DNA of 64,000 nt. Origin: Candidatus Rokuibacteriota bacterium. GTDB lineage: Bacteria; Methylomirabilota; Methylomirabilia; Rokubacteriales; CSP1-6. Numbering within the stretch: the first letter of the stretch is position 1; each line of letters opens with the position of its first letter. Of the stretch, positions 1-64,000 are shown one piece after another. Both the position numbers and the translations under genes were made by a program. The stretch is from the NCBI GenBank assembly GCA_016184125.1, contig JACPDG010000045.1:1-64000 (forward strand). Reading direction: 5' to 3'. The notes beneath the pieces were generated by a model, which saw only the letters and a program-made list of their open reading frames with translations, did not search any database and was not told where the DNA came from.

Positions 1-515
1 CGGATGAGCTCGCGGACCCGACGCGCCGCGTCCGCGGGCTGCTCGCGATACCGCTTCGGCGCGCCCTCCCAGTCGTACATCGTCCGGGCGAGCACCAGGC
101 GCATCCCGACCTCGCGCGCCGCCGCGATCACGGCCTCGGCGTTCTCGTTGCCGTCGTCTTGCAGGTAGAAGAAATCGACGCACGTCGTGGCCCCGTGCAG
201 GAGCATCTCGGCGAACGCGAAGGCGGCGCCGAGCGCGATGCCAGCTCGGTCGAGCCGCTCCGAGAACGGGTAGAGCACGCGGTCGCGCCAGCCCATGAAG
301 TCGAGGTCGTCACCGAGGCCGCGCAGCAGCGACTGGAACGTGTGGCAGTGCGTGTTCACGGTGCCCGGCAGGAGCGCACGTCCTCGAAGACGCACGTCTC
401 CGGCCCTTGCCGGCTCGGCAGGCTCGATCGCGCCGATGCGCCCGTCCGCGACCGGGACGGCGTGATCCGCCTGCCATCCATCGGGCGTCAGGACGAGGTC
501 CGCGAGCAGTCTCAT
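1..515 (-). CDS. amidohydrolase-family deaminase, partial (C-terminus beyond left edge)
   Basis: The first 171 codons of an amidohydrolase-superfamily enzyme; the rest lies beyond the left edge. The N-terminus forms the short composite beta-sandwich of the ATZ/TRZ-type hydrolases, followed by the metal-binding HxH (VNTHCHTFQ, His56 and His58) and the barrel segment HGATTCVDFF. The start ATG overlaps the stop of hutI (ATGA), so the two are translationally coupled. Coupling to hutI makes formimidoylglutamate deiminase (HutF) attractive, but the motif context also fits guanine, S-adenosylhomocysteine or atrazine-type deaminases. The family is secure and the substrate is not. Confidence 0.8.
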   Translation of the reverse strand, partial: MRLLADLVLTPDGWQADHAVPVADGRIGAIEPAEPARAGDVRLRGRALLPGTVNTHCHTFQSLLRGLGDDLDFMGWRDRVLYPFSERLDRAGIALGAAFAFAEMLLHGATTCVDFFYLQDDGNENAEAVIAAAREVGMRLVLARTMYDWEGAPKRYREQPADAARRVRELI

Positions 516-1753
516 CGCGCCCAGACGACGCGGCCGCGCTTGATCACCCGGCTCACGTGGTTCACGCCGTAGTGATACGACAGGTATCGCCAGTTCGGGA
601 CGTCGGCGAGGACCACGTCGCACTGCTTGCCGGGCCGGAGCGACCCGAGCTCGGCCTCGAGCCCCATCGCATGCGCGGCGTGGAGCGTGATGCCGAGCAG
701 CGCGTCCTCCGGCGTCATCTTCATCTGGCTGACCGCCATCGTCATGACGAGGGGCAGGTTCGGGCCCATGGACGAGCCGGGGTTGAAGTCGGACGCAAGC
801 GCGACGCGCACGCCGGTCTCGAGGAACGAGCGCGCGGGCGCGTACGGCAGCCCGAGGAAGAACGCCGTGCCGGGCAGCAGCGTCGCCGTCACGCCGGCCT
901 TCGCCATGGCCGCCACGCCGTCGAGGCGCGCACGCAGCAGGTGGTCGGCGGAGAGCGCACCGACCTGGGCGGCGAGCTCGGCGCCTCCGAGCGCGACGAA
1001 CTCGTCGGCGTGGAACTTGGCGCGAAGGCCGACCCGCGCGCCCGCCTCCAGGATGCGCCGGCTCTGTTTCACCGAGAAGACGCCCTCCTCGCAGAAGACG
1101 TCGACGTAGCGGGCCAGGCCGCGCTCCGCCACCGCGGGCAGCATCTCGTGCACGACGAGGTCGACGTAGTCGTCGGTCCGATCGCGGTACTCCGGCGCCA
1201 CCTCGTGCGCACCGCAGAACGTCGCGTGGACCTCGACCGGCTGCGCCTGTCCGAGCCACCGGATCGCCTCGAGCATCTTCAGCTCGTCCGCCGTCGTCAG
1301 GCCGTAGCCCGACTTCACTTCGACGGTCGTCGTGCCGTGGGCGAGCACCGTCCGGAGCCGCGGCCGCGTCAGGGCCACGAGCTCGTCGACGCTCGCCGCG
1401 CGCGTCGCCCGGACCGTCGAGAGGATGCCGCCGCCGGCCGCCGCGATCTCCTGGTACGACGCGCCGCCGGCCCGCATCGCGTACTCTTCCTCGCGCGATC
1501 CCGCGAAGCAGAGGTGGGTGTGCGAGTCGACGAAGCCGGGGAGCGCCACGCGCCCGCGCCCGTCGAGCCGCCTGCCGGAAGGCCCCAGCGTCACGTCTCG
1601 TGCAAGGTCGGCCGCCGCGCCGATCCAGACGATCCGGCCCTCGGCGGCGGCGAGCGCGCCGTCCCGGATGACGCCGAGCGGGCCGTCGCCGAGCGTGGGC
1701 TCACAGGTGACGAGCTCCACGAGGTTCGTGACGACGAGGTCCGCGGTGATCAT
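512..1753 (-). CDS. hutI: imidazolonepropionase
   Basis: HutI hydrolyses 4-imidazolone-5-propanoate to N-formimidoyl-L-glutamate, the third step of histidine degradation, in the cytoplasm. The 413-residue product has the usual HutI length. Visible motifs are HxH (VDSHTHLCF, His78/His80), the GGGILSTVRATR segment, HATFCGAHEV, KFHADEF and SDFNPGSS near the C-terminus. The ATG at 1753 is preceded by GGAG at good spacing; a GTG 18 nt upstream is possible but less likely. The gene is divergent from the FrhB-like gene at 1869 and overlaps the next amidohydrolase gene by 4 nt. hutU is at 14504, about 13 kb away, so the hut genes are dispersed; no hutH is present in the window. Confidence 0.95.
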   Translation of the reverse strand: MITADLVVTNLVELVTCEPTLGDGPLGVIRDGALAAAEGRIVWIGAAADLARDVTLGPSGRRLDGRGRVALPGFVDSHTHLCFAGSREEEYAMRAGGASYQEIAAAGGGILSTVRATRAASVDELVALTRPRLRTVLAHGTTTVEVKSGYGLTTADELKMLEAIRWLGQAQPVEVHATFCGAHEVAPEYRDRTDDYVDLVVHEMLPAVAERGLARYVDVFCEEGVFSVKQSRRILEAGARVGLRAKFHADEFVALGGAELAAQVGALSADHLLRARLDGVAAMAKAGVTATLLPGTAFFLGLPYAPARSFLETGVRVALASDFNPGSSMGPNLPLVMTMAVSQMKMTPEDALLGITLHAAHAMGLEAELGSLRPGKQCDVVLADVPNWRYLSYHYGVNHVSRVIKRGRVVWAR

Positions 1754-1868
1754 GCCGTCTCCAGCGTACACAACATGCCGGCTGAAGCAGATGCCTCATT
1801 GTGCTCACACCCATCCGCGCCCTACATCTATGGGGCGACCGACGTTCAGCGACGACGAGGAGGTTCCG

Positions 1869-2960
1869 ATGAAGCGCGGGGGACCGGCCGATCTCGAGGC
1901 GCGCGTGCTCTCCGCCGATCTCTGCACCGGCTGCGGCGCCTGCCTCGGGCACTGCCCGTACCTCAAGACGCTCGGCGAGCGCGTCGCGTTCGTGCACCCC
2001 TGCTCCCTGACCGAGGGCCGGTGCTTCGCGGTGTGCCCCCGGACGTCGCTCGACCCGGACGAGCTGGACCGGCGTGTCCTCGGTACTCCGCGCCTCGACG
2101 TGTTCCTCGGCTCGTATCGACGCCTCCTCTGGTCCCGCAGCCTCGATGCCGACATCCACGGCCGGGCGCAGTACGGCGGCACGACGACGGCCCTGACCGC
2201 CTTCGCGCTCGAGTCCGGGACCGTGTCCGCAGCCGTGCTGACGGGCGGCGGCCCCACCAGCTTCCCCCAGCCGGTCGTCGCCAGGGATCGCGACGCCGTG
2301 CTCGCCGCCGCGGGCACCAAGTACAGCGCCTGCCCGACGCTGGTCCCGGTCGCCGGGCTCCTGCGTGAGTCCGACGAGGCGTTCGCCGTGGTCGGCCGCC
2401 CCTGTCAGGTGGCGGCCCTGCGCAACGTCCAGGCGAACCCGAAGAACGCGCACAGGTTCGCCGCAGTCATCGGCGTGTTCTGCTTCTGGGCGCTCGCGCC
2501 GTCCTTCTACCGGTTCGTCGCCGCGCACGGCGTTCTCACGCGGGCGACGAAGATCGACATCCCGAAGGAGGGCGGCGTCGTCTTCTCCAACGGACGGACC
2601 ACGACGGTTCCGCTCGACGAGATCCGCCCGCACATCCGTCCGGCGTGTCAGACGTGTCTCGATCCGACGGCCGAGTGGGCCGACGTGTCGGTCGGATCGA
2701 CCGAGCACGACAGTGCCTGGAACACGCTCGTCGTTCGCACGGCACGCGGCCAGGCGCTCGTCGACGCGGCGGTGGCGGCCGGCGCCCTCGAGACGAGGCC
2801 CTACCCGCCGGATCGCATCCCGATCCTGAGGGCGGCGGTCGCCGGCAAGAAGCGCCGGGTCATGGCGGCGGTCGACGAGGGTGACCCCGCCACCCGGTAC
2901 CTCAGCGTCTCCGACGACACGCGCGCGGCCATCATGGCCGGCGGGAGGGACGTGCAATGA
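1869..2960 (+). CDS. FrhB-like [4Fe-4S] flavoprotein (coenzyme F420 hydrogenase/dehydrogenase beta-subunit family)
   Basis: A 363-residue protein with an N-terminal Cys cluster (Cys19, 22, 25 and 29: CTGCGACLGHCP), a second Cys group around residue 55 (RCFAVCP), then the FrhB N- and C-domains (VVGRPCQVAALRN; CQTCLDP; the AEWADVSVGS stretch). Members of this family are FAD/Fe-S proteins that pass electrons between ferredoxin and F420, quinones or other carriers. A strong GAGGAGG sits before the ATG, and the stop overlaps iorA by ATGA. As first gene of the ior operon it probably shuttles electrons released by the oxidoreductase. F420 itself as partner is not shown by the sequence, although two LLM enzymes occur nearby. 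Confidence 0.85.
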   Translation: MKRGGPADLEARVLSADLCTGCGACLGHCPYLKTLGERVAFVHPCSLTEGRCFAVCPRTSLDPDELDRRVLGTPRLDVFLGSYRRLLWSRSLDADIHGRAQYGGTTTALTAFALESGTVSAAVLTGGGPTSFPQPVVARDRDAVLAAAGTKYSACPTLVPVAGLLRESDEAFAVVGRPCQVAALRNVQANPKNAHRFAAVIGVFCFWALAPSFYRFVAAHGVLTRATKIDIPKEGGVVFSNGRTTTVPLDEIRPHIRPACQTCLDPTAEWADVSVGSTEHDSAWNTLVVRTARGQALVDAAVAAGALETRPYPPDRIPILRAAVAGKKRRVMAAVDEGDPATRYLSVSDDTRAAIMAGGRDVQ

Positions 2961-4885
2961 GCCTTCAGGCGCTCAGGATCCCCACCCCCGGCCAGGTCGT
3001 CGTCCTGAGCGGCAACGAGGCGATCGCCCGCGGCGCCATGGAAGCGGGGCTCGGGTACGCCGCCGCCTATCCGGGATCGCCCTCCTCGGAGATCCTCGCC
3101 AGCCTCGCCGCCGTGTCGCGTGAGCGCGGGTTCTACGCGGAGTGGTCGACCAACGAGAAAGTCGCGATGGAGGGCGCCGCCGCCGCCTCGTACGCCGGCG
3201 TCCGCTCGATCACGATCATGAAGGCCGACGGGCTGAACGTCGCGATGGACTTCATGACGAGCCTCGCGTACGCGGGCACGCGCGCCGGCATGGTGATCGT
3301 GGTCTCCGACGACCCGGGCGCGCACTCGAGCACCAAGGAGGAGGACACGCGGTACCTCGTGCGCGCCGCTCACCTGCCGGTCCTCGAGGCCGCGACGGTG
3401 GACGAGGCGAAGACGATGGTGCCGTGGGCGTTCGAGCTGTCCGAGGCCATCGGGCTGCCGGTGGTGCTCAGGAACGTCACCCGGATCGCGCACGCGCGCG
3501 GCAGCGTCACGCTCGGGCCGCTCACGCCGCCGACCCGCGAGGCGCGCTTCGACCCCAACGCGCGCTACCTCACGTTGAGCCTGTTTCATCCCGTGCTGCA
3601 CGCGCGGATCGAGGAGGCGCGCGCCCGGTTCGAGACGGCGCCGTTCAACCGGTACACCGGCCCGGCGGACGCGGCACGCCTCGTCGTCGCCTGCGGGCCC
3701 GGCTGGACGTACGCGACGGAAGCCGTCGAGCTCCTCGGCGCGAAGGGCGAGGTCGGCGTGCTCAAGCTCGGAACGACGTGGCCCCTGCCCGAGCGTCTCG
3801 TCGCGTCGCACCTCACGCACGCGCGCGAGGTGCTGTTCCTCGAGGAGGTCGAGCCGTTCCTCGAGACCGAGGTCAAGAGCTTGTGGGCGCAGCAGACCGA
3901 GCGGGGCCCGGTCAGGTTCCTCGGCAAGGCGTCGGCACACGTCGCCGGCCCGAGCGGTCCCTCCATCGGCGAGCTGACGCCCGAGATCGCGATCAAGGCC
4001 ATCGCGGCGCTGACCGGCCGGGAGCTCGAGGTGCACGGCAACGGGTTCGCCGAGCGCGCCGCGAAGCTCGCCCTTCCGGACCTGCCGCCGCGCGCCCTCG
4101 CGTTCTGCGCCGGCTGCCCCCACCGCGCCTCGTACTGGGCGATCAAGAGTGCGCTCGAGCTCGACGGCCGGAAGGGCGTCGTGGTCGGCGACATCGGCTG
4201 CTACACGCTCGGGGTCATGCAGACCGGGTACTTCACGGTGAAGACGGTGCACGCGATGGGCTCCGCCGTCGGTCTGGCGTCGGGCTTCGGCAAGCTCGGT
4301 CTGCTCGGCTTCGACCAGCCGGTCGTCGCGGTGGTCGGCGACTCGACGTTCTATCACGCGGCCATCCCCGCGCTGGTGAACGCCCGGTACAACGACTCGC
4401 CGCTCCTGCTCGTCGTCCTCGACAACTGCACCACGGCGATGACCGGCCATCAGCCGCATCCGGGCACCGGCCGCTCCGCCGCGGGCGACCCGGCGCCGCC
4501 GCTGCCGATCGAGGCCGTCGCGCGCGGCCTCGGCCTCGACGTCGACATCCAGGATCCGCTCCGCACGGCGGAGGCGGTCGAGAGCGTCTACCGGCTGCTC
4601 CAGACGGACGGCACGAAGGTCCTGATCCTGAGAAGCCCGTGTGCCCTGCTGCCGAGCACGAAGCGGACACATCGCGCGGTCGTCGATCCCGCCCGGTGCG
4701 TCGGCGAGTCCTGCGGCTGCAACCGGTTCTGCAACCGCGTGTTCTCGTGCCCGGCGCTCGTGTGGGACGGCGAGCGCGGGTGTGCGCGCGTCGATGACGT
4801 CCTGTGCGCCGGATGCGGCGTCTGCGTCGACCTGTGCCCGCGCGGCGCGATCCGGCTCGAAGAGACGGCGGCGATCGCCGGCTAG
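2957..4885 (+). CDS. iorA: indolepyruvate ferredoxin oxidoreductase, alpha subunit
   Basis: IorA oxidatively decarboxylates aryl 2-oxoacids (from aromatic amino acid transamination) to aryl-acetyl-CoA, with ferredoxin as acceptor. The 642 residues show the N-terminal pyrimidine-binding domain (AAYPGSPSSEIL, WSTNEKVAMEGAAAAS), the TPP-binding core (GDIGCYTLGVMQ; VVGDSTFYHAAIPAL; DNCTTAMTGHQPHPGTG), and a C-terminal ferredoxin domain with CVGESCGCNRFC and CAGCGVCVDLCP. This is the standard IorA architecture and length. It starts in an ATGA overlap with the FrhB-like gene. The partner IorB is encoded 1.7 kb downstream, after two accessory genes. Confidence 0.95.
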   Translation: MSLQALRIPTPGQVVVLSGNEAIARGAMEAGLGYAAAYPGSPSSEILASLAAVSRERGFYAEWSTNEKVAMEGAAAASYAGVRSITIMKADGLNVAMDFMTSLAYAGTRAGMVIVVSDDPGAHSSTKEEDTRYLVRAAHLPVLEAATVDEAKTMVPWAFELSEAIGLPVVLRNVTRIAHARGSVTLGPLTPPTREARFDPNARYLTLSLFHPVLHARIEEARARFETAPFNRYTGPADAARLVVACGPGWTYATEAVELLGAKGEVGVLKLGTTWPLPERLVASHLTHAREVLFLEEVEPFLETEVKSLWAQQTERGPVRFLGKASAHVAGPSGPSIGELTPEIAIKAIAALTGRELEVHGNGFAERAAKLALPDLPPRALAFCAGCPHRASYWAIKSALELDGRKGVVVGDIGCYTLGVMQTGYFTVKTVHAMGSAVGLASGFGKLGLLGFDQPVVAVVGDSTFYHAAIPALVNARYNDSPLLLVVLDNCTTAMTGHQPHPGTGRSAAGDPAPPLPIEAVARGLGLDVDIQDPLRTAEAVESVYRLLQTDGTKVLILRSPCALLPSTKRTHRAVVDPARCVGESCGCNRFCNRVFSCPALVWDGERGCARVDDVLCAGCGVCVDLCPRGAIRLEETAAIAG

Positions 4886-4896
4886 GCCAGGAGCAC

Positions 4897-5105
4897 GTTG
4901 GGAATACCGAGGAGCGAGCGTGAACCCGAGCAGCGCCCCGGGTTTCCCGGGTGCGTCCACGCACCCCCCGGGGCGCTTGCGTACGTTGGGGGTGTGGGGG
5001 CCATGTCGGGGCCCCGGAGCAAACGTGAACCCGAGCAGCGCCCCGGGTCTCCCGGGGCGCTTGCGAACGCTGGGGGGCGTGGGGGGCCATTTCGGGGCCC
5101 CCCAC
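4897..5105 (-). repeat. GC-rich double-hairpin intergenic repeat, two tandem copies
   Basis: Two head-to-tail units of about 105 bp fill the gap between iorA and the ferredoxin-fusion gene. Each unit has a GCGCCCCGGG...CCCGGGGCGC hairpin and a second hairpin of the GGGGGCC-ATG-TCGGGGCCCC type. Relative to the copies at 38901 and 49259 these are inverted. The unit recurs about a dozen times in the window, always between genes or at gene ends, and looks like a REP/BIME-type element. It could act as an mRNA 3' hairpin. Confidence 0.85.
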
Positions 5106-5121
5106 ACCGTAGGAGGCGACC

Positions 5122-5934
5122 ATGTGGATCGATCCGAAGCGATGCGTGGGCTGCGCGAACTGCGTCCCCGTGTGCCCGATGGGCGCGATCGCGGTGGACC
5201 CGGTGGCGCGGCACGCCGTCGTCAACGAGGACGAGTGCGTCGAGTGCCACACCTGCTACCGCGGGATGTCGCGCGAGCACTTGCCGCCCGCCGTCGTCCG
5301 CGCCGTCCGGCGCACGGCCCAGCTCTTCCGCTTCCGGTTCGATCCGGAGCCCGATGTCTGCCCCACGGGGGCGCTCACGCCACGTGAGCTCACCTGGCCC
5401 CGCAGCGTGCGCCGCGCGTTCTCCGATCCCCTCGTCCCCCACGAGTCGACCGGCGTGGCCGGGCGCGGCACGGAAGAGGTGAAGACGAACGACGTCACCG
5501 GCCGCGTGCTGAAGGGCGAGGCCGGCTTCACCGTCGAGTTCGGGCGGCCCGGCATCGGCGTCCGCTTCCGCGACATCGACCGCGTGACCCGGGCGCTCGG
5601 CGCCGCCGGCGTCACGTTCGAGGCGGAGAACCCCGTGACGAGCCTCATGAGCGACCGTACGACGGGACAGATCCGCGACGACATCCTCGACGAGAAGATC
5701 CTGTCGGCGATCGTCGAGGTGAAGACCGAGATGGACCGGGTGTCGGACGTGCTGCGCATCCTTCAGTCGGTGTCGGGCGAGGTGAAGACGGTCATCTGCA
5801 TCGGCGTGTCGGCGCGCTGCGACGCCCGGGGCGACACGGAACTCGAGGACATCCTGAACGCCGAAGGTTTCCGGTCCTGGCGCGGCAAGACGAACTTCGG
5901 GCTCGGGCGCCCGCTCTTCCAGGAGGCCGTATGA
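5122..5934 (+). CDS. 2x[4Fe-4S] ferredoxin fused to an unknown C-terminal domain (ior operon)
   Basis: The N-terminal 85 residues form a bacterial ferredoxin: cluster 1 is CVGCANCVPVCP (Cys8, 11, 14, 18). The second set is CVECHTC (Cys39, 42, 45) with its fourth Cys at VCPTGAL (Cys80), so about 34 residues are inserted inside the second cluster motif. Residues about 115-270 form a domain I do not recognise, with regular alpha/beta pattern (GEAGFTVEFGRPGIGVRF; IVEVKTEMDRVSDVLRILQ). A GGAGG precedes the ATG, and the stop overlaps the next gene by ATGA. Its place between iorA and iorB suggests an electron-transfer or regulatory subunit of the oxidoreductase. Confidence 0.75.
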   Translation: MWIDPKRCVGCANCVPVCPMGAIAVDPVARHAVVNEDECVECHTCYRGMSREHLPPAVVRAVRRTAQLFRFRFDPEPDVCPTGALTPRELTWPRSVRRAFSDPLVPHESTGVAGRGTEEVKTNDVTGRVLKGEAGFTVEFGRPGIGVRFRDIDRVTRALGAAGVTFEAENPVTSLMSDRTTGQIRDDILDEKILSAIVEVKTEMDRVSDVLRILQSVSGEVKTVICIGVSARCDARGDTELEDILNAEGFRSWRGKTNFGLGRPLFQEAV

Positions 5935-6605
5935 CCAACACGCTGCATCGCTACGGAAGCCCGGACAGCCTCCGGGACGACTTCATCGTGTTCGCCATCC
6001 CGACGAAGAAGAACGCCGAGGGCAGCGTGCCGAAGCTGCAGAAGTTCCTCGAGATCGCCGCGAAGCACGGGCCGGTGAACATGGGGGGCGGCAAGAAGGG
6101 CGGGTTCTATCGCCCCTCGGATCGGGTCACGCCGCTCGTGCACTGGCGTGGCAGGAACGGCATCAGCGCGGCGGAGGTCGTCGCGGGCATCGATGGCCCG
6201 GGCACGGTGGCCGCCGTCTTCACCGATGTCGCGAAGGTCAAGGCGCTGCTCGCCGAGCTCCGAGAGGCGGACCTCGGCCTGTCCGTCAACGTCAGCGCCC
6301 TCACGGACGAGGCGCGGCAGGCCGCGGCGGAGGCCGGCCTGGTCCGCCACAGCGTCGAGTTCTCGCTCGGCTTCTGCTTCGGCGAGACGGACCGCATGCC
6401 GGACCGCCGGACCCTCGAGCTGGCCACGATGTGCGGCCACGGCATGGTGGCCTTCAACCTCGTACAGAAGATGATCCACCTGGTGAAGGAAGGGCGCCGC
6501 ACGCCCGGCGAGGCCAGCCGCTGCCTCGCGCGCTTCTGCTCGTGCGGCGTGTTCAACATCGCGCGGGCCGAGCGCCTGTTCGCCGCCTCGCGGGATGGCC
6601 GGTGA
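5931..6605 (+). CDS. unknown protein of the ior operon, Cys-rich C-terminus
   Basis: I do not recognise this 224-residue protein. It is soluble, has a conserved-looking centre (VNMGGGKKGGFYRP, TPLVHWRGRNG), and five Cys towards the end (Cys149, 168, 198, 203, 205). Those in CLARFCSCGVFN look able to bind an Fe-S cluster or metal. The gene overlaps the preceding ferredoxin fusion by 4 nt and iorB by 11 nt, so the three are translationally linked. The likely role is an accessory subunit or maturation factor for the indolepyruvate oxidoreductase; function is inferred from context only. Confidence 0.65.
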   Translation: MTNTLHRYGSPDSLRDDFIVFAIPTKKNAEGSVPKLQKFLEIAAKHGPVNMGGGKKGGFYRPSDRVTPLVHWRGRNGISAAEVVAGIDGPGTVAAVFTDVAKVKALLAELREADLGLSVNVSALTDEARQAAAEAGLVRHSVEFSLGFCFGETDRMPDRRTLELATMCGHGMVAFNLVQKMIHLVKEGRRTPGEASRCLARFCSCGVFNIARAERLFAASRDGR

Positions 6606-7239
6606 TCCGGTGGACCGGCTGAACGTCGTCATCGCCGGCGTCGGCGGCCAGGGCAACGTCGTCGCGTCGGACATCCTCGCGACGGCGCTCTCCCGCGCCG
6701 GCTTCCGCGTGAGCGTCGGCGAGACCTTCGGCGCGTCCCAGCGCGGCGGCTCGGTCATGAGCCACGTGCGCACGGCGCGCGACGCCACGCCGGGGCCGCT
6801 CGTTCCGAAGGGGCTCGTCGACGTCGTCCTGGGCTTCGAGCCGCTCGAGACCCTCCGCGTGTTGACCGACTACGGACAGAGCCGGACGCGAGTGCTCGTG
6901 AATCCGCGCCCCATCTACCCCCTCGCCGTGCAGATCGGCGAGGGCACCTACCCGGACCCCGGCGCGCTGCTCGAGAGCCTCCGGGCTCTCGCGGCGGACG
7001 TCCTGGTCGTCGAGGGCACGGAGCTCGCGCGGCGCGCGGGCGAGGTCAAGGCCCAGAACCTCGCCATGCTCGGCGCGCTCGCCGGCTCGGGGTGGCTGCC
7101 GATCGCGGCGGAGACGTTCGACGCCGTGCTCGCCGATCGCTTCGGTGACGACCTGCTGCGTGTGAACCGTGCCGCGTTCCGGCTCGGCATCGAGGAGGCG
7201 TCGCGCATCTCGCGGGTCCCCGCGAGCCGGGCCGGGTGA
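6595..7239 (+). CDS. iorB: indolepyruvate ferredoxin oxidoreductase, beta subunit
   Basis: IorB is the gamma-type (CoA-binding) subunit that completes the IorAB 2-oxoacid:ferredoxin oxidoreductase. The product has 214 residues, near the usual 190-220, with the signature VIAGVGGQGNVVASDIL near the N-terminus and the ETFGASQRGGSVMSHVR segment. The start lies inside the end of the preceding gene. A near-identical copy of its last codons, with 47 bp exact identity (7150-7196), recurs at 9652-9698. Confidence 0.92.
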   Translation: MAGDPVDRLNVVIAGVGGQGNVVASDILATALSRAGFRVSVGETFGASQRGGSVMSHVRTARDATPGPLVPKGLVDVVLGFEPLETLRVLTDYGQSRTRVLVNPRPIYPLAVQIGEGTYPDPGALLESLRALAADVLVVEGTELARRAGEVKAQNLAMLGALAGSGWLPIAAETFDAVLADRFGDDLLRVNRAAFRLGIEEASRISRVPASRAG

Positions 7240-7253
7240 GAGGAAGGCTGGCC

Positions 7254-7790
7254 ATGGCGACCGACGACGATCGGCTGGACCGCATCGCGCGGAAGGCGCT
7301 CGAGAACGACTACTCGAGTGGCTGAAGCCAGGCCGTCCTCCTGAGTTTGCAGGAGGAGCTCGAGCTCGGCGACCGGGACTCGTTCAAGGCCGCGACCGTG
7401 CTGTCCGGCGGCGTGGCCGGCCGCGGCGAGACGTGCGGGGCGCTGCTCGGCGCCCTCATGGCGCTCGGGCTCGCCATGGGGCGAGAGCGGATGGCGGATA
7501 CCGACACGTACCGGCGCGCGATGGTGCCCGCGCTGGAGCTCAGCCGCCGGTTCCAGCGCGCGCTCACAGCCTCGTTCGGATTCGAGGCGCCGCTCGAGAC
7601 GACGCTCTGTCGCGACATCCACGCGCGGCTGTACGGACGCGCCTTCGACCTCACCGACCCCGAGGACTACCAGCGGTTTCTCGCGGCCGGCGGCCACACG
7701 GCGAACGGCTGCCCGAAGGTGTGCGCCGTGGCGGCACGCACGGCGGCGGAGTTCCTCATCGGCCAGAGACCGGAGGGCCGCCCGAGCTGA
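7254..7790 (+). CDS. C_GCAxxG_C_C family redox protein, predicted selenoprotein (UGA = Sec at codon 24)
   Basis: The reading frame starts at ATG 7254 (AGGAAGG upstream, 15 nt after iorB) and is interrupted by a single UGA at 7323-7325 that sits exactly where the family has its first conserved Cys (YSSG-U-SQAVLLSLQEEL; family pattern G-Y-x-C-S/A-Q-A-V). Read through, it gives 178 residues with the remaining family cysteines: Cys61 in ETCGALLGA, Cys119, Cys153 and Cys157. The family is a putative redox or metal-binding protein of unknown reaction. A hairpin 11-32 nt after the UGA fits a bacterial SECIS. A TTG at 7347 could start a shorter form, but that would drop the conserved N-terminal helix. 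Sec is favoured over pseudogene because both sides of the UGA are conserved and another Sec gene lies 5 kb away. Confidence 0.8.
7336..7357 (+). promoter_or_regulatory. predicted bacterial SECIS hairpin
   Basis: Perfect 8-bp stem (TCCTCCTG with CAGGAGGA) closed by the 6-nt loop AGTTTG at 7344-7349. The loop begins 18 nt after the UGA, inside the accepted bacterial SECIS window and the same distance as in the GrdB-like gene. It would bind SelB to insert selenocysteine. Confidence 0.65.
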
Positions 7791-7818
7791 GAGTAGAATC
7801 CGTGACGGAGCTCGCAGA

Positions 7819-8379
7819 ATGGCGATCCGGACCGAGCGACGGCTGTTCACCGTCCAGGAGTACCACCGCATGGGCGAGGCCGGCGTCCTCGCCGAGGACG
7901 AGCGAGTGGAACTCATCGAGGGGGAGATCGTCACGATGCCGCCGATCGGCGAAGGTCACGCGCGCAGTGTCGACGGCGCTGCCGAGCTCCTCATCACCCG
8001 GCTCGGCCAGCGGGCGCGCGTTCGGATCCAGGGGCCCGTCGACGTCGGCCAGCGGTCCGAGTTCCAGCCCGACCTCGCCGTGCTCCGGCGAGAGCCGGCG
8101 TGCGTCGGCGCCGAGCACCCCGGTCCCGACGACATCCTCCTGATCATCGAGGTGGCCGACACCTCGCTCGAGCGCGACCGTGGGCTGAAGCTGCCGGTCT
8201 ACGCGCGGGCGGGCGTGGGCGAGGTGTGGATCGTCAACCTGCGCGCGGGGCTGATCGAGGTGTATCGCCAGCCGGGCGGCGGCGCCTACCGGGACGTCTC
8301 GACCGTGGGCCGCGGTGAGCGACTGACGATCTCCGCCATTCCCGACGTCGGCTTCGCGACGGACGAAATCCTCGGGTGA
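7819..8379 (+). CDS. Uma2 family (DUF820) putative endonuclease-fold protein
   Basis: A 186-residue PD-(D/E)xK-fold protein of the Uma2 family. Typical signatures are the opening LFTVQEYHRMGEAGVL, ERVELIEGEIV, FQPDLAVLRRE and LLIIEVADTSLERDRGLKLPVYA, ending with VGEVWIVNL. Uma2 proteins are abundant in cyanobacteria, Chloroflexi and soil phyla; their function is unknown and nuclease activity is inferred from the fold. It follows the selenoprotein gene at a short distance but shows no functional link. Confidence 0.85.
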   Translation: MAIRTERRLFTVQEYHRMGEAGVLAEDERVELIEGEIVTMPPIGEGHARSVDGAAELLITRLGQRARVRIQGPVDVGQRSEFQPDLAVLRREPACVGAEHPGPDDILLIIEVADTSLERDRGLKLPVYARAGVGEVWIVNLRAGLIEVYRQPGGGAYRDVSTVGRGERLTISAIPDVGFATDEILG

Positions 8380-8485
8380 GCGGAAGCTGGGGGGAGGCGC
8401 ACGAGAGCCCGTGCCGGGCTCCGCACGCGAGCGCGCTGGCGCGCTACGACACTCTCACACGTTCGACTGCGGAGGCCCGCTGACC

Positions 8486-9475
8486 GTGGAGATCTCCTGC
8501 GCGTTCCCGCCCGTTCCCGACACGCCGGATCACATCGCGCTCGCCGAACGCCTCGGCTACCGGCGTGCGTGGGTCTACGACACGCCCGCGCTCCAGCTCG
8601 ACGTCTGGATGACGCTCGCGCGCGCGGCCGACCGCACGCGTCGCATCGAGCTCGGCCCCGGCGTGCTGATCCCGAGCCTGCGCCACGTGCTCGTCACCGC
8701 GGCGGCCGTGGCGACGCTCGTGGAGGTCGCACCCGGGCGCGTCAACGTCGGCATCGGTTCAGGGTTCACCGGACGTCTCGCGATGGGGCAGCGGCCGAAC
8801 TCGTGGTCGTTCGTCGCGCAGTACCTCCGGCAGCTCAGGGCGCTCCTTGCCGGCGAGGTCGTCGAGGTCGACGGCGCTGCAACCCAGATGATTCATGGTC
8901 CCGGGCAGGCGCCGCCTCGACCGGTCCGCGTGCCGATCGTCGTCGGCACTGGCGGGCCGAAGGGTGAATCCGTCGCGCGCGAGCTCGGTGACGGCATCTT
9001 CACGGTCGTGCCGGTCGCCGGCTTCACGTGGGCGACGCTGCTCACGTTCGGCACCGTCCTCGATCCCGGAGAGTCACTCGATTCCGAGCGCGTGTTGCTC
9101 GCTGCCGGCGCGGGCGCCGGTGTCGTCTTCCATCGCGCGTACGACCTGCCCGGCGCGCCAGGACGGCCCGGCCTGTCCGAGGTTCCCGGCGGCGCGGAGT
9201 GGCGCGCGGCGATCGAGGCGGTTCCCAAGCGCGAGCGGCATCTCCATACGCACCGCGGCCATCTCACGTATCCGAACGACATCGACCGGAACGTGCTGAC
9301 GGGCGACATCATCCGGAAGTACACGTTCACGGGCGAGGCGGCGGTGCTTCGAGACCGCATGAGCGAGCTGGCCGCGCGCGGCGTGACGGAGATCGCCTAC
9401 CAGCCGGCCGGACCCGACATCCCGCGCGAGCTGACGGCGTTCGCCGGGATGGCGGGCGTGACGGCTGCGCGATGA
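8486..9475 (+). CDS. LLM-class flavin-dependent oxidoreductase
   Basis: A luciferase-like monooxygenase-superfamily TIM barrel using FMN or F420. Recognisable parts are the N-terminal ISCAFPPVPDTP strand, AERLGYRRAWVYDTP, RIELGPGVLIPSLRHVLVTAA, VNVGIGSGFTGRLAMGQRP and PIVVGTGGPKG. The GTG at 8486 has GGAGG 10 nt upstream; a longer frame from 8411 would add a non-conserved tail. The 329 residues are normal for the family. No substrate can be read from sequence. A second LLM enzyme is at 17107. Confidence 0.85.
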   Translation: MEISCAFPPVPDTPDHIALAERLGYRRAWVYDTPALQLDVWMTLARAADRTRRIELGPGVLIPSLRHVLVTAAAVATLVEVAPGRVNVGIGSGFTGRLAMGQRPNSWSFVAQYLRQLRALLAGEVVEVDGAATQMIHGPGQAPPRPVRVPIVVGTGGPKGESVARELGDGIFTVVPVAGFTWATLLTFGTVLDPGESLDSERVLLAAGAGAGVVFHRAYDLPGAPGRPGLSEVPGGAEWRAAIEAVPKRERHLHTHRGHLTYPNDIDRNVLTGDIIRKYTFTGEAAVLRDRMSELAARGVTEIAYQPAGPDIPRELTAFAGMAGVTAAR

Positions 9476-9953
9476 GGCAGACGGCTATCGCACCGGCCAT
9501 CACCCATGAGGATCGCCAGGGTCGCCGGTGACCGAATCCTCCTCCCCTAGAGTCACGTAGGTGCGCCGTCAAGCTGCCTCCCGCTCATGCCTCCAGCCGG
9601 GCGATGGTGTCCAGGTCGGCCCGATGCTGCCGAGCCCGGCGCTCGTAGGTGGACCTGCTGCGTGTGAACCGTGCCGCGTTCCGGCTCGGCATCGAGGACG
9701 CATCGCGCGCCTCGCGTGCCGCCGCGGGCCGTGCAGTCGAGCACGGTCTTCCGGCCGTACCGGGCGAGGAGCTTCCTGATCCGCGTCTCCGCGACGCGGC
9801 AGGCGCCGAGCGAGGCGTCGCGATCGCCGCCCCTGGCGAGCAGGCCAACTTTGACGGGGCCTGCGCCCGTGCTTCCACGACCCTTGACCCTCACCACGGA
9901 CTGGTGCAGGCTGAGGGCCGGTCGAAACCTGAAAAGGTCTTTCTGTATATGAA
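9476..9953. other. 478-bp region of gene debris, no intact gene
   Basis: No convincing complete gene lies between the LLM gene and the IclR-type gene. It holds a copied piece of the iorB 3' end (9652-9715). On the minus strand there is a stretch encoding LGACRVAETRIRKLLARYGRKTVL (broken here as LGACRVAETRIRKL / LARYGRKTVL; about 9750-9860), which weakly resembles part of hydantoinase B. The region looks like a site where fragments were joined by recombination. Confidence 0.5.
9652..9715 (+). pseudogene. duplicated fragment of the iorB 3' end
   Basis: Positions 9652-9698 are identical over 47 bp to 7150-7196, inside the last codons of iorB. Similarity continues with scattered mismatches to about 9715, giving the peptide LLRVNRAAFRLGIED. 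There is no start codon or further iorB sequence around it, so it is a recent partial duplication and not a gene. Confidence 0.8.
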
Positions 9954-9954
9954 A
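9940..9954. promoter_or_regulatory. possible autoregulatory operator of the IclR-type gene
   Basis: The inverted repeat TTTC-N7-GAAA (TTTCTGTATATGAAA) overlaps the start codon of the IclR-type gene at 9954. It is the only AT-rich palindrome in this GC-rich stretch. Operator function is a guess from its position. Confidence 0.3.
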
Positions 9955-10232
9955 TGCTGACGTCCCTGGGGAAGGCGCTCACCATTCTCGACACCTTCGC
10001 TCCGGCAGCCCCCGAGTGGGGCCTGAGCGAACTGAGCGCGGCCGTCGGGCTTCCCAAGCCCACCGTCCACCACATGCTCGCCACGCTCGTCGAGCGCGGC
10101 TGGATCACTCAGGACGCGAAGACCCGCCGCTACCGCCTCGGCGTCCGTTTCTGGGAGAAGGGGTGGCTGGCGTGGGAGGGGGACTTCAAGATCGTCGAGG
10201 AGATCCTGTCGGCGACCGGGCAGAAGAAGTGA
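9954..10232 (+). CDS. IclR-type HTH protein without effector domain
   Basis: A 92-residue protein that aligns with the N-terminal winged helix-turn-helix of IclR regulators (SLGKALTILDTFAP, LSELSAAVGLPKPTVHHML, LVERGWITQDAKTRRYRLG) and then stops. Full IclR proteins have about 250 residues, so the ligand-binding GAF-like domain is absent. The stop overlaps the GrdE-like start (ATGA), so expression is coupled to that operon and it probably regulates it. It may be a functional mini-regulator or a truncated remnant. Confidence 0.75.
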   Translation: MLTSLGKALTILDTFAPAAPEWGLSELSAAVGLPKPTVHHMLATLVERGWITQDAKTRRYRLGVRFWEKGWLAWEGDFKIVEEILSATGQKK

Positions 10233-11497
10233 TGCGTCTCGAGCTGGCATCCTTCCCCGTCCGGCGCGCCGAGCTGGCGACGTCCACCCGATGGGCCGAG
10301 GGCATCCTCACCATCGACGCGCAGGCCGTCCGCTCGCTCGTGCTGCGCGACCCGCGCATCGCCGACGTCCGCCTCGAGCTCACCCATCCCGGTGACTCGA
10401 CGCGCGTCCTGCGTGTGCTGGACGCCGTCGAGCCGCTCCACAAGGTCGCCGGCGGCACCGCGTTCCCCGGCTTCAACGGTTCTCCGCGCACCGTCGGATC
10501 CGGCCGGACGCACCGCCTCGCCGGCTTCACGGTCGTCGAGGTGACGGACTTCCCCTTCCCGGCCACCGGCGTGCAGGCCTTCGAGGAGGGCGTGATCGAG
10601 GTGTCGGGGCCGGGCGCCGAGTACTCGGCGTGCTCCGACCGGGTCAACCTCCTACTGGTCCTGACGCCCGGCGCCGCTTCGACCAACCTCGACTACGACG
10701 ACGCCGTGCGCCGCGCGACGCTGCGGGTGAGCGACTACCTCGCCGCCTGTACCCGCGATCTCGAGCCGCCGGCAGTGATGGAGCTCGGCGGCGAGGTGGT
10801 GGCGAGCGGGCTGCCTCGCGTCGTCTGGGTCCACCAGGTCCGGGCGCAGGGGCCGATGGTTCAGACGTTCCTCTACGGCCACGAGCTGACGGGTCTGGTG
10901 CCGACCCTGCTGCATCCCAACGAGCTGCTCGACGGCGCGCTCGTCAGCGGCAACTACAAGAGCGGGAGCAAGACGCCGACGTTCCGCCACACCTGGCACC
11001 CCTCGCTCGCCGCCCTCCAAGAACGGCACGGCCGCGACCTCGACCTCGTCGGCGTGGTTGTGGCGCGCGGGCACCACGAGAACGAGTTCCTCAAGGAGCG
11101 CTCCGCTCACTTCGTCGCGAAGCTTGCTCGGATGTTGCGGGCGGACGCCGCGCTCTGCACCTACGAGGCCACCGGGAACACCCACATCGACTTCATGCTC
11201 ACGGTCCAGGCCCTCGAGCAGGCCGGCGTGCCGACGGCGTCAGTGGTCCACGAGTACGGCGGTCCGCTCGGCACGGACCCGCCCCTGGTCGATTTCGTGC
11301 CCGAGGCCATCGCGCTGGCGAGCAGCGGCGGCATCGACCGCCGGCTCCGGCTGCCGACCGTCGAGCGGCTGATCGGCGGGACGCACCTTGCGCACCGGGG
11401 CGAGCCCGCGCGCGAGGGCCTCGACCTTCCCATCCAGGAGCTTTACGCCGTCACCGTCGAGATGAACGCGCGGGGGATCCGCGCGCGGGAGTTCTGA
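10232..11497 (+). CDS. grdE: glycine/sarcosine/betaine reductase component B, GrdE-like (pyruvoyl-type) subunit
   Basis: A 421-residue protein of the GrdE/PrdA proprotein family. Visible family segments are LLLVLTPGAAST, LLHPNELLDGALVSGNY, DLVGVVVARGHHENEFLKER, ATGNTHIDFMLTVQALEQAG and VVHEYGGPLGTDPPLVDF. In clostridia this subunit is cleaved to generate a pyruvoyl cofactor that binds the amine substrate as a Schiff base. I see no Cys after the LHPNE...GNY stretch where cleavage would be expected; Ser and Thr are present, so maturation may differ or be absent. It is coupled to the IclR-type gene upstream and is 2 nt from the GrdB-like gene. Substrate unknown. Confidence 0.8.
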   Translation: MRLELASFPVRRAELATSTRWAEGILTIDAQAVRSLVLRDPRIADVRLELTHPGDSTRVLRVLDAVEPLHKVAGGTAFPGFNGSPRTVGSGRTHRLAGFTVVEVTDFPFPATGVQAFEEGVIEVSGPGAEYSACSDRVNLLLVLTPGAASTNLDYDDAVRRATLRVSDYLAACTRDLEPPAVMELGGEVVASGLPRVVWVHQVRAQGPMVQTFLYGHELTGLVPTLLHPNELLDGALVSGNYKSGSKTPTFRHTWHPSLAALQERHGRDLDLVGVVVARGHHENEFLKERSAHFVAKLARMLRADAALCTYEATGNTHIDFMLTVQALEQAGVPTASVVHEYGGPLGTDPPLVDFVPEAIALASSGGIDRRLRLPTVERLIGGTHLAHRGEPAREGLDLPIQELYAVTVEMNARGIRAREF

Positions 11498-11499
11498 GC

Positions 11500-12813
11500 A
11501 TGCGCGTCGTCCATTACCTCAACCAGTTCTTCGCAGGTATCGGCGGGGAGGACCGCGCCGACACCCCGCCGACCTCGCGCCGCGGCCCCGTCGGTCCCGG
11601 CCTTGCGCTCCGACAGGCGCTCGGTGCCGATGCAGAGGTCGTCGGTACGGTCATCTGCGGTGATGGTCTCTTTGCTGACCGGTCCGACGACACGGTGCCC
11701 GAGGTCGTACGGCTGATCGAGGGCTTCGAGCCCGATGTCGTCGTCGCCGGGCCGGCGTTCAACGCGGGACGATACGGCCTGGCGTGCGGCCGCGTGTGCC
11801 AGGAGGTGGCCGCGAGGCTCGGTCAGCCGGCGGTGGCGGCGATGTACCCCGAGAACGCCGCGGTCGAGGTGTTCCGCGGCGAGGTGATCATCGTCCCGTC
11901 GTCGGCGACCGCCGTCGGCATGAAGGAGGCGATCCACGCCCTGGCCAGGCTGGCTTTGAAGCTGGGACGCGGCGGCGCCCTCGGGCCGGCCGCCGAGGAG
12001 GGCTATCTGCCGCGCGGCCCCCGGATGAACACCCGGGGCGATAGGTCCGCGAGCGCGCGCGCCCTCGACATGCTCCTCGCGCGACGGGCTGGCGCGCCGT
12101 TCACGACCGAGGTGCCGCTACCGCAATACGACCGCGTCGTGCCGCCGGCGCCGGTCACACACCTGTCGCGGATGCGACTTGCCGTCGTCACGGAGTGCGG
12201 GCTCGTGCCGCCCGGCAATCCCGACCGGCTCGAGTGGGTGCGGGCGAGCAAGTGGCTCAAATACAGCCTGGAGGGCAAGGACGACCTCGGGCCAGGAGAG
12301 TACGAGGTCGTCCACAGCGGCTACGACGCCGCCTTCGCGCTCCAGGACCCCGACCGGCTCGTACCCCTCGACGCGCTGCGAGAGCTCGTCCGTCGCCGCG
12401 AGCTCGGCTCGCTGCTGGACGCCTATTACGTGACATGCGGCAATCACGGCGTTCTCAGTCAGATGGCGCAGCACGCGCGCGAGATCGCCGCCGACCTCCG
12501 GCGCCAGCACGTCGACACGGTGCTGCTCGTGGCCACCTGAGGGTCGGGCACTCGTAGCGGCGCTACGATCGCGAAGGAGCTGGAGCGGGCGGGTTTCCCG
12601 ACAGCGACGGTGACGAGTCTTCCGGCCGTCGCCCTCAAGGTAGGCGCCAACCGGGTGCTACGCGGCAACCGCTTCAGCCATCCGTGCGGCAACCCCGCGC
12701 TGGCGCCCGCCGACGAGCGGGCCTGGCGGCTCGCGCTCGTCCGCCGAGCGATCGAGGTTCTCAGCACCCGGGTTGAGGGCCCGACCCTCTTCGAGCCGCA
12801 GGAGGCGGCCTGA
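11500..12813 (+). CDS. grdB: glycine/sarcosine/betaine reductase component B, GrdB-like selenoprotein (UGA = Sec at codon 347)
   Basis: The frame reads from ATG 11500 through an in-frame UGA at 12538-12540 to the stop at 12813, giving 437 residues with Sec at 347; clostridial GrdB/GrdF/GrdH are about 435 residues with Sec near 350. The context VLLVAT-U-GSGTRSGATIAKEL followed by ERAGFPTATVTSLPAVALKV and GANRVLRG matches the C-terminal GrdB domain. Upstream, VVAGPAFNAGRYGLACGRVC and AMYPENAAVEVFRGEV are also GrdB-like. The clostridial UxxCxxC motif is UxxGxxS here, so Sec347 has no vicinal thiol. A hairpin follows the UGA at SECIS distance. No GrdA, GrdC or GrdD is nearby, so a classical Stickland reductase is not complete in this window. 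Confidence 0.88.
12552..12568 (+). promoter_or_regulatory. predicted bacterial SECIS hairpin
   Basis: Perfect 7-bp stem TCGTAGC / GCTACGA with the tight loop GGC at 12559-12561. The loop begins 18 nt after the UGA of the GrdB-like gene, identical to the spacing in the gene at 7254. G residues at the loop apex are typical of bacterial SECIS elements. Confidence 0.65.
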
Positions 12814-12832
12814 CTCTCCCCCGGTCAGGCCG
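12806..12832. terminator. bidirectional hairpin between convergent genes
   Basis: CGGCCTGAC / GTCAGGCCG forms a 9-bp perfect stem with a 9-nt pyrimidine-rich loop. It spans the stop codons of the GrdB-like gene and the convergent acyl-CoA ligase gene, which end 12 nt apart. No U-tract follows on either strand, so it may work with Rho or as an RNA 3' stabiliser. Confidence 0.55.
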
Positions 12833-14480
12833 GCGGCTTTGCCGCCGCGTCGCGCAGGGCCCGCTTCAGGACCTTGCCGGAGGCCGTCTTCGGGAGCGCG
12901 TCGACGAACCGCACCTGCCGCGGCGCCTTGTAGACCGACATCTGGTCCCGGCACCAGTCCACGATCTCCTGCTCCGTGACCTTGCCCTTCGCGTCCGGCT
13001 TCGCCACGACGAACGCGAGGACGTCCTCGCCACGGTACGGATCCGGCACGCCGACGACGCCGACCTCGGCGATCGCGGGGTGCCGGTACATGATCGCCTC
13101 GACCTCCGCGGGGAACACGCTGTACCCCGAGGCCTTGATCATGTCCTTCTTCCGCTCCTCGATCGTGAAGTAGCCCTCCTCGTCGACGCGTCCGACGTCG
13201 CCCGTGAGGAACCAGCCGTCGCGGATCGCCTCCGCGGTCGCGTCCGGCCGCTGCCAGTAGCCCTTCATCACCATCGGGCCGCGCACGGCGATCTCGCCGG
13301 ACTGGCCGACGCCGAGCTCGGTCCGGCCGTCCTCCAGGCTCACAATCTTCGCCTCGACGAACGGCAGCGGCACGCCCACGGTGCCGTACTTCGGCCGGTG
13401 CGGCGGGTTCACGTGCGTGGGCGCCGTGGTCTCGCTGAGCCCGTAGCCCTCGATGAGCGTGTAGCCGGTGACCTGCTCCCACCGCCGTGCGATCTCCGCG
13501 GGCACCGGCGCCCCGCCCGAGAAGCACGCGCGCAGCGACGAGAGGTCGAACTCCTTCGTGCGCGGCCAGTGGACGATCGCGACGTTGATCGTCGCGATGA
13601 GGGTCGTGAGCGTGCACCGGTACTGCTGGATCGCGCGCAGGACCGTCTCGAGGTCGAAGCGGCCGAGCACGACGAGCGTCGCCCCCGCGTACGCCATCAT
13701 GTTCATCTGGCATTCCATGCCCGTGATGTGGAACCACGGCAGGACGCCGAGCGGCACGTCATCCTCGCCCACCCCGATGAACACCCGCTGCAGCTCGCAG
13801 TTGGCGACGACGTTGCCGTGCGTGAGCTCCGCGCCCTTCGGGACGCCCGTCGTCCCGGAGGTGTACTGGATGAGCGCGGTATCGTCGAGCCGGCGCGGCC
13901 GCGGCGTCCCGAGCGGTGGCGCCTCGCGCACGATCGAGAGGAAGCCGTCGGTGTCCGGCGACGGCCGTGACGGCTCGAGGAAGGAGGGCGGAACCGTGAG
14001 GGTCGGCTCGGCGGGCAGGTAATCGCGGTAGGCGGTCACGACCACGGCATCGAGCGGCGTCCGGTCCCGGATCGAGGCGACGATCGGATACGCCTGATCG
14101 GACGTCACGAGCACCTTCGCGCCGGAGTCCTGGAACTCGTGCTCGAGCTCGATCGCCTTGTGCATCGGGTTGAGGCACACGTTGATGGCGCCCGCCTTCA
14201 GCGCGCCGAAGTACGCGATCGCGAACTGCGGGCAGTTCTCGAGGAAGACCGCGACCCGGTCGCCGGGCCTCACGCCGCGGCTCGCGAGCCAGCCGGCGAA
14301 GCGGTCGCTCGCGTCGTCGAGCTCCGCGAACGTCACCTGACGCCCGTAGAAGATCAACGCGGGCTTCGAGGGCAACCGCCGCGCGTTGTCCTTGAGGATC
14401 ATCGCGAGCGGCCGCACCGGCAGCTCGATCGACGGCTCGTCCACCCCCGCAGGCCACCACCGCTTCCAGATCGTGTCCAT
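12825..14480 (-). CDS. long-chain fatty acid / carboxylate-CoA ligase (AMP-binding)
   Basis: An ANL-superfamily acyl-CoA synthetase of 551 residues. All core motifs are present: P-loop YTSGTTGVPKGAELTH, YGLSETTAPTHV, GWFLTGDVGRVDEEGYF with the catalytic Asp, and the C-terminal PKTASGKVLKR with the adenylation Lys. It activates a carboxylic acid with ATP and CoA. The ATG at 14480 has a GGGAGA upstream. It lies 23 nt after hutU on the same strand and ends convergently against the selenoprotein operon. The acyl substrate cannot be read. Confidence 0.9.
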   Translation of the reverse strand: MDTIWKRWWPAGVDEPSIELPVRPLAMILKDNARRLPSKPALIFYGRQVTFAELDDASDRFAGWLASRGVRPGDRVAVFLENCPQFAIAYFGALKAGAINVCLNPMHKAIELEHEFQDSGAKVLVTSDQAYPIVASIRDRTPLDAVVVTAYRDYLPAEPTLTVPPSFLEPSRPSPDTDGFLSIVREAPPLGTPRPRRLDDTALIQYTSGTTGVPKGAELTHGNVVANCELQRVFIGVGEDDVPLGVLPWFHITGMECQMNMMAYAGATLVVLGRFDLETVLRAIQQYRCTLTTLIATINVAIVHWPRTKEFDLSSLRACFSGGAPVPAEIARRWEQVTGYTLIEGYGLSETTAPTHVNPPHRPKYGTVGVPLPFVEAKIVSLEDGRTELGVGQSGEIAVRGPMVMKGYWQRPDATAEAIRDGWFLTGDVGRVDEEGYFTIEERKKDMIKASGYSVFPAEVEAIMYRHPAIAEVGVVGVPDPYRGEDVLAFVVAKPDAKGKVTEQEIVDWCRDQMSVYKAPRQVRFVDALPKTASGKVLKRALRDAAAKPPA

Positions 14481-14503
14481 GTCCGTCTCTCCCGATGCAG
14501 GCG

Positions 14504-16168
14504 CTACGTGGTGATGCCGGGGAGGTCGAGGCCGTGACGCGTCGCCGCCTCGACGGCCTCCGGGTACCCGGCGTCCGCGTGCCGCATGATGCCGGTCCCC
14601 GGGTCGCTCGTGAGCACGCGCTCGAGCCGGCGCGCCGCGGCCGCTGTGCCGTCGGCCACGACGACCATGCCCGCGTGGATCGAGTAGCCGATGCCGACGC
14701 CGCCACCGTGGTGCACCGAGACCCACGTGGCGCCGGCGCAGGCGTTGAGGAGCGCGTTCAGCACCGGCCAGTCGGCGATCGCGTCCGAGCCGTCGCGCAT
14801 CGACTCGGTCTCGCGGTTCGGGGACGCGACCGAGCCCGAGTCGAGGTGATCGCGCCCGATGACGATCGGCGCTCTCACGCGCCCGGACGCGACGAGGTCG
14901 TTGAAGACCCGGCCGGCGCGCGCGCGCTCCCCGTACCCGAGCCAGCAGATCCGGGCCGGCAAGCCCTGGAAGTGCACGCGCTCCTGCGCGAGCCGGAGCC
15001 ATCGGACGAGGTGCTCGTTGCCGCGGAACTCGTCGATGAGCGCGCGGTCCGTCGCGTGGATGTCCTCGGGGTCTCCCGAGAGCGCCACCCAGCGGAACGG
15101 GCCCTGCCCCTCGCAGAAGAGCGGCCGGATGAAGGCGGGCACGAAGCCCGGGTAGCTGAAGTCGCTGACACCGGCGATCTCGGCCTCGCGACGGAAGTTG
15201 TTGCCGTAGTCGAACAGGACCGCGCCCATGCGCTGGAGCTCGATCATGGCGCCCATCTGCACCGCGATGGACTCGCGCGCGCGCCGCATGTACTCCTTCG
15301 GGTCCTGCTCGCGCAGGGCGGCGGCTTCGCGGACGCCGAGCCCGGCCGGCACGTAGCCGGTCAGCACGTCGTGCGCGGCCGTCTGATCCGTCACGACGTC
15401 GAAGCGGACCTGGCGCCGCGCGAGCTCCGGATGCACGTCCGCGGCGTTGCCGTGGATGGCGATGGACAGCGGCTGCCGGCGCCTCCGCGCCTCCTCCGCC
15501 CAGCCGAGCGCCTCGTCGACCGAGCCGGTCATGCGGTCGACGTACCGGAGCCTGAGCCGCCGCTCGATGCGCTCGCGGTCGACCTCGACGACGATCGCGA
15601 CGCCCTCGTTCATCGTGATCGCGAGTGGCTGGGCTCCGCCCATGCCGCCGAGCCCCGCGGACAGCACGAGACGCCCCGCCAGCGTCCCGCCGAAGTGCTT
15701 GTGCGCGCAGGCGCCGAACGTCTCGTACGTGCCCTGCAGGATCCCCTGCGTCCCGATGTAGATCCAGGACCCGGCCGTCATCTGGCCGTACATCGTGAGG
15801 CCCATGGCCTCGTACGTCCGGAAGTGGTCCCAGTCGCCCCATTCGGGCACCAGCAGCGCGTTCGCGATGAGGACGCGCGGGGCGTCGGGATGGGTGCGGA
15901 AGACCCCGACCGGCTTGCCGGACTGGACGAGCAGCGTCTCGTCGTCGCCGAGCCGGAGCAGGGTCGCGACGATCCGGTGATACGCCTCCCAGTTCCTCGC
16001 GGCCTTGCCGCTGCCGCCGTAGACGACGAGGTCCTCCCACCGCTCGGCGACGTCGGGATCGAGGTTGTTCATGAGCATGCGGAGCGCGGCCTCCTGGGGC
16101 CATCCCTTGCAGGAGAGCGTCGCACCCCGCGGCGCACGGATCGGCTGTGGCGGGCGTCCGGTTGTCAC
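14504..16168 (-). CDS. hutU: urocanate hydratase
   Basis: HutU converts urocanate to 4-imidazolone-5-propanoate with NAD+ as electrophilic prosthetic group. The 554 residues match the usual 550-560. Signatures include [22 protein letters not shown] (as [16 protein letters not shown]), [66 protein letters not shown]-type segment and [16 protein letters not shown]. It stands apart from hutI and is divergent from the HpcH aldolase gene. Confidence 0.96.
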
Positions 16169-16336
16169 GGCGGATCGACCTCCTCGTCGAACCTCGGTGC
16201 CATGCTAGCGCACTCCGCGGCGCGGACGCCGGACGGAAGCATGGCTGAGGGCCCCCGCGCCGTCGCGCTATACTCACGCGGCGGCGCGGGTCCACCGACC
16301 GTCGCGCCGGATATCCCGTCACACGCGAGGAGACGC

Positions 16337-17110
16337 ATGCTGTCCAACCACGTCAAGCGACAGATCCGCGCGGGACACGCGCAGTTCGGCTCGCTCCTGA
16401 ACTTCGGCGACCCGCTCGTGGCCGAGATGATGGCGTCCGTCGGCTTCGACTGGCTGCTGGTCGACACCGAGCACGGCCCGATCGACCTCGCGACGATGGC
16501 GCAGATGTTCGGCATGATCACGCGGTATCCGGTCGCGCCGTTCGCGCGCGTCCACGCGCTCACCGAGGAGAACGTCAAGCGCGTGCTGGACACCGGCGCA
16601 TGGGGCGTGCTGGGTCCGAACGTCCGGACCCGGGAGGAGGCCGAGCTGCTCGTCGCCGCGTGCAAGTACCCGCCGGCGGGCGTGCGGAGCCTCGGGGCCG
16701 GCCGGTTCGCGCTCTCGTTCAAGACCGACGCGCCGACCTACTTCGCGCGCGCGAACGACGAGATCCTGGTGATCGTGCAGATCGAGCACGCGGACGCGAT
16801 CAAGCACATCGACGCGATCCTCTCGGTGCCCGGCGTCGACGCCTGCTACATCGGCCCGAACGACCTCTGCGCCTCGATGGGCCTCGCCCCGTCGCTCGAG
16901 CCGCCGCACGCCGAGTTCGAAGAGGCGGCGCAGACCGTCCTGGCCGCCGCGCGACGGCACGGCGTCGCGCCCGGCATCCACTGCGCCACGCCGGAGACCG
17001 TCAACCGGCGCATCCGCGAGGGCTGGATGCTCGTCGGGCTCGTGAACGACCACCGATTCCTCTCGGTGGGGGCGAAGGCGGCGCGCGACGCCGTCCGGAC
17101 GGAGCGATGA
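16337..17110 (+). CDS. HpcH/HpaI-type class II aldolase (2-oxo-3-deoxy acid aldolase family)
   Basis: A 257-residue (beta/alpha)8 metal-dependent aldolase that cleaves 2-keto-4-hydroxy acids to pyruvate and an aldehyde. Motifs are FDWLLVDTEHGPID (catalytic base and metal region), GAWGVLGPNVRTREEAE, the QIEHADAIKHID metal-ligand Glu, and DACYIGPNDLCASMG. GAGGAGA precedes the ATG at good distance. The stop overlaps the LLM oxidoreductase gene by ATGA, so they form an operon for a catabolic pathway of unknown substrate. TATACT at 16269-16274 in the hutU intergenic gap is a possible -10. Confidence 0.88.
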   Translation: MLSNHVKRQIRAGHAQFGSLLNFGDPLVAEMMASVGFDWLLVDTEHGPIDLATMAQMFGMITRYPVAPFARVHALTEENVKRVLDTGAWGVLGPNVRTREEAELLVAACKYPPAGVRSLGAGRFALSFKTDAPTYFARANDEILVIVQIEHADAIKHIDAILSVPGVDACYIGPNDLCASMGLAPSLEPPHAEFEEAAQTVLAAARRHGVAPGIHCATPETVNRRIREGWMLVGLVNDHRFLSVGAKAARDAVRTER

Positions 17111-18111
17111 CGATGCGGCTCGGGCTCGCGGTCCCGTTCGTCTCCTCCTTTCCCGCCGAGCAGACGGTCCCCCTGCTGCGGGAGGTCGAATCGCGCGGCT
17201 ACCACACCGCGTGGGTCGGCGAGGTCGCGGGCGGCGACGCGGTCACGGTCATGACGATCGCCGCCACCCACACGAGCAGGCTGTCGACCGCGAGCGGCGT
17301 GATCCCGGTGCAGACCCGCACCCCGGTGCTCCTCGGGCTGACCGCCGCGACGCTCGGACGCCTGGCACCGGGACGTGTCGCGCTCGGTCTCGGCCTGTCC
17401 AGCCCCGTGGTGGTCGAGCAGTGGAACGGTGTACCGTTCAAGAGCCGGCTCGGCCTGCTTCGAGAGGCCGTGCAGGTGATCCGCGGCGTCCTCTCCGGCG
17501 AGCGCGTGACGTTCGAGGGCGAGTTCTACCGGATCCGCGGGTTCCGGATGATGGCGCCTCCGCCGCCCCAGCCGGTGAAGATCTACCTCGCCGCCCTGGG
17601 ACCGAAGGCGCTCGAGCTCGCCGGCGAGGTCGCCGACGGCGTGCTCCTGAACTGGCTCGGGCCCGAGACCATCCCCACCGCCATCCGACACCTCGAGGCC
17701 GGCGCCAAGCGTGCCGGCCGGACGCTCGACCGGTTCGAGGTCGCGGCGTTCGTCCGGACATGCGTAACGGACGATGCCGACGCGGCCCGCCAATGGCTGG
17801 CGCGAGACATCACGGGGTACGCCACCGTCGACGCGTACGCGAACTTCTTCCGCTCCTCGGGGTTCGCTGCCGAGATCGACGCGCTCCAGGCCGCGTGGAA
17901 GGCCGGTGACCGCGGCGGCGCCGTGAAGCAGATCACCCCGCGCGTGCTCGATGCGCTGGGGCTCGTCGGCCCTGAAGCGTCCTGCCGCGCGCGGATGCAG
18001 GAGTTCGTCTCCGCGGGCCTCACGATGCCGGTCGTCGTCCCGTTCACGCCCGAGTCCGGCGGCCCCGAGTCGCAGGCGGCGATCCTGCGCACGGTGCGGG
18101 CCTTCCCATAA
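17107..18111 (+). CDS. LLM-class (F420- or FMN-dependent) oxidoreductase
   Basis: A 334-residue luciferase-fold enzyme resembling methylenetetrahydromethanopterin-reductase-like F420 proteins: MRLGLAVPFVSSFPAEQTV, SRGYHTAWVGEVAGGDAVTV, LSTASGVIPVQTRTP, APGRVALGLGLSSP and PQPVKIYLAALGPKALELAG. It is coupled to the aldolase gene by a 4-nt overlap. Cofactor choice between FMN and F420 cannot be settled here; the QPVKIYLAALGP segment and GVIPVQTRTP are typical of the F420 side of the family. Confidence 0.88.
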   Translation: MTMRLGLAVPFVSSFPAEQTVPLLREVESRGYHTAWVGEVAGGDAVTVMTIAATHTSRLSTASGVIPVQTRTPVLLGLTAATLGRLAPGRVALGLGLSSPVVVEQWNGVPFKSRLGLLREAVQVIRGVLSGERVTFEGEFYRIRGFRMMAPPPPQPVKIYLAALGPKALELAGEVADGVLLNWLGPETIPTAIRHLEAGAKRAGRTLDRFEVAAFVRTCVTDDADAARQWLARDITGYATVDAYANFFRSSGFAAEIDALQAAWKAGDRGGAVKQITPRVLDALGLVGPEASCRARMQEFVSAGLTMPVVVPFTPESGGPESQAAILRTVRAFP

Positions 18112-18289
18112 TGGGGGGACTACCGAGGCCCCCCATACCCCCCGCACTCGCACGCGCCCCGGGAAACCCGGGGCGCGGCTCGACTCCGCGCTCGGTTTCT
18201 GTGGGGGGACTACCGAGGCCCGACGCACCCGGTGAAGCCCGGGGTGCGGCTCGGGCTCGGGATTCGTTCACGGGCTCTGCACGGGCCCG
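18112..18289 (+). repeat. GC-rich double-hairpin repeat, one full and one degenerate copy
   Basis: Starts right after the LLM gene stop with GGGGGGACTACCGAGGCCCCCC, then CATACCCCCCGCACTCGCACG and GCGCCCCGGGAAACCCGGGGCGC (each under 24 nt apart). A second, degenerate copy begins near 18201 and ends in the conserved tail ATTCGTTCACGGGCTCTG. kdsB starts at the end of it. Confidence 0.8.
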
Positions 18290-19039
18290 ATGCGGGGTGT
18301 CGGCGTGGCGCTGAACGTGTTGGGCGTGATTCCGGCGCGCCTCGCGTCGACGCGCCTGCCGCGCAAGGTGCTGCGCGACATCGCGGGCCGCCCGATGATC
18401 GCCCACGTGTACGAGCGCGCGCGTGCCACCCGCGTGCTCGACGACCTGCTCGTCGCCACGGACGCCGACGAGGTGCTCGAGGCGTGCCGCCGCCTGGGGA
18501 TCCCGGCTATCCTGACGTCGCCTGAGCATCCCTCGGGCACCGACCGCGTCTGGGAGGTGGCGCAGGGACGCGCGGCTGACGTCTACGTCAACATCCAGGG
18601 CGACGAGCCGCTGCTGTCGCCCCGCCACATCGAGCGCCTCGTGGAGCCGTTCCTCACTCGCGCGGAGACGCAGGTCACGACGCTCTGCATCGAGGCGACG
18701 CCAGAGGAAGCGGCGAGCTCGACGGTCAACAAGGTGGTCATTGGCGCGCTCGGACAGGCGCTGTACTTCTCGAAGTACCCGATCCCGTTCGACCGCGATG
18801 GCCGGGGCGTGACGCGCTACAAGCACCCCGGCTTCTACGCGTACCGTCGGCACGCGCTCGAGATGTTCCATCGTTGGCGGCCCACTCCTCTAGAGCTGGC
18901 CGAAGGCCTGGAGCAGCTCAGGTTCCTCGAGCACGGCATCCCGATCATCGTCGTCGAGACGGACGAGCCGACGATCGGCGTCGACACCGAGGCGGATCTC
19001 CAGGCGGTGGAGGCGCGGCTGCGCGAACAGCGGCAGTGA
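18290..19039 (+). CDS. kdsB: 3-deoxy-manno-octulosonate cytidylyltransferase
   Basis: KdsB activates Kdo with CTP to CMP-Kdo for lipopolysaccharide assembly. The 249-residue product has GVIPARLASTRLPRKVL, the IQGDEPLLSP motif and GVDTEADLQAVEARL at the C-terminus. The ATG at 18290 lacks a clear Shine-Dalgarno. A GTG at 18305 would begin closer to the family's usual N-terminus (MALNVLGVIPAR), so the true start may be there. Its presence argues for an outer membrane with Kdo-containing LPS. The stop overlaps the MFS gene. Confidence 0.93.
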   Translation: MRGVGVALNVLGVIPARLASTRLPRKVLRDIAGRPMIAHVYERARATRVLDDLLVATDADEVLEACRRLGIPAILTSPEHPSGTDRVWEVAQGRAADVYVNIQGDEPLLSPRHIERLVEPFLTRAETQVTTLCIEATPEEAASSTVNKVVIGALGQALYFSKYPIPFDRDGRGVTRYKHPGFYAYRRHALEMFHRWRPTPLELAEGLEQLRFLEHGIPIIVVETDEPTIGVDTEADLQAVEARLREQRQ

Positions 19040-20253
19040 GCATCGCCGACGGACGCGCGGCGCCTGGGCGCCGGCGAGCGACGATCCTCGCGCTGATCCT
19101 CGGCGCGCAGACCGTCGCCAACATCGGGCCGCTCGGCATCCCGGCGATCGCCTCCGTCATTCGCGCCGACCTCGGACTGACCCTGGCGCAGGCCGGGTCG
19201 TTCCTGTCGGCGTACTACGTCGGACCGGTCGTGATGTCGATCCCGGCCGGCACTCTGGCGGACCGCTGGGGCATCCTCGTGGTGCTGGTCGCGGGCCAGT
19301 TCCTGATCGCCGGCGGGCTCGCCGCGGCGAGCGGCAGCGCCACCTACCCGACGCTCATCGTGCTCATGATGGTCGCGGGCTGCGGCTACGGGATGCTGAA
19401 CCCGACCTCGACGAAGGCCGTGCTCGCCTGGTCCCCGCCGGCGCATCGCGCGACGCTCGTCGGCCTCAAGCAGGTCGGGCTGCCGTTCGGCGGCGCTCTG
19501 GGCGCCGCGCTCCTGCCGGTGCTCGCGGTGGCCGTGAGCTGGCGCGCGGCCGTGCTCGCCTCGGCCGTCGTGATCGCGCTCGGCGGCGCCGTGTCGTGGC
19601 TCGTCTATCGCGACCCGCCGTGGCTGTCGGCCGCGGGACGACCGCGCGCCCGCGGCGGCATCCGCGCGGTGTTCCTGACGCGCGACCTGTGGCTCGTCGC
19701 CGTCGCGACCGGGGTGTTCGCCGCGATGCAGACGGTCTGGATGGCGTTCTTCGCGCTCTACCTCCAGGAGGTCGTCGGGCTCCCGTTGCTCTCGGCCGGC
19801 CGTTACCTGGCCCTCGCACAGGCGTCCGGGATGGTCGGCCGCGTCGCGTTCGGGCTCCTGTCCGACCGCGTGTTCGGTGGTCGGCGCCGCATCGCGCTCG
19901 CGATCGCCGGCTCGGGTTCCGCCCTGTGCTCGCTGCTCATCGCCGTGACCGGCGCCGGCGCGCCCGCATGGTGGCTGGTCCTGCTCGCGATCGCGTTCGG
20001 GTTCGTCGGCATCGGCTGGAACGGCGTGCAGCACACGCTGATGGCGGAGCTCGCCGGACCCGAAGCTGCGGGCACGGCCGTCGGTCTCGGGCTGGCGGTG
20101 TCCTCCGGCGGCGTCGCGCTCGCGCCGCCCGTGTTCGGCTGGTCGGTGGAGGTCGCCGGGGGGTTCACGGCGCCCTGGATCGCGCTGGCGCTCGCGATGA
20201 TCGTCGGCCTCGTGATGCTGATCCCGGTCCGCGAGCGCCGGCGTCCGATCTGA
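19036..20253 (+). CDS. MFS transporter
   Basis: A 405-residue major facilitator with about 12 predicted membrane segments. The GTG start overlaps the kdsB stop (GTGA). The loop 2-3 signature appears as AGTLADRWGILV, and the central loop contains DPPWLSAAGRPRARGG. Helix 7-8 carries FGLLSDRVFGGRRR. The substrate is unknown; coupling to kdsB may be incidental. Confidence 0.85.
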   Translation: MSIADGRAAPGRRRATILALILGAQTVANIGPLGIPAIASVIRADLGLTLAQAGSFLSAYYVGPVVMSIPAGTLADRWGILVVLVAGQFLIAGGLAAASGSATYPTLIVLMMVAGCGYGMLNPTSTKAVLAWSPPAHRATLVGLKQVGLPFGGALGAALLPVLAVAVSWRAAVLASAVVIALGGAVSWLVYRDPPWLSAAGRPRARGGIRAVFLTRDLWLVAVATGVFAAMQTVWMAFFALYLQEVVGLPLLSAGRYLALAQASGMVGRVAFGLLSDRVFGGRRRIALAIAGSGSALCSLLIAVTGAGAPAWWLVLLAIAFGFVGIGWNGVQHTLMAELAGPEAAGTAVGLGLAVSSGGVALAPPVFGWSVEVAGGFTAPWIALALAMIVGLVMLIPVRERRRPI

Positions 20254-20258
20254 CCTCA

Positions 20259-20375
20259 TGGGGGGACTATCGAAGCCCCCCAAGCCCCCCCCGACGCTCG
20301 GAGGCGGCCCGGGGGGTGCGCGGACGCACCCGTGGAACCCAGGCCCCCCTCGGGTTCGCGATTCGTTCACGGACT
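20259..20375 (+). repeat. GC-rich double-hairpin repeat, one copy
   Basis: One unit after the MFS gene: GGGGGGACTATCGAAGCCCCCC, a CCCCCC-CGACGCTCGGAG link, a rearranged second hairpin with a GTGCGCGGACGCAC insert (also seen at 38901), and the tail GATTCGTTCACGGACTCC. The following 20376-20592 holds no gene or signal that I can see. Confidence 0.8.
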
Positions 20376-20592
20376 CCGAGATCAGGGTCGAGCGGAGCAG
20401 CGCGGGCGTCTCTCCCGGGGCCGGCGGTTCGTCCGAGGAGTGCCCGCCCCACGTGCGGCGCACGCGCCTCGTCGAGCGAGGCCACAACTGCCGCCATCGC
20501 AGGCATCGCGCCGCGGCACAGCCGTTGCGTATGTGGCGCCCGCACCCGCAGAACGTCGGGGTGCGGTGATGCGCGCGAACGATGGGAGGGAC

Positions 20593-20757
20593 ATGAAGTC
20601 GCTGTTGCGAAGAAAGCGCGTGGTGGACCTGCTGCGCACCCTCGGACGCGAGCGGCGCGCGGCCGTCATCGTGGTCACGGACGACGAGCGGATGCTCGCC
20701 GGCTTCGACCGCGTCTACCAGACGGTTGACGGCCGCATCGTGGAGACGGCGGCGTGA
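20593..20757 (+). pseudogene. vestigial ABC-ATPase C-terminus (LolD-like), 54 codons
   Basis: From ATG 20593 (GGGAGGG upstream) this encodes [47 protein letters not shown]. It matches the end of LolD/MacB-type ATPases after the Walker B, where the family has VVTHDxRMLxxxDRVxxxxDGR. The switch His is Asp here and the entire Walker A/signature part is missing, so it cannot hydrolyse ATP. It overlaps the sigma-factor GTG by 4 nt. It may survive as a leader that couples translation of the sigma gene, or be a plain remnant. Confidence 0.6.
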
Positions 20758-21356
20758 CGACCATACGCGAGCCGAGGACCGAGGCGGCGCCCGCCCTCGT
20801 CGAGGCGTTGCGCCGCGGCGACGACGGCGCGTTCCCGGCGCTCGTCGAGCACTACGGCTCGCGCATCTACAACTTCGCCGCGCGGATGTGCCGCAGCGAC
20901 GAGGACGCCAAGGACATCCTGCAGGACACCTTCCTGGCGGCCGTGAGGAGCGTCAAGGACTTCCGCGGCGAGGGGAAGCTCTCGACGTGGCTCTTCCGCA
21001 TCGCCGCGAACGCGTGCCGCAAGATGCACCGGCGGGGGAAGTTCGAGCCGGCGCGCGAGCTCTCGCTGGACGAGTTCATGCCCGGAGAGGCGGAGCGGGC
21101 CACGCTCGCGAGCCACGTGGACGCCGGCGAGACACCCGAGATGGCGCTGCTGCGCACCGACCTCCGGGAGACGCTCGAAGGCGCGATCGCCGAGTTGCCG
21201 CCGCACTACCGGGCGGTGCTCATCCTCCGCGACCTCGAAGGGCTGTCCACGGAGGAGGCCGCCGAGGCCCTCGGGTTGACGATCGTCACGGTGAAGGTCC
21301 GGCTCCACCGCGCGCGGCTCTACCTGCGGCGGCAGCTCGCGGCGGTGACCCCATGA
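20754..21356 (+). CDS. ECF-type RNA polymerase sigma factor
   Basis: A 200-residue sigma-70-family ECF factor. Region 2 is seen in [20 protein letters not shown]-type sequence ([40 protein letters not shown]), region 4 in [20 protein letters not shown] and [20 protein letters not shown]. It starts at GTG 20754 inside the end of the LolD-like fragment. A zinc-finger anti-sigma gene follows at 21420, the usual sigma/anti-sigma pairing. Its regulon is not apparent. Confidence 0.92.
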
Positions 21357-21419
21357 AACGTTCGGCGCCGTCCTGGATCGTTCCAGGCGATGGCGGACAC
21401 GGGAGAGGACGGGTGCGCC

Positions 21420-21650
21420 GTGGACTGTCGTGAGATGTTCGCCCGGCTGTCCGAGTACGTCGACGGCGAGCTGCCCGAGAATCTCTGCGAGGAGCTCGCG
21501 CGCCACCTCGACGGCTGCACGCCGTGCGAGGCGTTCCTGCGAACGCTCAAGCGCACCGTGGACATCTGCCGTCAGCTGCCGCCCAAGCCCCTGCCGCCGG
21601 CGCTGCGCGACGAGCTGCGCGCGCTGATCGAGCGAGAGCGCCCGCGCTGA
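21420..21650 (+). CDS. putative zinc-finger anti-sigma factor
   Basis: A 76-residue zf-HC2 (ZAS) domain protein: DCREMFARLSEYVDGELP, then RHLDGCTPCEAFL with the HxxxCxxC zinc motif. No transmembrane helix follows, so it is a soluble single-domain anti-sigma. GTG 21420 begins at the conserved N-terminus; an upstream ATG at 21390 would add 10 unlike residues. It should hold the preceding ECF factor inactive, with release on a redox or metal signal through the zinc Cys. Confidence 0.85.
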   Translation: MDCREMFARLSEYVDGELPENLCEELARHLDGCTPCEAFLRTLKRTVDICRQLPPKPLPPALRDELRALIERERPR

Positions 21651-21737
21651 CGCGCGGGCGGGGACTGAACCCTCCTCCGCCCTCCCGGATCATTCCGTCA
21701 GCGAATCCGGCGGCCGGAGCGAGGGCCGACGTGATGG

Positions 21738-21743
21738 TATCCT
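21738..21743 (+). promoter_or_regulatory. -10-like hexamer of a probable leaderless gene
   Basis: TATCCT ends 7 nt before the GTG at 21751, and there is no Shine-Dalgarno. Five other genes in the window share this arrangement. Confidence 0.35.
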
Positions 21744-21750
21744 CGGCCCC

Positions 21751-22977
21751 GTGCCGCGGAAGCTCTTCTATGGCTGGGTCGTGCTCGGGGCGTCCGCCCT
21801 CATCGTGTGCATGGGCGTCGGGACGCTCTTCTCGCTCGGCGTGTTCCTCAAGCCGATCGAGGACTCGATGGGATGGAGCCGGAGCGCGATCTCGAGCGTC
21901 GCGCTGCTGAACTGGATCGCGATGGGCCTCGGCTCGTTCGCCTGGGGAGCGCTCTCGGACCGCATCGGGACCAGGATCACCTCGGCGGCGGGCGGCGCGC
22001 TCCTCGGGCTCGGCATGGTCCTGTCGAGTCAGGTGACGAGCCTCTGGCAGCTCTCCGTGACGTTCGGCCTCATGGTCGGCTTCGCGGTCGGGGCGTTCTA
22101 CGCGCCGCTGTCCGCCACCGCGACGAAGTGGTTCACCAGCAACCGCGGGCTCGCCGTCGCGATCGTGAGCGCCGGCATCGGGATCGGGACGTTCGTCATC
22201 GCGCCGCTCACGCGCTGGCTCACCAGCACGTTCGACTGGCGCGTCGCGATGATCGTCGTGGGCGATCTCTGCTGGCTCGTCATCATCCCCGCGGCGCTGC
22301 TGGTCCGCAGCGCGCCGTCCGAGATCGGCGTCCTCGCCCTCGGTGGCGCCCCGCGGACCGACGAGCGCGACTTCGACGCGCGCGAGGTGCTCGGCTCGCG
22401 GGAGTTCTGGGCGATCGCCATCACGCACTTCGCGTGCTGCGCCGCGCATTCCGGACCGATCTTCCACATGGTGACGCACGCGATCGACCAGGGCGTGCCT
22501 CGCATGGCGGCGGCCGGCGTCCTCGGCGTCTCGGGCCTCGCCTCGGTCGCCGGACGCATCGGGTGCGGGATGATCGCGGACCGCTTCGGCGCCAAGCGCA
22601 CGCTCATCGCCGGCCTCGCGCTCCAGGCCGTGATGCTCGCGACGTTCCTCGTCGTGAAGGAGCTGCCCGGCTTCTATGCGCTCGCGCTCGGCTTCGGGAT
22701 CGCCTACGGCGGCGTGATGCCGCTCTATGCGCTCGTGTGCCGGCAGTACTTCGGCGAGAGGGTGATGGGCACGGCGTACGGGGGCGTGTTCCTCATCTCG
22801 ACCCTCGGCATGGGGCTCGGGTCCTTCGCCGGCGGCTTTCTCTACGACGCGCTCGGCAGCTATGCCTGGCTGTTCATCGCGTCGTTCACGGTCGGCGGCG
22901 CCGCGGCGCTCCTCGCGTTCACGTTCCGTCCTCCGCGACCGCTGGCCGCCCGGCTGGAACCCGCCGCGGTCCGCTAG
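21751..22977 (+). CDS. MFS transporter (monocarboxylate/oxalate-formate porter-like)
   Basis: A 408-residue 12-TM major facilitator. The N-terminus YGWVVLGASALIVCMGVGTL followed by FSLGVFLKPIEDSMGWSRS is characteristic of the OFA/MCT-like branch. Further marks are WGALSDRIGTRITS, FTSNRGLAVAIVSAGIGIGT and GRIGCGMIADRFGAKRT. Substrates of the branch are small carboxylates. It starts at GTG 21751 with a TATCCT hexamer 7 nt upstream and no ribosome-binding site, so its mRNA may be leaderless. Confidence 0.88.
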   Translation: MPRKLFYGWVVLGASALIVCMGVGTLFSLGVFLKPIEDSMGWSRSAISSVALLNWIAMGLGSFAWGALSDRIGTRITSAAGGALLGLGMVLSSQVTSLWQLSVTFGLMVGFAVGAFYAPLSATATKWFTSNRGLAVAIVSAGIGIGTFVIAPLTRWLTSTFDWRVAMIVVGDLCWLVIIPAALLVRSAPSEIGVLALGGAPRTDERDFDAREVLGSREFWAIAITHFACCAAHSGPIFHMVTHAIDQGVPRMAAAGVLGVSGLASVAGRIGCGMIADRFGAKRTLIAGLALQAVMLATFLVVKELPGFYALALGFGIAYGGVMPLYALVCRQYFGERVMGTAYGGVFLISTLGMGLGSFAGGFLYDALGSYAWLFIASFTVGGAAALLAFTFRPPRPLAARLEPAAVR

Positions 22978-23036
22978 ACAGGACCTGGCCCAGCGTTGGG
23001 GGCCTGCGAGGCGTTGTCAGGGCCTGCCGTCCGCCA

Positions 23037-23122
23037 ACCAAACCCGAGGAGCGCCCCGGGTTTCCCGGGGCGCTTCCGAGCGTGTGGGGGGCATGGGGGC
23101 CATGTCGAGGCCCCCCATACCG
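23037..23122 (-). repeat. GC-rich double-hairpin repeat, one inverted copy
   Basis: GAGCGCCCCGGGTTTCCCGG then GGCGCTTCCGAGCG, and a GGGGGCC-ATG-TCGAGGCCCCCC hairpin, in the same orientation as the copies at 4897. It occupies most of the gap 22978-23272, together with a sigma-70-like promoter. Confidence 0.85.
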
Positions 23123-23123
23123 T

Positions 23124-23153
23124 TTGACACTGCTGATAGTACGGGTGTATCAG
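23124..23153 (+). promoter_or_regulatory. sigma-70-type promoter for the ABC importer operon
   Basis: A perfect -35 TTGACA (23124-23129) is followed after 18 nt by TATCAG (23148-23153). It lies just behind the repeat and about 115 nt before the solute-binding protein gene. The TRAP (26459) and methyltransferase (41960) promoters also have 18-nt spacers. Confidence 0.55.
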
Positions 23154-23272
23154 CTCGCGCGACCCACGCCACCCGCTCCCGGCGCCGGCTGCGCAACGAC
23201 CTGGTGGGCCGAGCAGGCGGGACCGGAACCCCGCGCCTGGGATGCACGTTTGCTGACCGAGGAGGAACCCGC

Positions 23273-24607
23273 ATGGCAACCGACGGCATGAATCGACGGC
23301 AGTTCATCCGCGTGTCCGGAGCGGCGGCGGCCGTCACCGCGACCGGCATCGAAGGCATCATCGCGGCCCGGCAGGCGCCCGCGTATGCGCAGGGGACCAA
23401 GCTGCACATCGTGCGCTGGGTCGACTTCATTCCCGAAGCCGACGTGGAGCTCAAGCGCCAGGCCCCCGAGGCCTCGAAGGCGCTCGGCGCCGAGGTGACG
23501 TTTGAGTTCATCAACGCCAACGACGTGCAGCCGCGCATCACCGCTGCGATCCAGTCGGGCGCCGGCGCCGACCTCTTCTTCATGATGTACAACTGGCCCC
23601 AGCTCTACCAGAGCTCGCTCGTCGACGTCAGCGACGTCGCGGGCGCCGTCGCGAAGGAGCAGGGCGGGTTCTACGGCGTCTTCGAGCCGTCCTTCCGCGT
23701 CGGCGGCAAGTGGCTCGGCATGCCGCACTCGATCGTCGGCAACGCCGTCGCGTACCGCAAGTCATGGTTCAAGGAGGTCGGCTTCGAGCAGTTCCCGGAC
23801 ACCTGGGACGGCGTGCGGAAGGCCGCCGCGGCGCTCAAGAAGAAGGGCCGGCCGTGGGGCCAGACGCTCGGGCACACGTTCGGCGACGCGCCGACGTGGG
23901 CGTACCCGCTGCTGTGGTCGTTCGGCGGCGCGGAGACGGACAAGACCGGCAAGAAGGTCGCCCTCAACTCGAAGGGCACCGTCGAGAGCATCAAGTGGAT
24001 GCAGGCCTTCTGGAAGGACGGCTGCGACGAGGGCGGGCTCGCGTGGGACGACACGAACAACAACCGCGCCTTCCACGCCGGCGAGATCTCCGCCAGCCTG
24101 AACGGCGCGTCGATCTACATCGTCGCCAAGCGGAAGAAGGACCAGATCAAGGACGACAAGGGCGAGCCGATGTTCCAGGACATCGACCACGCGCTCTACC
24201 CCTTCAAGGGCGGTCCCGGCCAGTACCCGCTCTACTTCTCGAACGGGCACGCGGTGATGAAGTACTCGAAGAACCAGAAGCTCGCGAAGGACTTCCTCCG
24301 CTGGCTCCACAAGAAGGAGAACTTCGAGAAGTGGTTCCAGGTCAACGAGGGCTACAGCGTCGCCGCCGCCAAGTCGTGGGAGAAGCACGGCATGTGGGCG
24401 AAGGTCGACAAGCCGCTCAAGATGTTCCAGACCGCGGCCCGGAACACGCGGATCTTCGGCTACGCCGGCCCCTCGACGGGCAAGGCGACCGAGGCGTTCT
24501 CGAAGTACATCATCGTGGACATGTACGCCAAGGCCGTCCAGGGCATGAAGGCCGAGGACGCGGTGAAGTGGGCCGCGGGCGAGCTCAAGAAGATCTACGA
24601 GGGATAG
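23273..24607 (+). CDS. ABC transporter extracellular solute-binding protein (sugar type, Tat signal)
   Basis: A 444-residue family 1 (MalE/UgpB-like) binding protein. The N-terminus NRRQFIRVSGAAAAVTA is a twin-arginine signal with cleavage after AYAQ. The mature part shows AAIQSGAGADLFFMMYNWPQ, the RKSWFKEVGFEQFPDTWDG segment and AGEISASLNGASIYIVAKRK. It captures a carbohydrate or polyol for the two permeases encoded just downstream. ATG 23273 has GAGGAGGA upstream. Ligand unknown. Confidence 0.9.
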   Translation: MATDGMNRRQFIRVSGAAAAVTATGIEGIIAARQAPAYAQGTKLHIVRWVDFIPEADVELKRQAPEASKALGAEVTFEFINANDVQPRITAAIQSGAGADLFFMMYNWPQLYQSSLVDVSDVAGAVAKEQGGFYGVFEPSFRVGGKWLGMPHSIVGNAVAYRKSWFKEVGFEQFPDTWDGVRKAAAALKKKGRPWGQTLGHTFGDAPTWAYPLLWSFGGAETDKTGKKVALNSKGTVESIKWMQAFWKDGCDEGGLAWDDTNNNRAFHAGEISASLNGASIYIVAKRKKDQIKDDKGEPMFQDIDHALYPFKGGPGQYPLYFSNGHAVMKYSKNQKLAKDFLRWLHKKENFEKWFQVNEGYSVAAAKSWEKHGMWAKVDKPLKMFQTAARNTRIFGYAGPSTGKATEAFSKYIIVDMYAKAVQGMKAEDAVKWAAGELKKIYEG

Positions 24608-24629
24608 GGCTGCCTCGCACGGGTCGGAG

Positions 24630-25589
24630 GTGAAGTCGTCCGCGGCGGGAGGCGCGACCGGAGTCGAGGTCGCCCTCCCGCATCCCTCGCCCACCCGCGC
24701 CGGGCGCCTCACGCGCGTCCTCGACAGCGAGCGCGCGCTGGCCTTCATGCTCCTCGGTCCCGCGGTGATCCTCCTGGGCGTCTTCATCGCCTACCCGTTC
24801 GTGATGGGCATCTGGCTGGCGCTGTCCTCGACCAGCGTCGGCAACGTCGGCGAGTACGTCGGGCTCAGGAACTTCGTGAAGGCCTGGAACGACTCGATCT
24901 TCCAGACGGCCTTCCGCAACACGTTCGTCTACACGTTCTGGGCGACGATCTTCAAGCTGGCCCTCGGCATGTGGCTGGCGCTCCTGCTCAACCGCCACTT
25001 CCGGCTCAAGCGGATCGTGCGCGCCTCGATGCTCCTGCCCTTCATCATCCCGACCGTGCTGTCGACCTTCGCCTGGCGCTGGATGTTCGACCCGACGTTC
25101 AGCGTGCTGAACTGGACGCTGTACCAGATGGGCCTCATCGTCACGAAGCTGCCGTTCCTCTCCGACGGTACGTACGCGATGTGGTGCGCAATCGCTATCA
25201 ACACCTGGCGGGGCATGCCGTTCTTCGCGATCACGCTGCTCGCGGGGCTGCAGACGATCAGCCCGGAGCTGCACGAGGCGGCCGCGCTCGACGGCGCGAA
25301 CGCCTGGCGTCGCTTCCGGCACGTCACGTGGCCGCTGCTGAAACCGGTCACGCTGGTCGTCGTCGTGTTCTCGGTGATCCAGACGTTCTCCGACTTCCAG
25401 CTGATCTACGTACTCACCGGGGGCGGGCCCGCGAACTCGACGCATCTGCTGGCGACCTATGCGTACCAGCTCGGCGTGGCGTCGGGGCTCCTGGGCGAGG
25501 GCGCGGCCATTTCCCTGTTCATGTTCCCGGTGCTGCTCCTCGTCGTGTGGCTGCAGCTCCGGTACCTCCGCCGGATGGAAGGCGCATGA
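24630..25589 (+). CDS. ABC transporter permease (MalF-like)
   Basis: A 319-residue inner-membrane permease with six TM helices and the EAA loop HEAAALDGANAWRRFRHVTW-PLL. The start is uncertain: the GTG at 24630 overlaps a GGAGG and leaves no spacer, and no better in-frame start is visible before the first TM at about residue 38. The stop overlaps the next permease by ATGA. It pairs with the MalG-like subunit; the ATPase is probably the one at 29734. Confidence 0.9.
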   Translation: MKSSAAGGATGVEVALPHPSPTRAGRLTRVLDSERALAFMLLGPAVILLGVFIAYPFVMGIWLALSSTSVGNVGEYVGLRNFVKAWNDSIFQTAFRNTFVYTFWATIFKLALGMWLALLLNRHFRLKRIVRASMLLPFIIPTVLSTFAWRWMFDPTFSVLNWTLYQMGLIVTKLPFLSDGTYAMWCAIAINTWRGMPFFAITLLAGLQTISPELHEAAALDGANAWRRFRHVTWPLLKPVTLVVVVFSVIQTFSDFQLIYVLTGGGPANSTHLLATYAYQLGVASGLLGEGAAISLFMFPVLLLVVWLQLRYLRRMEGA

Positions 25590-26434
25590 TCGAGCGGCGC
25601 TGGAAGCGATGGCTGCACTTCTACATCCCGCTCGGCGTCTTCATCCTCGTCACGCTGTTCCCGTTCTACTGGATGCTGATCACCGCGATCCGACCCGACG
25701 AAGAGCTGTACCGCTCGTGGCGCGCGGTGAACAACGCACCGTTCTGGACGCTGTCGCCCACGCTCGACCACGTGCGGGACCTGCTCGCGAAGACGACGTT
25801 CCCCCGCTGGCTGTGGAACACGTTCTTCATCGCGCTCGTGTCCACGCTCATCTCGCTCGTCTGCGGGCTCTTCGCCGGCTACGCGCTCGCGCGGCTGCGC
25901 TTCCCCGGCGCGGGCCTGCTCGGCACCGGCATCTTCGTCACGTACCTGGTGCCGCAGACGCTGCTCTTCATCCCGCTCGCCGACATCATCCGGAACTTCC
26001 ATCTCGGGAACACGCCGTGGGCGCTCATCCTCACGTATCCGACGTTCCTGATCCCGTTCTGCACGTGGCTGCTCATGGGCTACTTCAAGACGATCCCGAA
26101 GGAGCTCGAGGAGTGCGCGCGCATCGACGGCGCCACCCGCTTCGGCGCGATGGCGCGGATCATCTTCCCGATCGCGGTGCCCGGCATCCTCTCGGCCGGC
26201 ATCTTCGCCTTCACGCTCTCCTGGAACGAGTTCATCTACGCGCTTGTGTTCCTGTCGTCGCCGGAACGCAAGACGGTCCCGGTCGGCGTCGTGTCGGAGC
26301 TCATCCGCGGCGACATCTACTTCTGGGGTCAGCTCATGGCCGGCGCGCTGCTCGGCTCGGTGCCCGTCGCCCTCGTGTACTCGTTCTTTGTCGAGTACTA
26401 CGTCACCGGGTTGACCGGCTCGGTGAAGGGCTGA
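25586..26434 (+). CDS. ABC transporter permease (MalG-like)
   Basis: A 282-residue permease with six TM helices, N-terminal PLGVFILVTLFPFYWMLITA and EAA loop LEECARIDGATRFGAMARII-FPI. It forms the heterodimeric channel with the preceding MalF-like protein. No ATPase gene follows directly; instead a TRAP set starts at 26545. Confidence 0.92.
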   Translation: MIERRWKRWLHFYIPLGVFILVTLFPFYWMLITAIRPDEELYRSWRAVNNAPFWTLSPTLDHVRDLLAKTTFPRWLWNTFFIALVSTLISLVCGLFAGYALARLRFPGAGLLGTGIFVTYLVPQTLLFIPLADIIRNFHLGNTPWALILTYPTFLIPFCTWLLMGYFKTIPKELEECARIDGATRFGAMARIIFPIAVPGILSAGIFAFTLSWNEFIYALVFLSSPERKTVPVGVVSELIRGDIYFWGQLMAGALLGSVPVALVYSFFVEYYVTGLTGSVKG

Positions 26435-26458
26435 TGGTCGGCTGATGGTCAGTCCGCC

Positions 26459-26488
26459 TTGACAGGTTGTAACGCTGGGCCATACACT
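26459..26488 (+). promoter_or_regulatory. sigma-70-type promoter for the TRAP operon
   Basis: TTGACA (26459-26464), 18-nt spacer, TACACT (26483-26488), about 55 nt before the dctP start. It indicates that the TRAP genes form a separate transcription unit inside the ABC locus. Confidence 0.6.
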
Positions 26489-26544
26489 CCCGCCACGCGT
26501 CGCCCATCCACCCGCTCCGCTCAGATCTTTGAGGAGGTGCATCG

Positions 26545-27681
26545 ATGAGAACCCGTCCCTGGTTCCATTTCGGACTCACCCTCGCGGTGCTGGCCGCCCT
26601 CGTCGCGCTCGTCGCGCTCGTCGCTGGCACGCAGCCGGCGCGCGTGCAGGCGCAGGCACCAAAGACGCTCAAGATCCAGGCGAGCTGGCCGGCCGCGCTC
26701 ACCATCTACGACAACTTCACCATGTGGGCGAAGCGGGTCGAGCAGCTTACCGGCGGGCAGCTGAAGATCGAGACCCTGCCCGCGGGCGCGATCGTCCCGG
26801 CGTTCGAGGTCCTCGACGCCACGCACAAGAAGGTCATCGACGGCGCCCATACCTGGGCGGCGTACTGGACCGGGAAGCACAAGGCCGCGGTCCTCTTCAC
26901 CGGTGGGCCCGGCGGCACGTTCGGCATGGACTACATCGACTACCTCGGGTGGATGTACGAGGGCGGCGGGCTCGACCTCTACCAGGAGTTCTACCGCGAG
27001 GTCCTGAAGCTCAACGTGGTGCCGATCCCGATCCTCCCCTCCGGCCCGCAGGCCTTCGGGTGGTTCAAGCGGCCGATCAAGAACCTCGCGGACTTCAAGG
27101 GGATGAAGTGCCGCCAGACGGGCATGGCGGCCGAGGTCTACACCGAGATGGGCATGCGCATCGTCAACATGCCGGGCGGTGAGATCATCCCCGCGGCCGA
27201 GCGCGGCGTCATCGACTGTGCGGAATGGATCGGCGGCGTCGAGGACCTGAGGCTCGGCTTCCACAACGTCTGGAAGTACCACTACACCCCGGGGATGCAC
27301 GAGAACGTGACCGTCGGCGAGTTGCTCATCAACGGGGACGTGTGGCAGGGGCTCCCGCCGGTAACGCAGGAGATCATCAAGGCCGCCGCGATGGAGACGT
27401 TCATCCGGTGGTGGGCGCGCTGGCAGAAGCAGAACGCGGACGCGCTCGCGGAGCTGCAGGACAAGCACAAGGTCCAGATCAGCCGCACGCCGGACGACAT
27501 CCTCATCGAGTTCCTCAGGGCGTGGGACCGGATCGCCAAGCGCGAGGGGGAGAAGAACCCCTTCTTCAAGAAGGTGCACGACTCGCAGCGGCAATACGCG
27601 TCCAAGGTGGTGCCCGCGAAGCGGTTCATGTTCCCTCCGTACGAGTTCGCGGCGAACTACTACTGGCCGCCGAAGAAGTAG
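26545..27681 (+). CDS. dctP: TRAP transporter solute-binding protein
   Basis: A 378-residue DctP-family periplasmic protein with a Sec signal (hydrophobic residues about 10-28, then VQAQA). It has the YDNFTMWAKRVEQLTGGQLK start of the mature domain, KCRQTGMAAEVYTEMGM with the carboxylate-binding Arg, and the PGGEIIPAAERGVIDCAEWI hinge. The subtype resembles the 2-oxoacid/chloroaromatic-type binders (TakP-like). GAGGAGGTG precedes the ATG. It delivers an organic acid to DctQM downstream. Confidence 0.92.
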   Translation: MRTRPWFHFGLTLAVLAALVALVALVAGTQPARVQAQAPKTLKIQASWPAALTIYDNFTMWAKRVEQLTGGQLKIETLPAGAIVPAFEVLDATHKKVIDGAHTWAAYWTGKHKAAVLFTGGPGGTFGMDYIDYLGWMYEGGGLDLYQEFYREVLKLNVVPIPILPSGPQAFGWFKRPIKNLADFKGMKCRQTGMAAEVYTEMGMRIVNMPGGEIIPAAERGVIDCAEWIGGVEDLRLGFHNVWKYHYTPGMHENVTVGELLINGDVWQGLPPVTQEIIKAAAMETFIRWWARWQKQNADALAELQDKHKVQISRTPDDILIEFLRAWDRIAKREGEKNPFFKKVHDSQRQYASKVVPAKRFMFPPYEFAANYYWPPKK

Positions 27682-27707
27682 GCGGACCAGTCCCGACCGC
27701 TCCCGAG

Positions 27708-27734
27708 GAGGGGCCGGCCCGCCGCCGGTCCCTC
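27708..27734 (+). terminator. intercistronic hairpin after dctP
   Basis: GAGGGGCCGGC and GCCGGTCCCTC pair over 11 positions (one G-T) around a CCGCC loop in the dctP-dctQ gap. There is no U-tract. Such hairpins usually protect the binding-protein mRNA or attenuate readthrough, keeping the binder in excess over the permease. Confidence 0.5.
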
Positions 27735-27777
27735 CCGTTCCGCCCCTTCGTCACGACCCGAAAGGACCTGACCGTCC

Positions 27778-28308
27778 ATGGAACAGCAACCACCTGACGC
27801 ACTCCGCAAGCTCATCGGAGTGCTGGACACGCTCAGCGAATGGTCCGGCCGCATCGTCGCCTGGATCATCGTCCCGATGGTCCTCGGCCTGACCTGGGAG
27901 GTCGTCGCCCGCTACGGCTTCGACGCGCCCACGTTCTGGGCCTACGACATGTCCTACATGATGTACGGCGGCCACTTCATGCTCGGCGCCGCCTACACGC
28001 TCCTCAGGAAGGGGCACATCCGCACCGACTTCTTCTACGGCGCGTGGCCGGTGAGGCGGCAGGCGATGGTCGACTCCATCTCCTACCTCTTCCTCTTCTT
28101 CCCGGGCATGTTCTTCTTCTTCCTGGCAAGCTGGGACGCCGCGTACCACTCCTGGATCATCCGCGAGACCTCGGAGGCGAGCGCCTGGCGCCCGATCATC
28201 TACCCCTTCAAGATGGCGATGCCCGTCAGCGCCGTGCTCCTGATCCTGCAGGGGATTTCCGAGTTCGCGAAGAGCGTGTGGGCCGTCAAGACGGGGCGGT
28301 GGCTATGA
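27778..28308 (+). CDS. dctQ: TRAP transporter small permease
   Basis: A 176-residue DctQ protein with four TM helices. Typical segments are RIVAWIIVPMVLGLTWEVVARY, split here as IVPMVLGLTWEVVARYGFD, then YDMSYMMYGGHFMLGAAYTL and KKGHIRTDFFYG-like HIRTDFFYGAWPVRRQA. It ends in an ATGA overlap with dctM. Confidence 0.92.
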   Translation: MEQQPPDALRKLIGVLDTLSEWSGRIVAWIIVPMVLGLTWEVVARYGFDAPTFWAYDMSYMMYGGHFMLGAAYTLLRKGHIRTDFFYGAWPVRRQAMVDSISYLFLFFPGMFFFFLASWDAAYHSWIIRETSEASAWRPIIYPFKMAMPVSAVLLILQGISEFAKSVWAVKTGRWL

Positions 28309-29621
28309 ACCCCGAGTACCTCGGCCTCATCCTCCTCGCCGCGCTGATCACCGGCATCTTCGTCGGCTTCCCCATCGCGTTCACGCTCGTCATCCTCGCC
28401 CTCGTCTTCGGCTACATCGGCTTCGGCCACATCGTCTTCGACCTGATGGTGTTCCAGACGATCGGCATGATGAAGGAGGAGACCCTCGCCGCGGTGCCGC
28501 TCTTCATCTTCATGGGACACATCCTCGAGCAGGCGGGGCTGATGGAGCGCCTGTTCAAGTCCTTCCAGTTCATCTTCGCCCCCGTCCGGGGCTCGCTGTA
28601 CCTGGGCGTGCTGCTGACCGCGACCATCTTCGCGACGGCCACGGGCATCATCGGCGCGTCGGTCACCGTCATGGGGCTCATGGCGGCACCCGTCATGATC
28701 AAGGCCGGCTACGACCCGAAGCTGTCGGCGGGCGCCATCGCCGCCGGCGGCACGCTCGGGATCCTGATCCCGCCGAGCGTCATGCTCGTCGTCATGGGAC
28801 CGGTCCTGGGCGTGTCCGTCATCCAGCTCTTCGCCGCCGCGATCATTCCCGGCGTGATGCTGTCGAGCCTCTACATCGGGTACGCGATGGTCCGCGCCTT
28901 CCTCAACCCGCGGCTGGGCCCGCCGCTGCCCGTGGAAGAGCGCGCCACGTCGTACTGGCAGATCGTGAAGGAGTTCATCGCCGGGATCGTGCCGCTCGGC
29001 GCGATCATCTTCGCGGCCCTCGGGAGCATCATCTTCGGCCTCGCCACGCCGACCGAGGCGGCCGCGATGGGCGCGTTCGGCGCCCTGGTGCTCACGGCGG
29101 CGTACGGTCGGCTCACCTACGCCGTGCTGCGCGACGCGTCGTACAAGACCGTCCAGACGTCGAGCATGGTCCTGTTCCTCGCCGTCGCGTCGAACGTCTA
29201 CGGGTCGGTCTTCACGCGTCTGGGCACGGGCACCTGGATCGCCAACTCGCTCCTCGCGCTCCCGGTCCCGCCGCTCGCGATGATGGCCGCGCTCATGGGC
29301 GTGATCTTCCTGCTCGGCTGGCCGCTCGAGTGGCCGGCGATCGTGCTGATCTTCGTGCCGATCTTCCTGCCCGTGGTCCAGGCGCTCAAGTTCGACCTCG
29401 TGTGGTTCGGCACGCTGGTCGCGGTGAACCTCCAGACCGCGTTCCTCTCCCCGCCGGTCGCCATGGCGGCCTACTACCTGAAGGCCGTCGCGCCGAAGTG
29501 GGAGCTGAAGGACATCTACCGGGGCATGTTCGACTTCATGCTCCTGCAGATGATCGGCCTGGCGGTCGTGTTCTTCTTCCCGCAGGTGGCGCTCTGGCTG
29601 CCGGCGGTGCTGTTCAAGTAG
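28305..29621 (+). CDS. dctM: TRAP transporter large permease
   Basis: A 438-residue DctM protein with about 12 TM segments, driving sodium- or proton-coupled uptake of the DctP ligand. Conserved segments are VPLFIFMGHILEQAGLMERL, ATGIIGASVTVMGLMAAPVM, AAGGTLGILIPPSVMLVVMG and FGLATPTEAAAMGAFGAL. Translationally coupled to dctQ. Confidence 0.94.
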   Translation: MNPEYLGLILLAALITGIFVGFPIAFTLVILALVFGYIGFGHIVFDLMVFQTIGMMKEETLAAVPLFIFMGHILEQAGLMERLFKSFQFIFAPVRGSLYLGVLLTATIFATATGIIGASVTVMGLMAAPVMIKAGYDPKLSAGAIAAGGTLGILIPPSVMLVVMGPVLGVSVIQLFAAAIIPGVMLSSLYIGYAMVRAFLNPRLGPPLPVEERATSYWQIVKEFIAGIVPLGAIIFAALGSIIFGLATPTEAAAMGAFGALVLTAAYGRLTYAVLRDASYKTVQTSSMVLFLAVASNVYGSVFTRLGTGTWIANSLLALPVPPLAMMAALMGVIFLLGWPLEWPAIVLIFVPIFLPVVQALKFDLVWFGTLVAVNLQTAFLSPPVAMAAYYLKAVAPKWELKDIYRGMFDFMLLQMIGLAVVFFFPQVALWLPAVLFK

Positions 29622-29733
29622 ATGGGCCGCGCGCGCCGGCGGTGCTCGGGGAGCGTGACGCCGGTGGTATGATCTCCGCACTGCTGCGCGCGCGCGGCCG
29701 CATCCATCGAAACATCTCGGAGGGGAGAGACCC

Positions 29734-30825
<1,092 letters not shown>

Positions 30826-30856
30826 GGGCGTGGGGGGCCCGAAATGGCCCCCGTAC
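30826..30856. repeat. half copy of the GC-rich repeat (hairpin I only)
   Basis: GTGGGGGGCCCGAAATGGCCCC and CGTAC right after the ATPase gene match the first hairpin of the intergenic repeat; hairpin II is missing. Confidence 0.5.
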
Positions 30857-30884
30857 CGCCGTAGCCTGACCGCCCGAAGGGCCC

Positions 30885-30942
30885 GGGCGCTCGTGGCGCT
30901 GCGTCGGCGGGCGCTCGTGGCGCTGCGTCGGCGGGCGCTCGT
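30885..30942 (+). repeat. 24-bp tandem repeat, 2.4 copies
   Basis: The unit GGGCGCTCGTGGCGCTGCGT-CGGC is repeated exactly at 30885, 30909 and partly 30933. In one frame it reads RALVALRR repeats running into a short hydrophobic LLLASAVLSSC tail that stops at 30989. I do not consider that peptide a gene without a start or relatives. Confidence 0.7.
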
Positions 30943-31028
30943 CGCGTACCTGCTCCTTGCGTCGGCCGTGCTCTCCTCGTGCCGATGACTCTCGGTCTTC
31001 CCGCTTGCGCACCCGCTCGACTCCGCCC

Positions 31029-31421
31029 GTGAGCCGGCGCACGCTCGTCGCGCTCGTCGTGGCCGTCGCGGTCGTGGCGCTCCTCGCGACCGTCCTGATG
31101 ACGGTCTTCCAGCCGGGAAGCGTGCCGGCGGGCGCCGGCACCGCCGAGCGTCTGTGGGTCGTGCACTGCGCTCACTGTCACGGCGTGGACGGGAAGGGCT
31201 CGTGGCGAGCGACGCTGTTCCTCATCCGTCCCGGCGACCTGAGCGATCCGGCGAGCGCGCGGCAGTCGTCGGACCAGTACCTGTTCGACATCATCAAGCA
31301 CGGCGGCTCGCCGATCGGCCGCCCCGGAATGCCGGGCTTCCCGCACCTGTCCGACCCGGAGGTGCACGCGCTCGTGCGATACCTCCGCAGCCTGCCGGAG
31401 GCGACGCCTCCAAAGCGCTAG
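31029..31421 (+). CDS. membrane-anchored monohaem c-type cytochrome
   Basis: A 130-residue cytochrome c: N-terminal membrane anchor (residues about 6-27), haem motif CAHCH at 47-51, and axial Met in RPGMPGFPHL. The C-terminal helix ends VHALVRYLRSLPE. GTG 31029 begins right before the anchor; an upstream in-frame ATG would add 24 Arg-rich residues and is unlikely. It acts in the periplasm as a small electron carrier. The convergent neighbour is a CusF-like protein. Confidence 0.82.
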   Translation: MSRRTLVALVVAVAVVALLATVLMTVFQPGSVPAGAGTAERLWVVHCAHCHGVDGKGSWRATLFLIRPGDLSDPASARQSSDQYLFDIIKHGGSPIGRPGMPGFPHLSDPEVHALVRYLRSLPEATPPKR

Positions 31422-31453
31422 GCCGAAACGCCTAAAAGGAAGGACTTTGGCTT

Positions 31454-31771
31454 CTACGGCAGGCGCTCGATACGGAGCAGCAGGACTTGCTCGCCGTGTG
31501 GCCGCACGGCGAGCCGCAGCCGGTCGCCTGGCTTCACATCCGCAGCGTCGATGAGCGCCGGCTCGCCGACGACGGCCATCATCTCCATCGCGCCCATCCG
31601 GAGCGCGCCGACGGCCTCGTGACGCACGAGGATCATGCCCGGCTCCGGCCGCGCGACGAGCTGACCGCGCACCTCGTACGCGGCGGGGCGCACGATCGTG
31701 CCCCAGAGACCGGCGGCGAACAGGGCGAGCAGGACGGCGAAGAGCACGATCGGGAGCCAGCGGCGTGCCAC
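31454..31771 (-). CDS. CusF-like copper-binding protein, membrane-anchored
   Basis: A 105-residue protein with one N-terminal TM helix (residues about 5-25) and a small beta-barrel domain. YEVRGQLVA...MILVRHEAVGAL-RMGAMEMMAV resembles the CusF/CusB metallochaperone fold, which binds Cu(I) or Ag(I) with His and Met. His51, Met59, Met62 and Met64 are candidates here, and the usual MPAM is RMGAMEM. Role probably in periplasmic copper handling beside a cytochrome c. The family call is moderate. Confidence 0.6.
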   Translation of the reverse strand: MARRWLPIVLFAVLLALFAAGLWGTIVRPAAYEVRGQLVARPEPGMILVRHEAVGALRMGAMEMMAVVGEPALIDAADVKPGDRLRLAVRPHGEQVLLLRIERLP

Positions 31772-31826
31772 GCGGCCGCCGCCGGCTCTCGTCGGCCTGG
31801 AGCCCGTGAACGGCTCGATCGCTAGC

Positions 31827-32255
31827 CTAGCGGTACTCCGGCGTGGACGACACGGGCTGCCTCTCGGGCATCAGGTCGCTCGCGCTGACGGTCCACTTGC
31901 CGCCGCAGCCTTCCTCGACCACGTTCATCGCGAGCTTGTATCCGGTTCCAAAGGTGAGGACCAGGAACGCGACGCCGAGACCACTGCCGACGACGCACGT
32001 GGTCAGCCGACCGGGGATGAGGAACGCGGTGGCGACGCCCGCCCCGATGTCGTAGGCGACAGGATCGAGCGTCGGCTCGCCGTCGCGCTTGAGCGCCTCC
32101 TCGCTCTGGTCGGGAGTCTTCAGCGTCTCCTCGAACATGCCGGGCTGAGGCGCCGGCGGAGTGGGCTGCTGCGCGAAGCCGAGCGGCGCGAGCGGCCCCA
32201 CGACGAGGAACGACGCCAGCACGACAACGACGACGACGCGAACCGCTGATGTCAT
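31827..32255 (-). CDS. hypothetical exported protein
   Basis: I do not recognise this 142-residue protein. It has a Sec signal (residues 5-28, cleavage near GFAQ), a Pro/Gln-rich stretch, then a Gly-rich hydrophobic segment (DIGAGVATAFLIPGRLTTCV, LGVAFLVLTFGTGYKLAM) that may form a membrane hairpin, and two Cys. The start at 32255 has a strong GGAGGGG upstream; the frame extends further but without a ribosome site. Divergent from the FAH gene. Confidence 0.6.
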   Translation of the reverse strand: MTSAVRVVVVVVLASFLVVGPLAPLGFAQQPTPPAPQPGMFEETLKTPDQSEEALKRDGEPTLDPVAYDIGAGVATAFLIPGRLTTCVVGSGLGVAFLVLTFGTGYKLAMNVVEEGCGGKWTVSASDLMPERQPVSSTPEYR

Positions 32256-32395
32256 CGGCACCCCTCCTTCACGAAGGCGATACAGCGACGCTTCATTGTC
32301 CGCCCGCGCCGCCCGGCCGACCCAGCGAAATGTGACCGCCGGCGCGACGGAGCGGGCGAACCAGCGTGCGACGACTATAGCAGCATTGCACCCGC

Positions 32396-32401
32396 TATAA
32401 T
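32396..32401 (+). promoter_or_regulatory. -10 element of the FAH gene promoter
   Basis: A perfect TATAAT 32 nt before the FAH start codon, which also has a GGGAGGGA ribosome site. No clear -35 hexamer at 16-18 nt. Confidence 0.5.
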
Positions 32402-32433
32402 CGCTCCACCAACCCAAGGGAGGGAGGCCCTCG

Positions 32434-33336
32434 ATGAAGCTCGTCCGCTTTTCGCAGAACGGTCAGCCGGCCCGGCTCGGGCTCCTGATGAACGACCGGA
32501 TCGCCGACGTCCAAGCGAGCGTCGCCGCGACCCTGGCTCGTCGCGGTGTCGTACGCGCACGGGAGATCGCGCAGGCGCTCGTGCCGGCGAGCACGCGGCA
32601 GTTCCTCCAGGGCGGCCCCGTCAGCCTGGATGCCGTCGCCGGGATCACCGAGTGGGTGACGGTGCCGCGGGCGTCCGCCCGGCTCCAGGCACCGATCACC
32701 GATCCCGGCAAGTTCATCTGCATCGGGCTGAACTACCGCGACCACGCGGAGGAGGTGGGCGCAGCACTTCCCAGGGAGCCCCCCATCTTCCCGAAGTGGG
32801 CCAACGCGATCGTCGACCCGGGTGAGCCGATCCTGCGGGCGCGGGGCTCGACGCAGCTCGACTGGGAGGTGGAGCTCGGCGTGGTGATCGGGCGGACCGC
32901 GCGATACGTCTCACGCGAGCAGGCGCTCGACCACGTCTTCGGATACACGATCGTGAACGACGTGAGCGCGCGCGACTTCCAGTTCCTGACGAGCCAGTGG
33001 GGCGCGGGGAAGATCCCCGACACGTACGCGCCGGTGGGCCCGTACATCGCCGACCGCGCCGAGGTCCCGGATCCCCACGTGCTCGAGCTCAAGACCTGGG
33101 TGAACGGCAGCCTCATGCAGAACGGCACGACGAAGAACTTCATCTTCGACGTGCGGTACCTGGTCAGCTACCTCTCGGGGTTGATGACGCTCGAGCCCGG
33201 TGACCTGATCGCCACGGGAACGCCGGCCGGCGTCGGGCATGGCAAGAAGCCGCCCGTGTACATGAACCCGGGCGACACCGTGCGCCTTTCGATCACCGGG
33301 CTCGGCACGCTCGAGAACCCGATCAAGGAAGGCTGA
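32434..33336 (+). CDS. fumarylacetoacetate hydrolase family protein
   Basis: A 300-residue FAH-fold enzyme (5-carboxymethyl-2-hydroxymuconate isomerase / 2-oxo-hepta-3-ene-dioate hydratase / acylpyruvase type). Core motifs are FICIGLNYRDHAEE, the metal-ligand stretch LDWEVELGVVIGR, YTIVNDVSARDFQ, and TGTPAGVGHGKKPP. It cleaves or isomerises a beta-diketo acid in aromatic or sugar-acid catabolism; substrate unknown. Divergent from the exported hypothetical gene. Confidence 0.92.
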   Translation: MKLVRFSQNGQPARLGLLMNDRIADVQASVAATLARRGVVRAREIAQALVPASTRQFLQGGPVSLDAVAGITEWVTVPRASARLQAPITDPGKFICIGLNYRDHAEEVGAALPREPPIFPKWANAIVDPGEPILRARGSTQLDWEVELGVVIGRTARYVSREQALDHVFGYTIVNDVSARDFQFLTSQWGAGKIPDTYAPVGPYIADRAEVPDPHVLELKTWVNGSLMQNGTTKNFIFDVRYLVSYLSGLMTLEPGDLIATGTPAGVGHGKKPPVYMNPGDTVRLSITGLGTLENPIKEG

Positions 33337-33339
33337 CGG

Positions 33340-33345
33340 TACACT
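33340..33345 (+). promoter_or_regulatory. -10-like hexamer of a probable leaderless gene
   Basis: TACACT ends 6 nt before the apgM ATG at 33352, which has no Shine-Dalgarno. Confidence 0.35.
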
Positions 33346-33351
33346 GGCGCC

Positions 33352-34551
33352 ATGCTCGACCTGATCGCCCCCCTGGTCATCACGAACCGGACGAAGATCG
33401 TGCTGCTCTCGCTCGATGGGCTCGGCGGGCTGCCACGTCCGGAGACGGGACGGTCGGAGCTCGAGACGGCCCGCCTGCCGCACCTCGACGCGCTCGCGAC
33501 GACGGCCGCGTGCGGCCTCCTGAGGCATGTCGCGCCCGGGATCACGCCGGGGAGCGGGCCCGGTCACCTCGGGCTGTTCGGGTACGACCCGGTCCGGTAC
33601 CAGGTGGGTCGCGGCGTGCTCGAGGCGCTCGGCATCGAGTTCCCGCTGCGCGGCGGCGACATCGCGGCGCGCGGGAACTTCTGCACCGTCGATCGCGCCG
33701 GCCGCATCACGGACCGCCGCGCCGGGCGCATCGCGACCGACGTGTGCGTGAAGCTGGTCGACCGGCTACGCGCCATTCGCCTGCCCGGCGTCGAGGTGCT
33801 CGTCGAGCCGGTCAAGGAGCACCGGTTCGTGCTGGTCCTGCGTGGCTCGGGGCTCTCCGGCCGGCTCAGCGAGACCGACCCGCAGGTCCTGGGCCAGCCA
33901 CCGCTCGCCGTCGAGCCGGTCGAGCCCACGGCCGCCCGGACAGCGGAGCTCGTGAACCGCTTCGTGGAGGAGGCGCGCCGCCTCCTCGCCGACGAGCCCG
34001 CCGCCAACATGGTGCTGCTCCGCGGGTTCGACCGGCTCCCCGAGCTGCCGCGGTTCCCGGAGGTCTTCAAGCTGCGGGCGGCGGCGATCGCCGCGTATCC
34101 GATGTATCGCGGGCTGGCGAAGCTCGTGGGCATGGACGTCCTCAAGACGGGTGGCACCTTCGCGGACGAGCTCGCGACGCTCGGCGAGCACTGGGAGGCG
34201 TACGACTTCTTCTTCGTGCATTACAAGGACACCGACAAGGCCGGCGAGGACGGCAACTTCGACGCCAAGGTGGCAGCGCTCGAGCGCTTCGACACGCACG
34301 TGCCCGACGTCCAGGCGCTCGGGCCGGACGTCCTCGTCATCACCGGAGATCACGCGACACCCTCGGTGCTCGCGGCCCACGGCTGGCAGCCGGTCCCCGT
34401 GCTCGTCGCCGGCCGGTACGCGGGCGCGGATCCGGTGCGCGAGTTCAGCGAGCGAGCGTGCGCGGGCGGGACGCTCGGCATCCTCCCCGCCCAGCACCTG
34501 ATGCCCATCATGCTCGCCAACGCACTCAGGCTCAACAAGTTCGGTGCCTGA
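33352..34551 (+). CDS. apgM: 2,3-bisphosphoglycerate-independent phosphoglycerate mutase (ApgM type)
   Basis: A 399-residue alkaline-phosphatase-superfamily mutase interconverting 3- and 2-phosphoglycerate, of the archaeal-type ApgM group. Motifs are VLLSLDGLGGLPRPETG, ITPGSGPGHLGLFGYDP with the catalytic Ser, VHYKDTDKAGEDGNFDAKV and VITGDHATPS. A TACACT hexamer 6 nt before the ATG and no ribosome site suggest a leaderless transcript. Confidence 0.93.
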   Translation: MLDLIAPLVITNRTKIVLLSLDGLGGLPRPETGRSELETARLPHLDALATTAACGLLRHVAPGITPGSGPGHLGLFGYDPVRYQVGRGVLEALGIEFPLRGGDIAARGNFCTVDRAGRITDRRAGRIATDVCVKLVDRLRAIRLPGVEVLVEPVKEHRFVLVLRGSGLSGRLSETDPQVLGQPPLAVEPVEPTAARTAELVNRFVEEARRLLADEPAANMVLLRGFDRLPELPRFPEVFKLRAAAIAAYPMYRGLAKLVGMDVLKTGGTFADELATLGEHWEAYDFFFVHYKDTDKAGEDGNFDAKVAALERFDTHVPDVQALGPDVLVITGDHATPSVLAAHGWQPVPVLVAGRYAGADPVREFSERACAGGTLGILPAQHLMPIMLANALRLNKFGA

Positions 34552-34590
34552 TGGCCTGAAACTTGAACCGGGCACGAGCCCGGACTCCGT

Positions 34591-36810
34591 ATGCGGTTCC
34601 TGCTCCGCCTGCTCGGTGCGATGTGGATCGCGACACTCGCCGTCACGATCGGCTTCGCCTGGCTCGAGCTCCAGGAGGAGCGGAGGGAGCTCGTTGCGGA
34701 CCTCGAACGCCGCGCCGCGCTGGCCGCCGACGCGGTGCGCGAGCCGGCAGAGCGGCTGGTAGGCCGCGGCGCGCGGACCGGGTACGAACGTCTGCTCGCC
34801 CGCTTCGCGCGGGCCGATCGCGCGATCGCGATCTATGACGACCTCGGCGGTCTTCTCGCGGCCTCGGCCGACGTGCGAGCCGACCTCGGCGTCATCTCGC
34901 CCCTCGTCTCCGAAGCCCTGCGCGGCACCGCGGCCCGCACGATGCGCGTCGTGTTGGGGCGCGCGACGTGGGTGCATGTCGTTCCGCTCGTGTGGGAGGA
35001 CCGGTCCGTCGGCGCGGCCGCCGTGCTCCTCGACGCCCGCCACCTCGAAACGAGGGAATGGAGCCTCTGGCGCCGGACGGCCGTACGGCTCGGGGTGCTC
35101 GGGCTGCTGCTGACCGGCATCACGTTCCTCGTGGTGCGGTGGAGCGTGACGCAGCCGATCGCGCGCATGGCGGCGTGGACGAGGCAGATCAAGACGGGCA
35201 AGGAGGTCGCGCCGCCACCGACCGCGGATGCGAGCCTGTTCGGGCCGCTCGCGCAGGAGGTCGACAGTCTCGCCCGCTCGCTCGCCCGCGCCCGGATCGC
35301 GGCCGAGCACGAGGCCCGGCTGCGCCTCGCCGGCGAGAGCGTCTGGACCGAGGAACGGCTCAAGCAGTTCGTGCGCGTGAGGTTCGACGACCGGCCGATC
35401 TTCGTCGTCTCGAACCGCGAACCGGTCAGCCACATGCGCGAGGGACGCGCCGTACGCTCGGTGCGGCCCGCGAGCGGGCTCGTCACGGCGCTCGAGCCGG
35501 TCATGCTCGCCTGCGGCGGCGTCTGGGTCGCCCACGGGAGCGGCGGCGCCGATCGGGACGTCGGCGCGCGCATCGGGCTGCCGGAGGGCGATCCACAGTA
35601 CACGCTGCGCCGCGTCTGGCTCGACGCCGCCGAGGAGTCCGGCTACTACTACGGCTTCGCCAACGAGGGGCTGTGGCCGCTCTGCCACATCGTCCACGAG
35701 CGTCCGCAGTTCCGCGCGGAGGACTGGGGCCACTACTGTGCCGTCAACGAGAAGTTCGCCCGGACCCTGCTCGAGGAGATGGAGAGCACGCCGGCGCCGA
35801 TCCTGCTCGTGCAGGACTACCACTTCGCGCTCCTGCCGCAGATGGTGAAGCGCGCCCGCCCGGACGCGCGCGTGGCGCTCTTCTGGCACATCCCGTGGCC
35901 GAACTTCGAGGCGTTCCGGATCTGTCCCTGGCAGCACGAGATCCTGCTCGGGATGCTGGGCGCCGACCTCGTCGGCTTCCAAACCCAGTTCCATTGCAAC
36001 AACTTCCTCGAGACCGTCGAGCGCACGATCGAGGGGCGGGTCGACTGGGACCGGTTCGCGGTCGTCCGCGGTGACCACACCGCGCACGTGCTGCCGCTGC
36101 CGATCAGCGTGGCGCCCGAGTTCGACGCGCCCGGAAATGGACCCGACCGGACGCGCCTCCTCGCGGACCTCGGCGCCGAGGTCGAGTTCCTCGGCATCGG
36201 CGTCGACCGCGTCGACTACACGAAGGGGCTCCCCGAGCGCTTCCGTGCGATCCGTCGGTTCTTCGAGCGCTGGCCCGAGTACCGGCGGCGGGTCGTGTTC
36301 GTGCAGCTCGCCTCCCCGAGCCGCAGCCGCATCCCGCGGTACCAGGCACTCCTGCACGAGACCGAGGAGACCGTCCGGCAGGTCAACGAGGCGCTCGCGG
36401 AGCGGGGCTGGAAGCCGGTCGTCTACCACCAGCGTCACCACGAGCACGCCGAGATCCAGCCGTGGTATCTCCACGCGGACTTCTGCATGGTCACCTCGCT
36501 GCACGACGGCATGAACCTGGTCGCGAAGGAGTTCGTCGTCACGCAGCAGCAAGGCGATGGCGTGCTCATCCTGTCTCGGTTCGCCGGTGCCGCGAACGAT
36601 CTGCGCGATGCGCTGCTCGTCAATCCCTACGACATCGACGACGTCGCGGGTGCCGTTCACCGCGCCGTCACCATGGAGCGGGACGAACGCCGGCGGCGGA
36701 TGCGTCGCATGGTGAGCCAGGTGCAGGAGCACAGCGTGTATCGGTGGGCCGCCATGTTGCTGGCCGAGCTGGACCGGATGCCGCTCGGCGTGTCGCTCGC
36801 GCGCGAGTAG
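34591..36810 (+). CDS. otsA: membrane sensor/HAMP module fused to trehalose-6-phosphate synthase (GT20)
   Basis: A 739-residue fusion. Residues 8-26 and 162-183 are TM helices enclosing about 135 extracytoplasmic residues; 183-238 is HAMP-like (WSVTQPIARMAAWTRQIKTG). From about 268 the protein is a GT20 glycosyltransferase: FVVSNREPVSHM, LLVQDYHFALLPQM, ALFWHIPWPNFEAFRICPW, DYTKGLPERFRAI, and LHDGMNLVAKEFV for the donor nucleotide. It makes trehalose-6-phosphate (or a related alpha-glucosyl phosphate) from UDP/GDP-glucose. OtsA is normally a soluble protein of about 460-480 residues, so a signal-sensing membrane front end is unusual. No otsB phosphatase is adjacent. It follows apgM by 39 nt. 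Confidence 0.88.
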   Translation: MRFLLRLLGAMWIATLAVTIGFAWLELQEERRELVADLERRAALAADAVREPAERLVGRGARTGYERLLARFARADRAIAIYDDLGGLLAASADVRADLGVISPLVSEALRGTAARTMRVVLGRATWVHVVPLVWEDRSVGAAAVLLDARHLETREWSLWRRTAVRLGVLGLLLTGITFLVVRWSVTQPIARMAAWTRQIKTGKEVAPPPTADASLFGPLAQEVDSLARSLARARIAAEHEARLRLAGESVWTEERLKQFVRVRFDDRPIFVVSNREPVSHMREGRAVRSVRPASGLVTALEPVMLACGGVWVAHGSGGADRDVGARIGLPEGDPQYTLRRVWLDAAEESGYYYGFANEGLWPLCHIVHERPQFRAEDWGHYCAVNEKFARTLLEEMESTPAPILLVQDYHFALLPQMVKRARPDARVALFWHIPWPNFEAFRICPWQHEILLGMLGADLVGFQTQFHCNNFLETVERTIEGRVDWDRFAVVRGDHTAHVLPLPISVAPEFDAPGNGPDRTRLLADLGAEVEFLGIGVDRVDYTKGLPERFRAIRRFFERWPEYRRRVVFVQLASPSRSRIPRYQALLHETEETVRQVNEALAERGWKPVVYHQRHHEHAEIQPWYLHADFCMVTSLHDGMNLVAKEFVVTQQQGDGVLILSRFAGAANDLRDALLVNPYDIDDVAGAVHRAVTMERDERRRRMRRMVSQVQEHSVYRWAAMLLAELDRMPLGVSLARE

Positions 36811-36867
36811 GCGTTCACGCCGCGGCGCGTTGTCACGCCATCGAGCCGCAGCGGGGCTCTCTCCTGA

Positions 36868-36885
36868 TGTGGTAATCGTTACCCA
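36868..36885. promoter_or_regulatory. imperfect palindrome, possible activator site upstream of a sigma-54 promoter
   Basis: GTGGTAATCGTTACCCAC is an inverted repeat (GTGGTAA / TTACC-CAC with one extra base), unusual for its AT content. Its centre lies about 88 nt before the predicted start of the sigma-54 promoter at 36939, a usual distance for an NtrC-type enhancer. Confidence 0.4.
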
Positions 36886-36938
36886 CACCGACGGACTGCG
36901 CGCGTCGCGGACCCTCGGGATTTCGCTCGATTCGTGCT

Positions 36939-36954
36939 TGGCGTGTCGCTTGCT
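36939..36954 (+). promoter_or_regulatory. sigma-54 (RpoN) promoter
   Basis: TGGCGTG-TCGC-TTGCT: GG at 36940-36941 and GC at 36952-36953 are separated by exactly 10 nt as in -24/-12 promoters. It points to the small Cys/His protein gene at 37023, about 58 nt downstream of the expected start. Confidence 0.6.
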
Positions 36955-37022
36955 AGAAGCAGTCGCGACGGGATCCCCGAGGCGTGGGGGCATTTCGGGG
37001 ATATCCAAGGAGAAGGAGAGCC

Positions 37023-37283
37023 ATGGAACGCGAACGCGTCCTCGATCGCGATACCGCCGGTGACGAGCAGAGCGTCAGCGACGTGCACAACCGGGCGGGC
37101 ACCTGCGGGCGATGCTTCATGCTGGTGGCTCGTTACGCGCCCCAGGTCGTCACGACGAGCAGCATCTATCACCGTGAGTGCTTCGAAGCCTGGTACTTCG
37201 GGCGTCACGGCCGCCGGCCGACGCTGCTCCCCGGCGCCAACGGTGACCGCCATCGGTTCCAGGTGCGCGAACGCGCCGCGTGA
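37023..37283 (+). CDS. small Cys/His-rich protein, putative zinc-binding
   Basis: I do not recognise this 86-residue protein. It has CGRC (residues about 26-29) and, 30 residues later, YHRECFEAWYFGRHG, giving a CxxC ... HxxxC arrangement that suggests one treble-clef or LIM-like zinc site. No TM helix or signal. AAGGAGAG precedes the ATG. A sigma-54 promoter and a possible enhancer palindrome lie upstream, so expression is probably conditional. The next gene, an aspartase-like lyase, begins after a 149-bp gap with a half repeat. Confidence 0.65.
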   Translation: MERERVLDRDTAGDEQSVSDVHNRAGTCGRCFMLVARYAPQVVTTSSIYHRECFEAWYFGRHGRRPTLLPGANGDRHRFQVRERAA

Positions 37284-37409
37284 GCGCCCTGCGCGCACGC
37301 CCACCGCGTGGCGAACAGGGCGACGACCCGGGTCAGGCGGCCGCCCGCGCGCCCGAGAGGCGCGGCGCCGAGCCCGCTGGTGTCGCTCGCGCCGTCGTCG
37401 CGTTCAGCG

Positions 37410-37437
37410 CCCGGGCCATGTCGGGGCCTCCCATGAC
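37410..37437. repeat. half copy of the GC-rich repeat abutting a start codon
   Basis: GGGCCATGTCGGGGCCTCCCAT matches hairpin I of the repeat family, and its end overlaps the ATG (37433) of the lyase gene. Hairpin II is missing. Confidence 0.45.
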
Positions 37438-38896
37438 CTCAATCAGGCAGGAGCGGGACAGCCTCGGGACGAAAGCGGTGCCTGCCGAGGCGCTCTACGG
37501 TGTCTTCACCCGCCGGGCGCTCGAGACCTTCCAGCTGAGCGATCGCCGACCGCATCCCGCGCTGATTCGCGCGTACGCCCGGGTGAAGAAGGCGGCGGCG
37601 CGAGCGAACGCGACGCTCGGCCTCATCCCCCGGCGATGGGCGGACGCGATCGCGTGGGCCGCGGACCGCGTCCTCGCCGGCGAGATTCCGGACGCCGCGG
37701 TGCTGGACGCGTTCCAGGCAGGCGCCGGGACGCCGATGCACATGAACGTCAACGAGGTGCTGGCCAACCTCGCCAACGAGCGCCTCGGAGGACGGCGCGG
37801 GCGGTACGTGCCCGTCCATCCCAACAACCACGTCAACCTCGGCCAGTCGTCCAACGACGTGACGCCGACCGCGATCCGGCTCATGGCGCTCGAGCTCGCT
37901 CCCCCGCTCGAGAGGGAGCTGCGGGCGCTCGAGCGCGCGTTTCGCCGCCTGGCCGCGCGCGAACGCCGCGTGCTCAAGCCCGGCCGGACGCATCTCCAGG
38001 ACGCGGTCCCGATCACCTGGGGCCAGGTCTTCACCGGGTACGCGCAGGCGATTGGCGCCGCCCGCGATGCCTTCCGGGTCGCCGCCGACGAGCTGCGCGT
38101 GATCGGTCTCGGTGGGACCGCCGCGGGCACGGGTCTCACCGCGCATCCGCGGTTTCGCCGCCTCGTGATCCGCGAGCTCTCCCGCGACGCCGGCGTGCGG
38201 CTCGAGCCGGCGCCGAGCACCGTGACGACGACCTGGAGCCTGCGGCCGCTTTCCGCCTGCGCCGCGGGACTTCGCGGCATCGCGGTCGATCTCGGAAAGA
38301 TCTGCTTCGACCTCCGGTTGCTCGCGTCCGGCCCGCACACCGCGATCGCGGAGATCGTGCTGCCCGAAGTCGAACCCGGCTCGTCCATCATGCCCGGCAA
38401 GGTGAACCCGTCGGTCCCGGAGGCCGTCCAGATGGTGGCGTTCCAGGTCGCCGCTCACGACCACGCGATCGCGCTCGCTGCGGCCGCCGGCGAGCTCGAG
38501 CTCAACGTCATGTCGCCGCTCGTGGCCCTGAACCTCGGCGACGCGTTCGACCTGCTGACGGGCGCCGTCCGCCTCCTTCGCGAACGGTGCGTCCACGGGC
38601 TCCGCGTCGACCGCGATCGATCGCGAGCGCTCGTCGCCGGCAGCCTCGTGACGGCGACCGCACTCTCGCCGTACCTCGGGTACGAGGTCGTCGCCGAGCT
38701 CGTGAAGGAGGCGCTCGCCACGCGCCGGCCGCTGACCGACGTCATCGCCGCGCACGATCTCGTCCCACGTGATGCCCTCGCTCGCCTGCTGAACCCCGGC
38801 ACGCTCACCGAGCCGGAGGCCGTGGACGTCGTGCTCCGCCGCCGCATCCAGCGTGCGCCCGGGTACGCCCGCTTCCGCGCGGCGCGCGGGCTCTGA
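37433..38896 (+). CDS. aspA: aspartate ammonia-lyase / fumarase-family lyase
   Basis: A 487-residue aspartase/class II fumarase family protein. The opening RQERDSLGTKAVPAEALYG is aspartase-like, and the catalytic loop GSSIMPGKVNP is at residues 316-326; THLQDAVPITWGQ and NLGQSSNDVTPTA are the substrate regions. It deaminates aspartate to fumarate (or a related amino acid). The start overlaps a half repeat; a longer frame from 37280 adds a low-quality Arg/Pro tail. Aspartase is preferred over fumarase from the N-terminus, with some doubt about substrate. Confidence 0.85.
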   Translation: MTSIRQERDSLGTKAVPAEALYGVFTRRALETFQLSDRRPHPALIRAYARVKKAAARANATLGLIPRRWADAIAWAADRVLAGEIPDAAVLDAFQAGAGTPMHMNVNEVLANLANERLGGRRGRYVPVHPNNHVNLGQSSNDVTPTAIRLMALELAPPLERELRALERAFRRLAARERRVLKPGRTHLQDAVPITWGQVFTGYAQAIGAARDAFRVAADELRVIGLGGTAAGTGLTAHPRFRRLVIRELSRDAGVRLEPAPSTVTTTWSLRPLSACAAGLRGIAVDLGKICFDLRLLASGPHTAIAEIVLPEVEPGSSIMPGKVNPSVPEAVQMVAFQVAAHDHAIALAAAAGELELNVMSPLVALNLGDAFDLLTGAVRLLRERCVHGLRVDRDRSRALVAGSLVTATALSPYLGYEVVAELVKEALATRRPLTDVIAAHDLVPRDALARLLNPGTLTEPEAVDVVLRRRIQRAPGYARFRAARGL

Positions 38897-38900
38897 TTTC

Positions 38901-39018
38901 ATGGGGGGACTATCGAGGCCCCCCAAGCCCCCCGCGCTCGGAGCGCCCCGGGCGGTGCGCGGACGCACCGGCCAAAGCCGTGGCGCTCCTCGATCACCCG
39001 ATTCGTTCACGCGCCCTG
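38901..39018 (+). repeat. GC-rich double-hairpin repeat, one copy
   Basis: GGGGGGACTATCGAGGCCCCCC, CGCTCGGAGCGCCCCGGG, an inserted GTGCGCGGACGCACC mini-hairpin and the tail GATTCGTTCACGCGCCCTG. The rest of the gap, 39019-39227, shows no gene; only a -10-like hexamer at its end. Confidence 0.85.
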
Positions 39019-39214
39019 ACGGGACGCGGCGACCACGCCGGCCGCCGACGCTCCGCAGCGACGCCGAGGAGCGAGCAGGGCGAGGCGCCCGACGAGCGCA
39101 CGCCCGAGGCGTACTCCGAGTACGCCGCAGGGCGGGCCGAGGAGGGCAACGAAGCAATGCGACGCTCATCGGCGTCGCGGACCAGAAAGCGCTTGTGCCG
39201 GTGCGCACGAGCGC

Positions 39215-39220
39215 CATACT
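39215..39220 (+). promoter_or_regulatory. -10-like hexamer of a probable leaderless gene
   Basis: CATACT ends 7 nt before ATG 39228; TTGTGC lies 16 nt upstream as a weak -35. No Shine-Dalgarno. Confidence 0.35.
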
Positions 39221-39227
39221 GCTAGTC

Positions 39228-40595
39228 ATGCGGCACGTCCTGGTGTCCGACGACGCGTTCCTGTGGGAGCTCGTGCCACCATCCCCGCGCGCGCACGACA
39301 CCGTGTACGTGGTCGAGGAGCCCGCCGTCCGCGCTCGCATCGCGCGACACGGGGGAACGGCGGTCGGCGGAAACCTCGCGCACCAGGCGGTCTACCGGCG
39401 CGCGTTCCGCTCGGGACACGAGCCGGTCGTGGTGGCGGTCGATCCGGCGAGACAGGTCGCGGTCGTGCGCGCGATCCGCCGGGTGGCGCCGGCCGCGCCC
39501 GTGCTCGTCGTCTCCGACGTCACGCGCGTGCTTCGCCGCCTGCCCGGCGTGACGACCGTCTCGCCGCGCGTGTTCGCGGAACGCGTCGTCGGCCCGGAGC
39601 TCGAACGGGCGCTGACCCGGGCCCGCGTCGACCGCATCCGCGCCCAGCTCGCGCCACGCGCGCGGGTGCTCATCATGATGCAGGACGACCCCGACCCCGA
39701 CGCGATCGCTTCCGCGCTCGCGCTGCGCACGCTCCTCGGGCGCGACCGCGGCTCCGCGCCGATCGCGACGTTCGGCACGGTCACGCGGCCGGAGAACCGC
39801 GCGCTGATCGACCTGCTGCGCCTCGACGTCCGGCGGATCGGTCCCGAGGACGTCGCGCGCTACGATGGCGCCGCGATGGTCGACGTCCAGCCGAGCTTCT
39901 TCGAGGAGCGCGCGTTCGCTCGCGTGGACCTCGTCGTCGACCATCATCCCGAGGAGCGGCCCGTGCACGCCGCCGTCAAGGACGTGCGCCCGGAATACGG
40001 CGCGACGTCCACGATCCTCACGGAGTACTTGCGGGCGGCCGAGATCACGCCGACGGCGCGGCTGGCGACGGCGCTGCTCTACGGAATCAAGACCGACACG
40101 CAGGACCTCGAGCGGGGGGCGACGCGCGCCGATCTCGACGCCTTTGCCTTCCTCCACGCTCACGCCAGCCTCGGAGCGCTCCGCCGCATCGAGCGGCCGG
40201 AGCTGTCGCCCGAGGCGCTCGATACGCTGGGACGCGGCATCCGCGACCGTCGCGTCGTCGACGGCATCGTGTTCTCGCACCTCGGCCGCATCGGCTACCC
40301 GGAGCTGGTCGCGCAGTTCGCCGACCTGTTCCTCCAGGTCCGCGGCGCGCGGTGGTCCGTCGTGTCCGGGACGGTGAACGGTGAGCTCCACGTGTCGGTC
40401 CGGGCGGCCGAACCGTCGCGCGCGGCCGGCGTGGTCGTGCGCGACGCGTTCGGCGACCTCGGGAGCGCCGGCGGTCATCGCGCGATGGCGAAGGCCGTCG
40501 TGCGGCTCGCCGACTGGCGGGCACGCGTCGGCCATCTCACCGGTGACCGGATCTTGCGGCGCTTCCGGCGCGCGCTCCGCGCGGGCCGCGGATGA
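39228..40595 (+). CDS. DHH-family phosphoesterase with N-terminal Rossmann-like domain
   Basis: A 455-residue protein. Residues 1-130 resemble a TrkA-N-type nucleotide-binding domain (HVLVSDDAFLWELV; VVVAVDPARQVAVVRAI). From about 145 comes a DHH/DHHA1 phosphoesterase: MMQDDPDPDAIASALAL, AMVDVQPSFF, DHHPEE, GIKTDTQDLE and GGHRAMAK. Such proteins hydrolyse nanoRNA, pAp or cyclic dinucleotides, or act in ion-channel regulation. The gene ends 6 nt before mgtE, so an operon is likely. A CATACT hexamer 7 nt from the ATG suggests leaderless transcription. Confidence 0.85.
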   Translation: MRHVLVSDDAFLWELVPPSPRAHDTVYVVEEPAVRARIARHGGTAVGGNLAHQAVYRRAFRSGHEPVVVAVDPARQVAVVRAIRRVAPAAPVLVVSDVTRVLRRLPGVTTVSPRVFAERVVGPELERALTRARVDRIRAQLAPRARVLIMMQDDPDPDAIASALALRTLLGRDRGSAPIATFGTVTRPENRALIDLLRLDVRRIGPEDVARYDGAAMVDVQPSFFEERAFARVDLVVDHHPEERPVHAAVKDVRPEYGATSTILTEYLRAAEITPTARLATALLYGIKTDTQDLERGATRADLDAFAFLHAHASLGALRRIERPELSPEALDTLGRGIRDRRVVDGIVFSHLGRIGYPELVAQFADLFLQVRGARWSVVSGTVNGELHVSVRAAEPSRAAGVVVRDAFGDLGSAGGHRAMAKAVVRLADWRARVGHLTGDRILRRFRRALRAGRG

Positions 40596-40601
40596 CGGGC
40601 G

Positions 40602-41948
40602 ATGGACGAGAACGCGCGGCTGGTCGATTCGATCAAGGAGATGCTCGAGGGTGGCCGCGAGGAGCGACTCGCGGACCTCCTCGCCGAGACGCACGCGGCC
40701 GACGTCTCGGTCGTGCTCCGGGAGCTGCCGCTTTCCGACCAGGTCCAGGTGTTCCGGCTCCTCGCGCCGCAGCAGGCCGGCGCCGTGCTCTCGGAGCTCG
40801 ACGACCCGACGCTGCTCGAGCTGGTCCGCACCCTGGACGAGGTCGAGGTGTCGAAGATCCTCGACCAGATGCCGTCCGACGACGTCGTCGAGGTCGTCGA
40901 CGAGCTGCCGCCCGAGCAGGCCGAGAAGATCCTCGACCTCATGGAGGAGGAGAAGTCGGAGGAGGTCCAGGAGCTCCTCGAGTACGAGGAGGGCACGGCC
41001 GGCCGCCTGATGTCGCCCGACTTCATCGCCGTGCACGAGGGGGCGACGGTCGCCGAGGCGATCGAGCACATCCGCAAGGCGGCGTCCGGCGACGACCCGT
41101 TCTACCTCTATGTCGTGGACGACCACGACCACCTCGTCGGCGTCGTGCCGCTGCACCGCCTGCTCACGGTCGATCCCACGACGCCCGTCCGTGCCGTCCG
41201 GCGCGAGGACGTCGAGAGCGTCACGGTGGACACCGACCAGGAAGAGGTCGCGCGCCGGGTGCAGCGCTACGACCTGCGCGAGGTGCCGGTCGTGGACAAC
41301 CGCGGGCGGCTCCTCGGCACGATCGGCATCGACGACGTGATCGACGTCATGAGCGAGGAGGCGACGGAGGACATCCAGCGCCTCGGCGGCGTCGGCGGCG
41401 ACGAGACGGTGCTGGACTCCCCACGCGTGGTCTTCCGCAAGCGGCTCGTCTGGCGGCTCATCAACCTCGGCACCGCGCTGCTCGCCGCGTCCGTCATCGG
41501 CGTCTTCGAGCCGGCCATCCAGGCCCTCGCCACGCTCGCGATCTTCATGCCGATCGTCGCGTCCATGGGCGGGATCGGCACGACCCAGACGGCCACCGTT
41601 GTCATTCGGGGAATGGCGCTCGGCGACTTCACGGCCGGGCTCCTCGCTCGCGTGCTGACCAAGGAGGTGTGGCTCGCGCTCACCACCGGCGCGGCCAACG
41701 GCCTCATCCTTGCTCTGATCGCCTACCTGTGGAAGGGCCAGGCGCTGCTGTCCGTCATCCTCGGCGCGGCGCTCCTCTTCAACATGGTCGTGGCCGCGGT
41801 GGTCGGGACGCTCGTGCCCGTCGCACTCCGGACGTTCCGCATCGACCCCGCGATCGCGTCGAGCGTCATCATCACCGCGTTCACCGACATCTGCGGGTTC
41901 TTCTCGTTCCTCGGGCTCGCCACCCTCCTGATGTCGTTCCTGCTGTGA
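40602..41948 (+). CDS. mgtE: magnesium transporter MgtE
   Basis: A 448-residue MgtE channel. The N-domain (residues 1-125) is rich in Asp/Glu and Leu, two CBS domains follow (LMSPDFIAVHEGATVAEAIE; VPVVDNRGRLLGTIGIDD), then five TM helices with PIVASMGGIGTTQTATVVIR and the conserved DICGFFSFLGLAT end. It imports Mg2+ under CBS-domain Mg2+ sensing. No Mg-box riboswitch is visible in the short gap. Confidence 0.96.
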   Translation: MDENARLVDSIKEMLEGGREERLADLLAETHAADVSVVLRELPLSDQVQVFRLLAPQQAGAVLSELDDPTLLELVRTLDEVEVSKILDQMPSDDVVEVVDELPPEQAEKILDLMEEEKSEEVQELLEYEEGTAGRLMSPDFIAVHEGATVAEAIEHIRKAASGDDPFYLYVVDDHDHLVGVVPLHRLLTVDPTTPVRAVRREDVESVTVDTDQEEVARRVQRYDLREVPVVDNRGRLLGTIGIDDVIDVMSEEATEDIQRLGGVGGDETVLDSPRVVFRKRLVWRLINLGTALLAASVIGVFEPAIQALATLAIFMPIVASMGGIGTTQTATVVIRGMALGDFTAGLLARVLTKEVWLALTTGAANGLILALIAYLWKGQALLSVILGAALLFNMVVAAVVGTLVPVALRTFRIDPAIASSVIITAFTDICGFFSFLGLATLLMSFLL

Positions 41949-41959
41949 ACCAGAAAGAC

Positions 41960-41989
41960 GCTTGGCAAGGCCCGCAAGGCACGGGTAGA
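41960..41989 (+). promoter_or_regulatory. sigma-70-type promoter of the methyltransferase gene
   Basis: TTGGCA (41960-41965), 18-nt spacer, TAGAAT (41984-41989), about 60 nt before the GTG at 42049. Third promoter in the window with an 18-nt spacer. Confidence 0.6.
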
Positions 41990-42048
41990 ATTGGCGCGCA
42001 GTCCGGGCGAAACAGGACCGGCCTCGAATCCAACTCGTCGGAGGGCTC

Positions 42049-42681
42049 GTGGTGGACGTAGCGCTGGAGAAGAGGCAGGTCCAGCGCGCGTACGAGCTGT
42101 ACGCGCCGATCTACGATTTCCTCTTCGACTGGATCTTCGCCCCCGGCCGCGCCGCGGCCATCAAGCACCTCGAGCTCGCGCCGAACGACAGCGCCCTCGA
42201 GGTCGGGATCGGCACCGGTCTGAACCTTCCGCTGTACCCCGCGAGCTGCCGGCTGACCGGGATCGACCTCTCGCAGGAAATGCTGGACAAGGCCATCGAG
42301 CGGGTCCAGACGCTCGCGATGCCGGACGTGACGCTGAAGGTCATGGACGCGACCGCGATGGACTTCGGGGACAACGAGTTCGACAAGGCCGTCGCCACGT
42401 ACACGATCTCCGCGGTGCCCGACCCCGTGGCGGTGCTGCGCGAGATGCGGCGAGTCGTCAAGCCGGGCGGCATCATCGTCGTCCTGAACCACTTCAAGAG
42501 CCAGCGGCGCGTGGTGGGCCTCGTCGAGGACCTCGTCGCGCCGGTGTGCACGCGGCTCGGCTGGAAATCGAACCTGGCGCTCCAGCCGCTGCTGCGCGAG
42601 GTGGGCCTCGTGCCCGAGCTGGTCGCGAGGGTGAACCTGTTCAACGGGTGGCGCCTCGTGAAGTGCGTCAACAAGAAGTAG
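42049..42681 (+). CDS. class I SAM-dependent methyltransferase (PmtA-like)
   Basis: A 210-residue methyltransferase with motif I ALEVGIGTGLNLPLYP, acidic loop GIDLSQEMLDKA, DATAMDFGDNEFDKAVATYT and VVKPGGIIVVLNHF. The opening YELYAPIYDFLFDWIFAPGR is typical of Rhodobacter-type phosphatidylethanolamine N-methyltransferases, so a lipid substrate is plausible but not proven. GTG 42049 has GGAGG upstream; a second GTG follows directly. Confidence 0.82.
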   Translation: MVDVALEKRQVQRAYELYAPIYDFLFDWIFAPGRAAAIKHLELAPNDSALEVGIGTGLNLPLYPASCRLTGIDLSQEMLDKAIERVQTLAMPDVTLKVMDATAMDFGDNEFDKAVATYTISAVPDPVAVLREMRRVVKPGGIIVVLNHFKSQRRVVGLVEDLVAPVCTRLGWKSNLALQPLLREVGLVPELVARVNLFNGWRLVKCVNKK

Positions 42682-43700
42682 CGCGACTCGCACTCCTCGT
42701 CCTCGCGCTCGCGTCAGTCCTCCCCGTCGTCCGCGCAGGCCGCGTACTCGTGGTTGCCGCCCTGTTCCTGGCGGAGTTCCTGACCGCCGGCGCCTGGCCG
42801 GCGCTGACGCGGCTCACCAGCGCGCCGGCTCGCGAGCCGCTGCCCGTGCGCGGCGCGCTCGTCGATCGCCACATCGTTCCCGCACGGACAGCCCGGACGC
42901 CACTCGTGCTCGTGCATGGCCTCGCCCCCGAGGGCAAGGACGACACGCGCCTCGTCGCGGCCGCGTCGCTGCTCGCCCGCGCGGGCTTCGACGTCGCCGT
43001 CCCGACGATTCCCGGGCTCACGCAGCTCCGGCTGCGTCCCGAGGACGTCACGCCCGTGGTCGCCTCGCTCGCCGCGCGGCAGCGGCCGGCCGTCCTGGTC
43101 GGCGTCAGCGTGGGCGCCGGCGTTGCGATGCTGGCGGCCGCGCAGCCCGAGGTGCGCGAGCGCGTTCGCCTCGTGCTGAGCCTCGGCGGTTACGCCTCGG
43201 CCGCGGACCTCGTGCGTTTCTACCTCACGGGTGAGTACGCTTTCGGAGACACGCGCGGCCGCGTGGGACACGACCCGGCGCTCATCGAGACGTTCCTGCG
43301 CGCCAACCCCGACCTGCTCGACGCGTCGGCCCGACGCGTCCTGGCGGCCGCCGCCGCCGGGGTCGATGCGCCCCTGCACGCCCTCTCACCGGATCTGCGG
43401 GCACTCCTCGACGCGCTCTCACCGGAGCGCGTCGCGCACGCGATCACCGCTCCCCTGCTCCTCGTGCACGGCCGCGACGACATCGCCGTTCCGTACACCG
43501 AGAGTCTGCGACTCGCCGCCACGCGGCCGGAGCGTACCCGCCTCGTGTTGGTCGGCGTCGTCGGTCACGTCGAAGGCGCGGACGTCGTCGAGCGGTGGTC
43601 CGCCGTCCGCGACGTCCTTGCCCTATGGACTGTCACCTACCGCCTCCTCACCCTCGCCAGCGCGGGGCGGATGAGCGCGGGGGAGATGAGCGTCGCATGA
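42663..43700 (+). CDS. alpha/beta-hydrolase, N-terminally membrane-anchored
   Basis: A 345-residue protein. The first about 45 residues are hydrophobic (LALLVLALASVLPVV; VLVVAALFLAEFL), then an alpha/beta-hydrolase: PLVLVHGLAPEGKDDTRL, nucleophile elbow VLVGVSVGAGVAML, acid loop LLVHGRDDIAVPY and His in VVGHVEGADV. It starts at a GTG inside the methyltransferase end, 19 nt overlap. Probably an esterase or lipase-like enzyme on the membrane; substrate unknown. Confidence 0.75.
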   Translation: MRQQEVARLALLVLALASVLPVVRAGRVLVVAALFLAEFLTAGAWPALTRLTSAPAREPLPVRGALVDRHIVPARTARTPLVLVHGLAPEGKDDTRLVAAASLLARAGFDVAVPTIPGLTQLRLRPEDVTPVVASLAARQRPAVLVGVSVGAGVAMLAAAQPEVRERVRLVLSLGGYASAADLVRFYLTGEYAFGDTRGRVGHDPALIETFLRANPDLLDASARRVLAAAAAGVDAPLHALSPDLRALLDALSPERVAHAITAPLLLVHGRDDIAVPYTESLRLAATRPERTRLVLVGVVGHVEGADVVERWSAVRDVLALWTVTYRLLTLASAGRMSAGEMSVA

Positions 43701-43753
43701 CTTCGTTGCGCTCGTTGCCGCTCCCTGCGAGCGCTGCACACCGGTCCGCCGTC

Positions 43754-43768
43754 TTCCGAGCGTCGGAA
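43754..43768. promoter_or_regulatory. palindrome, possible enhancer site upstream of the fecR-like sigma-54 promoter
   Basis: TTCCGA-GCG-TCGGAA is a perfect 6+3+6 inverted repeat about 140 nt before the expected transcription start. Enhancer function is inferred from position only. Confidence 0.3.
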
Positions 43769-43875
43769 AACTTTCGGCTACCTGATGGCATCCGCGTGGA
43801 CAGTCTGGCGCCCGCCCCGGCACGACCGTTCTGCAATCCCTTGGAATCTCGACCTGCCCCGCTCCTTCTCAGCCG

Positions 43876-43891
43876 TGGCACCGACCTTGCG
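43876..43891 (+). promoter_or_regulatory. sigma-54 (RpoN) promoter
   Basis: TGGCACC-GACC-TTGCG with GG at 43877-43878 and GC at 43889-43890, exactly 10 nt apart. Expected start near 43902, 37 nt before the FecR-domain gene. The NtrC-type activator is encoded next door at 45067. Confidence 0.7.
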
Positions 43892-43938
43892 GACACCGGG
43901 GTTCGCAGTCCGAGCCTGATTCGGAAGGGGCGAACTTC

Positions 43939-45042
43939 ATGCGCACAGTGGGCAGAATCGTCGTACTGTCGGCAGCGATCATGCTCGTCGCGGCGCCCGC
44001 GGCGGCGCAGCGCGTCGGCGTCGTGACGACGGCACAGGGCCAGGTCACGCTTGCGCGGGCCAGCGCGCCGCCGGCTCCGCTCAAGTTCCGCGAGGACGTG
44101 CTGGTCCGTGACCGCATCACCACGGGCGAGCACTCCCTGGCGCGGATCCTGTTCGGTGGCAGGGCCGTGGTGACGGTCAGCGAGCGATCGATGCTCACTG
44201 TCACCGACTCGAACGTGACGTCGGTCATCGAGATGGGACGCGGGCGGCTCGCGCTCGCCGTGGCGCGGGAACGCATGGCTCCGGGGGCGTCGATCGAGAT
44301 CCGGACGCCGAATGCCGTCGCCGCCGTGCGCGGGACTGTCGTCGTGGCCGAGGTGCTGCCCTCTGACGGTGCACCGGGTGGCGTCGTGTCCCGGTTCACC
44401 GTGCTCAAGGGCCTCGTCGACGTCTCCCGGTTCGATCCGCGCTCGCAGGTTCCCCTCGGTCCGGCCGTGTCGCTCCGCGCCCGGGAGCAGGTGGAGATCT
44501 CGCGTGCGGCCAATGTGATTCGCACCACGCTGTCGGAGGCGGGCGCGCGCCGGCTGGCGGGCGCGTTCACGGTGTCCCCAGCCAGTCAGCCGATCGCGAC
44601 GAAGGCCACCAGCGACGAGCACATCCGCGAGGCGATGAAGCATGCCGCGCGCTTCGCGAACGAGCAGCAGCGCGAGGACCGGCGTGGGCCTGGCGGCCGG
44701 TCGTCGGTCTCGGACGACGGCAAGGACGACCGCGACACCGCCGACCGGGAGCGGGACGATCGGATGCCGTCGCCCCGCGACGCGAGTCGTCGTGACGGTC
44801 CGTCGAACAATCGGGGTTCCGGCGCGGAGGGGTTCAAGGCCCAAGGGTTCAAGTCCGAAGCGTACAAGTTCGAAGGGGCCAAGAAGGGGCCGTCCTCCGT
44901 GGACCGGATCAACACCGTCCCCGTGAACGACCTCCTCCGGCCGATCACGCGCACCGACACACTGTCGAGCATCAACGACGCGCTGAACGACGGCCCGGGC
45001 AACAGGAACAAGGTGAAGCCCGACAAGTCGAAGAAACGCTAG
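43939..45042 (+). CDS. FecR-domain exported protein
   Basis: A 367-residue protein with a Sec signal (cleavage near APAAAQ, residue 24) and a FecR domain at about 40-190: FREDVLVRDRITTGEHSLAR, VTVSERSMLTVTDS, IEIRTPNAVAAVRGTVVVAE. The C-terminal third is low-complexity and charged (Arg/Asp-rich, then a GFKAQGFKSEAYKFEG micro-repeat) and ends basic. It lacks the membrane anti-sigma part of classical FecR, so it probably acts as a periplasmic or surface scaffold. A good sigma-54 promoter drives it, and the adjacent convergent NtrC-type regulator is the obvious activator. Confidence 0.8.
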   Translation: MRTVGRIVVLSAAIMLVAAPAAAQRVGVVTTAQGQVTLARASAPPAPLKFREDVLVRDRITTGEHSLARILFGGRAVVTVSERSMLTVTDSNVTSVIEMGRGRLALAVARERMAPGASIEIRTPNAVAAVRGTVVVAEVLPSDGAPGGVVSRFTVLKGLVDVSRFDPRSQVPLGPAVSLRAREQVEISRAANVIRTTLSEAGARRLAGAFTVSPASQPIATKATSDEHIREAMKHAARFANEQQREDRRGPGGRSSVSDDGKDDRDTADRERDDRMPSPRDASRRDGPSNNRGSGAEGFKAQGFKSEAYKFEGAKKGPSSVDRINTVPVNDLLRPITRTDTLSSINDALNDGPGNRNKVKPDKSKKR

Positions 45043-45066
45043 ATAGATAGCGGCTCGGCTCCTCCC

Positions 45067-46500
45067 CTAGTGCAGCGCGGCGGCGCGGCCCTCGGAATCG
45101 CCCGGCCGCCGCACGCCCCACGTCGCCAGCTTCGCGAGCACCGTGTTCCGGTGCACGCCGAGCAGGCGCGCCGCACGGCTCACGTTCCAGTTCACGCGCT
45201 CGAGGACGCGGAGCACGTACTGGCGCTCGAACTGATCGCAGGCCTCGCGGAGCGGCAGCCCGGTGTCCTCGGTCAGCGCGGAGCCCGTCTCTGGCATCGC
45301 GACGTCGAGCGGCACGTCCTGGAGCTGCACCACCGGGCCCCGTGTCAGCACGACGGCGCGGTGGATGACGTTCTCGAGCTCGCGCACGTTCCCGGGCCAG
45401 TCGTACCGGGCCAGCACCTCGAGCGCGCCGGCGGACACACCGCGGACGTCGCGGTTGCACTCGCGCGCGATCTTGCGCACGAAGTGCTCGATCAGGAGCG
45501 GGATGTCCTCGCGCCGCTCACGAAGGGGCGGCACGTTCACCGGGACGACGTTCAGCCGGTAGAAGAGGTCCTCGCGGAACGCCCGGTCGCGAAGCGCCTG
45601 GCGAAGGTTCACGTTGGTGGCCGCGATGACGCGGACGTCGACGGCGACCGTCCGCATACCGCCGATGCGCTCGATCTCCCGCTCCTGGAGCGCGCGGAGC
45701 AGCTTCGTCTGCAGGTCGAGCCGGAGCGAGCCGATCTCGTCGAGGAAGAGGGTGCCGCCGTGTGCGAGCTCGAACTTGCCGAGCCGCCTCGCATGCGCGC
45801 CCGTGAACGCGCCCTTCTCGTGCCCGAAGAGCTCGGACTCGATGAGCGTCTCGGGGATCGCGGCGACGTTCACCGCGACGAACGGCTGACCGCGGCGCGG
45901 GCTGAGGTTGTGGACCGCACGGGCGATCAGCTCCTTGCCGGTCCCGCTCTCGCCCTGGATCAGCACCGTGGTCGGCGTGGACGAGATCTGCGTGACGAGC
46001 TGGTAGATCCGGACCATCTCCGGATGGCGGCCGACGATGCCCTCGAAGCCCGGCGCGGCCTGGAGCCCGCTCGGGGCCAGCGCCGAACGCAGGCACAGCA
46101 CCTCGCGCTCGAGCGCACGTTTTTCGAGCGCGCGCTGCACGAGCATCAGGATGTCGTCCACGTCGAATGGCTTCGTCAGGTAGTCGTACGCGCCGCGGCG
46201 GAGCGCTTCGACCGCCGTGCGCACGTCGTGCACCGCCGTGGCGAGCACGACCACGGTGGACGGGTCGGCGGCCTTCACGCGCGTGAGCACGTCGATGCCG
46301 GGCTCGCCCGGCATGCGCTGGTCGAGCATGACGAGATCCACGTCCCGGGAGCGGAGGATCTCCATCGCGGCCCCGCCGTGCTCCGCCTCGAGCACCTCGC
46401 ACGTCTCCTCGAGGATCGCCCGGATCGACGCGCGAACGCCGGCCTCGTCATCGACGACGAGGACGGTCCCCCGGCGGGTGGCCGCCGGCGGCTCGATCAC
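45067..46500 (-). CDS. sigma-54-dependent response regulator (NtrC family)
   Basis: A 477-residue three-domain activator. The receiver (VLVVDDEAGVRASI, phospho-Asp in DLVMLDQRMPG, LTKPFDVDD) is followed by the AAA+ domain: Walker A GESGTGKELIARAVH, the intact sigma-54 loop GAFTGA, Walker [11 protein letters not shown] and RVIAATN. The C-terminal Fis-type HTH is NWNVSRAARLLGVHRNTVL. Activation by a sensor kinase is expected; none is encoded nearby. The start overlaps the htrA stop by 4 nt, so it is downstream in the htrA operon. Confidence 0.95.
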   Translation of the reverse strand: MIEPPAATRRGTVLVVDDEAGVRASIRAILEETCEVLEAEHGGAAMEILRSRDVDLVMLDQRMPGEPGIDVLTRVKAADPSTVVVLATAVHDVRTAVEALRRGAYDYLTKPFDVDDILMLVQRALEKRALEREVLCLRSALAPSGLQAAPGFEGIVGRHPEMVRIYQLVTQISSTPTTVLIQGESGTGKELIARAVHNLSPRRGQPFVAVNVAAIPETLIESELFGHEKGAFTGAHARRLGKFELAHGGTLFLDEIGSLRLDLQTKLLRALQEREIERIGGMRTVAVDVRVIAATNVNLRQALRDRAFREDLFYRLNVVPVNVPPLRERREDIPLLIEHFVRKIARECNRDVRGVSAGALEVLARYDWPGNVRELENVIHRAVVLTRGPVVQLQDVPLDVAMPETGSALTEDTGLPLREACDQFERQYVLRVLERVNWNVSRAARLLGVHRNTVLAKLATWGVRRPGDSEGRAAALH

Positions 46501-47882
46501 GGCTGCTTCGGCGGCCGCTCGAGCATCACGAACCGGCGCGTCGCCTCGGTGCCGTGGCGATACACGTACAGCCTGGCGCTCTCCTTGACCTTCGCGAGCT
46601 CCCCGTGGAACGACGCGACGTCGGTCACCGGCTCGCCGTCGATCTCCATGATCACGTCCCCACGGCGCAGCCCGGCGCGGTCCGCCGGAGTCCCGGGCGA
46701 GACCTCCGCGACGATCACGCCGGTGAGCGCGATGCCGAAACGCTGCGCGAAGTCGGGCGAGAGCGGCTCCACGCGCACGCCCCAGCTCTCGTCGCCGGGC
46801 TCGGCGGCGGCGACCGGTTCGTCGGACGGCATCTCGCCGACGGTGACCTTGATCGGCACCGTCTGCCCGTCACGCTTCACCCGCACCTCGATCTGCTGAC
46901 CGGGCGTCACCCCCGCGACCTTGCGCTGGAGCTCGGGAGTCTCCTTGATGGGCGAGCCCCCGAAATCGACGATGACGTCGCCCGCCTTGAGGCCCGCCGC
47001 CTCGGCCGGGCTGCCGTCCATGACCTGCGCGACCAGCACGCCTTCCCGCTCCGCGACGCCGAAGCTCTTCGCGAGCTCGTCGGTCACGTCCTGGATCGCG
47101 ATGCCGAGCCAGCCCCGCACCACCCGTCCGCCCGCGATGAGCTGGCGCATGACGTCCTTCGCCATGTTCACGGGGATGGCGAAGCCGATGCCCTGGCCCG
47201 CGGCCACGATCGCCGTGTTGATGCCGACCACGCGGCCGTCCAGGTTCAGGAGCGGACCGCCGGAATTCCCGGGATTGATCGAGGCGTCCGTCTGGATGAA
47301 ATTCTCGTACGTCGCGACGCCGACGCGCGTGCGCGCCGTGGCCGAGATGATGCCGACCGTCACCGTCCGGTCGAGGCCGAACGGGTTGCCGATCGCGATC
47401 GCCCACTGTCCGATGCGGAGCGCGTCCGAGTCGCCGAGCTCCGCCGCGGGAAGCACCGCCGGCGCGTCGACCTTGAGGACGGCCAGGTCCGTCTTCGGGT
47501 CGCGCCCGACCAGCGTCGCCGTGAACTTCCGGGCGTCCGAGAGTCTCACCGTGATCTCGGAAGCGTTCTCGATCACGTGGTTGTTCGTCAAGATGTATCC
47601 CTTTGGATCCACAATGACGCCCGAGCCGCTCGCGCGCGGCGACGGCGGCCTCCGGCGGAACTCCTCGAAGAACTCGCGGAAGGGCTCGGGCACCTCCTCG
47701 CCGCCGCCGCTCCCCTTCTTCGGCGTGGTGCTCACGTTCACGACAGCGGGCATCACGCGCTGGGCGACGGTCGTGAACGCCTCTTCCATCGCGCGCAGCA
47801 CGGCGCGCGGATCGGTGGCGGACTGCGCGAGGGCGGGCGGCGCGGTCACGAGGACCAGCAGCAGGGCGGCAACCATCGTCAT
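46497..47882 (-). CDS. degP: HtrA/DegP-type periplasmic serine protease
   Basis: A 461-residue trypsin-like protease with two PDZ domains. The signal peptide covers residues 1-20 (ending PALAQ). Catalytic residues are His in ILTNNHVIENA, Asp in DPKTDLAVLKVD and Ser in NPGNSGGPLLNLDG. PDZ1 starts near VRGWLGIAIQDV and PDZ2 near FGIALTGVIVAEVSPG. It degrades misfolded envelope proteins. TAGAAT lies 8 nt before the ATG with no ribosome site, suggesting a leaderless mRNA. It is coupled to the NtrC-type regulator gene. Confidence 0.94.
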   Translation of the reverse strand: MTMVAALLLVLVTAPPALAQSATDPRAVLRAMEEAFTTVAQRVMPAVVNVSTTPKKGSGGGEEVPEPFREFFEEFRRRPPSPRASGSGVIVDPKGYILTNNHVIENASEITVRLSDARKFTATLVGRDPKTDLAVLKVDAPAVLPAAELGDSDALRIGQWAIAIGNPFGLDRTVTVGIISATARTRVGVATYENFIQTDASINPGNSGGPLLNLDGRVVGINTAIVAAGQGIGFAIPVNMAKDVMRQLIAGGRVVRGWLGIAIQDVTDELAKSFGVAEREGVLVAQVMDGSPAEAAGLKAGDVIVDFGGSPIKETPELQRKVAGVTPGQQIEVRVKRDGQTVPIKVTVGEMPSDEPVAAAEPGDESWGVRVEPLSPDFAQRFGIALTGVIVAEVSPGTPADRAGLRRGDVIMEIDGEPVTDVASFHGELAKVKESARLYVYRHGTEATRRFVMLERPPKQP

Positions 47883-47890
47883 GGTGCGGG

Positions 47891-47896
47891 ATTCTA
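47891..47896 (-). promoter_or_regulatory. -10-like hexamer of a probable leaderless gene
   Basis: TAGAAT on the minus strand ends 8 nt before the htrA ATG at 47882. Confidence 0.4.
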
Positions 47897-49261
47897 CCGG
47901 TCGGCCGGACCGTCCGCCAGAGCCGTGAGACCCAGCTCGAGGACGCGACGTGTCGCGCCCGTGACGGGCGCGGCGTCACCCCGCCGGACGCCGGCGATCC
48001 AGGCGATGCCCCCGTCGACCTCCACGAGCGGGATCGCGTCGCGGTCCCACCGCGGGACCTTCGCGTCGATGAGGACGTCCTTGAGCTTCCGCTGCCGTCC
48101 CGCGAACGGCGTGAAGCGGTCGCCCCGCGCTCGGGCTCGCACGACGAGCGGACCGCGAAGCCCGTCGGCGTCGAACGCGACCGCGCGCGCCGTGCGCGGG
48201 ACGGTGTACCCGTCGGCGTCGATCACGCGCGCGTGCATGGCGAGGCCCACCTCCGGGATCTCGGTCACCCCTGGCACCGCGAGCAGCCGGCGCCGGACGC
48301 CGCGTCGTGCCGCCCGCGCGACACGCACGCGGCCGCCGCTGACGTCGACCCGCACGCCGCCGACCCGGACGCCACCGGGCGGCGGCGGTGCGGCGAGCAC
48401 GCGATCGAGCCCGCGATGCGCCCAGGCCCGAAGCGGCGCCGCGCTGCCGAGGCGCGCCGCCGCCTGGCGCAGGACCTCCGCGGCGACGGTGTGCGGCAGC
48501 GCACGGAGTCGATCGAGCGAGAGCACGATCGCGCCGGACTCGGCGGACGCTGCCTCGAGCTCCGCGAGCGCGACGCGCTCGGCGGCCTCGATCGTCTCGC
48601 GCATCAGCCGCGCCGTGCGCCCGAGCGCCTCGACGATGGCCGGGTTCACGTGCGCGAGCTGCGGCATGAGATCGTGGCGGACGCGGTTGCGCAGAAAGCG
48701 GCGGTCCTCGTTCGAGGGGTCCTCGCGCCACGCGATGCCGTCGCGACGCAGCCGATCGAGGACCTCCTGCCGGCGCGTCCCGATGAGCGGCCGGATGATC
48801 CTGCCGCGCACCGGCGGGATCCCGGCGAGCCCGCGGGGCCCGGCGCCCTGAAGCAGGCGGATGACGACCGTTTCGGCCTGGTCCTCCGCGGTGTGGCCGA
48901 CGGCGAGGCGGGTGGCGCCAATGCGCGTGGCGATCGCATCCAGCGCGCCGTAACGAGCGCGACGAGCCGCCTCTTCCGGCGACCCGGAGCGCGGCACGTC
49001 GACCAGCACGACGTCGACGCCGACCCCGAGCTTCGTGGCGATGTCCCCGACGAACGCGGCGTCATCGGACGACCCGGGTCGCAGCTGATGGTCGACGTGG
49101 CCGACGTGCAGCGTCAGGCGCAGCGAGGGCGCGAGGGCGACGAGCACGTGCAGGAGCGCGACCGAGTCGGCGCCACCGGACACGGCCACGAGCACGGTCT
49201 CACCACCGGCCAGCATCCGATGACGCCGGATCGTGGCGGCCGCGCGCTCGACTATCGACAT
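47894..49261 (-). CDS. tilS: tRNA(Ile)-lysidine synthase
   Basis: TilS converts C34 of tRNA-Ile2 (CAU) to lysidine so that it reads AUA. The 455 residues show the PP-loop VLVAVSGGADSVALLHVL, the HVGHVDHQLRPGSSDDAAFV segment, LAVGHTAEDQAETVVIRLLQ, the DPSNEDRRFLRNRVRHDLMP region and the C-terminal TilS substrate-binding domain (GDRFTPFAGRQRKLKDVLID). The start ATG at 49261 coincides with the edge of a triple repeat and has no ribosome site; upstream frame is repeat-encoded and not conserved. Confidence 0.92.
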   Translation of the reverse strand: MSIVERAAATIRRHRMLAGGETVLVAVSGGADSVALLHVLVALAPSLRLTLHVGHVDHQLRPGSSDDAAFVGDIATKLGVGVDVVLVDVPRSGSPEEAARRARYGALDAIATRIGATRLAVGHTAEDQAETVVIRLLQGAGPRGLAGIPPVRGRIIRPLIGTRRQEVLDRLRRDGIAWREDPSNEDRRFLRNRVRHDLMPQLAHVNPAIVEALGRTARLMRETIEAAERVALAELEAASAESGAIVLSLDRLRALPHTVAAEVLRQAAARLGSAAPLRAWAHRGLDRVLAAPPPPGGVRVGGVRVDVSGGRVRVARAARRGVRRRLLAVPGVTEIPEVGLAMHARVIDADGYTVPRTARAVAFDADGLRGPLVVRARARGDRFTPFAGRQRKLKDVLIDAKVPRWDRDAIPLVEVDGGIAWIAGVRRGDAAPVTGATRRVLELGLTALADGPADR

Positions 49262-49556
49262 GGGGGGACTATCGAGGCCCCCCATACCCCCCGCGCTCCG
49301 AGCGCCCCGGCCAAGCCGTGGCGCTCCTCGACCACCCGCTTCGGTCACGGGCTCTGACGTCATGGGGGGACTATCGAGGCCCCCCATGCCCCCCGCGCTC
49401 GGCGCCGTCCCGGGAAACCCGGGACCGCCCTCGACCACCCGCTTCGGTCACGGGCTCTGACGTCATGGGGGGACTATCGAGGCCCCCCATACCCCCCGCG
49501 CTCCGAGCGCCCCGGCCAAGCCGTGGCGCTCCTCGACCACCCGATTTGTTCACGTC
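49259..49556 (+). repeat. GC-rich repeat, three tandem copies
   Basis: Three near-identical units begin at 49259, 49361 and 49464 (about 102 bp each): CATGGGGGGACTATCGAGGC-CCCCCAT, CCCCCGCGCTCCGAGCGCC, then either GGCCAAGCCGTGGCGCTCC or GGAAACCCGGGACCGCC, and the tail CGACCACCCGCTTCGGTCAC-GGGCTCTGACGT. They fill the gap between the start of tilS and the end of the MoaD-MoaE gene. Units 1 and 3 are almost identical and differ from unit 2. Confidence 0.92.
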
Positions 49557-49559
49557 CAC

Positions 49560-50330
49560 TCAGCCGCCCTGAAGGCCGACCCAGACCTCCCCGTCCTCGA
49601 AGTGTTCCTTCTTCCAGATCGGGACGGTGCGCTTGAGCGTGTCGATCGCGTACTGGCAGGCGGCGAACGCCTCGCCGCGATGCGCGGCAGACACCGCGAG
49701 CAACACGCTCGACTCGCCGATCTCGAGACGTCCGAGACGGTGCAGCAGGGCGACGCGCTTGACGCCCGACCAGCGCACCCGGATCGCTTCGCCGATCTCG
49801 CGGAGCTTCGCCTCGGCCATCGGCGCGTGGCCCTCGTACTCCAGGAACTTGACCGACCGGCCCCCCGTCTGGTTGCGGACGACACCCGAGAAGATCACGA
49901 TGCCTCCCGCCCCGGGATCGTCGACGAGCGCCGCGATCGCGTCGGCAGAGAGCGGATGCTCGACCACCCGGTAGGTATCCGCCGCCTCGAGCGCGGGTCC
50001 CGGCCCGGCAACTCCTCGGCCGGGGGACATCGACGCTCCCTGGAAATTGGGGGGCCCTTCGAGGCCCCCCCTATCATCGGGTCGCGACCCCCCGCTCACC
50101 GGCGGGAAGAAGCAGAGCTCGTCACCCTGGCGGAGCTGGTGGTCCGGCGCGACGTAGTCGTGTCCGACGGCGAAGAGCGTGTAAGGCCGGTACTGCGCGA
50201 GCTCGGGATGGCGGGACACGACCGCGTCCCATGCGGACTCGACGGTGCCGCCGTCCGGAACGTCCAGATCGAGCCGGTCTCGCCCTATGGCTTCACGGTA
50301 TCGCGCGAAGAGACGAACCCGGATGGTCAT
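49560..50330 (-). CDS. MoaD-MoaE fusion (molybdopterin synthase small and large subunits)
   Basis: A 256-residue frame encoding MoaD (residues 1-81: VRLFARYREAIGRDRLDLDV, ending FFPPVSGG at Gly80-Gly81) and, after a linker, MoaE (from about 105; IVIFSGVVRNQTGG, LHRLGRLEIGESSVLLAVSA, HRGEAF, PIWKKEHFEDGEVW). Together they convert cyclic pyranopterin monophosphate to molybdopterin. MoaD must expose its C-terminal Gly-Gly for thiocarboxylation, so the fusion would need cleavage after Gly81, as known for MoaX-type fusions. The linker is encoded by a partial intergenic repeat. An internal ATG at 50030 with GGGAG upstream could also start a separate MoaE. Confidence 0.88.
   Translation of the reverse strand: MTIRVRLFARYREAIGRDRLDLDVPDGGTVESAWDAVVSRHPELAQYRPYTLFAVGHDYVAPDHQLRQGDELCFFPPVSGGSRPDDRGGLEGPPNFQGASMSPGRGVAGPGPALEAADTYRVVEHPLSADAIAALVDDPGAGGIVIFSGVVRNQTGGRSVKFLEYEGHAPMAEAKLREIGEAIRVRWSGVKRVALLHRLGRLEIGESSVLLAVSAAHRGEAFAACQYAIDTLKRTVPIWKKEHFEDGEVWVGLQGG
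50047..50097. repeat. partial GC-rich repeat inside the MoaD-MoaE frame
   Basis: TTGGGGGGCCCTTCGAGGCC-CCCCCTATC is a diverged hairpin I of the repeat family. It lies between the MoaD Gly-Gly codons and the MoaE domain and is translated in frame as the linker (RGGLEGPPNFQG). Confidence 0.65.
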
Positions 50331-50411
50331 CGGAAGAGGCTCAGGAGATCCGCACCGCGGCCGTCCCCTGGCCACCATCGAGGCGCTCGCGGGGACGGCC
50401 GGGCGTGGGTG

Positions 50412-50738
50412 CTAGAAACGGTGAGACTGGCCGCAGCCGCAGCTCGACTTGACGTTCGGGTTCTTGATCGCGAACCCGCTGCCGAGCATGTCGTTCGCCA
50501 CCCAGTCGATCTCGCTGCCCTGTATGTAGCCGACGCTGTGCTGATCGATGTAGAGCTTGATCCCGTGCTGCTCGAGCACCTGGTCGCCGCTCGACTCCTG
50601 ATCCTCCCAGCCGAGCTCATAGCTCATGCCGGAGCATCCTCCACCCACCAGGCGAACGCGAAGCCCCCACTCGGGCTTCCCCTCTTCCAGCCGGAGCTCC
50701 TCGATCTTCTTCGCGGCCGTCTCCGTCAGCGTGACCAT
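50412..50738 (-). CDS. erpA: iron-sulfur cluster insertion protein (A-type carrier)
   Basis: A 108-residue HesB/IscA/ErpA A-type carrier that delivers Fe-S clusters to apoproteins. The three ligands are Cys in GGGCSGMSYELGW (residue 35) and the C-terminal SSCGCG (Cys99, Cys101). VTLTETAAKKIEELRLEEGK is the usual opening. The pathway is served by the many Fe-S proteins in the window (IorA, ferredoxin fusion). ErpA versus IscA cannot be separated here. Confidence 0.9.
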   Translation of the reverse strand: MVTLTETAAKKIEELRLEEGKPEWGLRVRLVGGGCSGMSYELGWEDQESSGDQVLEQHGIKLYIDQHSVGYIQGSEIDWVANDMLGSGFAIKNPNVKSSCGCGQSHRF

Positions 50739-50793
50739 GCATCCCTCCCCGGACCCTTCGGTCGGCGTGTACTAGCTGAGCACTTCGATCGTA

Positions 50794-51510
50794 TCACAGG
50801 ATACCGCCCGCCGGCAGGAGCCGGACCTCCTCGAGGGCGGCTCCGGAGGGCAAGGCAGCCATCAGCACAACGGCGCGGGCGACATCGGCCGGGCGCAGCA
50901 TGCGCGCGCGATCCGGCCCGCCGGGGACCGTGTCCCAGAGCGGCGTGTCGACGGCGCCGGGGACGACAACCCCGACCCGGACCGCGGGCCGTACCTCCTC
51001 GGCGAGCACCCGGCTGAACGTCAGGACGCCGGCCTTCGTCGCGGCGTAGACCGCGGCCCCGGGGATCGGGCGCGTGGCCGCGATCGACGCGACGTTCACG
51101 ATCGTTCCCCGACCCTGGCGCAGCATAACGGGCAGGACGGCACGGCACGTCACCATCGTGGCGCGGAGGTTGACGGCCAGCATCCCGTCCCAGTCGTCCG
51201 CCTTCGATTCGGCAAACGTCCCGAACGACGCCGTTCCAGCGGCGTTGACGAGCACGTCGAGGCGCTCGAACCTGCCGACGGCCTCGTCCACGAGCGCGCC
51301 GACCGCCCGGTCCTGCGTCACGTCGGTCGGCACCGCGAACGCCTGCGCGCCGGCGCCTCGGATCTCCTCGGCCGCTGCCGCGAGCTCGGACCGCGTGCGA
51401 GCCGCGAGGACGACCGTGGCCCCTTCCGCCGCGAGAGCTCGGGCCACCGCGCGGCCGATGCCACGGCCCGCGCCGGTCACCAGGGCGACCTGACCGGCAA
51501 GCGCGCTCAT
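50794..51510 (-). CDS. short-chain dehydrogenase/reductase
   Basis: A 238-residue classical SDR: cofactor motif [26 protein letters not shown], catalytic Ser in VASIAA and YAATKAGV with Tyr and Lys. The start overlaps the folE stop (ATGA). In an operon with folE and two PTPS genes it is a candidate sepiapterin/pteridine reductase for tetrahydrobiopterin synthesis. Sequence alone does not prove that substrate. Confidence 0.85.
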
Positions 51511-53093
51511 AGCTGCATCCCCCTCCCGGACTTGATGAGCTCCATGAACTCCGCCCGCGTCTCGGGGCGATCCCGGAACGCGCCGAGCATCGCCGAGGTG
51601 ATCGCCTTCGAGTTCTGCTTCTCGACGCCGCGCATCAGCATGCACAGGTGCAGGCCCTCCATCACGACGGCGACGCCGCGCGGCTGGAGCGCGTCGTTGA
51701 GGGTGTTCGCGATCTGCGTCGTGAGCCGCTCCTGGACCTGGAGCCGGCGGCTGTACATCTCGACCAGTCGCGGGATCTTCGACAGGCCGACGATCTTGTG
51801 ACGTGGCATGTACGCGACGTGACACTTGCCCATGAACGGCAGGAGGTGGTGCTCGCAGTTATGCGCGAGGTGGCCCGCGAGGAGGAACGTCGGATACGGC
51901 TCGCAGGTGAAGCTGTACACCGTGTGCGGCTTCTTGGCCCGAGGAACGCGCCGGATCTCGGTCACCGACACGTGCGTGCTGTCGACGGGGACGTAGAACG
52001 TGCTCTCCTGGCGGAACCCGTGCTTGCCGTACCAGCCGGGCTGGTGCCAGCGATTGGAGACGTGGACCCGCGCGCACCCGTGGCCCGACTCCGCGACCGG
52101 CGTCTCCAGGTAACGCCCCAGGCGGTCGAGGAACTTCCGATTCCCGCTCACGATGACCCGCCCCTGCTCGATCGCGTACCCATCACCGTCCGCGCAGCCA
52201 TCCAGGAAGCCTTGCATCATCTCGCGAGAGGACGTGACGACCTCCGGGAACTCGAACGCGTGCGTCTTGCTCCTCGAACCCGTCTCCGAGACGCCGAGCC
52301 ACCGGCACAGCTTGTGGCCGACCGCACGGGACACCAGCCGCACCCGGAACGCAGGAACGACCCGTCCGGTAAAGCCCGACGGCACGGATACCTCTTCGAT
52401 CGCCGCGGCCGCGGACGGGAACGCCTCGGTCAGCATCGCTCGGTACTTCTCAACGAATGTCCGGCTCCTGACGGTCAGGTTGATCCGCCGGCCTTCCTGG
52501 ATGCTGCCGTCCGCGGCGACCGCGCCGATGACGTAGCCGAGCGCGTAGCCGGGCTCGGGCGCATGCGCGCGCCGGCACAGCGACTTCGGGTTGATCCACT
52601 CGACAGTCGCGCCGGGCTCGAGGCGGCCGGCCTCGCACCAACCCGAGTCCGTCATGAGTGGGTGGTCAGGTGTGACGCGGAGCCGGCCGCCGGTCGTGCG
52701 CACCTCCACGATCTCGCGCGTGGTCCTCGACGCCACGTGAGTGACCGAAGTTTCCTTGACCACGCCCTGGTCGAGCGTCCACAGGCGGTCGCCCGGCTGG
52801 ACGAGGCGCGCCGGCTTGGCGCCTCCCACCGTGTTCACGATCTGCTTCGAGGGCACGCAGAGGGAGAAGAAGTCGATGTCCTTCACGACCACCATCTCGT
52901 CGTAGTCCTCGACGAACAGCGCGTCGTTCAGGATGTCCTTCACGTCCTTGCCGTACCCGGACGTGAGATACGTCAGCGCCTTCTCGACGCGGTCGGGCGT
53001 GCGCGCGAGCCCCAGGCGCTCGGCGTCGTCGCCGACCAGCTCTCGCAGCAAGGCGGCGACGTGCTTCGCGATCTCTCCCTCGCGCGCACTCAT
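51507..53093 (-). CDS. folE: GTP cyclohydrolase I with in-frame intein (precursor)
   Basis: A 528-residue precursor. Residues 1-78 and 413-528 join to a normal 194-residue FolE, which converts GTP to 7,8-dihydroneopterin triphosphate. N-extein: [32 protein letters not shown]-extein: [40 protein letters not shown] and [19 protein letters not shown]. The 334-residue intein splits the SLCEHH active-site motif, whose Cys is a zinc ligand and serves as the +1 residue, so the enzyme is inactive until splicing. The ATG at 53093 fits FolE starts. Downstream it overlaps the SDR gene by 4 nt; upstream lie two PTPS genes. Confidence 0.93.
51858..52859 (-). mobile_element. LAGLIDADG-containing intein in folE
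   Basis: Encodes precursor residues 79-412. The intein begins with Cys79 ([13 protein letters not shown]), has splicing block [10 protein letters not shown] (TxxH), block [19 protein letters not shown] and ends AHN before the extein Cys413, so all splicing residues (Cys1, His-Asn, +1 Cys) are present. Two LAGLIDADG motifs, [16 protein letters not shown] and [14 protein letters not shown], keep their acidic residues, so the homing endonuclease may be active. It sits in the most conserved codons of folE, as homing elements usually do. Confidence 0.93.
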
Positions 53094-53142
53094 CGCGCTC
53101 GCCTGCCTGCGGATCGCCGCCGGCGGGTGTGGCACGCGTCTG

Positions 53143-53565
53143 TCATGTCTCGGTCTCCCCGTGGTACTCGAACCGGTTCTTCGCCGTCTCCACGACGGCC
53201 ACGCGGACCAGGCGGCCATCGAGGGCCGGTACCAGCACGTCCCAGAACGCGCGCGCGAGCCCCTCGCCCGTCGACACGACGCCGCGCAGGAGCGCGACCT
53301 CCTCGAGCGTCCGGTGATCGACGTGCGCCAGCAGGCGTTCCGTGACCAGCGCGTCGACCTGCCCGAGGTCGACCGCCATCCCCGTCAGCGCATCCGGCAC
53401 GCCGGCGACGGTGACCTCGACGTAGTAGTTGTGCCCGTGCGGGCGGAAGCACGGCCCGTACAGCCGCGCGTTCGCCTCCGCGTCCAGCGCCGGGTTCTCG
53501 AGGCGATGGCCCGCACTGAAGTGATACACGCGCGTCAGCTCCACGCGCGGCGCAGATCGCGTCAC
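53143..53565 (-). CDS. 6-pyruvoyl-tetrahydropterin synthase family protein (paralogue 1, complete active site)
   Basis: A 140-residue PTPS/QueD-fold protein. Zinc ligands are His20 (FSAGHRL), His43 and His45 (PHGHNY), and Cys39 in GPCFRPHGH is the catalytic Cys of PTPS/QueD. DHRTLEE carries the Asp-His pair. It would turn dihydroneopterin triphosphate into 6-pyruvoyl-tetrahydropterin or a 6-carboxy product. It starts in an ATGA overlap with paralogue 2 and precedes folE by 49 nt. Confidence 0.87.
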
Positions 53566-54044
53566 CGGCGTGCCCGCGGTGTCGCCTCGCCTCGCCGGTC
53601 ATCGCCCCGCGCCCACTCGTCGGCCTGCGGCTCCCCGCCGCCCCGGTAGTCCACGAAGAGCGTCGCGTCCTCCCAGACGCGGACCTGCCACAGCCGCTCG
53701 ACGCCCAGCTTCGCGGCGAGCAGGTCCCACGCGACGATTGCGAGGTTCTCGGTCGTCGGCACCCGCCCCCTGAACAGCGGGTCCGCATTCAGGTCGGCGT
53801 GATCGAACCGTTCGACCACGCACTCGTTCACGATCCGCTTGAGCTCCGCGAGATCGATCACCATGCCGGTGGCCCGATCCACGCGGCCGCGCACGGTGAC
53901 GTCGAGCGTGTAGTTGTGACCGTGGGGGACCGTCAGACGCCCGAACACGCGCTGGTTCTCGTCCTCGGACCACGCCGCGACCCGGTAGTGGTGGCCCGCG
54001 GAGAACGTGAACCGACGGGTGCTGTAGGCGATCGCCTCCGGCAC
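53562..54044 (-). CDS. 6-pyruvoyl-tetrahydropterin synthase family protein (paralogue 2, no catalytic Cys)
   Basis: A 160-residue PTPS-fold protein with zinc ligands His18 (FSAGHH), His41 and His43 (PHGHNY). The position of the catalytic Cys is Leu37 (FGRLTVPHGH), so the canonical PTPS/QueD chemistry is unlikely. It also has a 25-residue Arg/Glu/Asp-rich tail. It may form a hetero-oligomer with paralogue 1, or catalyse a variant reaction as PTPS-III/IV-type proteins do. It begins 4 nt after the glycosyltransferase gene. Confidence 0.82.
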   Translation of the reverse strand: MPEAIAYSTRRFTFSAGHHYRVAAWSEDENQRVFGRLTVPHGHNYTLDVTVRGRVDRATGMVIDLAELKRIVNECVVERFDHADLNADPLFRGRVPTTENLAIVAWDLLAAKLGVERLWQVRVWEDATLFVDYRGGGEPQADEWARGDDRRGEATPRARR

Positions 54045-54048
54045 GCGG

Positions 54049-55236
54049 TCAGCGCTCCCCGGCGGGACCGCGCGGGTACCGCCGGCCTTTCCAGCCGACG
54101 CTGCCCGTCACCGCGTGCTTCCACCACGACGCCATGATCAGCATCCCGACGATCAGTTTACCGAACGGCACGAGGAACAGATACGTGATCGGGACCGGCG
54201 ATCCGCCGACCAGCCGTGCCGCCTGGGTGAAGAGCATGACGATCGCCGCGCCGGCCGCCGCCGCGCTCGCCGCGCCACCCGGACCGCGCGACGCGAGCCC
54301 CCACGCGATGGGCGCCGTCACGAGCGGGAGCACCCAGACGGCGACGTCGCGCAGGACGAGGCCGAACGCGGACGAGACGCGCGCGCCGAGCAGGAGGAAG
54401 AGATTCTTGCTCCAGCCTTCCCACAGCGCCGCGAAGCTCCGGTACATGCGGGCCTCCACCATCGTCCGCGTCGTGCCGAAGAACAGGCGGAACCCCGCCC
54501 CCTTCGCGCGGCGCGCGAGCGCGACGTCCTCCAGCACCTCGCCCCGGACCGCGGCGTGCCCGCCGATCGCCTCGTACGCGGCCCGCCGGAACAGCAGGAA
54601 CTGTCCGTTGGCGGCGGACACCCGGCTCGCCGGGTCGTTCACCGCCGCCATGCTGAACCGCTCGTCGAGCAGCGCGAACACCACCGGCTGGACGAGCCGC
54701 TCGCCGAACGTCTGCGCGCGCTGCCACGGCGAGAGGCTGAGCACGTCGACGCCGCGCCTGACCGCCTCGCGCACCGCCGTCGCGAGCGCATCCCGGTGGG
54801 TGGTGACGTCGGCATCGACGAACAGGAGCCACGGCGCGTCCGTCACCGCGACGCCGTGGTGGAGCGCGTGCACCTTGCCGATCCACCCGGGAGGCAGCGC
54901 GGGCGCGCGCATCAGGCGCACGCGTCCATCCGCTCGCGCCAGCGCCTCGGCCACCTCGCGCGTACCGTCGCTCGAGTCATCGTCCACGACCGTCACGGTC
55001 AGCTCGACGCCCCGCTGCCCGAGCAGCGCCCCCACGCACGCCGGGAGGTTCTCGCGCTCGTTCCGGGCGGGCACGACGACGTCGATGCGGGGCGGCGCCG
55101 CGGTACGTTCCGGGAACGCGGGCTCCAGTGTGAGGTCGCCGCCCGGCGCCCGAGTGCGTCGCGCGAGCACGGCAAGGGCGACGAGGACGGCGAGGTGGTA
55201 GACGAGGAGGAGGCCGTTCGTCGCGGCCGCGGTCAC
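54049..55236 (-). CDS. family 2 glycosyltransferase, membrane-bound
   Basis: A 395-residue GT2 enzyme with one N-terminal TM helix (about residues 8-25), the GT-A core (DVVVPARNERENLPACVGAL; VVDDDSSDGTREVAEAL; LFVDADVTTHRDAL; LEDVALARRAKGAG as the acid base region) and about four C-terminal TM helices. The layout is like hopene-associated or carotenoid glycosyltransferases (HpnB/CrtQ type). It heads the pterin operon, so it could glycosylate a pterin or be a passenger. Acceptor unknown. Confidence 0.82.
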   Translation of the reverse strand: MTAAATNGLLLVYHLAVLVALAVLARRTRAPGGDLTLEPAFPERTAAPPRIDVVVPARNERENLPACVGALLGQRGVELTVTVVDDDSSDGTREVAEALARADGRVRLMRAPALPPGWIGKVHALHHGVAVTDAPWLLFVDADVTTHRDALATAVREAVRRGVDVLSLSPWQRAQTFGERLVQPVVFALLDERFSMAAVNDPASRVSAANGQFLLFRRAAYEAIGGHAAVRGEVLEDVALARRAKGAGFRLFFGTTRTMVEARMYRSFAALWEGWSKNLFLLLGARVSSAFGLVLRDVAVWVLPLVTAPIAWGLASRGPGGAASAAAAGAAIVMLFTQAARLVGGSPVPITYLFLVPFGKLIVGMLIMASWWKHAVTGSVGWKGRRYPRGPAGER

Positions 55237-55249
55237 GCCCGGTGGGCCG

Positions 55250-56032
55250 TCAGCGCCCCTCGAACCTCGGCGCCCGCTTCTCCATGAACGCGCGCGTGCC
55301 TTCCTTGTAGTCCTGGCTCTCGAACGCCTCGAGCTGGAGCTGCTTGAGACGCCCGCGCCGCTCCTCGTCGAGCCCCTCGAGGTAGTACTGGACGGTCGCC
55401 TTCGTGCCCCGCACGGTCAGCGGGGCGTTGTCGGCCACCTTCTCGAGGTACTCGTACGTGTGACGCTCGAGGTCCTCGGACGGCAGGAGCCGCTGGATCA
55501 GGCCGATGCGCAGGGCTTCCTCGTCGCCGACGGTGCGGGCGGAGTAGAGGATGTCCTTGGCGTACGCCGGGCCCACGAGGTCGACGAGCTGGCCGACGTT
55601 GTCCGCGCCGTAGATGATGCTCAGCCGCGCCGCCGGGATGCCGAACTTCGAGCCCCGCGCCGCGAACCGCAGGTCGCACGCCATGGCGACGGCCATCGCG
55701 CCGCCCATGCAGTAGCCGAAGATCATCGCGATGGTCGGCTTCGGGTTGTAGCGGATCGCCTCGTACGCTGCATGCGTCTCGGCGCCGTACCGGAGCGCGC
55801 TCGCGGTGTCCTTGCGCTGCTCCTCGAACTCGGAGATGTCCGCGCCCGACGCGAAGGCCTCGGTGCCCGCCCCGCGATACACGATGGCCCGGACGTCGTC
55901 GTCCTTGGAGAGGTCGGCGCTGACACGCCCGAGGTCGCGCCACATCGCGAGGCTGATCGCGTTGCGCAGGCGCGGGCGGTTGAAGAGGACCGTGGCGATG
56001 CGGCCGCGCCGCTCGACGAGGATGTCGCTCAC
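55250..56032 (-). CDS. enoyl-CoA hydratase/isomerase family protein
   Basis: A 260-residue crotonase-fold protein: RGRIATVLFNRPRLRNAIS, oxyanion-hole segments AFASGADISEFEE and GYCMGGAMAVAMACDLRFA, then SKFGIPAARLSIIYGADNVG. The GTG start overlaps the CoA-transferase stop (GTGA), so the two form one unit: CoA activation followed by hydration. Substrate unknown. Confidence 0.88.
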   Translation of the reverse strand: MSDILVERRGRIATVLFNRPRLRNAISLAMWRDLGRVSADLSKDDDVRAIVYRGAGTEAFASGADISEFEEQRKDTASALRYGAETHAAYEAIRYNPKPTIAMIFGYCMGGAMAVAMACDLRFAARGSKFGIPAARLSIIYGADNVGQLVDLVGPAYAKDILYSARTVGDEEALRIGLIQRLLPSEDLERHTYEYLEKVADNAPLTVRGTKATVQYYLEGLDEERRGRLKQLQLEAFESQDYKEGTRAFMEKRAPRFEGR

Positions 56033-57195
56033 TTGACCACCTCGATGACGCCCGCCTCCGCGAGCGCGTCGATGTCCGCCGGCGTGTACCCGAACCGTTC
56101 GAGCACGCTGCGCGTATCCGCGCCAGCCACCGGCGCGGCGCTGCGGACCGTCGGCGGGGTCCGCGAGAGGTGCACCGGCAGCCCGAGCACCTTCACCGGC
56201 CCGTAGGCCGCATGCTCGTGCTCGTGCACGAGGCCGGCGCGCTGAACCTGGGCATCCGCGAACACCTGGTCCACCTTGGCGATCGGGCCGCACGCGACCC
56301 CCGCACGGTTCATCGCCTCGATCCACTCGGCGACGGGCCGCGTCACAAGGCGCTCGGTCAGGATCCGGTCCATCTCGGCCCGATGCTTCAGGCGCGCCGC
56401 GTTCTTCGCGAGCCGCGGATCGTCGATGAGCTCCGCGAGGCCGAGTGTCCGGCACAGGCGCGCCCACATGTCGTCGTTGCCGACCGCGAGGTTCATGAAC
56501 CCGTCCTGGGCCCGATACACTCCCATCGGCGCCGTGAGCGGGTGGTGATTGCCGACGGGCGGCGGCACCTCGCCGGTGTTCAGGTACTTCACGGCCTGGA
56601 ACGAGAGGCTCCCGACGAGCGCCTCGAGCAGCGAGGTCGACACGTACTGCCCGCGACCCGAGCGCTCTCGATCGATGAGGGCCACGAGGATCCCCATCGC
56701 GCAGAAGTACCCGGCGAGGAGATCTGCGATCGGGATACCGATGCGGAGCGGCGCGGTCTCCTCGCTGCCGGTCAGCCACATGAGCCCGGACATGCCCTGG
56801 ACGATCTGGTCGTATCCGGGCCGCTCGCGGTACGGCCCGTCCTGGCCGAACCCCGAGATGCTGGCGTACACCAGGCGCGGGTTGTCGCGCGCCAGCGTCT
56901 CGTAGTCCACGCCGAGCCGGTGCTTGACGTCCGGGCGGTAATTCTCCACGATGACGTCCGACCGGGCCGCGAGCGTCCTGAGGAGCTCGACGCCGCGCGG
57001 GTTCTGGAGGTCCAGGACGATGCTCCGCTTGTTGCGATGGAGGTCCGCCTGGTCGAAGAAGACGCGGTCGCGGTCGGAGCCGGGACGCTCGACACGGACC
57101 ACCTCCGCGCCGAAGTCCGCGAGGATCTTCGTGCACGTCGGGCCGCTCCTCACGCTGCTGAGATCGATGACGAAGGTGCCGTCGAGGGCGCTCAC
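56029..57195 (-). CDS. CaiB/BaiF family (class III) CoA-transferase
   Basis: A 388-residue family III CoA-transferase. It opens LDGTFVIDLSSVRSGPTCTK followed by ILADFGAEVVRVERPG; further signatures are FFDQADLHRNKRSIVLDL, SISGFGQDGPYRERPGYDQI and GNDDMWARLC. GTG 57195 begins at the conserved N-terminus; TACACT lies 8 nt upstream and a weak AGG is the only ribosome signal. It transfers CoA to a carboxylic acid for the coupled enoyl-CoA hydratase. Confidence 0.9.
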   Translation of the reverse strand: MSALDGTFVIDLSSVRSGPTCTKILADFGAEVVRVERPGSDRDRVFFDQADLHRNKRSIVLDLQNPRGVELLRTLAARSDVIVENYRPDVKHRLGVDYETLARDNPRLVYASISGFGQDGPYRERPGYDQIVQGMSGLMWLTGSEETAPLRIGIPIADLLAGYFCAMGILVALIDRERSGRGQYVSTSLLEALVGSLSFQAVKYLNTGEVPPPVGNHHPLTAPMGVYRAQDGFMNLAVGNDDMWARLCRTLGLAELIDDPRLAKNAARLKHRAEMDRILTERLVTRPVAEWIEAMNRAGVACGPIAKVDQVFADAQVQRAGLVHEHEHAAYGPVKVLGLPVHLSRTPPTVRSAAPVAGADTRSVLERFGYTPADIDALAEAGVIEVVK

Positions 57196-57203
57196 GCCTG
57201 AGG

Positions 57204-57209
57204 AGTGTA
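57204..57209 (-). promoter_or_regulatory. -10-like hexamer of a probable leaderless gene
   Basis: TACACT on the minus strand ends 8 nt before the GTG of the CoA-transferase gene. Confidence 0.35.
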
Positions 57210-57256
57210 ACAGAACATCACGCGGCGCGAGCCAGCGAGGCGGGCGTGCGGCGGGC

Positions 57257-57367
57257 GTGCGCGAGGCCCTCGAGGACGGCACCGCCGAGGAACGCAAGGC
57301 GGTCATGCGGAGCTTCGTGAAGGAGATCCGGATCGAGGGGACGCATCGGCGGGCGGTGCTGCGGTAG
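57257..57367 (+). pseudogene. C-terminal remnant of a large serine recombinase
   Basis: Encodes VREALEDGTAEERKAVMRSF-VKEIRIEGTHRRAVLR and a stop. This is the usual C-terminal end of large serine recombinases (LREALE-GTPEERKAVLRxFVxEIRIEG). No catalytic or zinc-ribbon domain remains. It lies 31 bp from a tRNA gene, so it is likely the scar of a lost integrative element. Confidence 0.7.
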
Positions 57368-57398
57368 TATCGGGTGCCGCAGCTTCCATTTGTCAGGT

Positions 57399-57473
57399 TG
57401 GTGGCGGTGGGAGGAATCGAACCTCCGACACGGGGCTTATGAGACCCCTGCTCTGCCGCTGAGCTACACCGCC
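57399..57473 (-). tRNA. tRNA-Met (anticodon CAT), CCA encoded
   Basis: Complete cloverleaf on the minus strand: acceptor GGCGGTG/CACCGCC, D-arm GCTC-AGCGGCA-GAGC, anticodon stem GGGGT/GCCCC with loop CTCATAA (CAT), T-arm GGAGG-TTCGAAT-CCTCC, discriminator A, then encoded CCA. A CAT anticodon can also belong to tRNA-Ile2 modified by TilS (encoded at 47894); the identity was not resolved. Confidence 0.95.
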
Positions 57474-57516
57474 CCGGTGGACAGCCGCATCAGTGTAGCA
57501 TGCGGTCCACCGGCCA

Positions 57517-57544
57517 TTGCGGACCCCGGAGTTTTGTTTATAAT
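57517..57544 (+). promoter_or_regulatory. sigma-70-type promoter of the acidic-protein gene
   Basis: TTGCGG (57517-57522), 16-nt spacer and a perfect TATAAT (57539-57544), about 75 nt before the start at 57621. Confidence 0.6.
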
Positions 57545-57620
57545 CCGCCCGAACAATCCCAGCCTGAGCGATCCCAGCGACCGTTCAGCCAAACCGTACA
57601 CGGCTCGGAGGCTTTCAATC

Positions 57621-57923
57621 ATGCGGTTCCGGACACGGCTGTGGCATCCGCACGGTGAACTGCGCCGTTCCCCCGACGAGGACGACGACGTCGAGCACGA
57701 CGAGGTCGATCTCGACGACGACGAGACCGAGGAAGAGGCGGGTGAGACCGCCGACGACGCCGACGACGACGCCGACGACGACGAGGACTACGACGAGGAC
57801 TTCGACGACGACGGCTTCGACGACGAGGACGACGACTTCGACGACGACGATCTCGACGAGGACGACCTCGACGAGGACGAGGAGGAGGAGGAGATCGAGG
57901 ACGAGCACGAGGAGGAGAAGTAG
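57621..57923 (+). CDS. extremely acidic low-complexity protein
   Basis: A 100-residue protein: the first 17 residues are basic/neutral (MRFRTRLWHPHGELRRS), then nearly every residue is Asp or Glu to the end, with Phe, Leu and Tyr spaced within DDD/EEE runs (YDEDFDDDGFDDEDDDF). GGAGG and a perfect -10 support expression. No family is recognised. Such tails occur in RNA polymerase delta-like, DNA-mimic or metal-binding proteins, but none of these is shown. The PuuD-like gene follows 35 nt later. Confidence 0.7.
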   Translation: MRFRTRLWHPHGELRRSPDEDDDVEHDEVDLDDDETEEEAGETADDADDDADDDEDYDEDFDDDGFDDEDDDFDDDDLDEDDLDEDEEEEEIEDEHEEEK

Positions 57924-57958
57924 CCGCGCACAACTCGCAGCGAGGAGGGGCGCAGACG

Positions 57959-58717
57959 ATGGCACTGTTGAGCGGCGACGGGTGGCTGTTCCTGCTGCGG
58001 TGGTTCCATTTCCTCGCCGGTATCACGTGGATCGGAGTCCTGTACTACTTCAACTTCGTGCAGACGCCGTTCTTCACGAAGGCCGAGGCTCCGGTCCGCT
58101 CCGGCATGATCACCGGCGGGCTCCTCGAGAACGCCCTCTGGTGGTTCCGATGGGGCGCGATGCTCACGTTCATCACCGGATGGCTCTACATCCTGCACAT
58201 CGCGTTCGCCCGCTACGGCGGCATCCGTGAGTTCGCCGCGACGGCCTACGGCTGGAAGATCTTCTTCGGCGGCATGCTGGGCAGCCTGATGTGGTTCAAC
58301 GTCTGGTTCATCATCTGGCCGAACCAGCAGGTCGTGATGAAGTCCGCCCGCGAGGTCGGCGCGGGCCGGCCGGCGATCCCGGACGCGGCCGCGCGCGGCG
58401 CAAGCGCCGGTGTCGCGTCACGCACGAACACGCTGCTGTCGATCCCGATGCTGTTCTTCATGGGCGCGGCGTCCCACCTGCCAGCAGTGCCGGACCCGGC
58501 GACAGCCGGACAGAAGATCGGCGCGCTCGTCCTGCTCCTGGTCGTCATGGCGGCCGCCGAGGTGAACTCGGTGGTCGGCTCGGCCACACCAGACAAGGCC
58601 AGCGCGGGAAAGAAGCTCCTGACGAACCCGCAGACGGGCCTCTCCGGCACGTTCTGGACGGGCTTCGTGCTCGCCGCGATCCTCTACTTCGGTCTGGAGA
58701 TCATCTTCCGATTCTGA
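57959..58717 (+). CDS. PuuD-like membrane protein (urate hydroxylase membrane domain, no haem domain)
   Basis: A 252-residue integral membrane protein with about seven TM helices. LLRWFHFLAGITWIGVLYYF, WWFRWGAMLTFITGWLYILH, GMLGSLMWFNVWFIIWPNQQ and SIPMLFFMGAASHLPA match the membrane part of PuuD-type urate oxidases/hydroxylases. PuuD proteins carry a C-terminal cytochrome c; here that part is missing, but a separate cytochrome c lipoprotein gene lies convergently at 58892. GGAGG precedes the ATG. Urate as substrate is plausible, not shown. Confidence 0.8.
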   Translation: MALLSGDGWLFLLRWFHFLAGITWIGVLYYFNFVQTPFFTKAEAPVRSGMITGGLLENALWWFRWGAMLTFITGWLYILHIAFARYGGIREFAATAYGWKIFFGGMLGSLMWFNVWFIIWPNQQVVMKSAREVGAGRPAIPDAAARGASAGVASRTNTLLSIPMLFFMGAASHLPAVPDPATAGQKIGALVLLLVVMAAAEVNSVVGSATPDKASAGKKLLTNPQTGLSGTFWTGFVLAAILYFGLEIIFRF

Positions 58718-58866
58718 CCGAATGGGGGCCCCGACATGGCCCCCATACCCCCAACGCTCGGAGCGCCCCGGGGGACCCGGGGCGCTCGACCGTTCATCAT
58801 GGGGGCCCCGACATGGCCCCCATACCCCCAACGTTCGGAGCGCCCCGGGGGACCCGGGGCGCTCCT
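58718..58866 (+). repeat. GC-rich double-hairpin repeat, two tandem copies
   Basis: Two units of about 76 bp: ATGGGGGCCCCGACATGGCC-CCCATACCCCC, then AACGCTCGGAGCGCCCCGGG and GGACCCGGGGCGCTC. The two copies differ by one base in the shared part. They separate the convergent PuuD-like and cytochrome c genes and could end transcription from both sides. Confidence 0.92.
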
Positions 58867-58891
58867 CTACCAACGACACGGATCCCCGGTC

Positions 58892-59212
58892 TCACTTGAG
58901 GTATTCGGCGAGCGCGGGGATGTCGCCGGCGACCTGGGGCTGCGGCAGCATCGCGGACGTCCGGCGCTTCGGTGTGTAGCCGGGCGGGTATGTGCCCTTC
59001 AGCACCTTCGCCTCGAGCAGCTGCCGTGACGCCCCCTTCACCTCGGGACCGACGGCCCCGGGCTGCGAGGGATCGGCCGCATGGCACGAGGTGCACTGAG
59101 AGAGGTAGACGTTCTTGCCACGCTGGGCTTCGGGGCTGAGTCCGGAGTCACCACAGCCGGCGAGCGCCGCGACGAGGATCAGGGGCAGGAACGTGAGGTG
59201 GCGACGACCGGG
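58892..59212 (-). CDS. c-type cytochrome lipoprotein
   Basis: A 106-residue monohaem cytochrome c. Signal peptide with lipobox LAGC (Cys21), haem motif CTSCH at 41-45 and a possible axial Met in TSAMLPQPQ. The closing AGDIPALAEYLK is the usual C-terminal helix. GTG 59212 starts right at the signal peptide; a longer frame adds 15 unlike residues. It faces the PuuD-like gene, which lacks its haem domain, so the two may work together. Confidence 0.82.
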   Translation of the reverse strand, partial: PGRRHLTFLPLILVAALAGCGDSGLSPEAQRGKNVYLSQCTSCHAADPSQPGAVGPEVKGASRQLLEAKVLKGTYPPGYTPKRRTSAMLPQPQVAGDIPALAEYLK

Positions 59213-59390
59213 CACGGCGTAGAGCTTACCGTGCCCGTCGTCGCCGCCGCACACCAAATGCGTGCCGCAAACGGCGCGCGCGACGTCAGATGCGCGCGCC
59301 GAATCTCAGAGTGCTCGCCCGGCGGGTGCAGAGCGCCGGAGACGAGCGGTCCGTCAGAGCGCCGTCCGCGCGACGCGGACGGGCGGACGC

Positions 59391-59702
59391 TCACGCGAGC
59401 TGGGGCCGGAGCCGCCGCCGGGCGGCCTCGAAATCGATGACGCGCGCCGGCCCGAGGCTCGGGGTCGCGAAGGACTCGAACTGGTCACGGTCAATCAGAG
59501 CGCTCTCGGTGTCGGAGAACAGATGCCGGCTCGTGCGCCGCACGATCGACCAGATCTCCGCCGCGCTGAAGCGCAGGCGCCACCACGTGCGCGTTGTCCG
59601 CGCCCACAGCGTCGCGCGCTCCGGGCGGCGCCGCACAACCTCGGGCGTCTCGCGCCGGAGCGGCAGGTAATACACGTTCGACGTCGTGAGCGAGCTGTTC
59701 AT
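59391..59702 (-). CDS. hypothetical protein
   Basis: I do not recognise this 103-residue basic protein (many Arg; TLWARTTRTWWRLRFSAAEI, SDTESALIDRDQFESFA). No TM helix or Cys. ATG 59702 overlaps the stop of the upstream gene (ATGA) and has GAGG upstream, so the two are an operon controlled by the sigma-54 promoter at 60014. Confidence 0.55.
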   Translation of the reverse strand: MNSSLTTSNVYYLPLRRETPEVVRRRPERATLWARTTRTWWRLRFSAAEIWSIVRRTSRHLFSDTESALIDRDQFESFATPSLGPARVIDFEAARRRLRPQLA

Positions 59703-60001
59703 CGCCAACCTCGTTCGGTGATCAGTCCGGCCCGGGGAATGGACGGTGGTTCCAGGAGCGGATCGAGTCCGAGCCCGGCGCGATACAGGTCGAGCGCCGC
59801 ACTCACGCGCTCCCGTTCGGTCCGCCCGCGACCCTCGCCACCGTGGCGCGCGGCGCTCACATGCGCCGCCTCGCCGAGCGAGGCGAGGATCGCACCCGGC
59901 GCCACGAGGATGTCGGGGCGCCAGAGCACGACGTCAGTTCCCGTCTCCCGTACGTGGTTCGCGATCTCGCTCGCGGTTCCGGGCGTCCTTCGGTTCTGCA
60001 T
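59699..60001 (-). CDS. hypothetical protein behind a sigma-54 promoter
   Basis: I do not recognise this 100-residue soluble protein (TDVVLWRPDILVAPGAILAS; VSAALDLYRAGLGLDPLLEP). The ATG at 60001 lies about 2 nt after the start site predicted from the sigma-54 promoter, so the mRNA would be leaderless, or a later start (GTG near 59929) is used. It is co-transcribed with the next small gene. Confidence 0.5.
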   Translation of the reverse strand: MQNRRTPGTASEIANHVRETGTDVVLWRPDILVAPGAILASLGEAAHVSAARHGGEGRGRTERERVSAALDLYRAGLGLDPLLEPPSIPRAGLITERGWR

Positions 60002-60013
60002 GGCCGGTACTAG

Positions 60014-60029
60014 GGCAATGAGGGTGCCA
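60014..60029 (-). promoter_or_regulatory. sigma-54 (RpoN) promoter
   Basis: On the minus strand TGGCACC-CTCA-TTGCC, with exact -24 TGGCAC and -12 TTGC and the required 10 nt between GG and GC. It reads into the small gene at 60001. An NtrC-type activator is encoded just upstream at 60234-61592. Confidence 0.7.
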
Positions 60030-60184
60030 CTCCTGGCCGCTCACAAGGTATTGATTTGACTGGCGTCGTCTGGCGCTCCGACGCACCTCGGCGGGGAGAA
60101 TGTCCCGGGAGCGGGGAGTTTCTCCGCGGTGCCGATGCCCCACGCCGATCGGATTAGGACGGAGCGGCTCAGCCCGATCGACTC

Positions 60185-60232
60185 AGTTCGAGCAACAACC
60201 GACCGCCGCGGCGGTCGATTGTTGCTCGAACT
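60185..60232. repeat. 48-bp near-perfect palindrome after the ntrC-like gene
   Basis: AGTTCGAGCAACAACCGACC-GCCG and its reverse complement stand back to back, 24-nt arms with one mismatch and no spacer. It begins 1 nt after the stop codon of the regulator gene. There is no U-run on either side, so it is not a classical terminator. It could be a very stable 3' RNA hairpin, a protein-binding site or a transposition scar. Confidence 0.85.
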
Positions 60233-60233
60233 C

Positions 60234-61592
<1,359 letters not shown>

Positions 61593-61600
61593 GTGGCGCC

Positions 61601-61606
61601 ATGATA
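61601..61606 (-). promoter_or_regulatory. -10-like hexamer of a probable leaderless gene
   Basis: TATCAT on the minus strand ends 8 nt before ATG 61592 of the regulator gene. Confidence 0.4.
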
Positions 61607-61646
61607 CCCCATCCGCTAAGATCACTCTTTCAGGAGGTCGTCCCGG

Positions 61647-64000
61647 ATGCCTCGTCCTCTCGGGCTCCGCATCGAGGGAGCCCGGCAGAACAACCTCAAG
61701 AACGTCTCGCTCGAGATCCCGCACGACCGGCTGACCGTCGTGACGGGGGTGTCGGGGTCGGGCAAGTCGTCGCTCGCGTTCGACACGCTCTTCGCCGAGG
61801 CGCAGTGGCGCTACATCGAGTCGCTGTCGACGTACGCGCGCATGTTCCTCGACCGGGTGGACCGGCCGGACGTCGACCGCATCGACAACGTCCGCCCCGG
61901 GGTGGCGCTCGAGCAGAAGAACCCGGTCCGGACGGCCCGCTCGACGGTGGGGACCGCCACCGAGGTCTACGACTACCTGCGCCTCCTCTACGCCAAGATC
62001 GGCCGCGTCCACTGCCCCGCGTGCGGCGCGCCGGCTGCCTCGCACTCGCCGGAGAGCGTGGCGGACGCGCTCCTCGCCTCGCGGGCCGGTGCCCGCGCGC
62101 TCGTCGCCTTCCGCGTGCCGGTGCCGCGCGACGTGCCGATCAGCGACCTCTGGGCCACCCTCGTGCGCCGAGGGTTCGCGCGGGTCCGCGCGGGCGGCGT
62201 GCTCCACGACCTCGCCGCGCCGCCGCCGCCCGAGGCCGCGGAGGCGAGCGAGCTCGCGGTCGTGCTCGACCGGCTGGTGATCGACGCCGCGCACCGCGCG
62301 CGGCTCGTGGAGTCGATCGAGATCGCGCTGCGTGAGGGCGGCGGGCAGCTCGACGTCGTCTGTCTGGCCCGGCCCCCGGCGGACGCCGACGCCGTGCTGA
62401 CGTTCGCCGAGGAGTTCCGCTGCCCGGCGTGCCAGCTCCCGCTCGAGCGGCCTCAGCCGATGCTCTTCTCCTTCAACCACCCGCTCGGCGCCTGCCCCGA
62501 GTGCAAGGGCTTCGGCAACGTGCTGCGCTACGACGAGTCCCTCGTCGTGCCCGACCGGACGCGGACGCTCGCCGGCGGCGCCGTCGAGCCGTGGACGTAC
62601 CGGTCCGGACGCGGGTACCAGCGGGAGCTGCTGAAGAGCGCGAAGCGCCACGGCGTCGACCTCGAGACGCCCTGGGAGTCGCTCACCGGGGACGAGCGCC
62701 GGTGGGTCTACGAAGGTGACGCACGGTTTCCCGGCATCAACGGCTTCTTCGAGGAGGTGGAGTCGTATCGCTACAAGCTGCACGTCCGGGTCTTCCTCTC
62801 GCGCTACCGCAGCCAGTCCCCGTGCCCGACCTGTCGGAGCGCCCGGCTCAAGCCGGCCGCCCTCGCGGTGCGTGTCGCGGGACTCACCATCGCCGAGTTC
62901 TCCGCGCTGACGGTCGAGAACGCCGCCCGTCTCGTCGCCGGGCTGGGGCTGACCGCCCGCGAGACGATCGTGGCCCGCGAGATCCTGCGGCAGCTCACGG
63001 CCAAGCTCACCTTCCTGCTGCGGGTCGGTCTCGGATATCTCACGCTGTCGCGGCAGACGCGCACGCTCTCGGGCGGCGAGGCGCAGCGGATCAACCTCGC
63101 GAACCAGCTCGGGTCGCAGCTCGTCGGCACGCTGTACGTGCTGGACGAGCCGTCGATCGGGCTCCACGCGCGCGACACGACCCGGCTGGCGGACCTCTGC
63201 CGCGAGCTCGCGCAGGCGGGCAACACCGTGGTCGTCGTGGAGCACGACCGCGGGTTCATCGAGGCCGCGGATCACGTCGTCGAGCTCGGTCCGGGGTCGG
63301 GCGAGCGCGGGGGCCACGTCGTCTTCAGCGGGTCGCAGGACGAGTTCAAGCAGGCCGCGCGCTCCCTCACGGCCCGGTACCTGATCGGGCGCGAGACCAT
63401 CGCGGTGCCGGCGTCACGGCGAACGGCCCGGCGCCACCTCACGCTCGTCGGCGCGCGCGCCAACAACCTCAAGGACGTGAAGCTCACGGTCCCGATCGGC
63501 ACGTTCACCGCCGTCAGCGGCGTGAGCGGCTCCGGCAAGTCGACCCTGGTCCACGACACGCTCTACCGCGCGGTGGCGCGCGCGTTCAAGAGCGAGTTCG
63601 CGCCGCCCGGGGCGTACGACGCCCTGCTCGGGCTGGAGTACCTCAAGGGCATCCGGCTCATCGACCAGGAGCCGATCGGGCGCACGCCGCGCTCGAACCC
63701 CATCACCTACGTGAAGGCGTTCGACGAGATCCGCAAGGTGTTCGCGGCGCTGCCGCGCGCCAAGGCGCTCGGGCTCCCGGCGGGAGCGTTCTCGTTCAAC
63801 GTCCCGGGCGGCCGGTGCGACACGTGCGAGGGCGACGGGTTCCAGAAGCTCGAGATGTACTTCTTCGAGGACGTGTACGTCTCGTGTCCCGACTGCGAAG
63901 GGCGCCGCTACCGGCCGGAGGTCCTCGGCGTGAGGTACCGCGGCAAGTCCATCGCCGACGTGCTGCGGATGACGGTCGACGAGGCGCGGGAGTTCTTCGC
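61647..64000 (+). CDS. uvrA: excinuclease ABC subunit A, partial (C-terminus beyond right edge)
   Basis: The first about 784 codons of a UvrA protein (full length usually about 940). It recognises DNA damage in nucleotide excision repair. Walker A sites are [15 protein letters not shown] and [16 protein letters not shown]; zinc Cys pairs are CPACGAP, CPACQLP, CPECKG and later [20 protein letters not shown] signature [17 protein letters not shown], Walker [24 protein letters not shown] precedes the ATG. The signature and Walker B residues are intact, so it should be functional. Divergent from the NtrC-type gene. Confidence 0.95.

Follow-up and report, generated by a model that had tools for sequence, protein, structure and literature searches.

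The window (the whole 64,000-nucleotide stretch of DNA that was analysed) carries on its forward strand an operon of FrhB-like, iorA-like, ferredoxin-like, unknown and iorB genes, followed in last place by a gene with an in-frame UGA. The original prediction described this gene as closing an indolepyruvate oxidoreductase operon, and as a statement of position this holds. The features of the locus are as follows:

1776–2960, + strand: FrhB/FdhB-like (coenzyme F420 hydrogenase/dehydrogenase beta) protein, opening the operon; start approximate
2957–4885, + strand: iorA-like gene, scoring 567 bits against TIGR03336, short of the 650.9 cut-off
5122–5934, + strand: ferredoxin-like 2x[4Fe-4S] domain with an uncharacterised C-terminal domain, same operon
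5931–6605, + strand: conserved protein matching neither Pfam nor NCBIfam, same operon
6595–7239, + strand: iorB-like gene (POR domain), ending 14 nt 5' of the last gene
7240–7247, + strand: putative ribosome binding site GAGGAAGG, 6 nt 5' of the ATG at 7254, assigned from the sequence
7254–7790, + strand: predicted C_GCAxxG_C_C selenoprotein coding sequence, 178 aa with Sec24; stop TGA at 7788–7790
7323–7325, + strand: in-frame UGA, predicted to be read as selenocysteine (Sec), in the column of the first invariant Cys
7336–7357, + strand: SECIS-like stem-loop, arms 7336–7343 and 7350–7357, apical loop AGUUUG at 7344–7349
7434–7436, + strand: second invariant Cys, C61, in GETCGA (alignment of homologues)
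7608–7610, + strand: third invariant Cys, C119 (alignment of homologues)
7710–7712, + strand: fourth invariant Cys, C153 (alignment of homologues)

Two observations concern the upstream genes. About 235 bp (4886–5121) separate iorA from the ferredoxin gene, compared with about 20 bp or less in relatives; this segment holds two copies of CGTGAACCCGAGCAGCGCCCCGGG, which occurs about nine times genome-wide (control, zero) and is an interspersed repeat inside the operon. The protein encoded at 5931–6605 was present in 22 of 95 genomes of the class and adjoined the ferredoxin-like gene in those examined, and one genome (G060) has two tandem pairs of this type of protein and a ferredoxin-like gene.

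Family membership and the codon at the first conserved cysteine

With TGA taken as Sec, the frame from the ATG at 7254 to position 7790 contained a single internal UGA, at residue 24. The read-through protein passed both curated cut-offs of the C_GCAxxG_C_C family, scoring 67.8 bits against PF09719 (cut-off 27) and 51.2 bits against TIGR01909 (cut-off 47.4), with both matches beginning at residue 24, and all four conserved Cys positions were present, the first as Sec. In the alignment of 58 homologues the invariant positions were 24 (Cys or Sec), C61, C119 and C153. The UGA at 7323 thus falls exactly on the first of the four invariant Cys, and the frame retains the other three, as had been proposed. 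For the proposed motif, G-Y-x-C-S-Q-A-V, the actual reading here is S-S-G-U-S-Q-A-V.

Codon usage at the UGA column was then determined in other genomes. A single-sequence scan of genome contigs for homologues gave no matches, and a scan based on an alignment recovered 74 loci from contigs of another collection; the codon could be placed in 72. This codon was UGA in 21 loci, UGC in 26 and UGU in 25, with no other codon seen; the original prediction had named precisely this alternation as the check to be made. Of the two scan patterns used, one demanded Cys at the Sec column, so the Cys share among the 72 loci is biased upward. The other pattern lay elsewhere in the protein and was neutral, and the absence of other codons at the column is therefore not a search artefact.

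UGA was found at the same column in 10 genomes of the window's family and in a second gene copy in the window's own genome, in the context YHUSEAVL or similar. In the wider class (the class relatives, all Methylomirabilota, are loci L048–L052 and L069), four orthologues had UGA and a fifth (G078) had TGC. The second copy in the window's genome (G000:C21:39264-39620, L003) is a divergent C_GCAxxG_C_C gene, and it too carries UGA in the first Cys position. One of the 10 family loci, L026 (G024:C45), has an extra in-frame TAG 16 codons past the UGA; this gene may be decayed, broken or mis-sequenced.

In a tree of the homologues built without the Sec/Cys column, the window protein grouped with three SAR202/Dehalococcoidia UGA forms (support 99/92) within a clade of Cys forms. 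Its nearest relatives are thus from SAR202 Chloroflexota, with UGA, and the next are from Hyphomicrobiales, with Cys. About six Sec/Cys changes are required on this tree, and well-supported branches force four of these. The UGA is therefore aligned with the Cys of homologues and alternates with it on the tree, as is expected of a bacterial selenoprotein.

Whether Sec forms of this family had been described was left open by the original prediction; they have been. The NCBI name of TIGR01909 is already '(seleno)protein', and Sec forms of PF09719 are listed in two reviews (PMC13188914; PMC9312934). One of these distinguishes a 'form 1' and a 'form 2' without giving the Sec positions there, and for form 1 cites work from 2007 on the selenoproteome of the Olavius symbiont (PMC13188914). 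A canonical member in our set (L111, 90 bits to TIGR01909) has Sec at the first Cys. The window protein resembles the C-GCAxxG-C-C (seleno)protein in exceeding both cut-offs, in its four invariant Cys positions and in belonging to a family with known Sec variants, but differs in falling in a long subgroup that has an inserted loop and an additional CPxVC cysteine. The gene would thus add to a known Sec family, in a long subgroup whose Sec status was not found described in the literature.

The downstream stem-loop and the decoding of UGA 7323

A hairpin at SECIS distance after the UGA had also been predicted, and the comparisons below bear this out. The stem is 8 bp, the distance from UGA to loop is 18 nt, and the arrangement is that of a bacterial SECIS element, with a stem-loop just 3' of the UGA and a G within the first two loop positions. 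Against dinucleotide shuffles its stability gave a z of −2.35, and an equally stable folding was obtained in 13.5% of synonymous recodings (not significant). The hairpin energy by itself is weak evidence, unremarkable for GC-rich coding sequence. An Rfam scan of the 64-kb window returned tRNA only.

It is the comparative evidence, not stability, that makes this candidate hairpin convincing. The window and the SAR202 UGA forms, about 61–64% identical to it in protein, have 9–10 of 11 hairpin codons in common, against 13–19 of 34–37 codons downstream, although these counts are not independent, given the close relationship among the three SAR202 sequences. With Cys relatives of similar protein identity, only 1–5 of 8–11 hairpin codons are in common. 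All four UGA sequences (the window and the three from SAR202) retain the loop codons AGT and TTG. In a set of 14 other UGA genes, from Methylomirabilota and Deltaproteobacteria, an 8-bp stem of different sequence occupies the same position, with 98% of cells paired, and at one stem pair both sides have changed, U-A becoming G-C, a compensatory change. Selection on the hairpin specific to UGA forms is supported by these results.

The genome of the window contains selA, selB, selD and tRNA-Sec, the set expected of a bacterium that makes selenoproteins. Three of these, selA (596 bits), selB and tRNA-Sec (70 bits), lie on one contig. The selD gene (G000:C39:33770-34711, L014) itself contains one in-frame TGA, which is consistent with a Sec-containing selenophosphate synthetase. 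Across the phylum, selA was above cut-off in 83 of 95 genomes; it was not found in G078, the genome with the TGC orthologue, which is merely 70% complete.

Two other readings of the UGA were considered. It could be a true stop in a gene that is broken or that starts downstream, and a 147-aa open reading frame lacking the first Cys does exist from the TTG at 7347. However, relatives conserve the region 5' of the UGA, Cys forms that read straight through among them, and UGA occurs at this codon in many independent genomes with no other stop there in any of them. Relatives with a real stop and a start at or after 7347, which would have counted against the original prediction, were not seen; the frame of the relatives continues upstream of the UGA. 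We consider a true stop very improbable. A sequencing or assembly error for TGC or TGT is more improbable still: the source assembly is fragmented (121 contigs), but SAR202 relatives from other projects have the UGA with an almost identical hairpin after it, and the full Sec machinery is present in the window's genome. A resequencing correction is likewise made hard to credit by the recurrence of the same UGA in independent genomes.

Family membership, Sec/Cys alternation at the codon, selection on the hairpin of UGA forms and the presence of the Sec machinery are each supported by computation. From the sequence comparisons, decoding of UGA 7323 as Sec appears near certain, and there is strong support for Sec in the place of the first conserved Cys, together with a SECIS-like hairpin. 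Taken as a whole, the best explanation, which we hold with high confidence, is a Sec24 form of the C_GCAxxG_C_C protein, decoded by SelB, tRNA-Sec and the stem-loop and having an inferred redox role. SelB and tRNA-Sec would decode the UGA under the guidance of the downstream stem-loop, and the product would be an all-helical, probably cytoplasmic protein with selenocysteine replacing the first of the family's four cysteines.

Predicted structure and possible function

The C_GCAxxG_C_C family is annotated only as putatively redox-active. The AlphaFold model of the window protein (pLDDT 95.7, pTM 0.91) was all-helical, with all four invariant positions at helix N-termini. Residues 60 and 118, which adjoin C61 and C119, were the only ones assigned to strand or bridge, and are probably bridged with each other. 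Because of this placement of the four residues, and because the strand/bridge residues adjoin C61 and C119, Sec24, C61, C119 and C153 can be read as one site. It is quite probable that this four-residue site is redox-active or iron-binding. Such a protein would probably act in a ferredoxin-linked pathway, either passing on electrons or reducing a small substrate.

Among PDB entries, only the split-Soret cytochrome c (1h21), whose entry title refers to a novel iron centre, matched the fold convincingly; Foldseek gave a probability of 1.00 and a TM of 0.58 with an E of only 0.11, and the entry was also matched by sequence (E 4e-4). The window protein shares with it the CGA..G motif, a later Cys and the iron-centre domain fold. 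It differs in having no CXXCH haem c motif in its translation, and for this reason was rejected as a cytochrome, and also in that the first family Cys falls on an Ala in the alignment of 1h21 with one homologue (L105). The ligands of the iron centre were not found in the part of the split-Soret cytochrome literature that was consulted. A second comparison is with the HUGP/GUXX-star fusion selenoprotein (NF045501), whose N-terminal half aligns to window residues 23–154, starting one residue before Sec24; the window protein differs in that it has no GUXX-star domain at its C-terminus, and its score is 37 bits where the cut-off is 325.

The fold match, with the four Cys/Sec positions at helix N-termini, raises the possibility that Sec24 ligates an iron or Fe-S centre and is not a free selenol. 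However, the Ala in place of the first Cys suggests that the iron-centre analogy may stop short of Sec24, and Sec/Cys alternation is the usual mark of a catalytic redox residue. We consider a ligand role unlikely. A bolder version by analogy, in which Sec would directly coordinate the iron or Fe-S centre of a split-Soret-like domain and tune the potential of a new electron carrier for ferredoxin-dependent 2-oxoacid/aldehyde oxidoreductases, is a little less likely again. The protein could alternatively serve the upstream indolepyruvate oxidoreductase-like complex as a dedicated partner, since its gene is the last of the operon, on the same strand and after a 14-nt gap, and homologues elsewhere lie near related ferredoxin-dependent enzymes. 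Against this, three relatives of the same family have the same five-gene operon without the C_GCAxxG_C_C gene, close homologues elsewhere have other neighbours, and the nearest relatives of the protein are in other phyla, so that the gene's position may be no more than an accident of its acquisition. A dedicated partnership is therefore possible but doubtful. The functional tie to the enzyme made by the original prediction is weak on the same grounds, and a conserved linkage to iorAB was rejected. The operon without the gene in three relatives indicates that its placement is recent or lineage-specific, and its horizontal acquisition appears likely, with the nearest relatives in Chloroflexota.

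At four archaeal (Bathyarchaeota-type) homologue loci, 2-oxoacid:ferredoxin oxidoreductase (OFOR) genes lie nearby on the opposite strand, and four UGA loci, belonging to three lineages, have AOR-like genes within 5 kb; this pattern was noticed post hoc, the background rate was not part of the comparison, and the OFOR/AOR association is only suggestive. A ferredoxin-linked redox role based on these nearby genes is no more than plausible.

The Sec-containing subgroup spans Methylomirabilota, Thermodesulfobacteriota-type bacteria and SAR202 Chloroflexota, in a family whose function is so far unassigned, and the Sec/Cys position is its most likely functional residue. The split-Soret iron centre offers a structural lead and the ferredoxin-dependent oxidoreductases a metabolic one. 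Standard gene callers, which treat UGA as a stop, would truncate such genes.

Two related observations were also made. Cys-type homologues occur as a tandem pair in a Bathyarchaeota genome (L083:7992-9076). Across the phylum, matches to the C-terminal GUXX-star part of NF045501 turned up in many genomes and contained one or two in-frame TGAs; judging by these matches, this part is a widespread small Sec domain there.

Follow-up and report, generated by a model that had tools for sequence, protein, structure and literature searches.

A probable homing intein at a zinc-site cysteine of GTP cyclohydrolase I (FolE), recurrent across bacterial phyla

Results

The interrupted folE gene

The window (the whole 64,000-nucleotide stretch of DNA analysed) encodes GTP cyclohydrolase I, which catalyses the first step of folate synthesis, in a frame of 528 codons that remains uninterrupted from position 53093 to position 51507. 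These are the limits given in the initial annotation, and they are correct; the coding strand is the minus strand. The features of the locus are as follows:

51507..53093 (-): folE, encoding an intein-interrupted GTP cyclohydrolase I precursor (528 aa; PF01227 gene)
52860..53093 (-): N-extein, FolE residues 1-78, C-terminal end ...DIDFFSL (78 aa)
51858..52859 (-): intein, from Cys1 to His333-Asn334 (334 aa; model pLDDT 93)
52662..52673 (-): block B, TPDH, with intein residues T63 and H66 (T and H invariant in 68/68 inteins)
52503..52541 (-): first LAGLIDADG motif, intein residues 107-119 (Asp117 in 45/47 large inteins; PF14528)
52179..52217 (-): second LAGLIDADG motif, intein residues 215-227 (Asp226 in 46/47 large inteins)
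51858..51926 (-): block F through the C-terminal His-Asn, intein residues 312-334 (H333 and N334 in 68/68, partly by construction of the search; Cys319 in 65/68)
51510..51857 (-): C-extein, FolE residues 79-194 (116 aa)
51855..51857 (-): +1 Cys of the C-extein, the C of CEHH (predicted splicing nucleophile; zinc-ligand role taken from solved relatives)
51642..51644 (-): Cys of the HLC motif, putative second zinc-ligand Cys (the position of site folE-b, empty in the window)

When joined, the two exteins (78 + 116 aa) give a complete GTP cyclohydrolase I of 194 aa, and the coordinates thus bear out the product length first proposed. Profile searches matched the gene in two pieces flanking the intein (PF01227 of Pfam, 3.4e-67; NF006825 of NCBIfam, 2.5e-72). 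Both exteins align end to end with solved GTP cyclohydrolases, and the gap lies exactly at the Cys of CEHH, which confirms the insertion point originally assigned. The encoded FolE matches GTP cyclohydrolase I type IA over its full length and retains the CEHH and HLC zinc/active-site motifs.

This is the single PF01227 gene found in the window genome, and a search of the same assembly for folE2 found none (the assembly is 92.8% complete, so that a second copy could be missed). With neither another folE nor a folE2 found, folate synthesis in this genome should depend on splicing of the intein.

The stop codon of folE overlaps the start codon of the next gene, encoding a short-chain dehydrogenase (SDR), in the sequence ATGA. 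The segment 50794-54044 (-) comprises two PTPS/QueD-like genes, folE and the SDR gene, in an order that is conserved, with short overlaps, in locus L098; the order PTPS-PTPS-folE-SDR occurs in intein-carrying and intein-free genomes alike. With a GTP cyclohydrolase, PTPS and a sepiapterin-reductase-like SDR, the operon looks like a biopterin-type pathway. An Rfam search of the window identified only a tRNA. Other contigs of the window genome (L072, L073, L076, L078 and L079) are rich in inteins, the hosts being an AAA+ ATPase, DnaB (two), DNA polymerase III alpha, RecA and a uracil-DNA glycosylase-like protein, in which the intein seems to hold a VSR/DUF559-like domain.

Anatomy and predicted fold of the intein

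The 334-residue insert contains all the residues of a class 1 intein (Cys1, T63/H66 of TPDH, H333, N334 and the +1 Cys), as had been read from the sequence at the outset. The two LAGLIDADG motifs then reported were likewise found, with both acidic residues, D117 and D226, retained. The intein ends with HLAHN, followed by CEHHLLPF of the C-extein. There is one HN|CEHH junction in the window, against none in any of 100 shuffles; its chance origin is ruled out because independent relatives share it. Cys1, T63, H66, H333 and N334 are invariant in 68/68 distinct delimited inteins, although for H333 and N334 this is partly by construction, most relatives having been found via the HN|C pattern; L112, found otherwise, likewise ends with HN|C.

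Pfam analysis of the intein gave a match to Intein_splicing slightly under the curated cut-off (6.8e-8) and one to LAGLIDADG_3 over it (6.7e-6); PF14528 is present in 46/47 large folE inteins. The AlphaFold model, built from 47 relatives, has a mean pLDDT of 93. Its best Foldseek matches, with E values down to 2e-18, are the LAGLIDADG-bearing inteins TliVMA, PhoVMA and PI-SceI, and a profile search with the intein returned the same group. The Hint splicing fold is seen both in the model and in these matches, and the predicted LAGLIDADG fold matches the structures of I-Tsp061I, I-SceI and I-WcaI. Identification of the insert as a class 1 intein is thus supported by all the sequence and fold tests applied.

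Weak matches to PT-HINT and Vint raise the question of whether the insert is instead a bacterial intein-like (BIL) or other Hint autoprocessing domain. BIL domains lie in variable regions, in non-conserved parts of variable proteins (PMC2814812), whereas the folE site lies within the invariant CEHH motif. The +1 Cys, the conserved enzymatic motif, the exact intein-free relatives and the endonuclease also speak against this reading, which was rejected and to which we give next to no credence.

Block F is atypical, with Ser316 and Pro323 at the usual positions of Asp and His, a trait shared by the whole family. The Asp and His are usual in class 1 inteins, common but not obligatory, and their replacement may mean that the speed of splicing differs from the usual. 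Cys319 (window 51903-51905), within the block F motif SF[TK]C[ED]P, is conserved in every non-HNH folE intein.

The unusual block F could also be taken as a sign of a degenerate, non-splicing intein, in which case folE of the window genome would be a pseudogene. Consistent with decay, a relative (L110, genome G008) has a deletion and a frameshift just after CEHHLLP, reflecting either real damage or an assembly error. In the window, however, the frame is open throughout with every catalytic residue present, no other folE was found in the genome, and both extein and intein are under purifying selection (see below). The pseudogene reading, rejected on the open frame, the catalytic residues and the selection, is very improbable.

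Distribution of site folE-a

Relatives of the intein were sought by scanning for codons specifying His-Asn|Cys-Glu-His-His plus the next FolE residues, in one genome per species (84,980 species) and in a viral collection. The scan identified 61 contigs in the species genomes and 8 in the viral collection; these counts are lower bounds, as the penultimate His and the common CEHH context were required. At these loci, a few of which are truncated where the contig or locus ends, folE carries its insert precisely at the CEHH Cys. All 68 distinct delimited inteins start with Cys, end with His-Asn and are followed by the same Cys.

According to the titles of the sequence records, this distinct set spans about ten bacterial phyla as well as phage contigs. 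Actinomycetota contribute 31 of the inteins, mostly from Pseudonocardiaceae; the other carriers belong to Rokubacteria/Methylomirabilota, Chloroflexota, Nitrospirota, Gemmatimonadota, Planctomycetota, Elusimicrobiota, Omnitrophota, Poribacteria and Myxococcota. By these sequence comparisons the site, designated folE-a, is a recurrent insertion site across many phyla and is not peculiar to the window genome.

The source assembly is a draft of 121 contigs, and an assembly chimera or a misbinned contig might be suspected. Nevertheless, dozens of independently assembled genomes, isolates and closed genomes among them (e.g. Amycolatopsis sp. 2-2 and Ktedonosporobacter rubrisoli), share the intein and the junction, and the gene order agrees with that of a same-genus relative. 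The shared junction and the conserved gene order led us to reject an artefact of this kind, the likelihood of which is negligible.

Most folE-a inteins are approximately 322-340 aa long and contain LAGLIDADG motifs, and 18 are mini-inteins of 141-192 aa without an endonuclease. The mini-intein label requires at least 7 changes on the splicing-domain tree, four of them forced by well-supported branches; the endonuclease was therefore probably lost several times. Three viral folE inteins (contigs L066, L070 and L071) carry an HNH nuclease in place of LAGLIDADG and belong to a different splicing lineage, so that two intein lineages share one folE site.

Among INPHARED phage records there were 0 matches to the window intein and none covering 80% of the HNH-type precursor; the plasmid search covered only intein-free folE. 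Amycolatopsis thailandensis has a second, intein-free folE (G061 C395:55683-56198) beside its interrupted copy, and its FolE supply need not, for this reason, depend on splicing.

Mobility and selection

The family to which the window belongs was represented by 40 genomes: 15 contain the complete intein and one more contains a copy cut by a contig end (partial, 109 bits). The folE inteins score above 500 bits with the family profile and every other intein in those 40 genomes scores at most approximately 40 bits; this gap indicates that, within the family, the lineage is confined to folE. The proposed comparison with intein-free folE of relatives revealed empty sites, including that of a same-genus genome (G001), in which an intact folE with a clean empty site has the same neighbours (PTPS, PTPS, folE, SDR). 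Exteins with and without the intein are up to 97% identical (L044/L088; L120/L127).

Mapping of intein presence and absence on the folE extein tree required at least 13 changes, 7 of which are forced by well-supported branches. In some pairs the inteins are closer than their hosts (e.g. L037/L113, 70% vs 56%; L003 and viral L067, 64% vs 37%); in others the inteins have diverged far more than the hosts at synonymous sites (L011/L053, 0.56 for the intein vs 0.28 for the host). Either pattern is consistent with the intein having been gained and lost repeatedly.

Median dN/dS is 0.18 for the endonuclease region, 0.14-0.17 for the splicing parts and 0.22 for the extein, the values being rough since synonymous distances between the genomes are large. 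Because the endonuclease region is under purifying selection, the enzyme appears to have been kept functional. Taken together, these sequence data point to a class 1 intein that is mobile and actively maintained at folE-a, and whose homing we infer.

The zinc site and a second insertion site, folE-b

The zinc of solved GTP cyclohydrolase I is held with the help of two Cys residues (Cys78 and Cys150 in Listeria), and in the Listeria enzyme this pair forms a disulfide on zinc loss (PMC6718149). In the alignment with the solved enzymes, the first of their zinc Cys residues falls on the Cys at +1 of the window intein. The proposal that the CEHH Cys is at once zinc ligand and splicing nucleophile holds in that the residue is a zinc ligand in the aligned solved enzymes and occupies position +1 by sequence, from which its role as nucleophile is predicted. 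We take this Cys to be Cys110 of E. coli FolE.

Two Rubrobacter-type genomes contain another, unrelated intein directly before the HLC Cys (site folE-b). In one of them (L012/L132) folE-a and folE-b are both filled, and in the other (L130) folE-b alone. The folE-b intein ends with Gly-Asn and is without the penultimate His. Judging from the spacing of 71-72 residues between the two Cys, the HLC Cys is probably the second zinc ligand. The single match of a viral-sequence scan for folE-b inteins was rejected, being a FolE-like protein that lacks an intein and has HNCMRMRG in its natural sequence.

Conserved residues are where inteins insert, and the residue that follows an intein must be Cys, Ser or Thr (PMC2814812). 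The simplest reason for the position of folE-a and folE-b would therefore be that conserved Cys residues suit intein insertion.

Discussion

The observations are very probably explained by a class 1 intein with a LAGLIDADG homing endonuclease that resides in the sole folE found, is spliced out of the precursor and is mobile by homing; none of the results speaks against this reading. After translation, Cys1 would attack the peptide bond upstream of itself, and the chain would then move onto the zinc-ligand Cys of CEHH at position +1. Cyclisation of Asn334 would then release the intein and form an intact 194-aa FolE, the zinc site of which could assemble only after splicing. In DNA, intein-free folE is the expected target of the endonuclease, which would cut it at the conserved codon block, with repair copying the intein in. 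Such homing into empty folE genes would explain why the distribution of the intein is patchy among relatives and extends to other phyla and to phages.

Partial domestication of the intein into a switch is also conceivable: splicing would be slowed by zinc or when Cys1, Cys319 or the +1 Cys is oxidised, and FolE would be formed only when the zinc site can form. The +1 Cys is a zinc ligand and FolE is a main target of H2O2 in E. coli (PMC521172); the zinc Cys pair of FolE makes a disulfide once zinc is lost (PMC6718149), and zinc blocks another intein via its initiating Cys (PMC7360933). The conservation of Cys319 of block F in 65/68 folE-a inteins and the persistence of endonuclease-free mini-inteins in several actinobacterial genera point the same way. 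On the other hand, the intact endonuclease under purifying selection and the close relatives without the intein are as for a mobile parasite, and a conserved Cys is an ordinary intein target. We regard such domestication as unlikely. The broader proposal that folE inteins are zinc/redox-gated maturation switches, with both conserved Cys residues as sites and folate synthesis controlled at splicing, would be just as doubtful.

The mobile intein, our preferred explanation, makes a core metabolic enzyme a recurrent intein host and would add a new host gene to intein catalogues. Two sites are used in folE, each exactly at a conserved Cys (one a zinc ligand by alignment, the other putatively so), and the inteins display three endonuclease states (LAGLIDADG, HNH and none). 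As a compact model system they lend themselves to studies of homing, of the loss of endonucleases and of transfer between phyla. Whether zinc or redox state controls splicing can be tested directly in folE, whose enzyme has an easy growth assay.

A search of open-access papers found nothing linking inteins with FolE or GTP cyclohydrolase as host, only unrelated co-mentions. The initial suggestion that folE is an unreported host stands within that literature, in which no describing paper was found. The mechanism of inteins is known; the host gene folE, its recurrence across phyla and the two cysteine sites appear to be new.

The best structural and profile matches of the folE intein are the archaeal TliVMA and PhoVMA (PDB 7qsu, 7qss and 7qst) and yeast PI-SceI, which share the Hint fold interrupted by LAGLIDADG and the class 1 residues. 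These VMA inteins differ in their host, an ATPase subunit, and are only 12-18% identical to the folE intein, which is smaller (334 aa). The closest single-sequence PDB relative of its N-terminal splicing region is the RecA intein of Mycobacterium tuberculosis (PI-MtuI), likewise a bacterial class 1 intein with LAGLIDADG, but inserted in a different host gene and having the RecA-type block F Asp, in contrast to Ser316 and Cys319 of the folE intein. In the mycobacterial DnaB intein, zinc binds the initiating Cys and stops splicing (PMC7360933); both host and intein differ from those described here, and in folE it is a Cys of the host protein that binds zinc.
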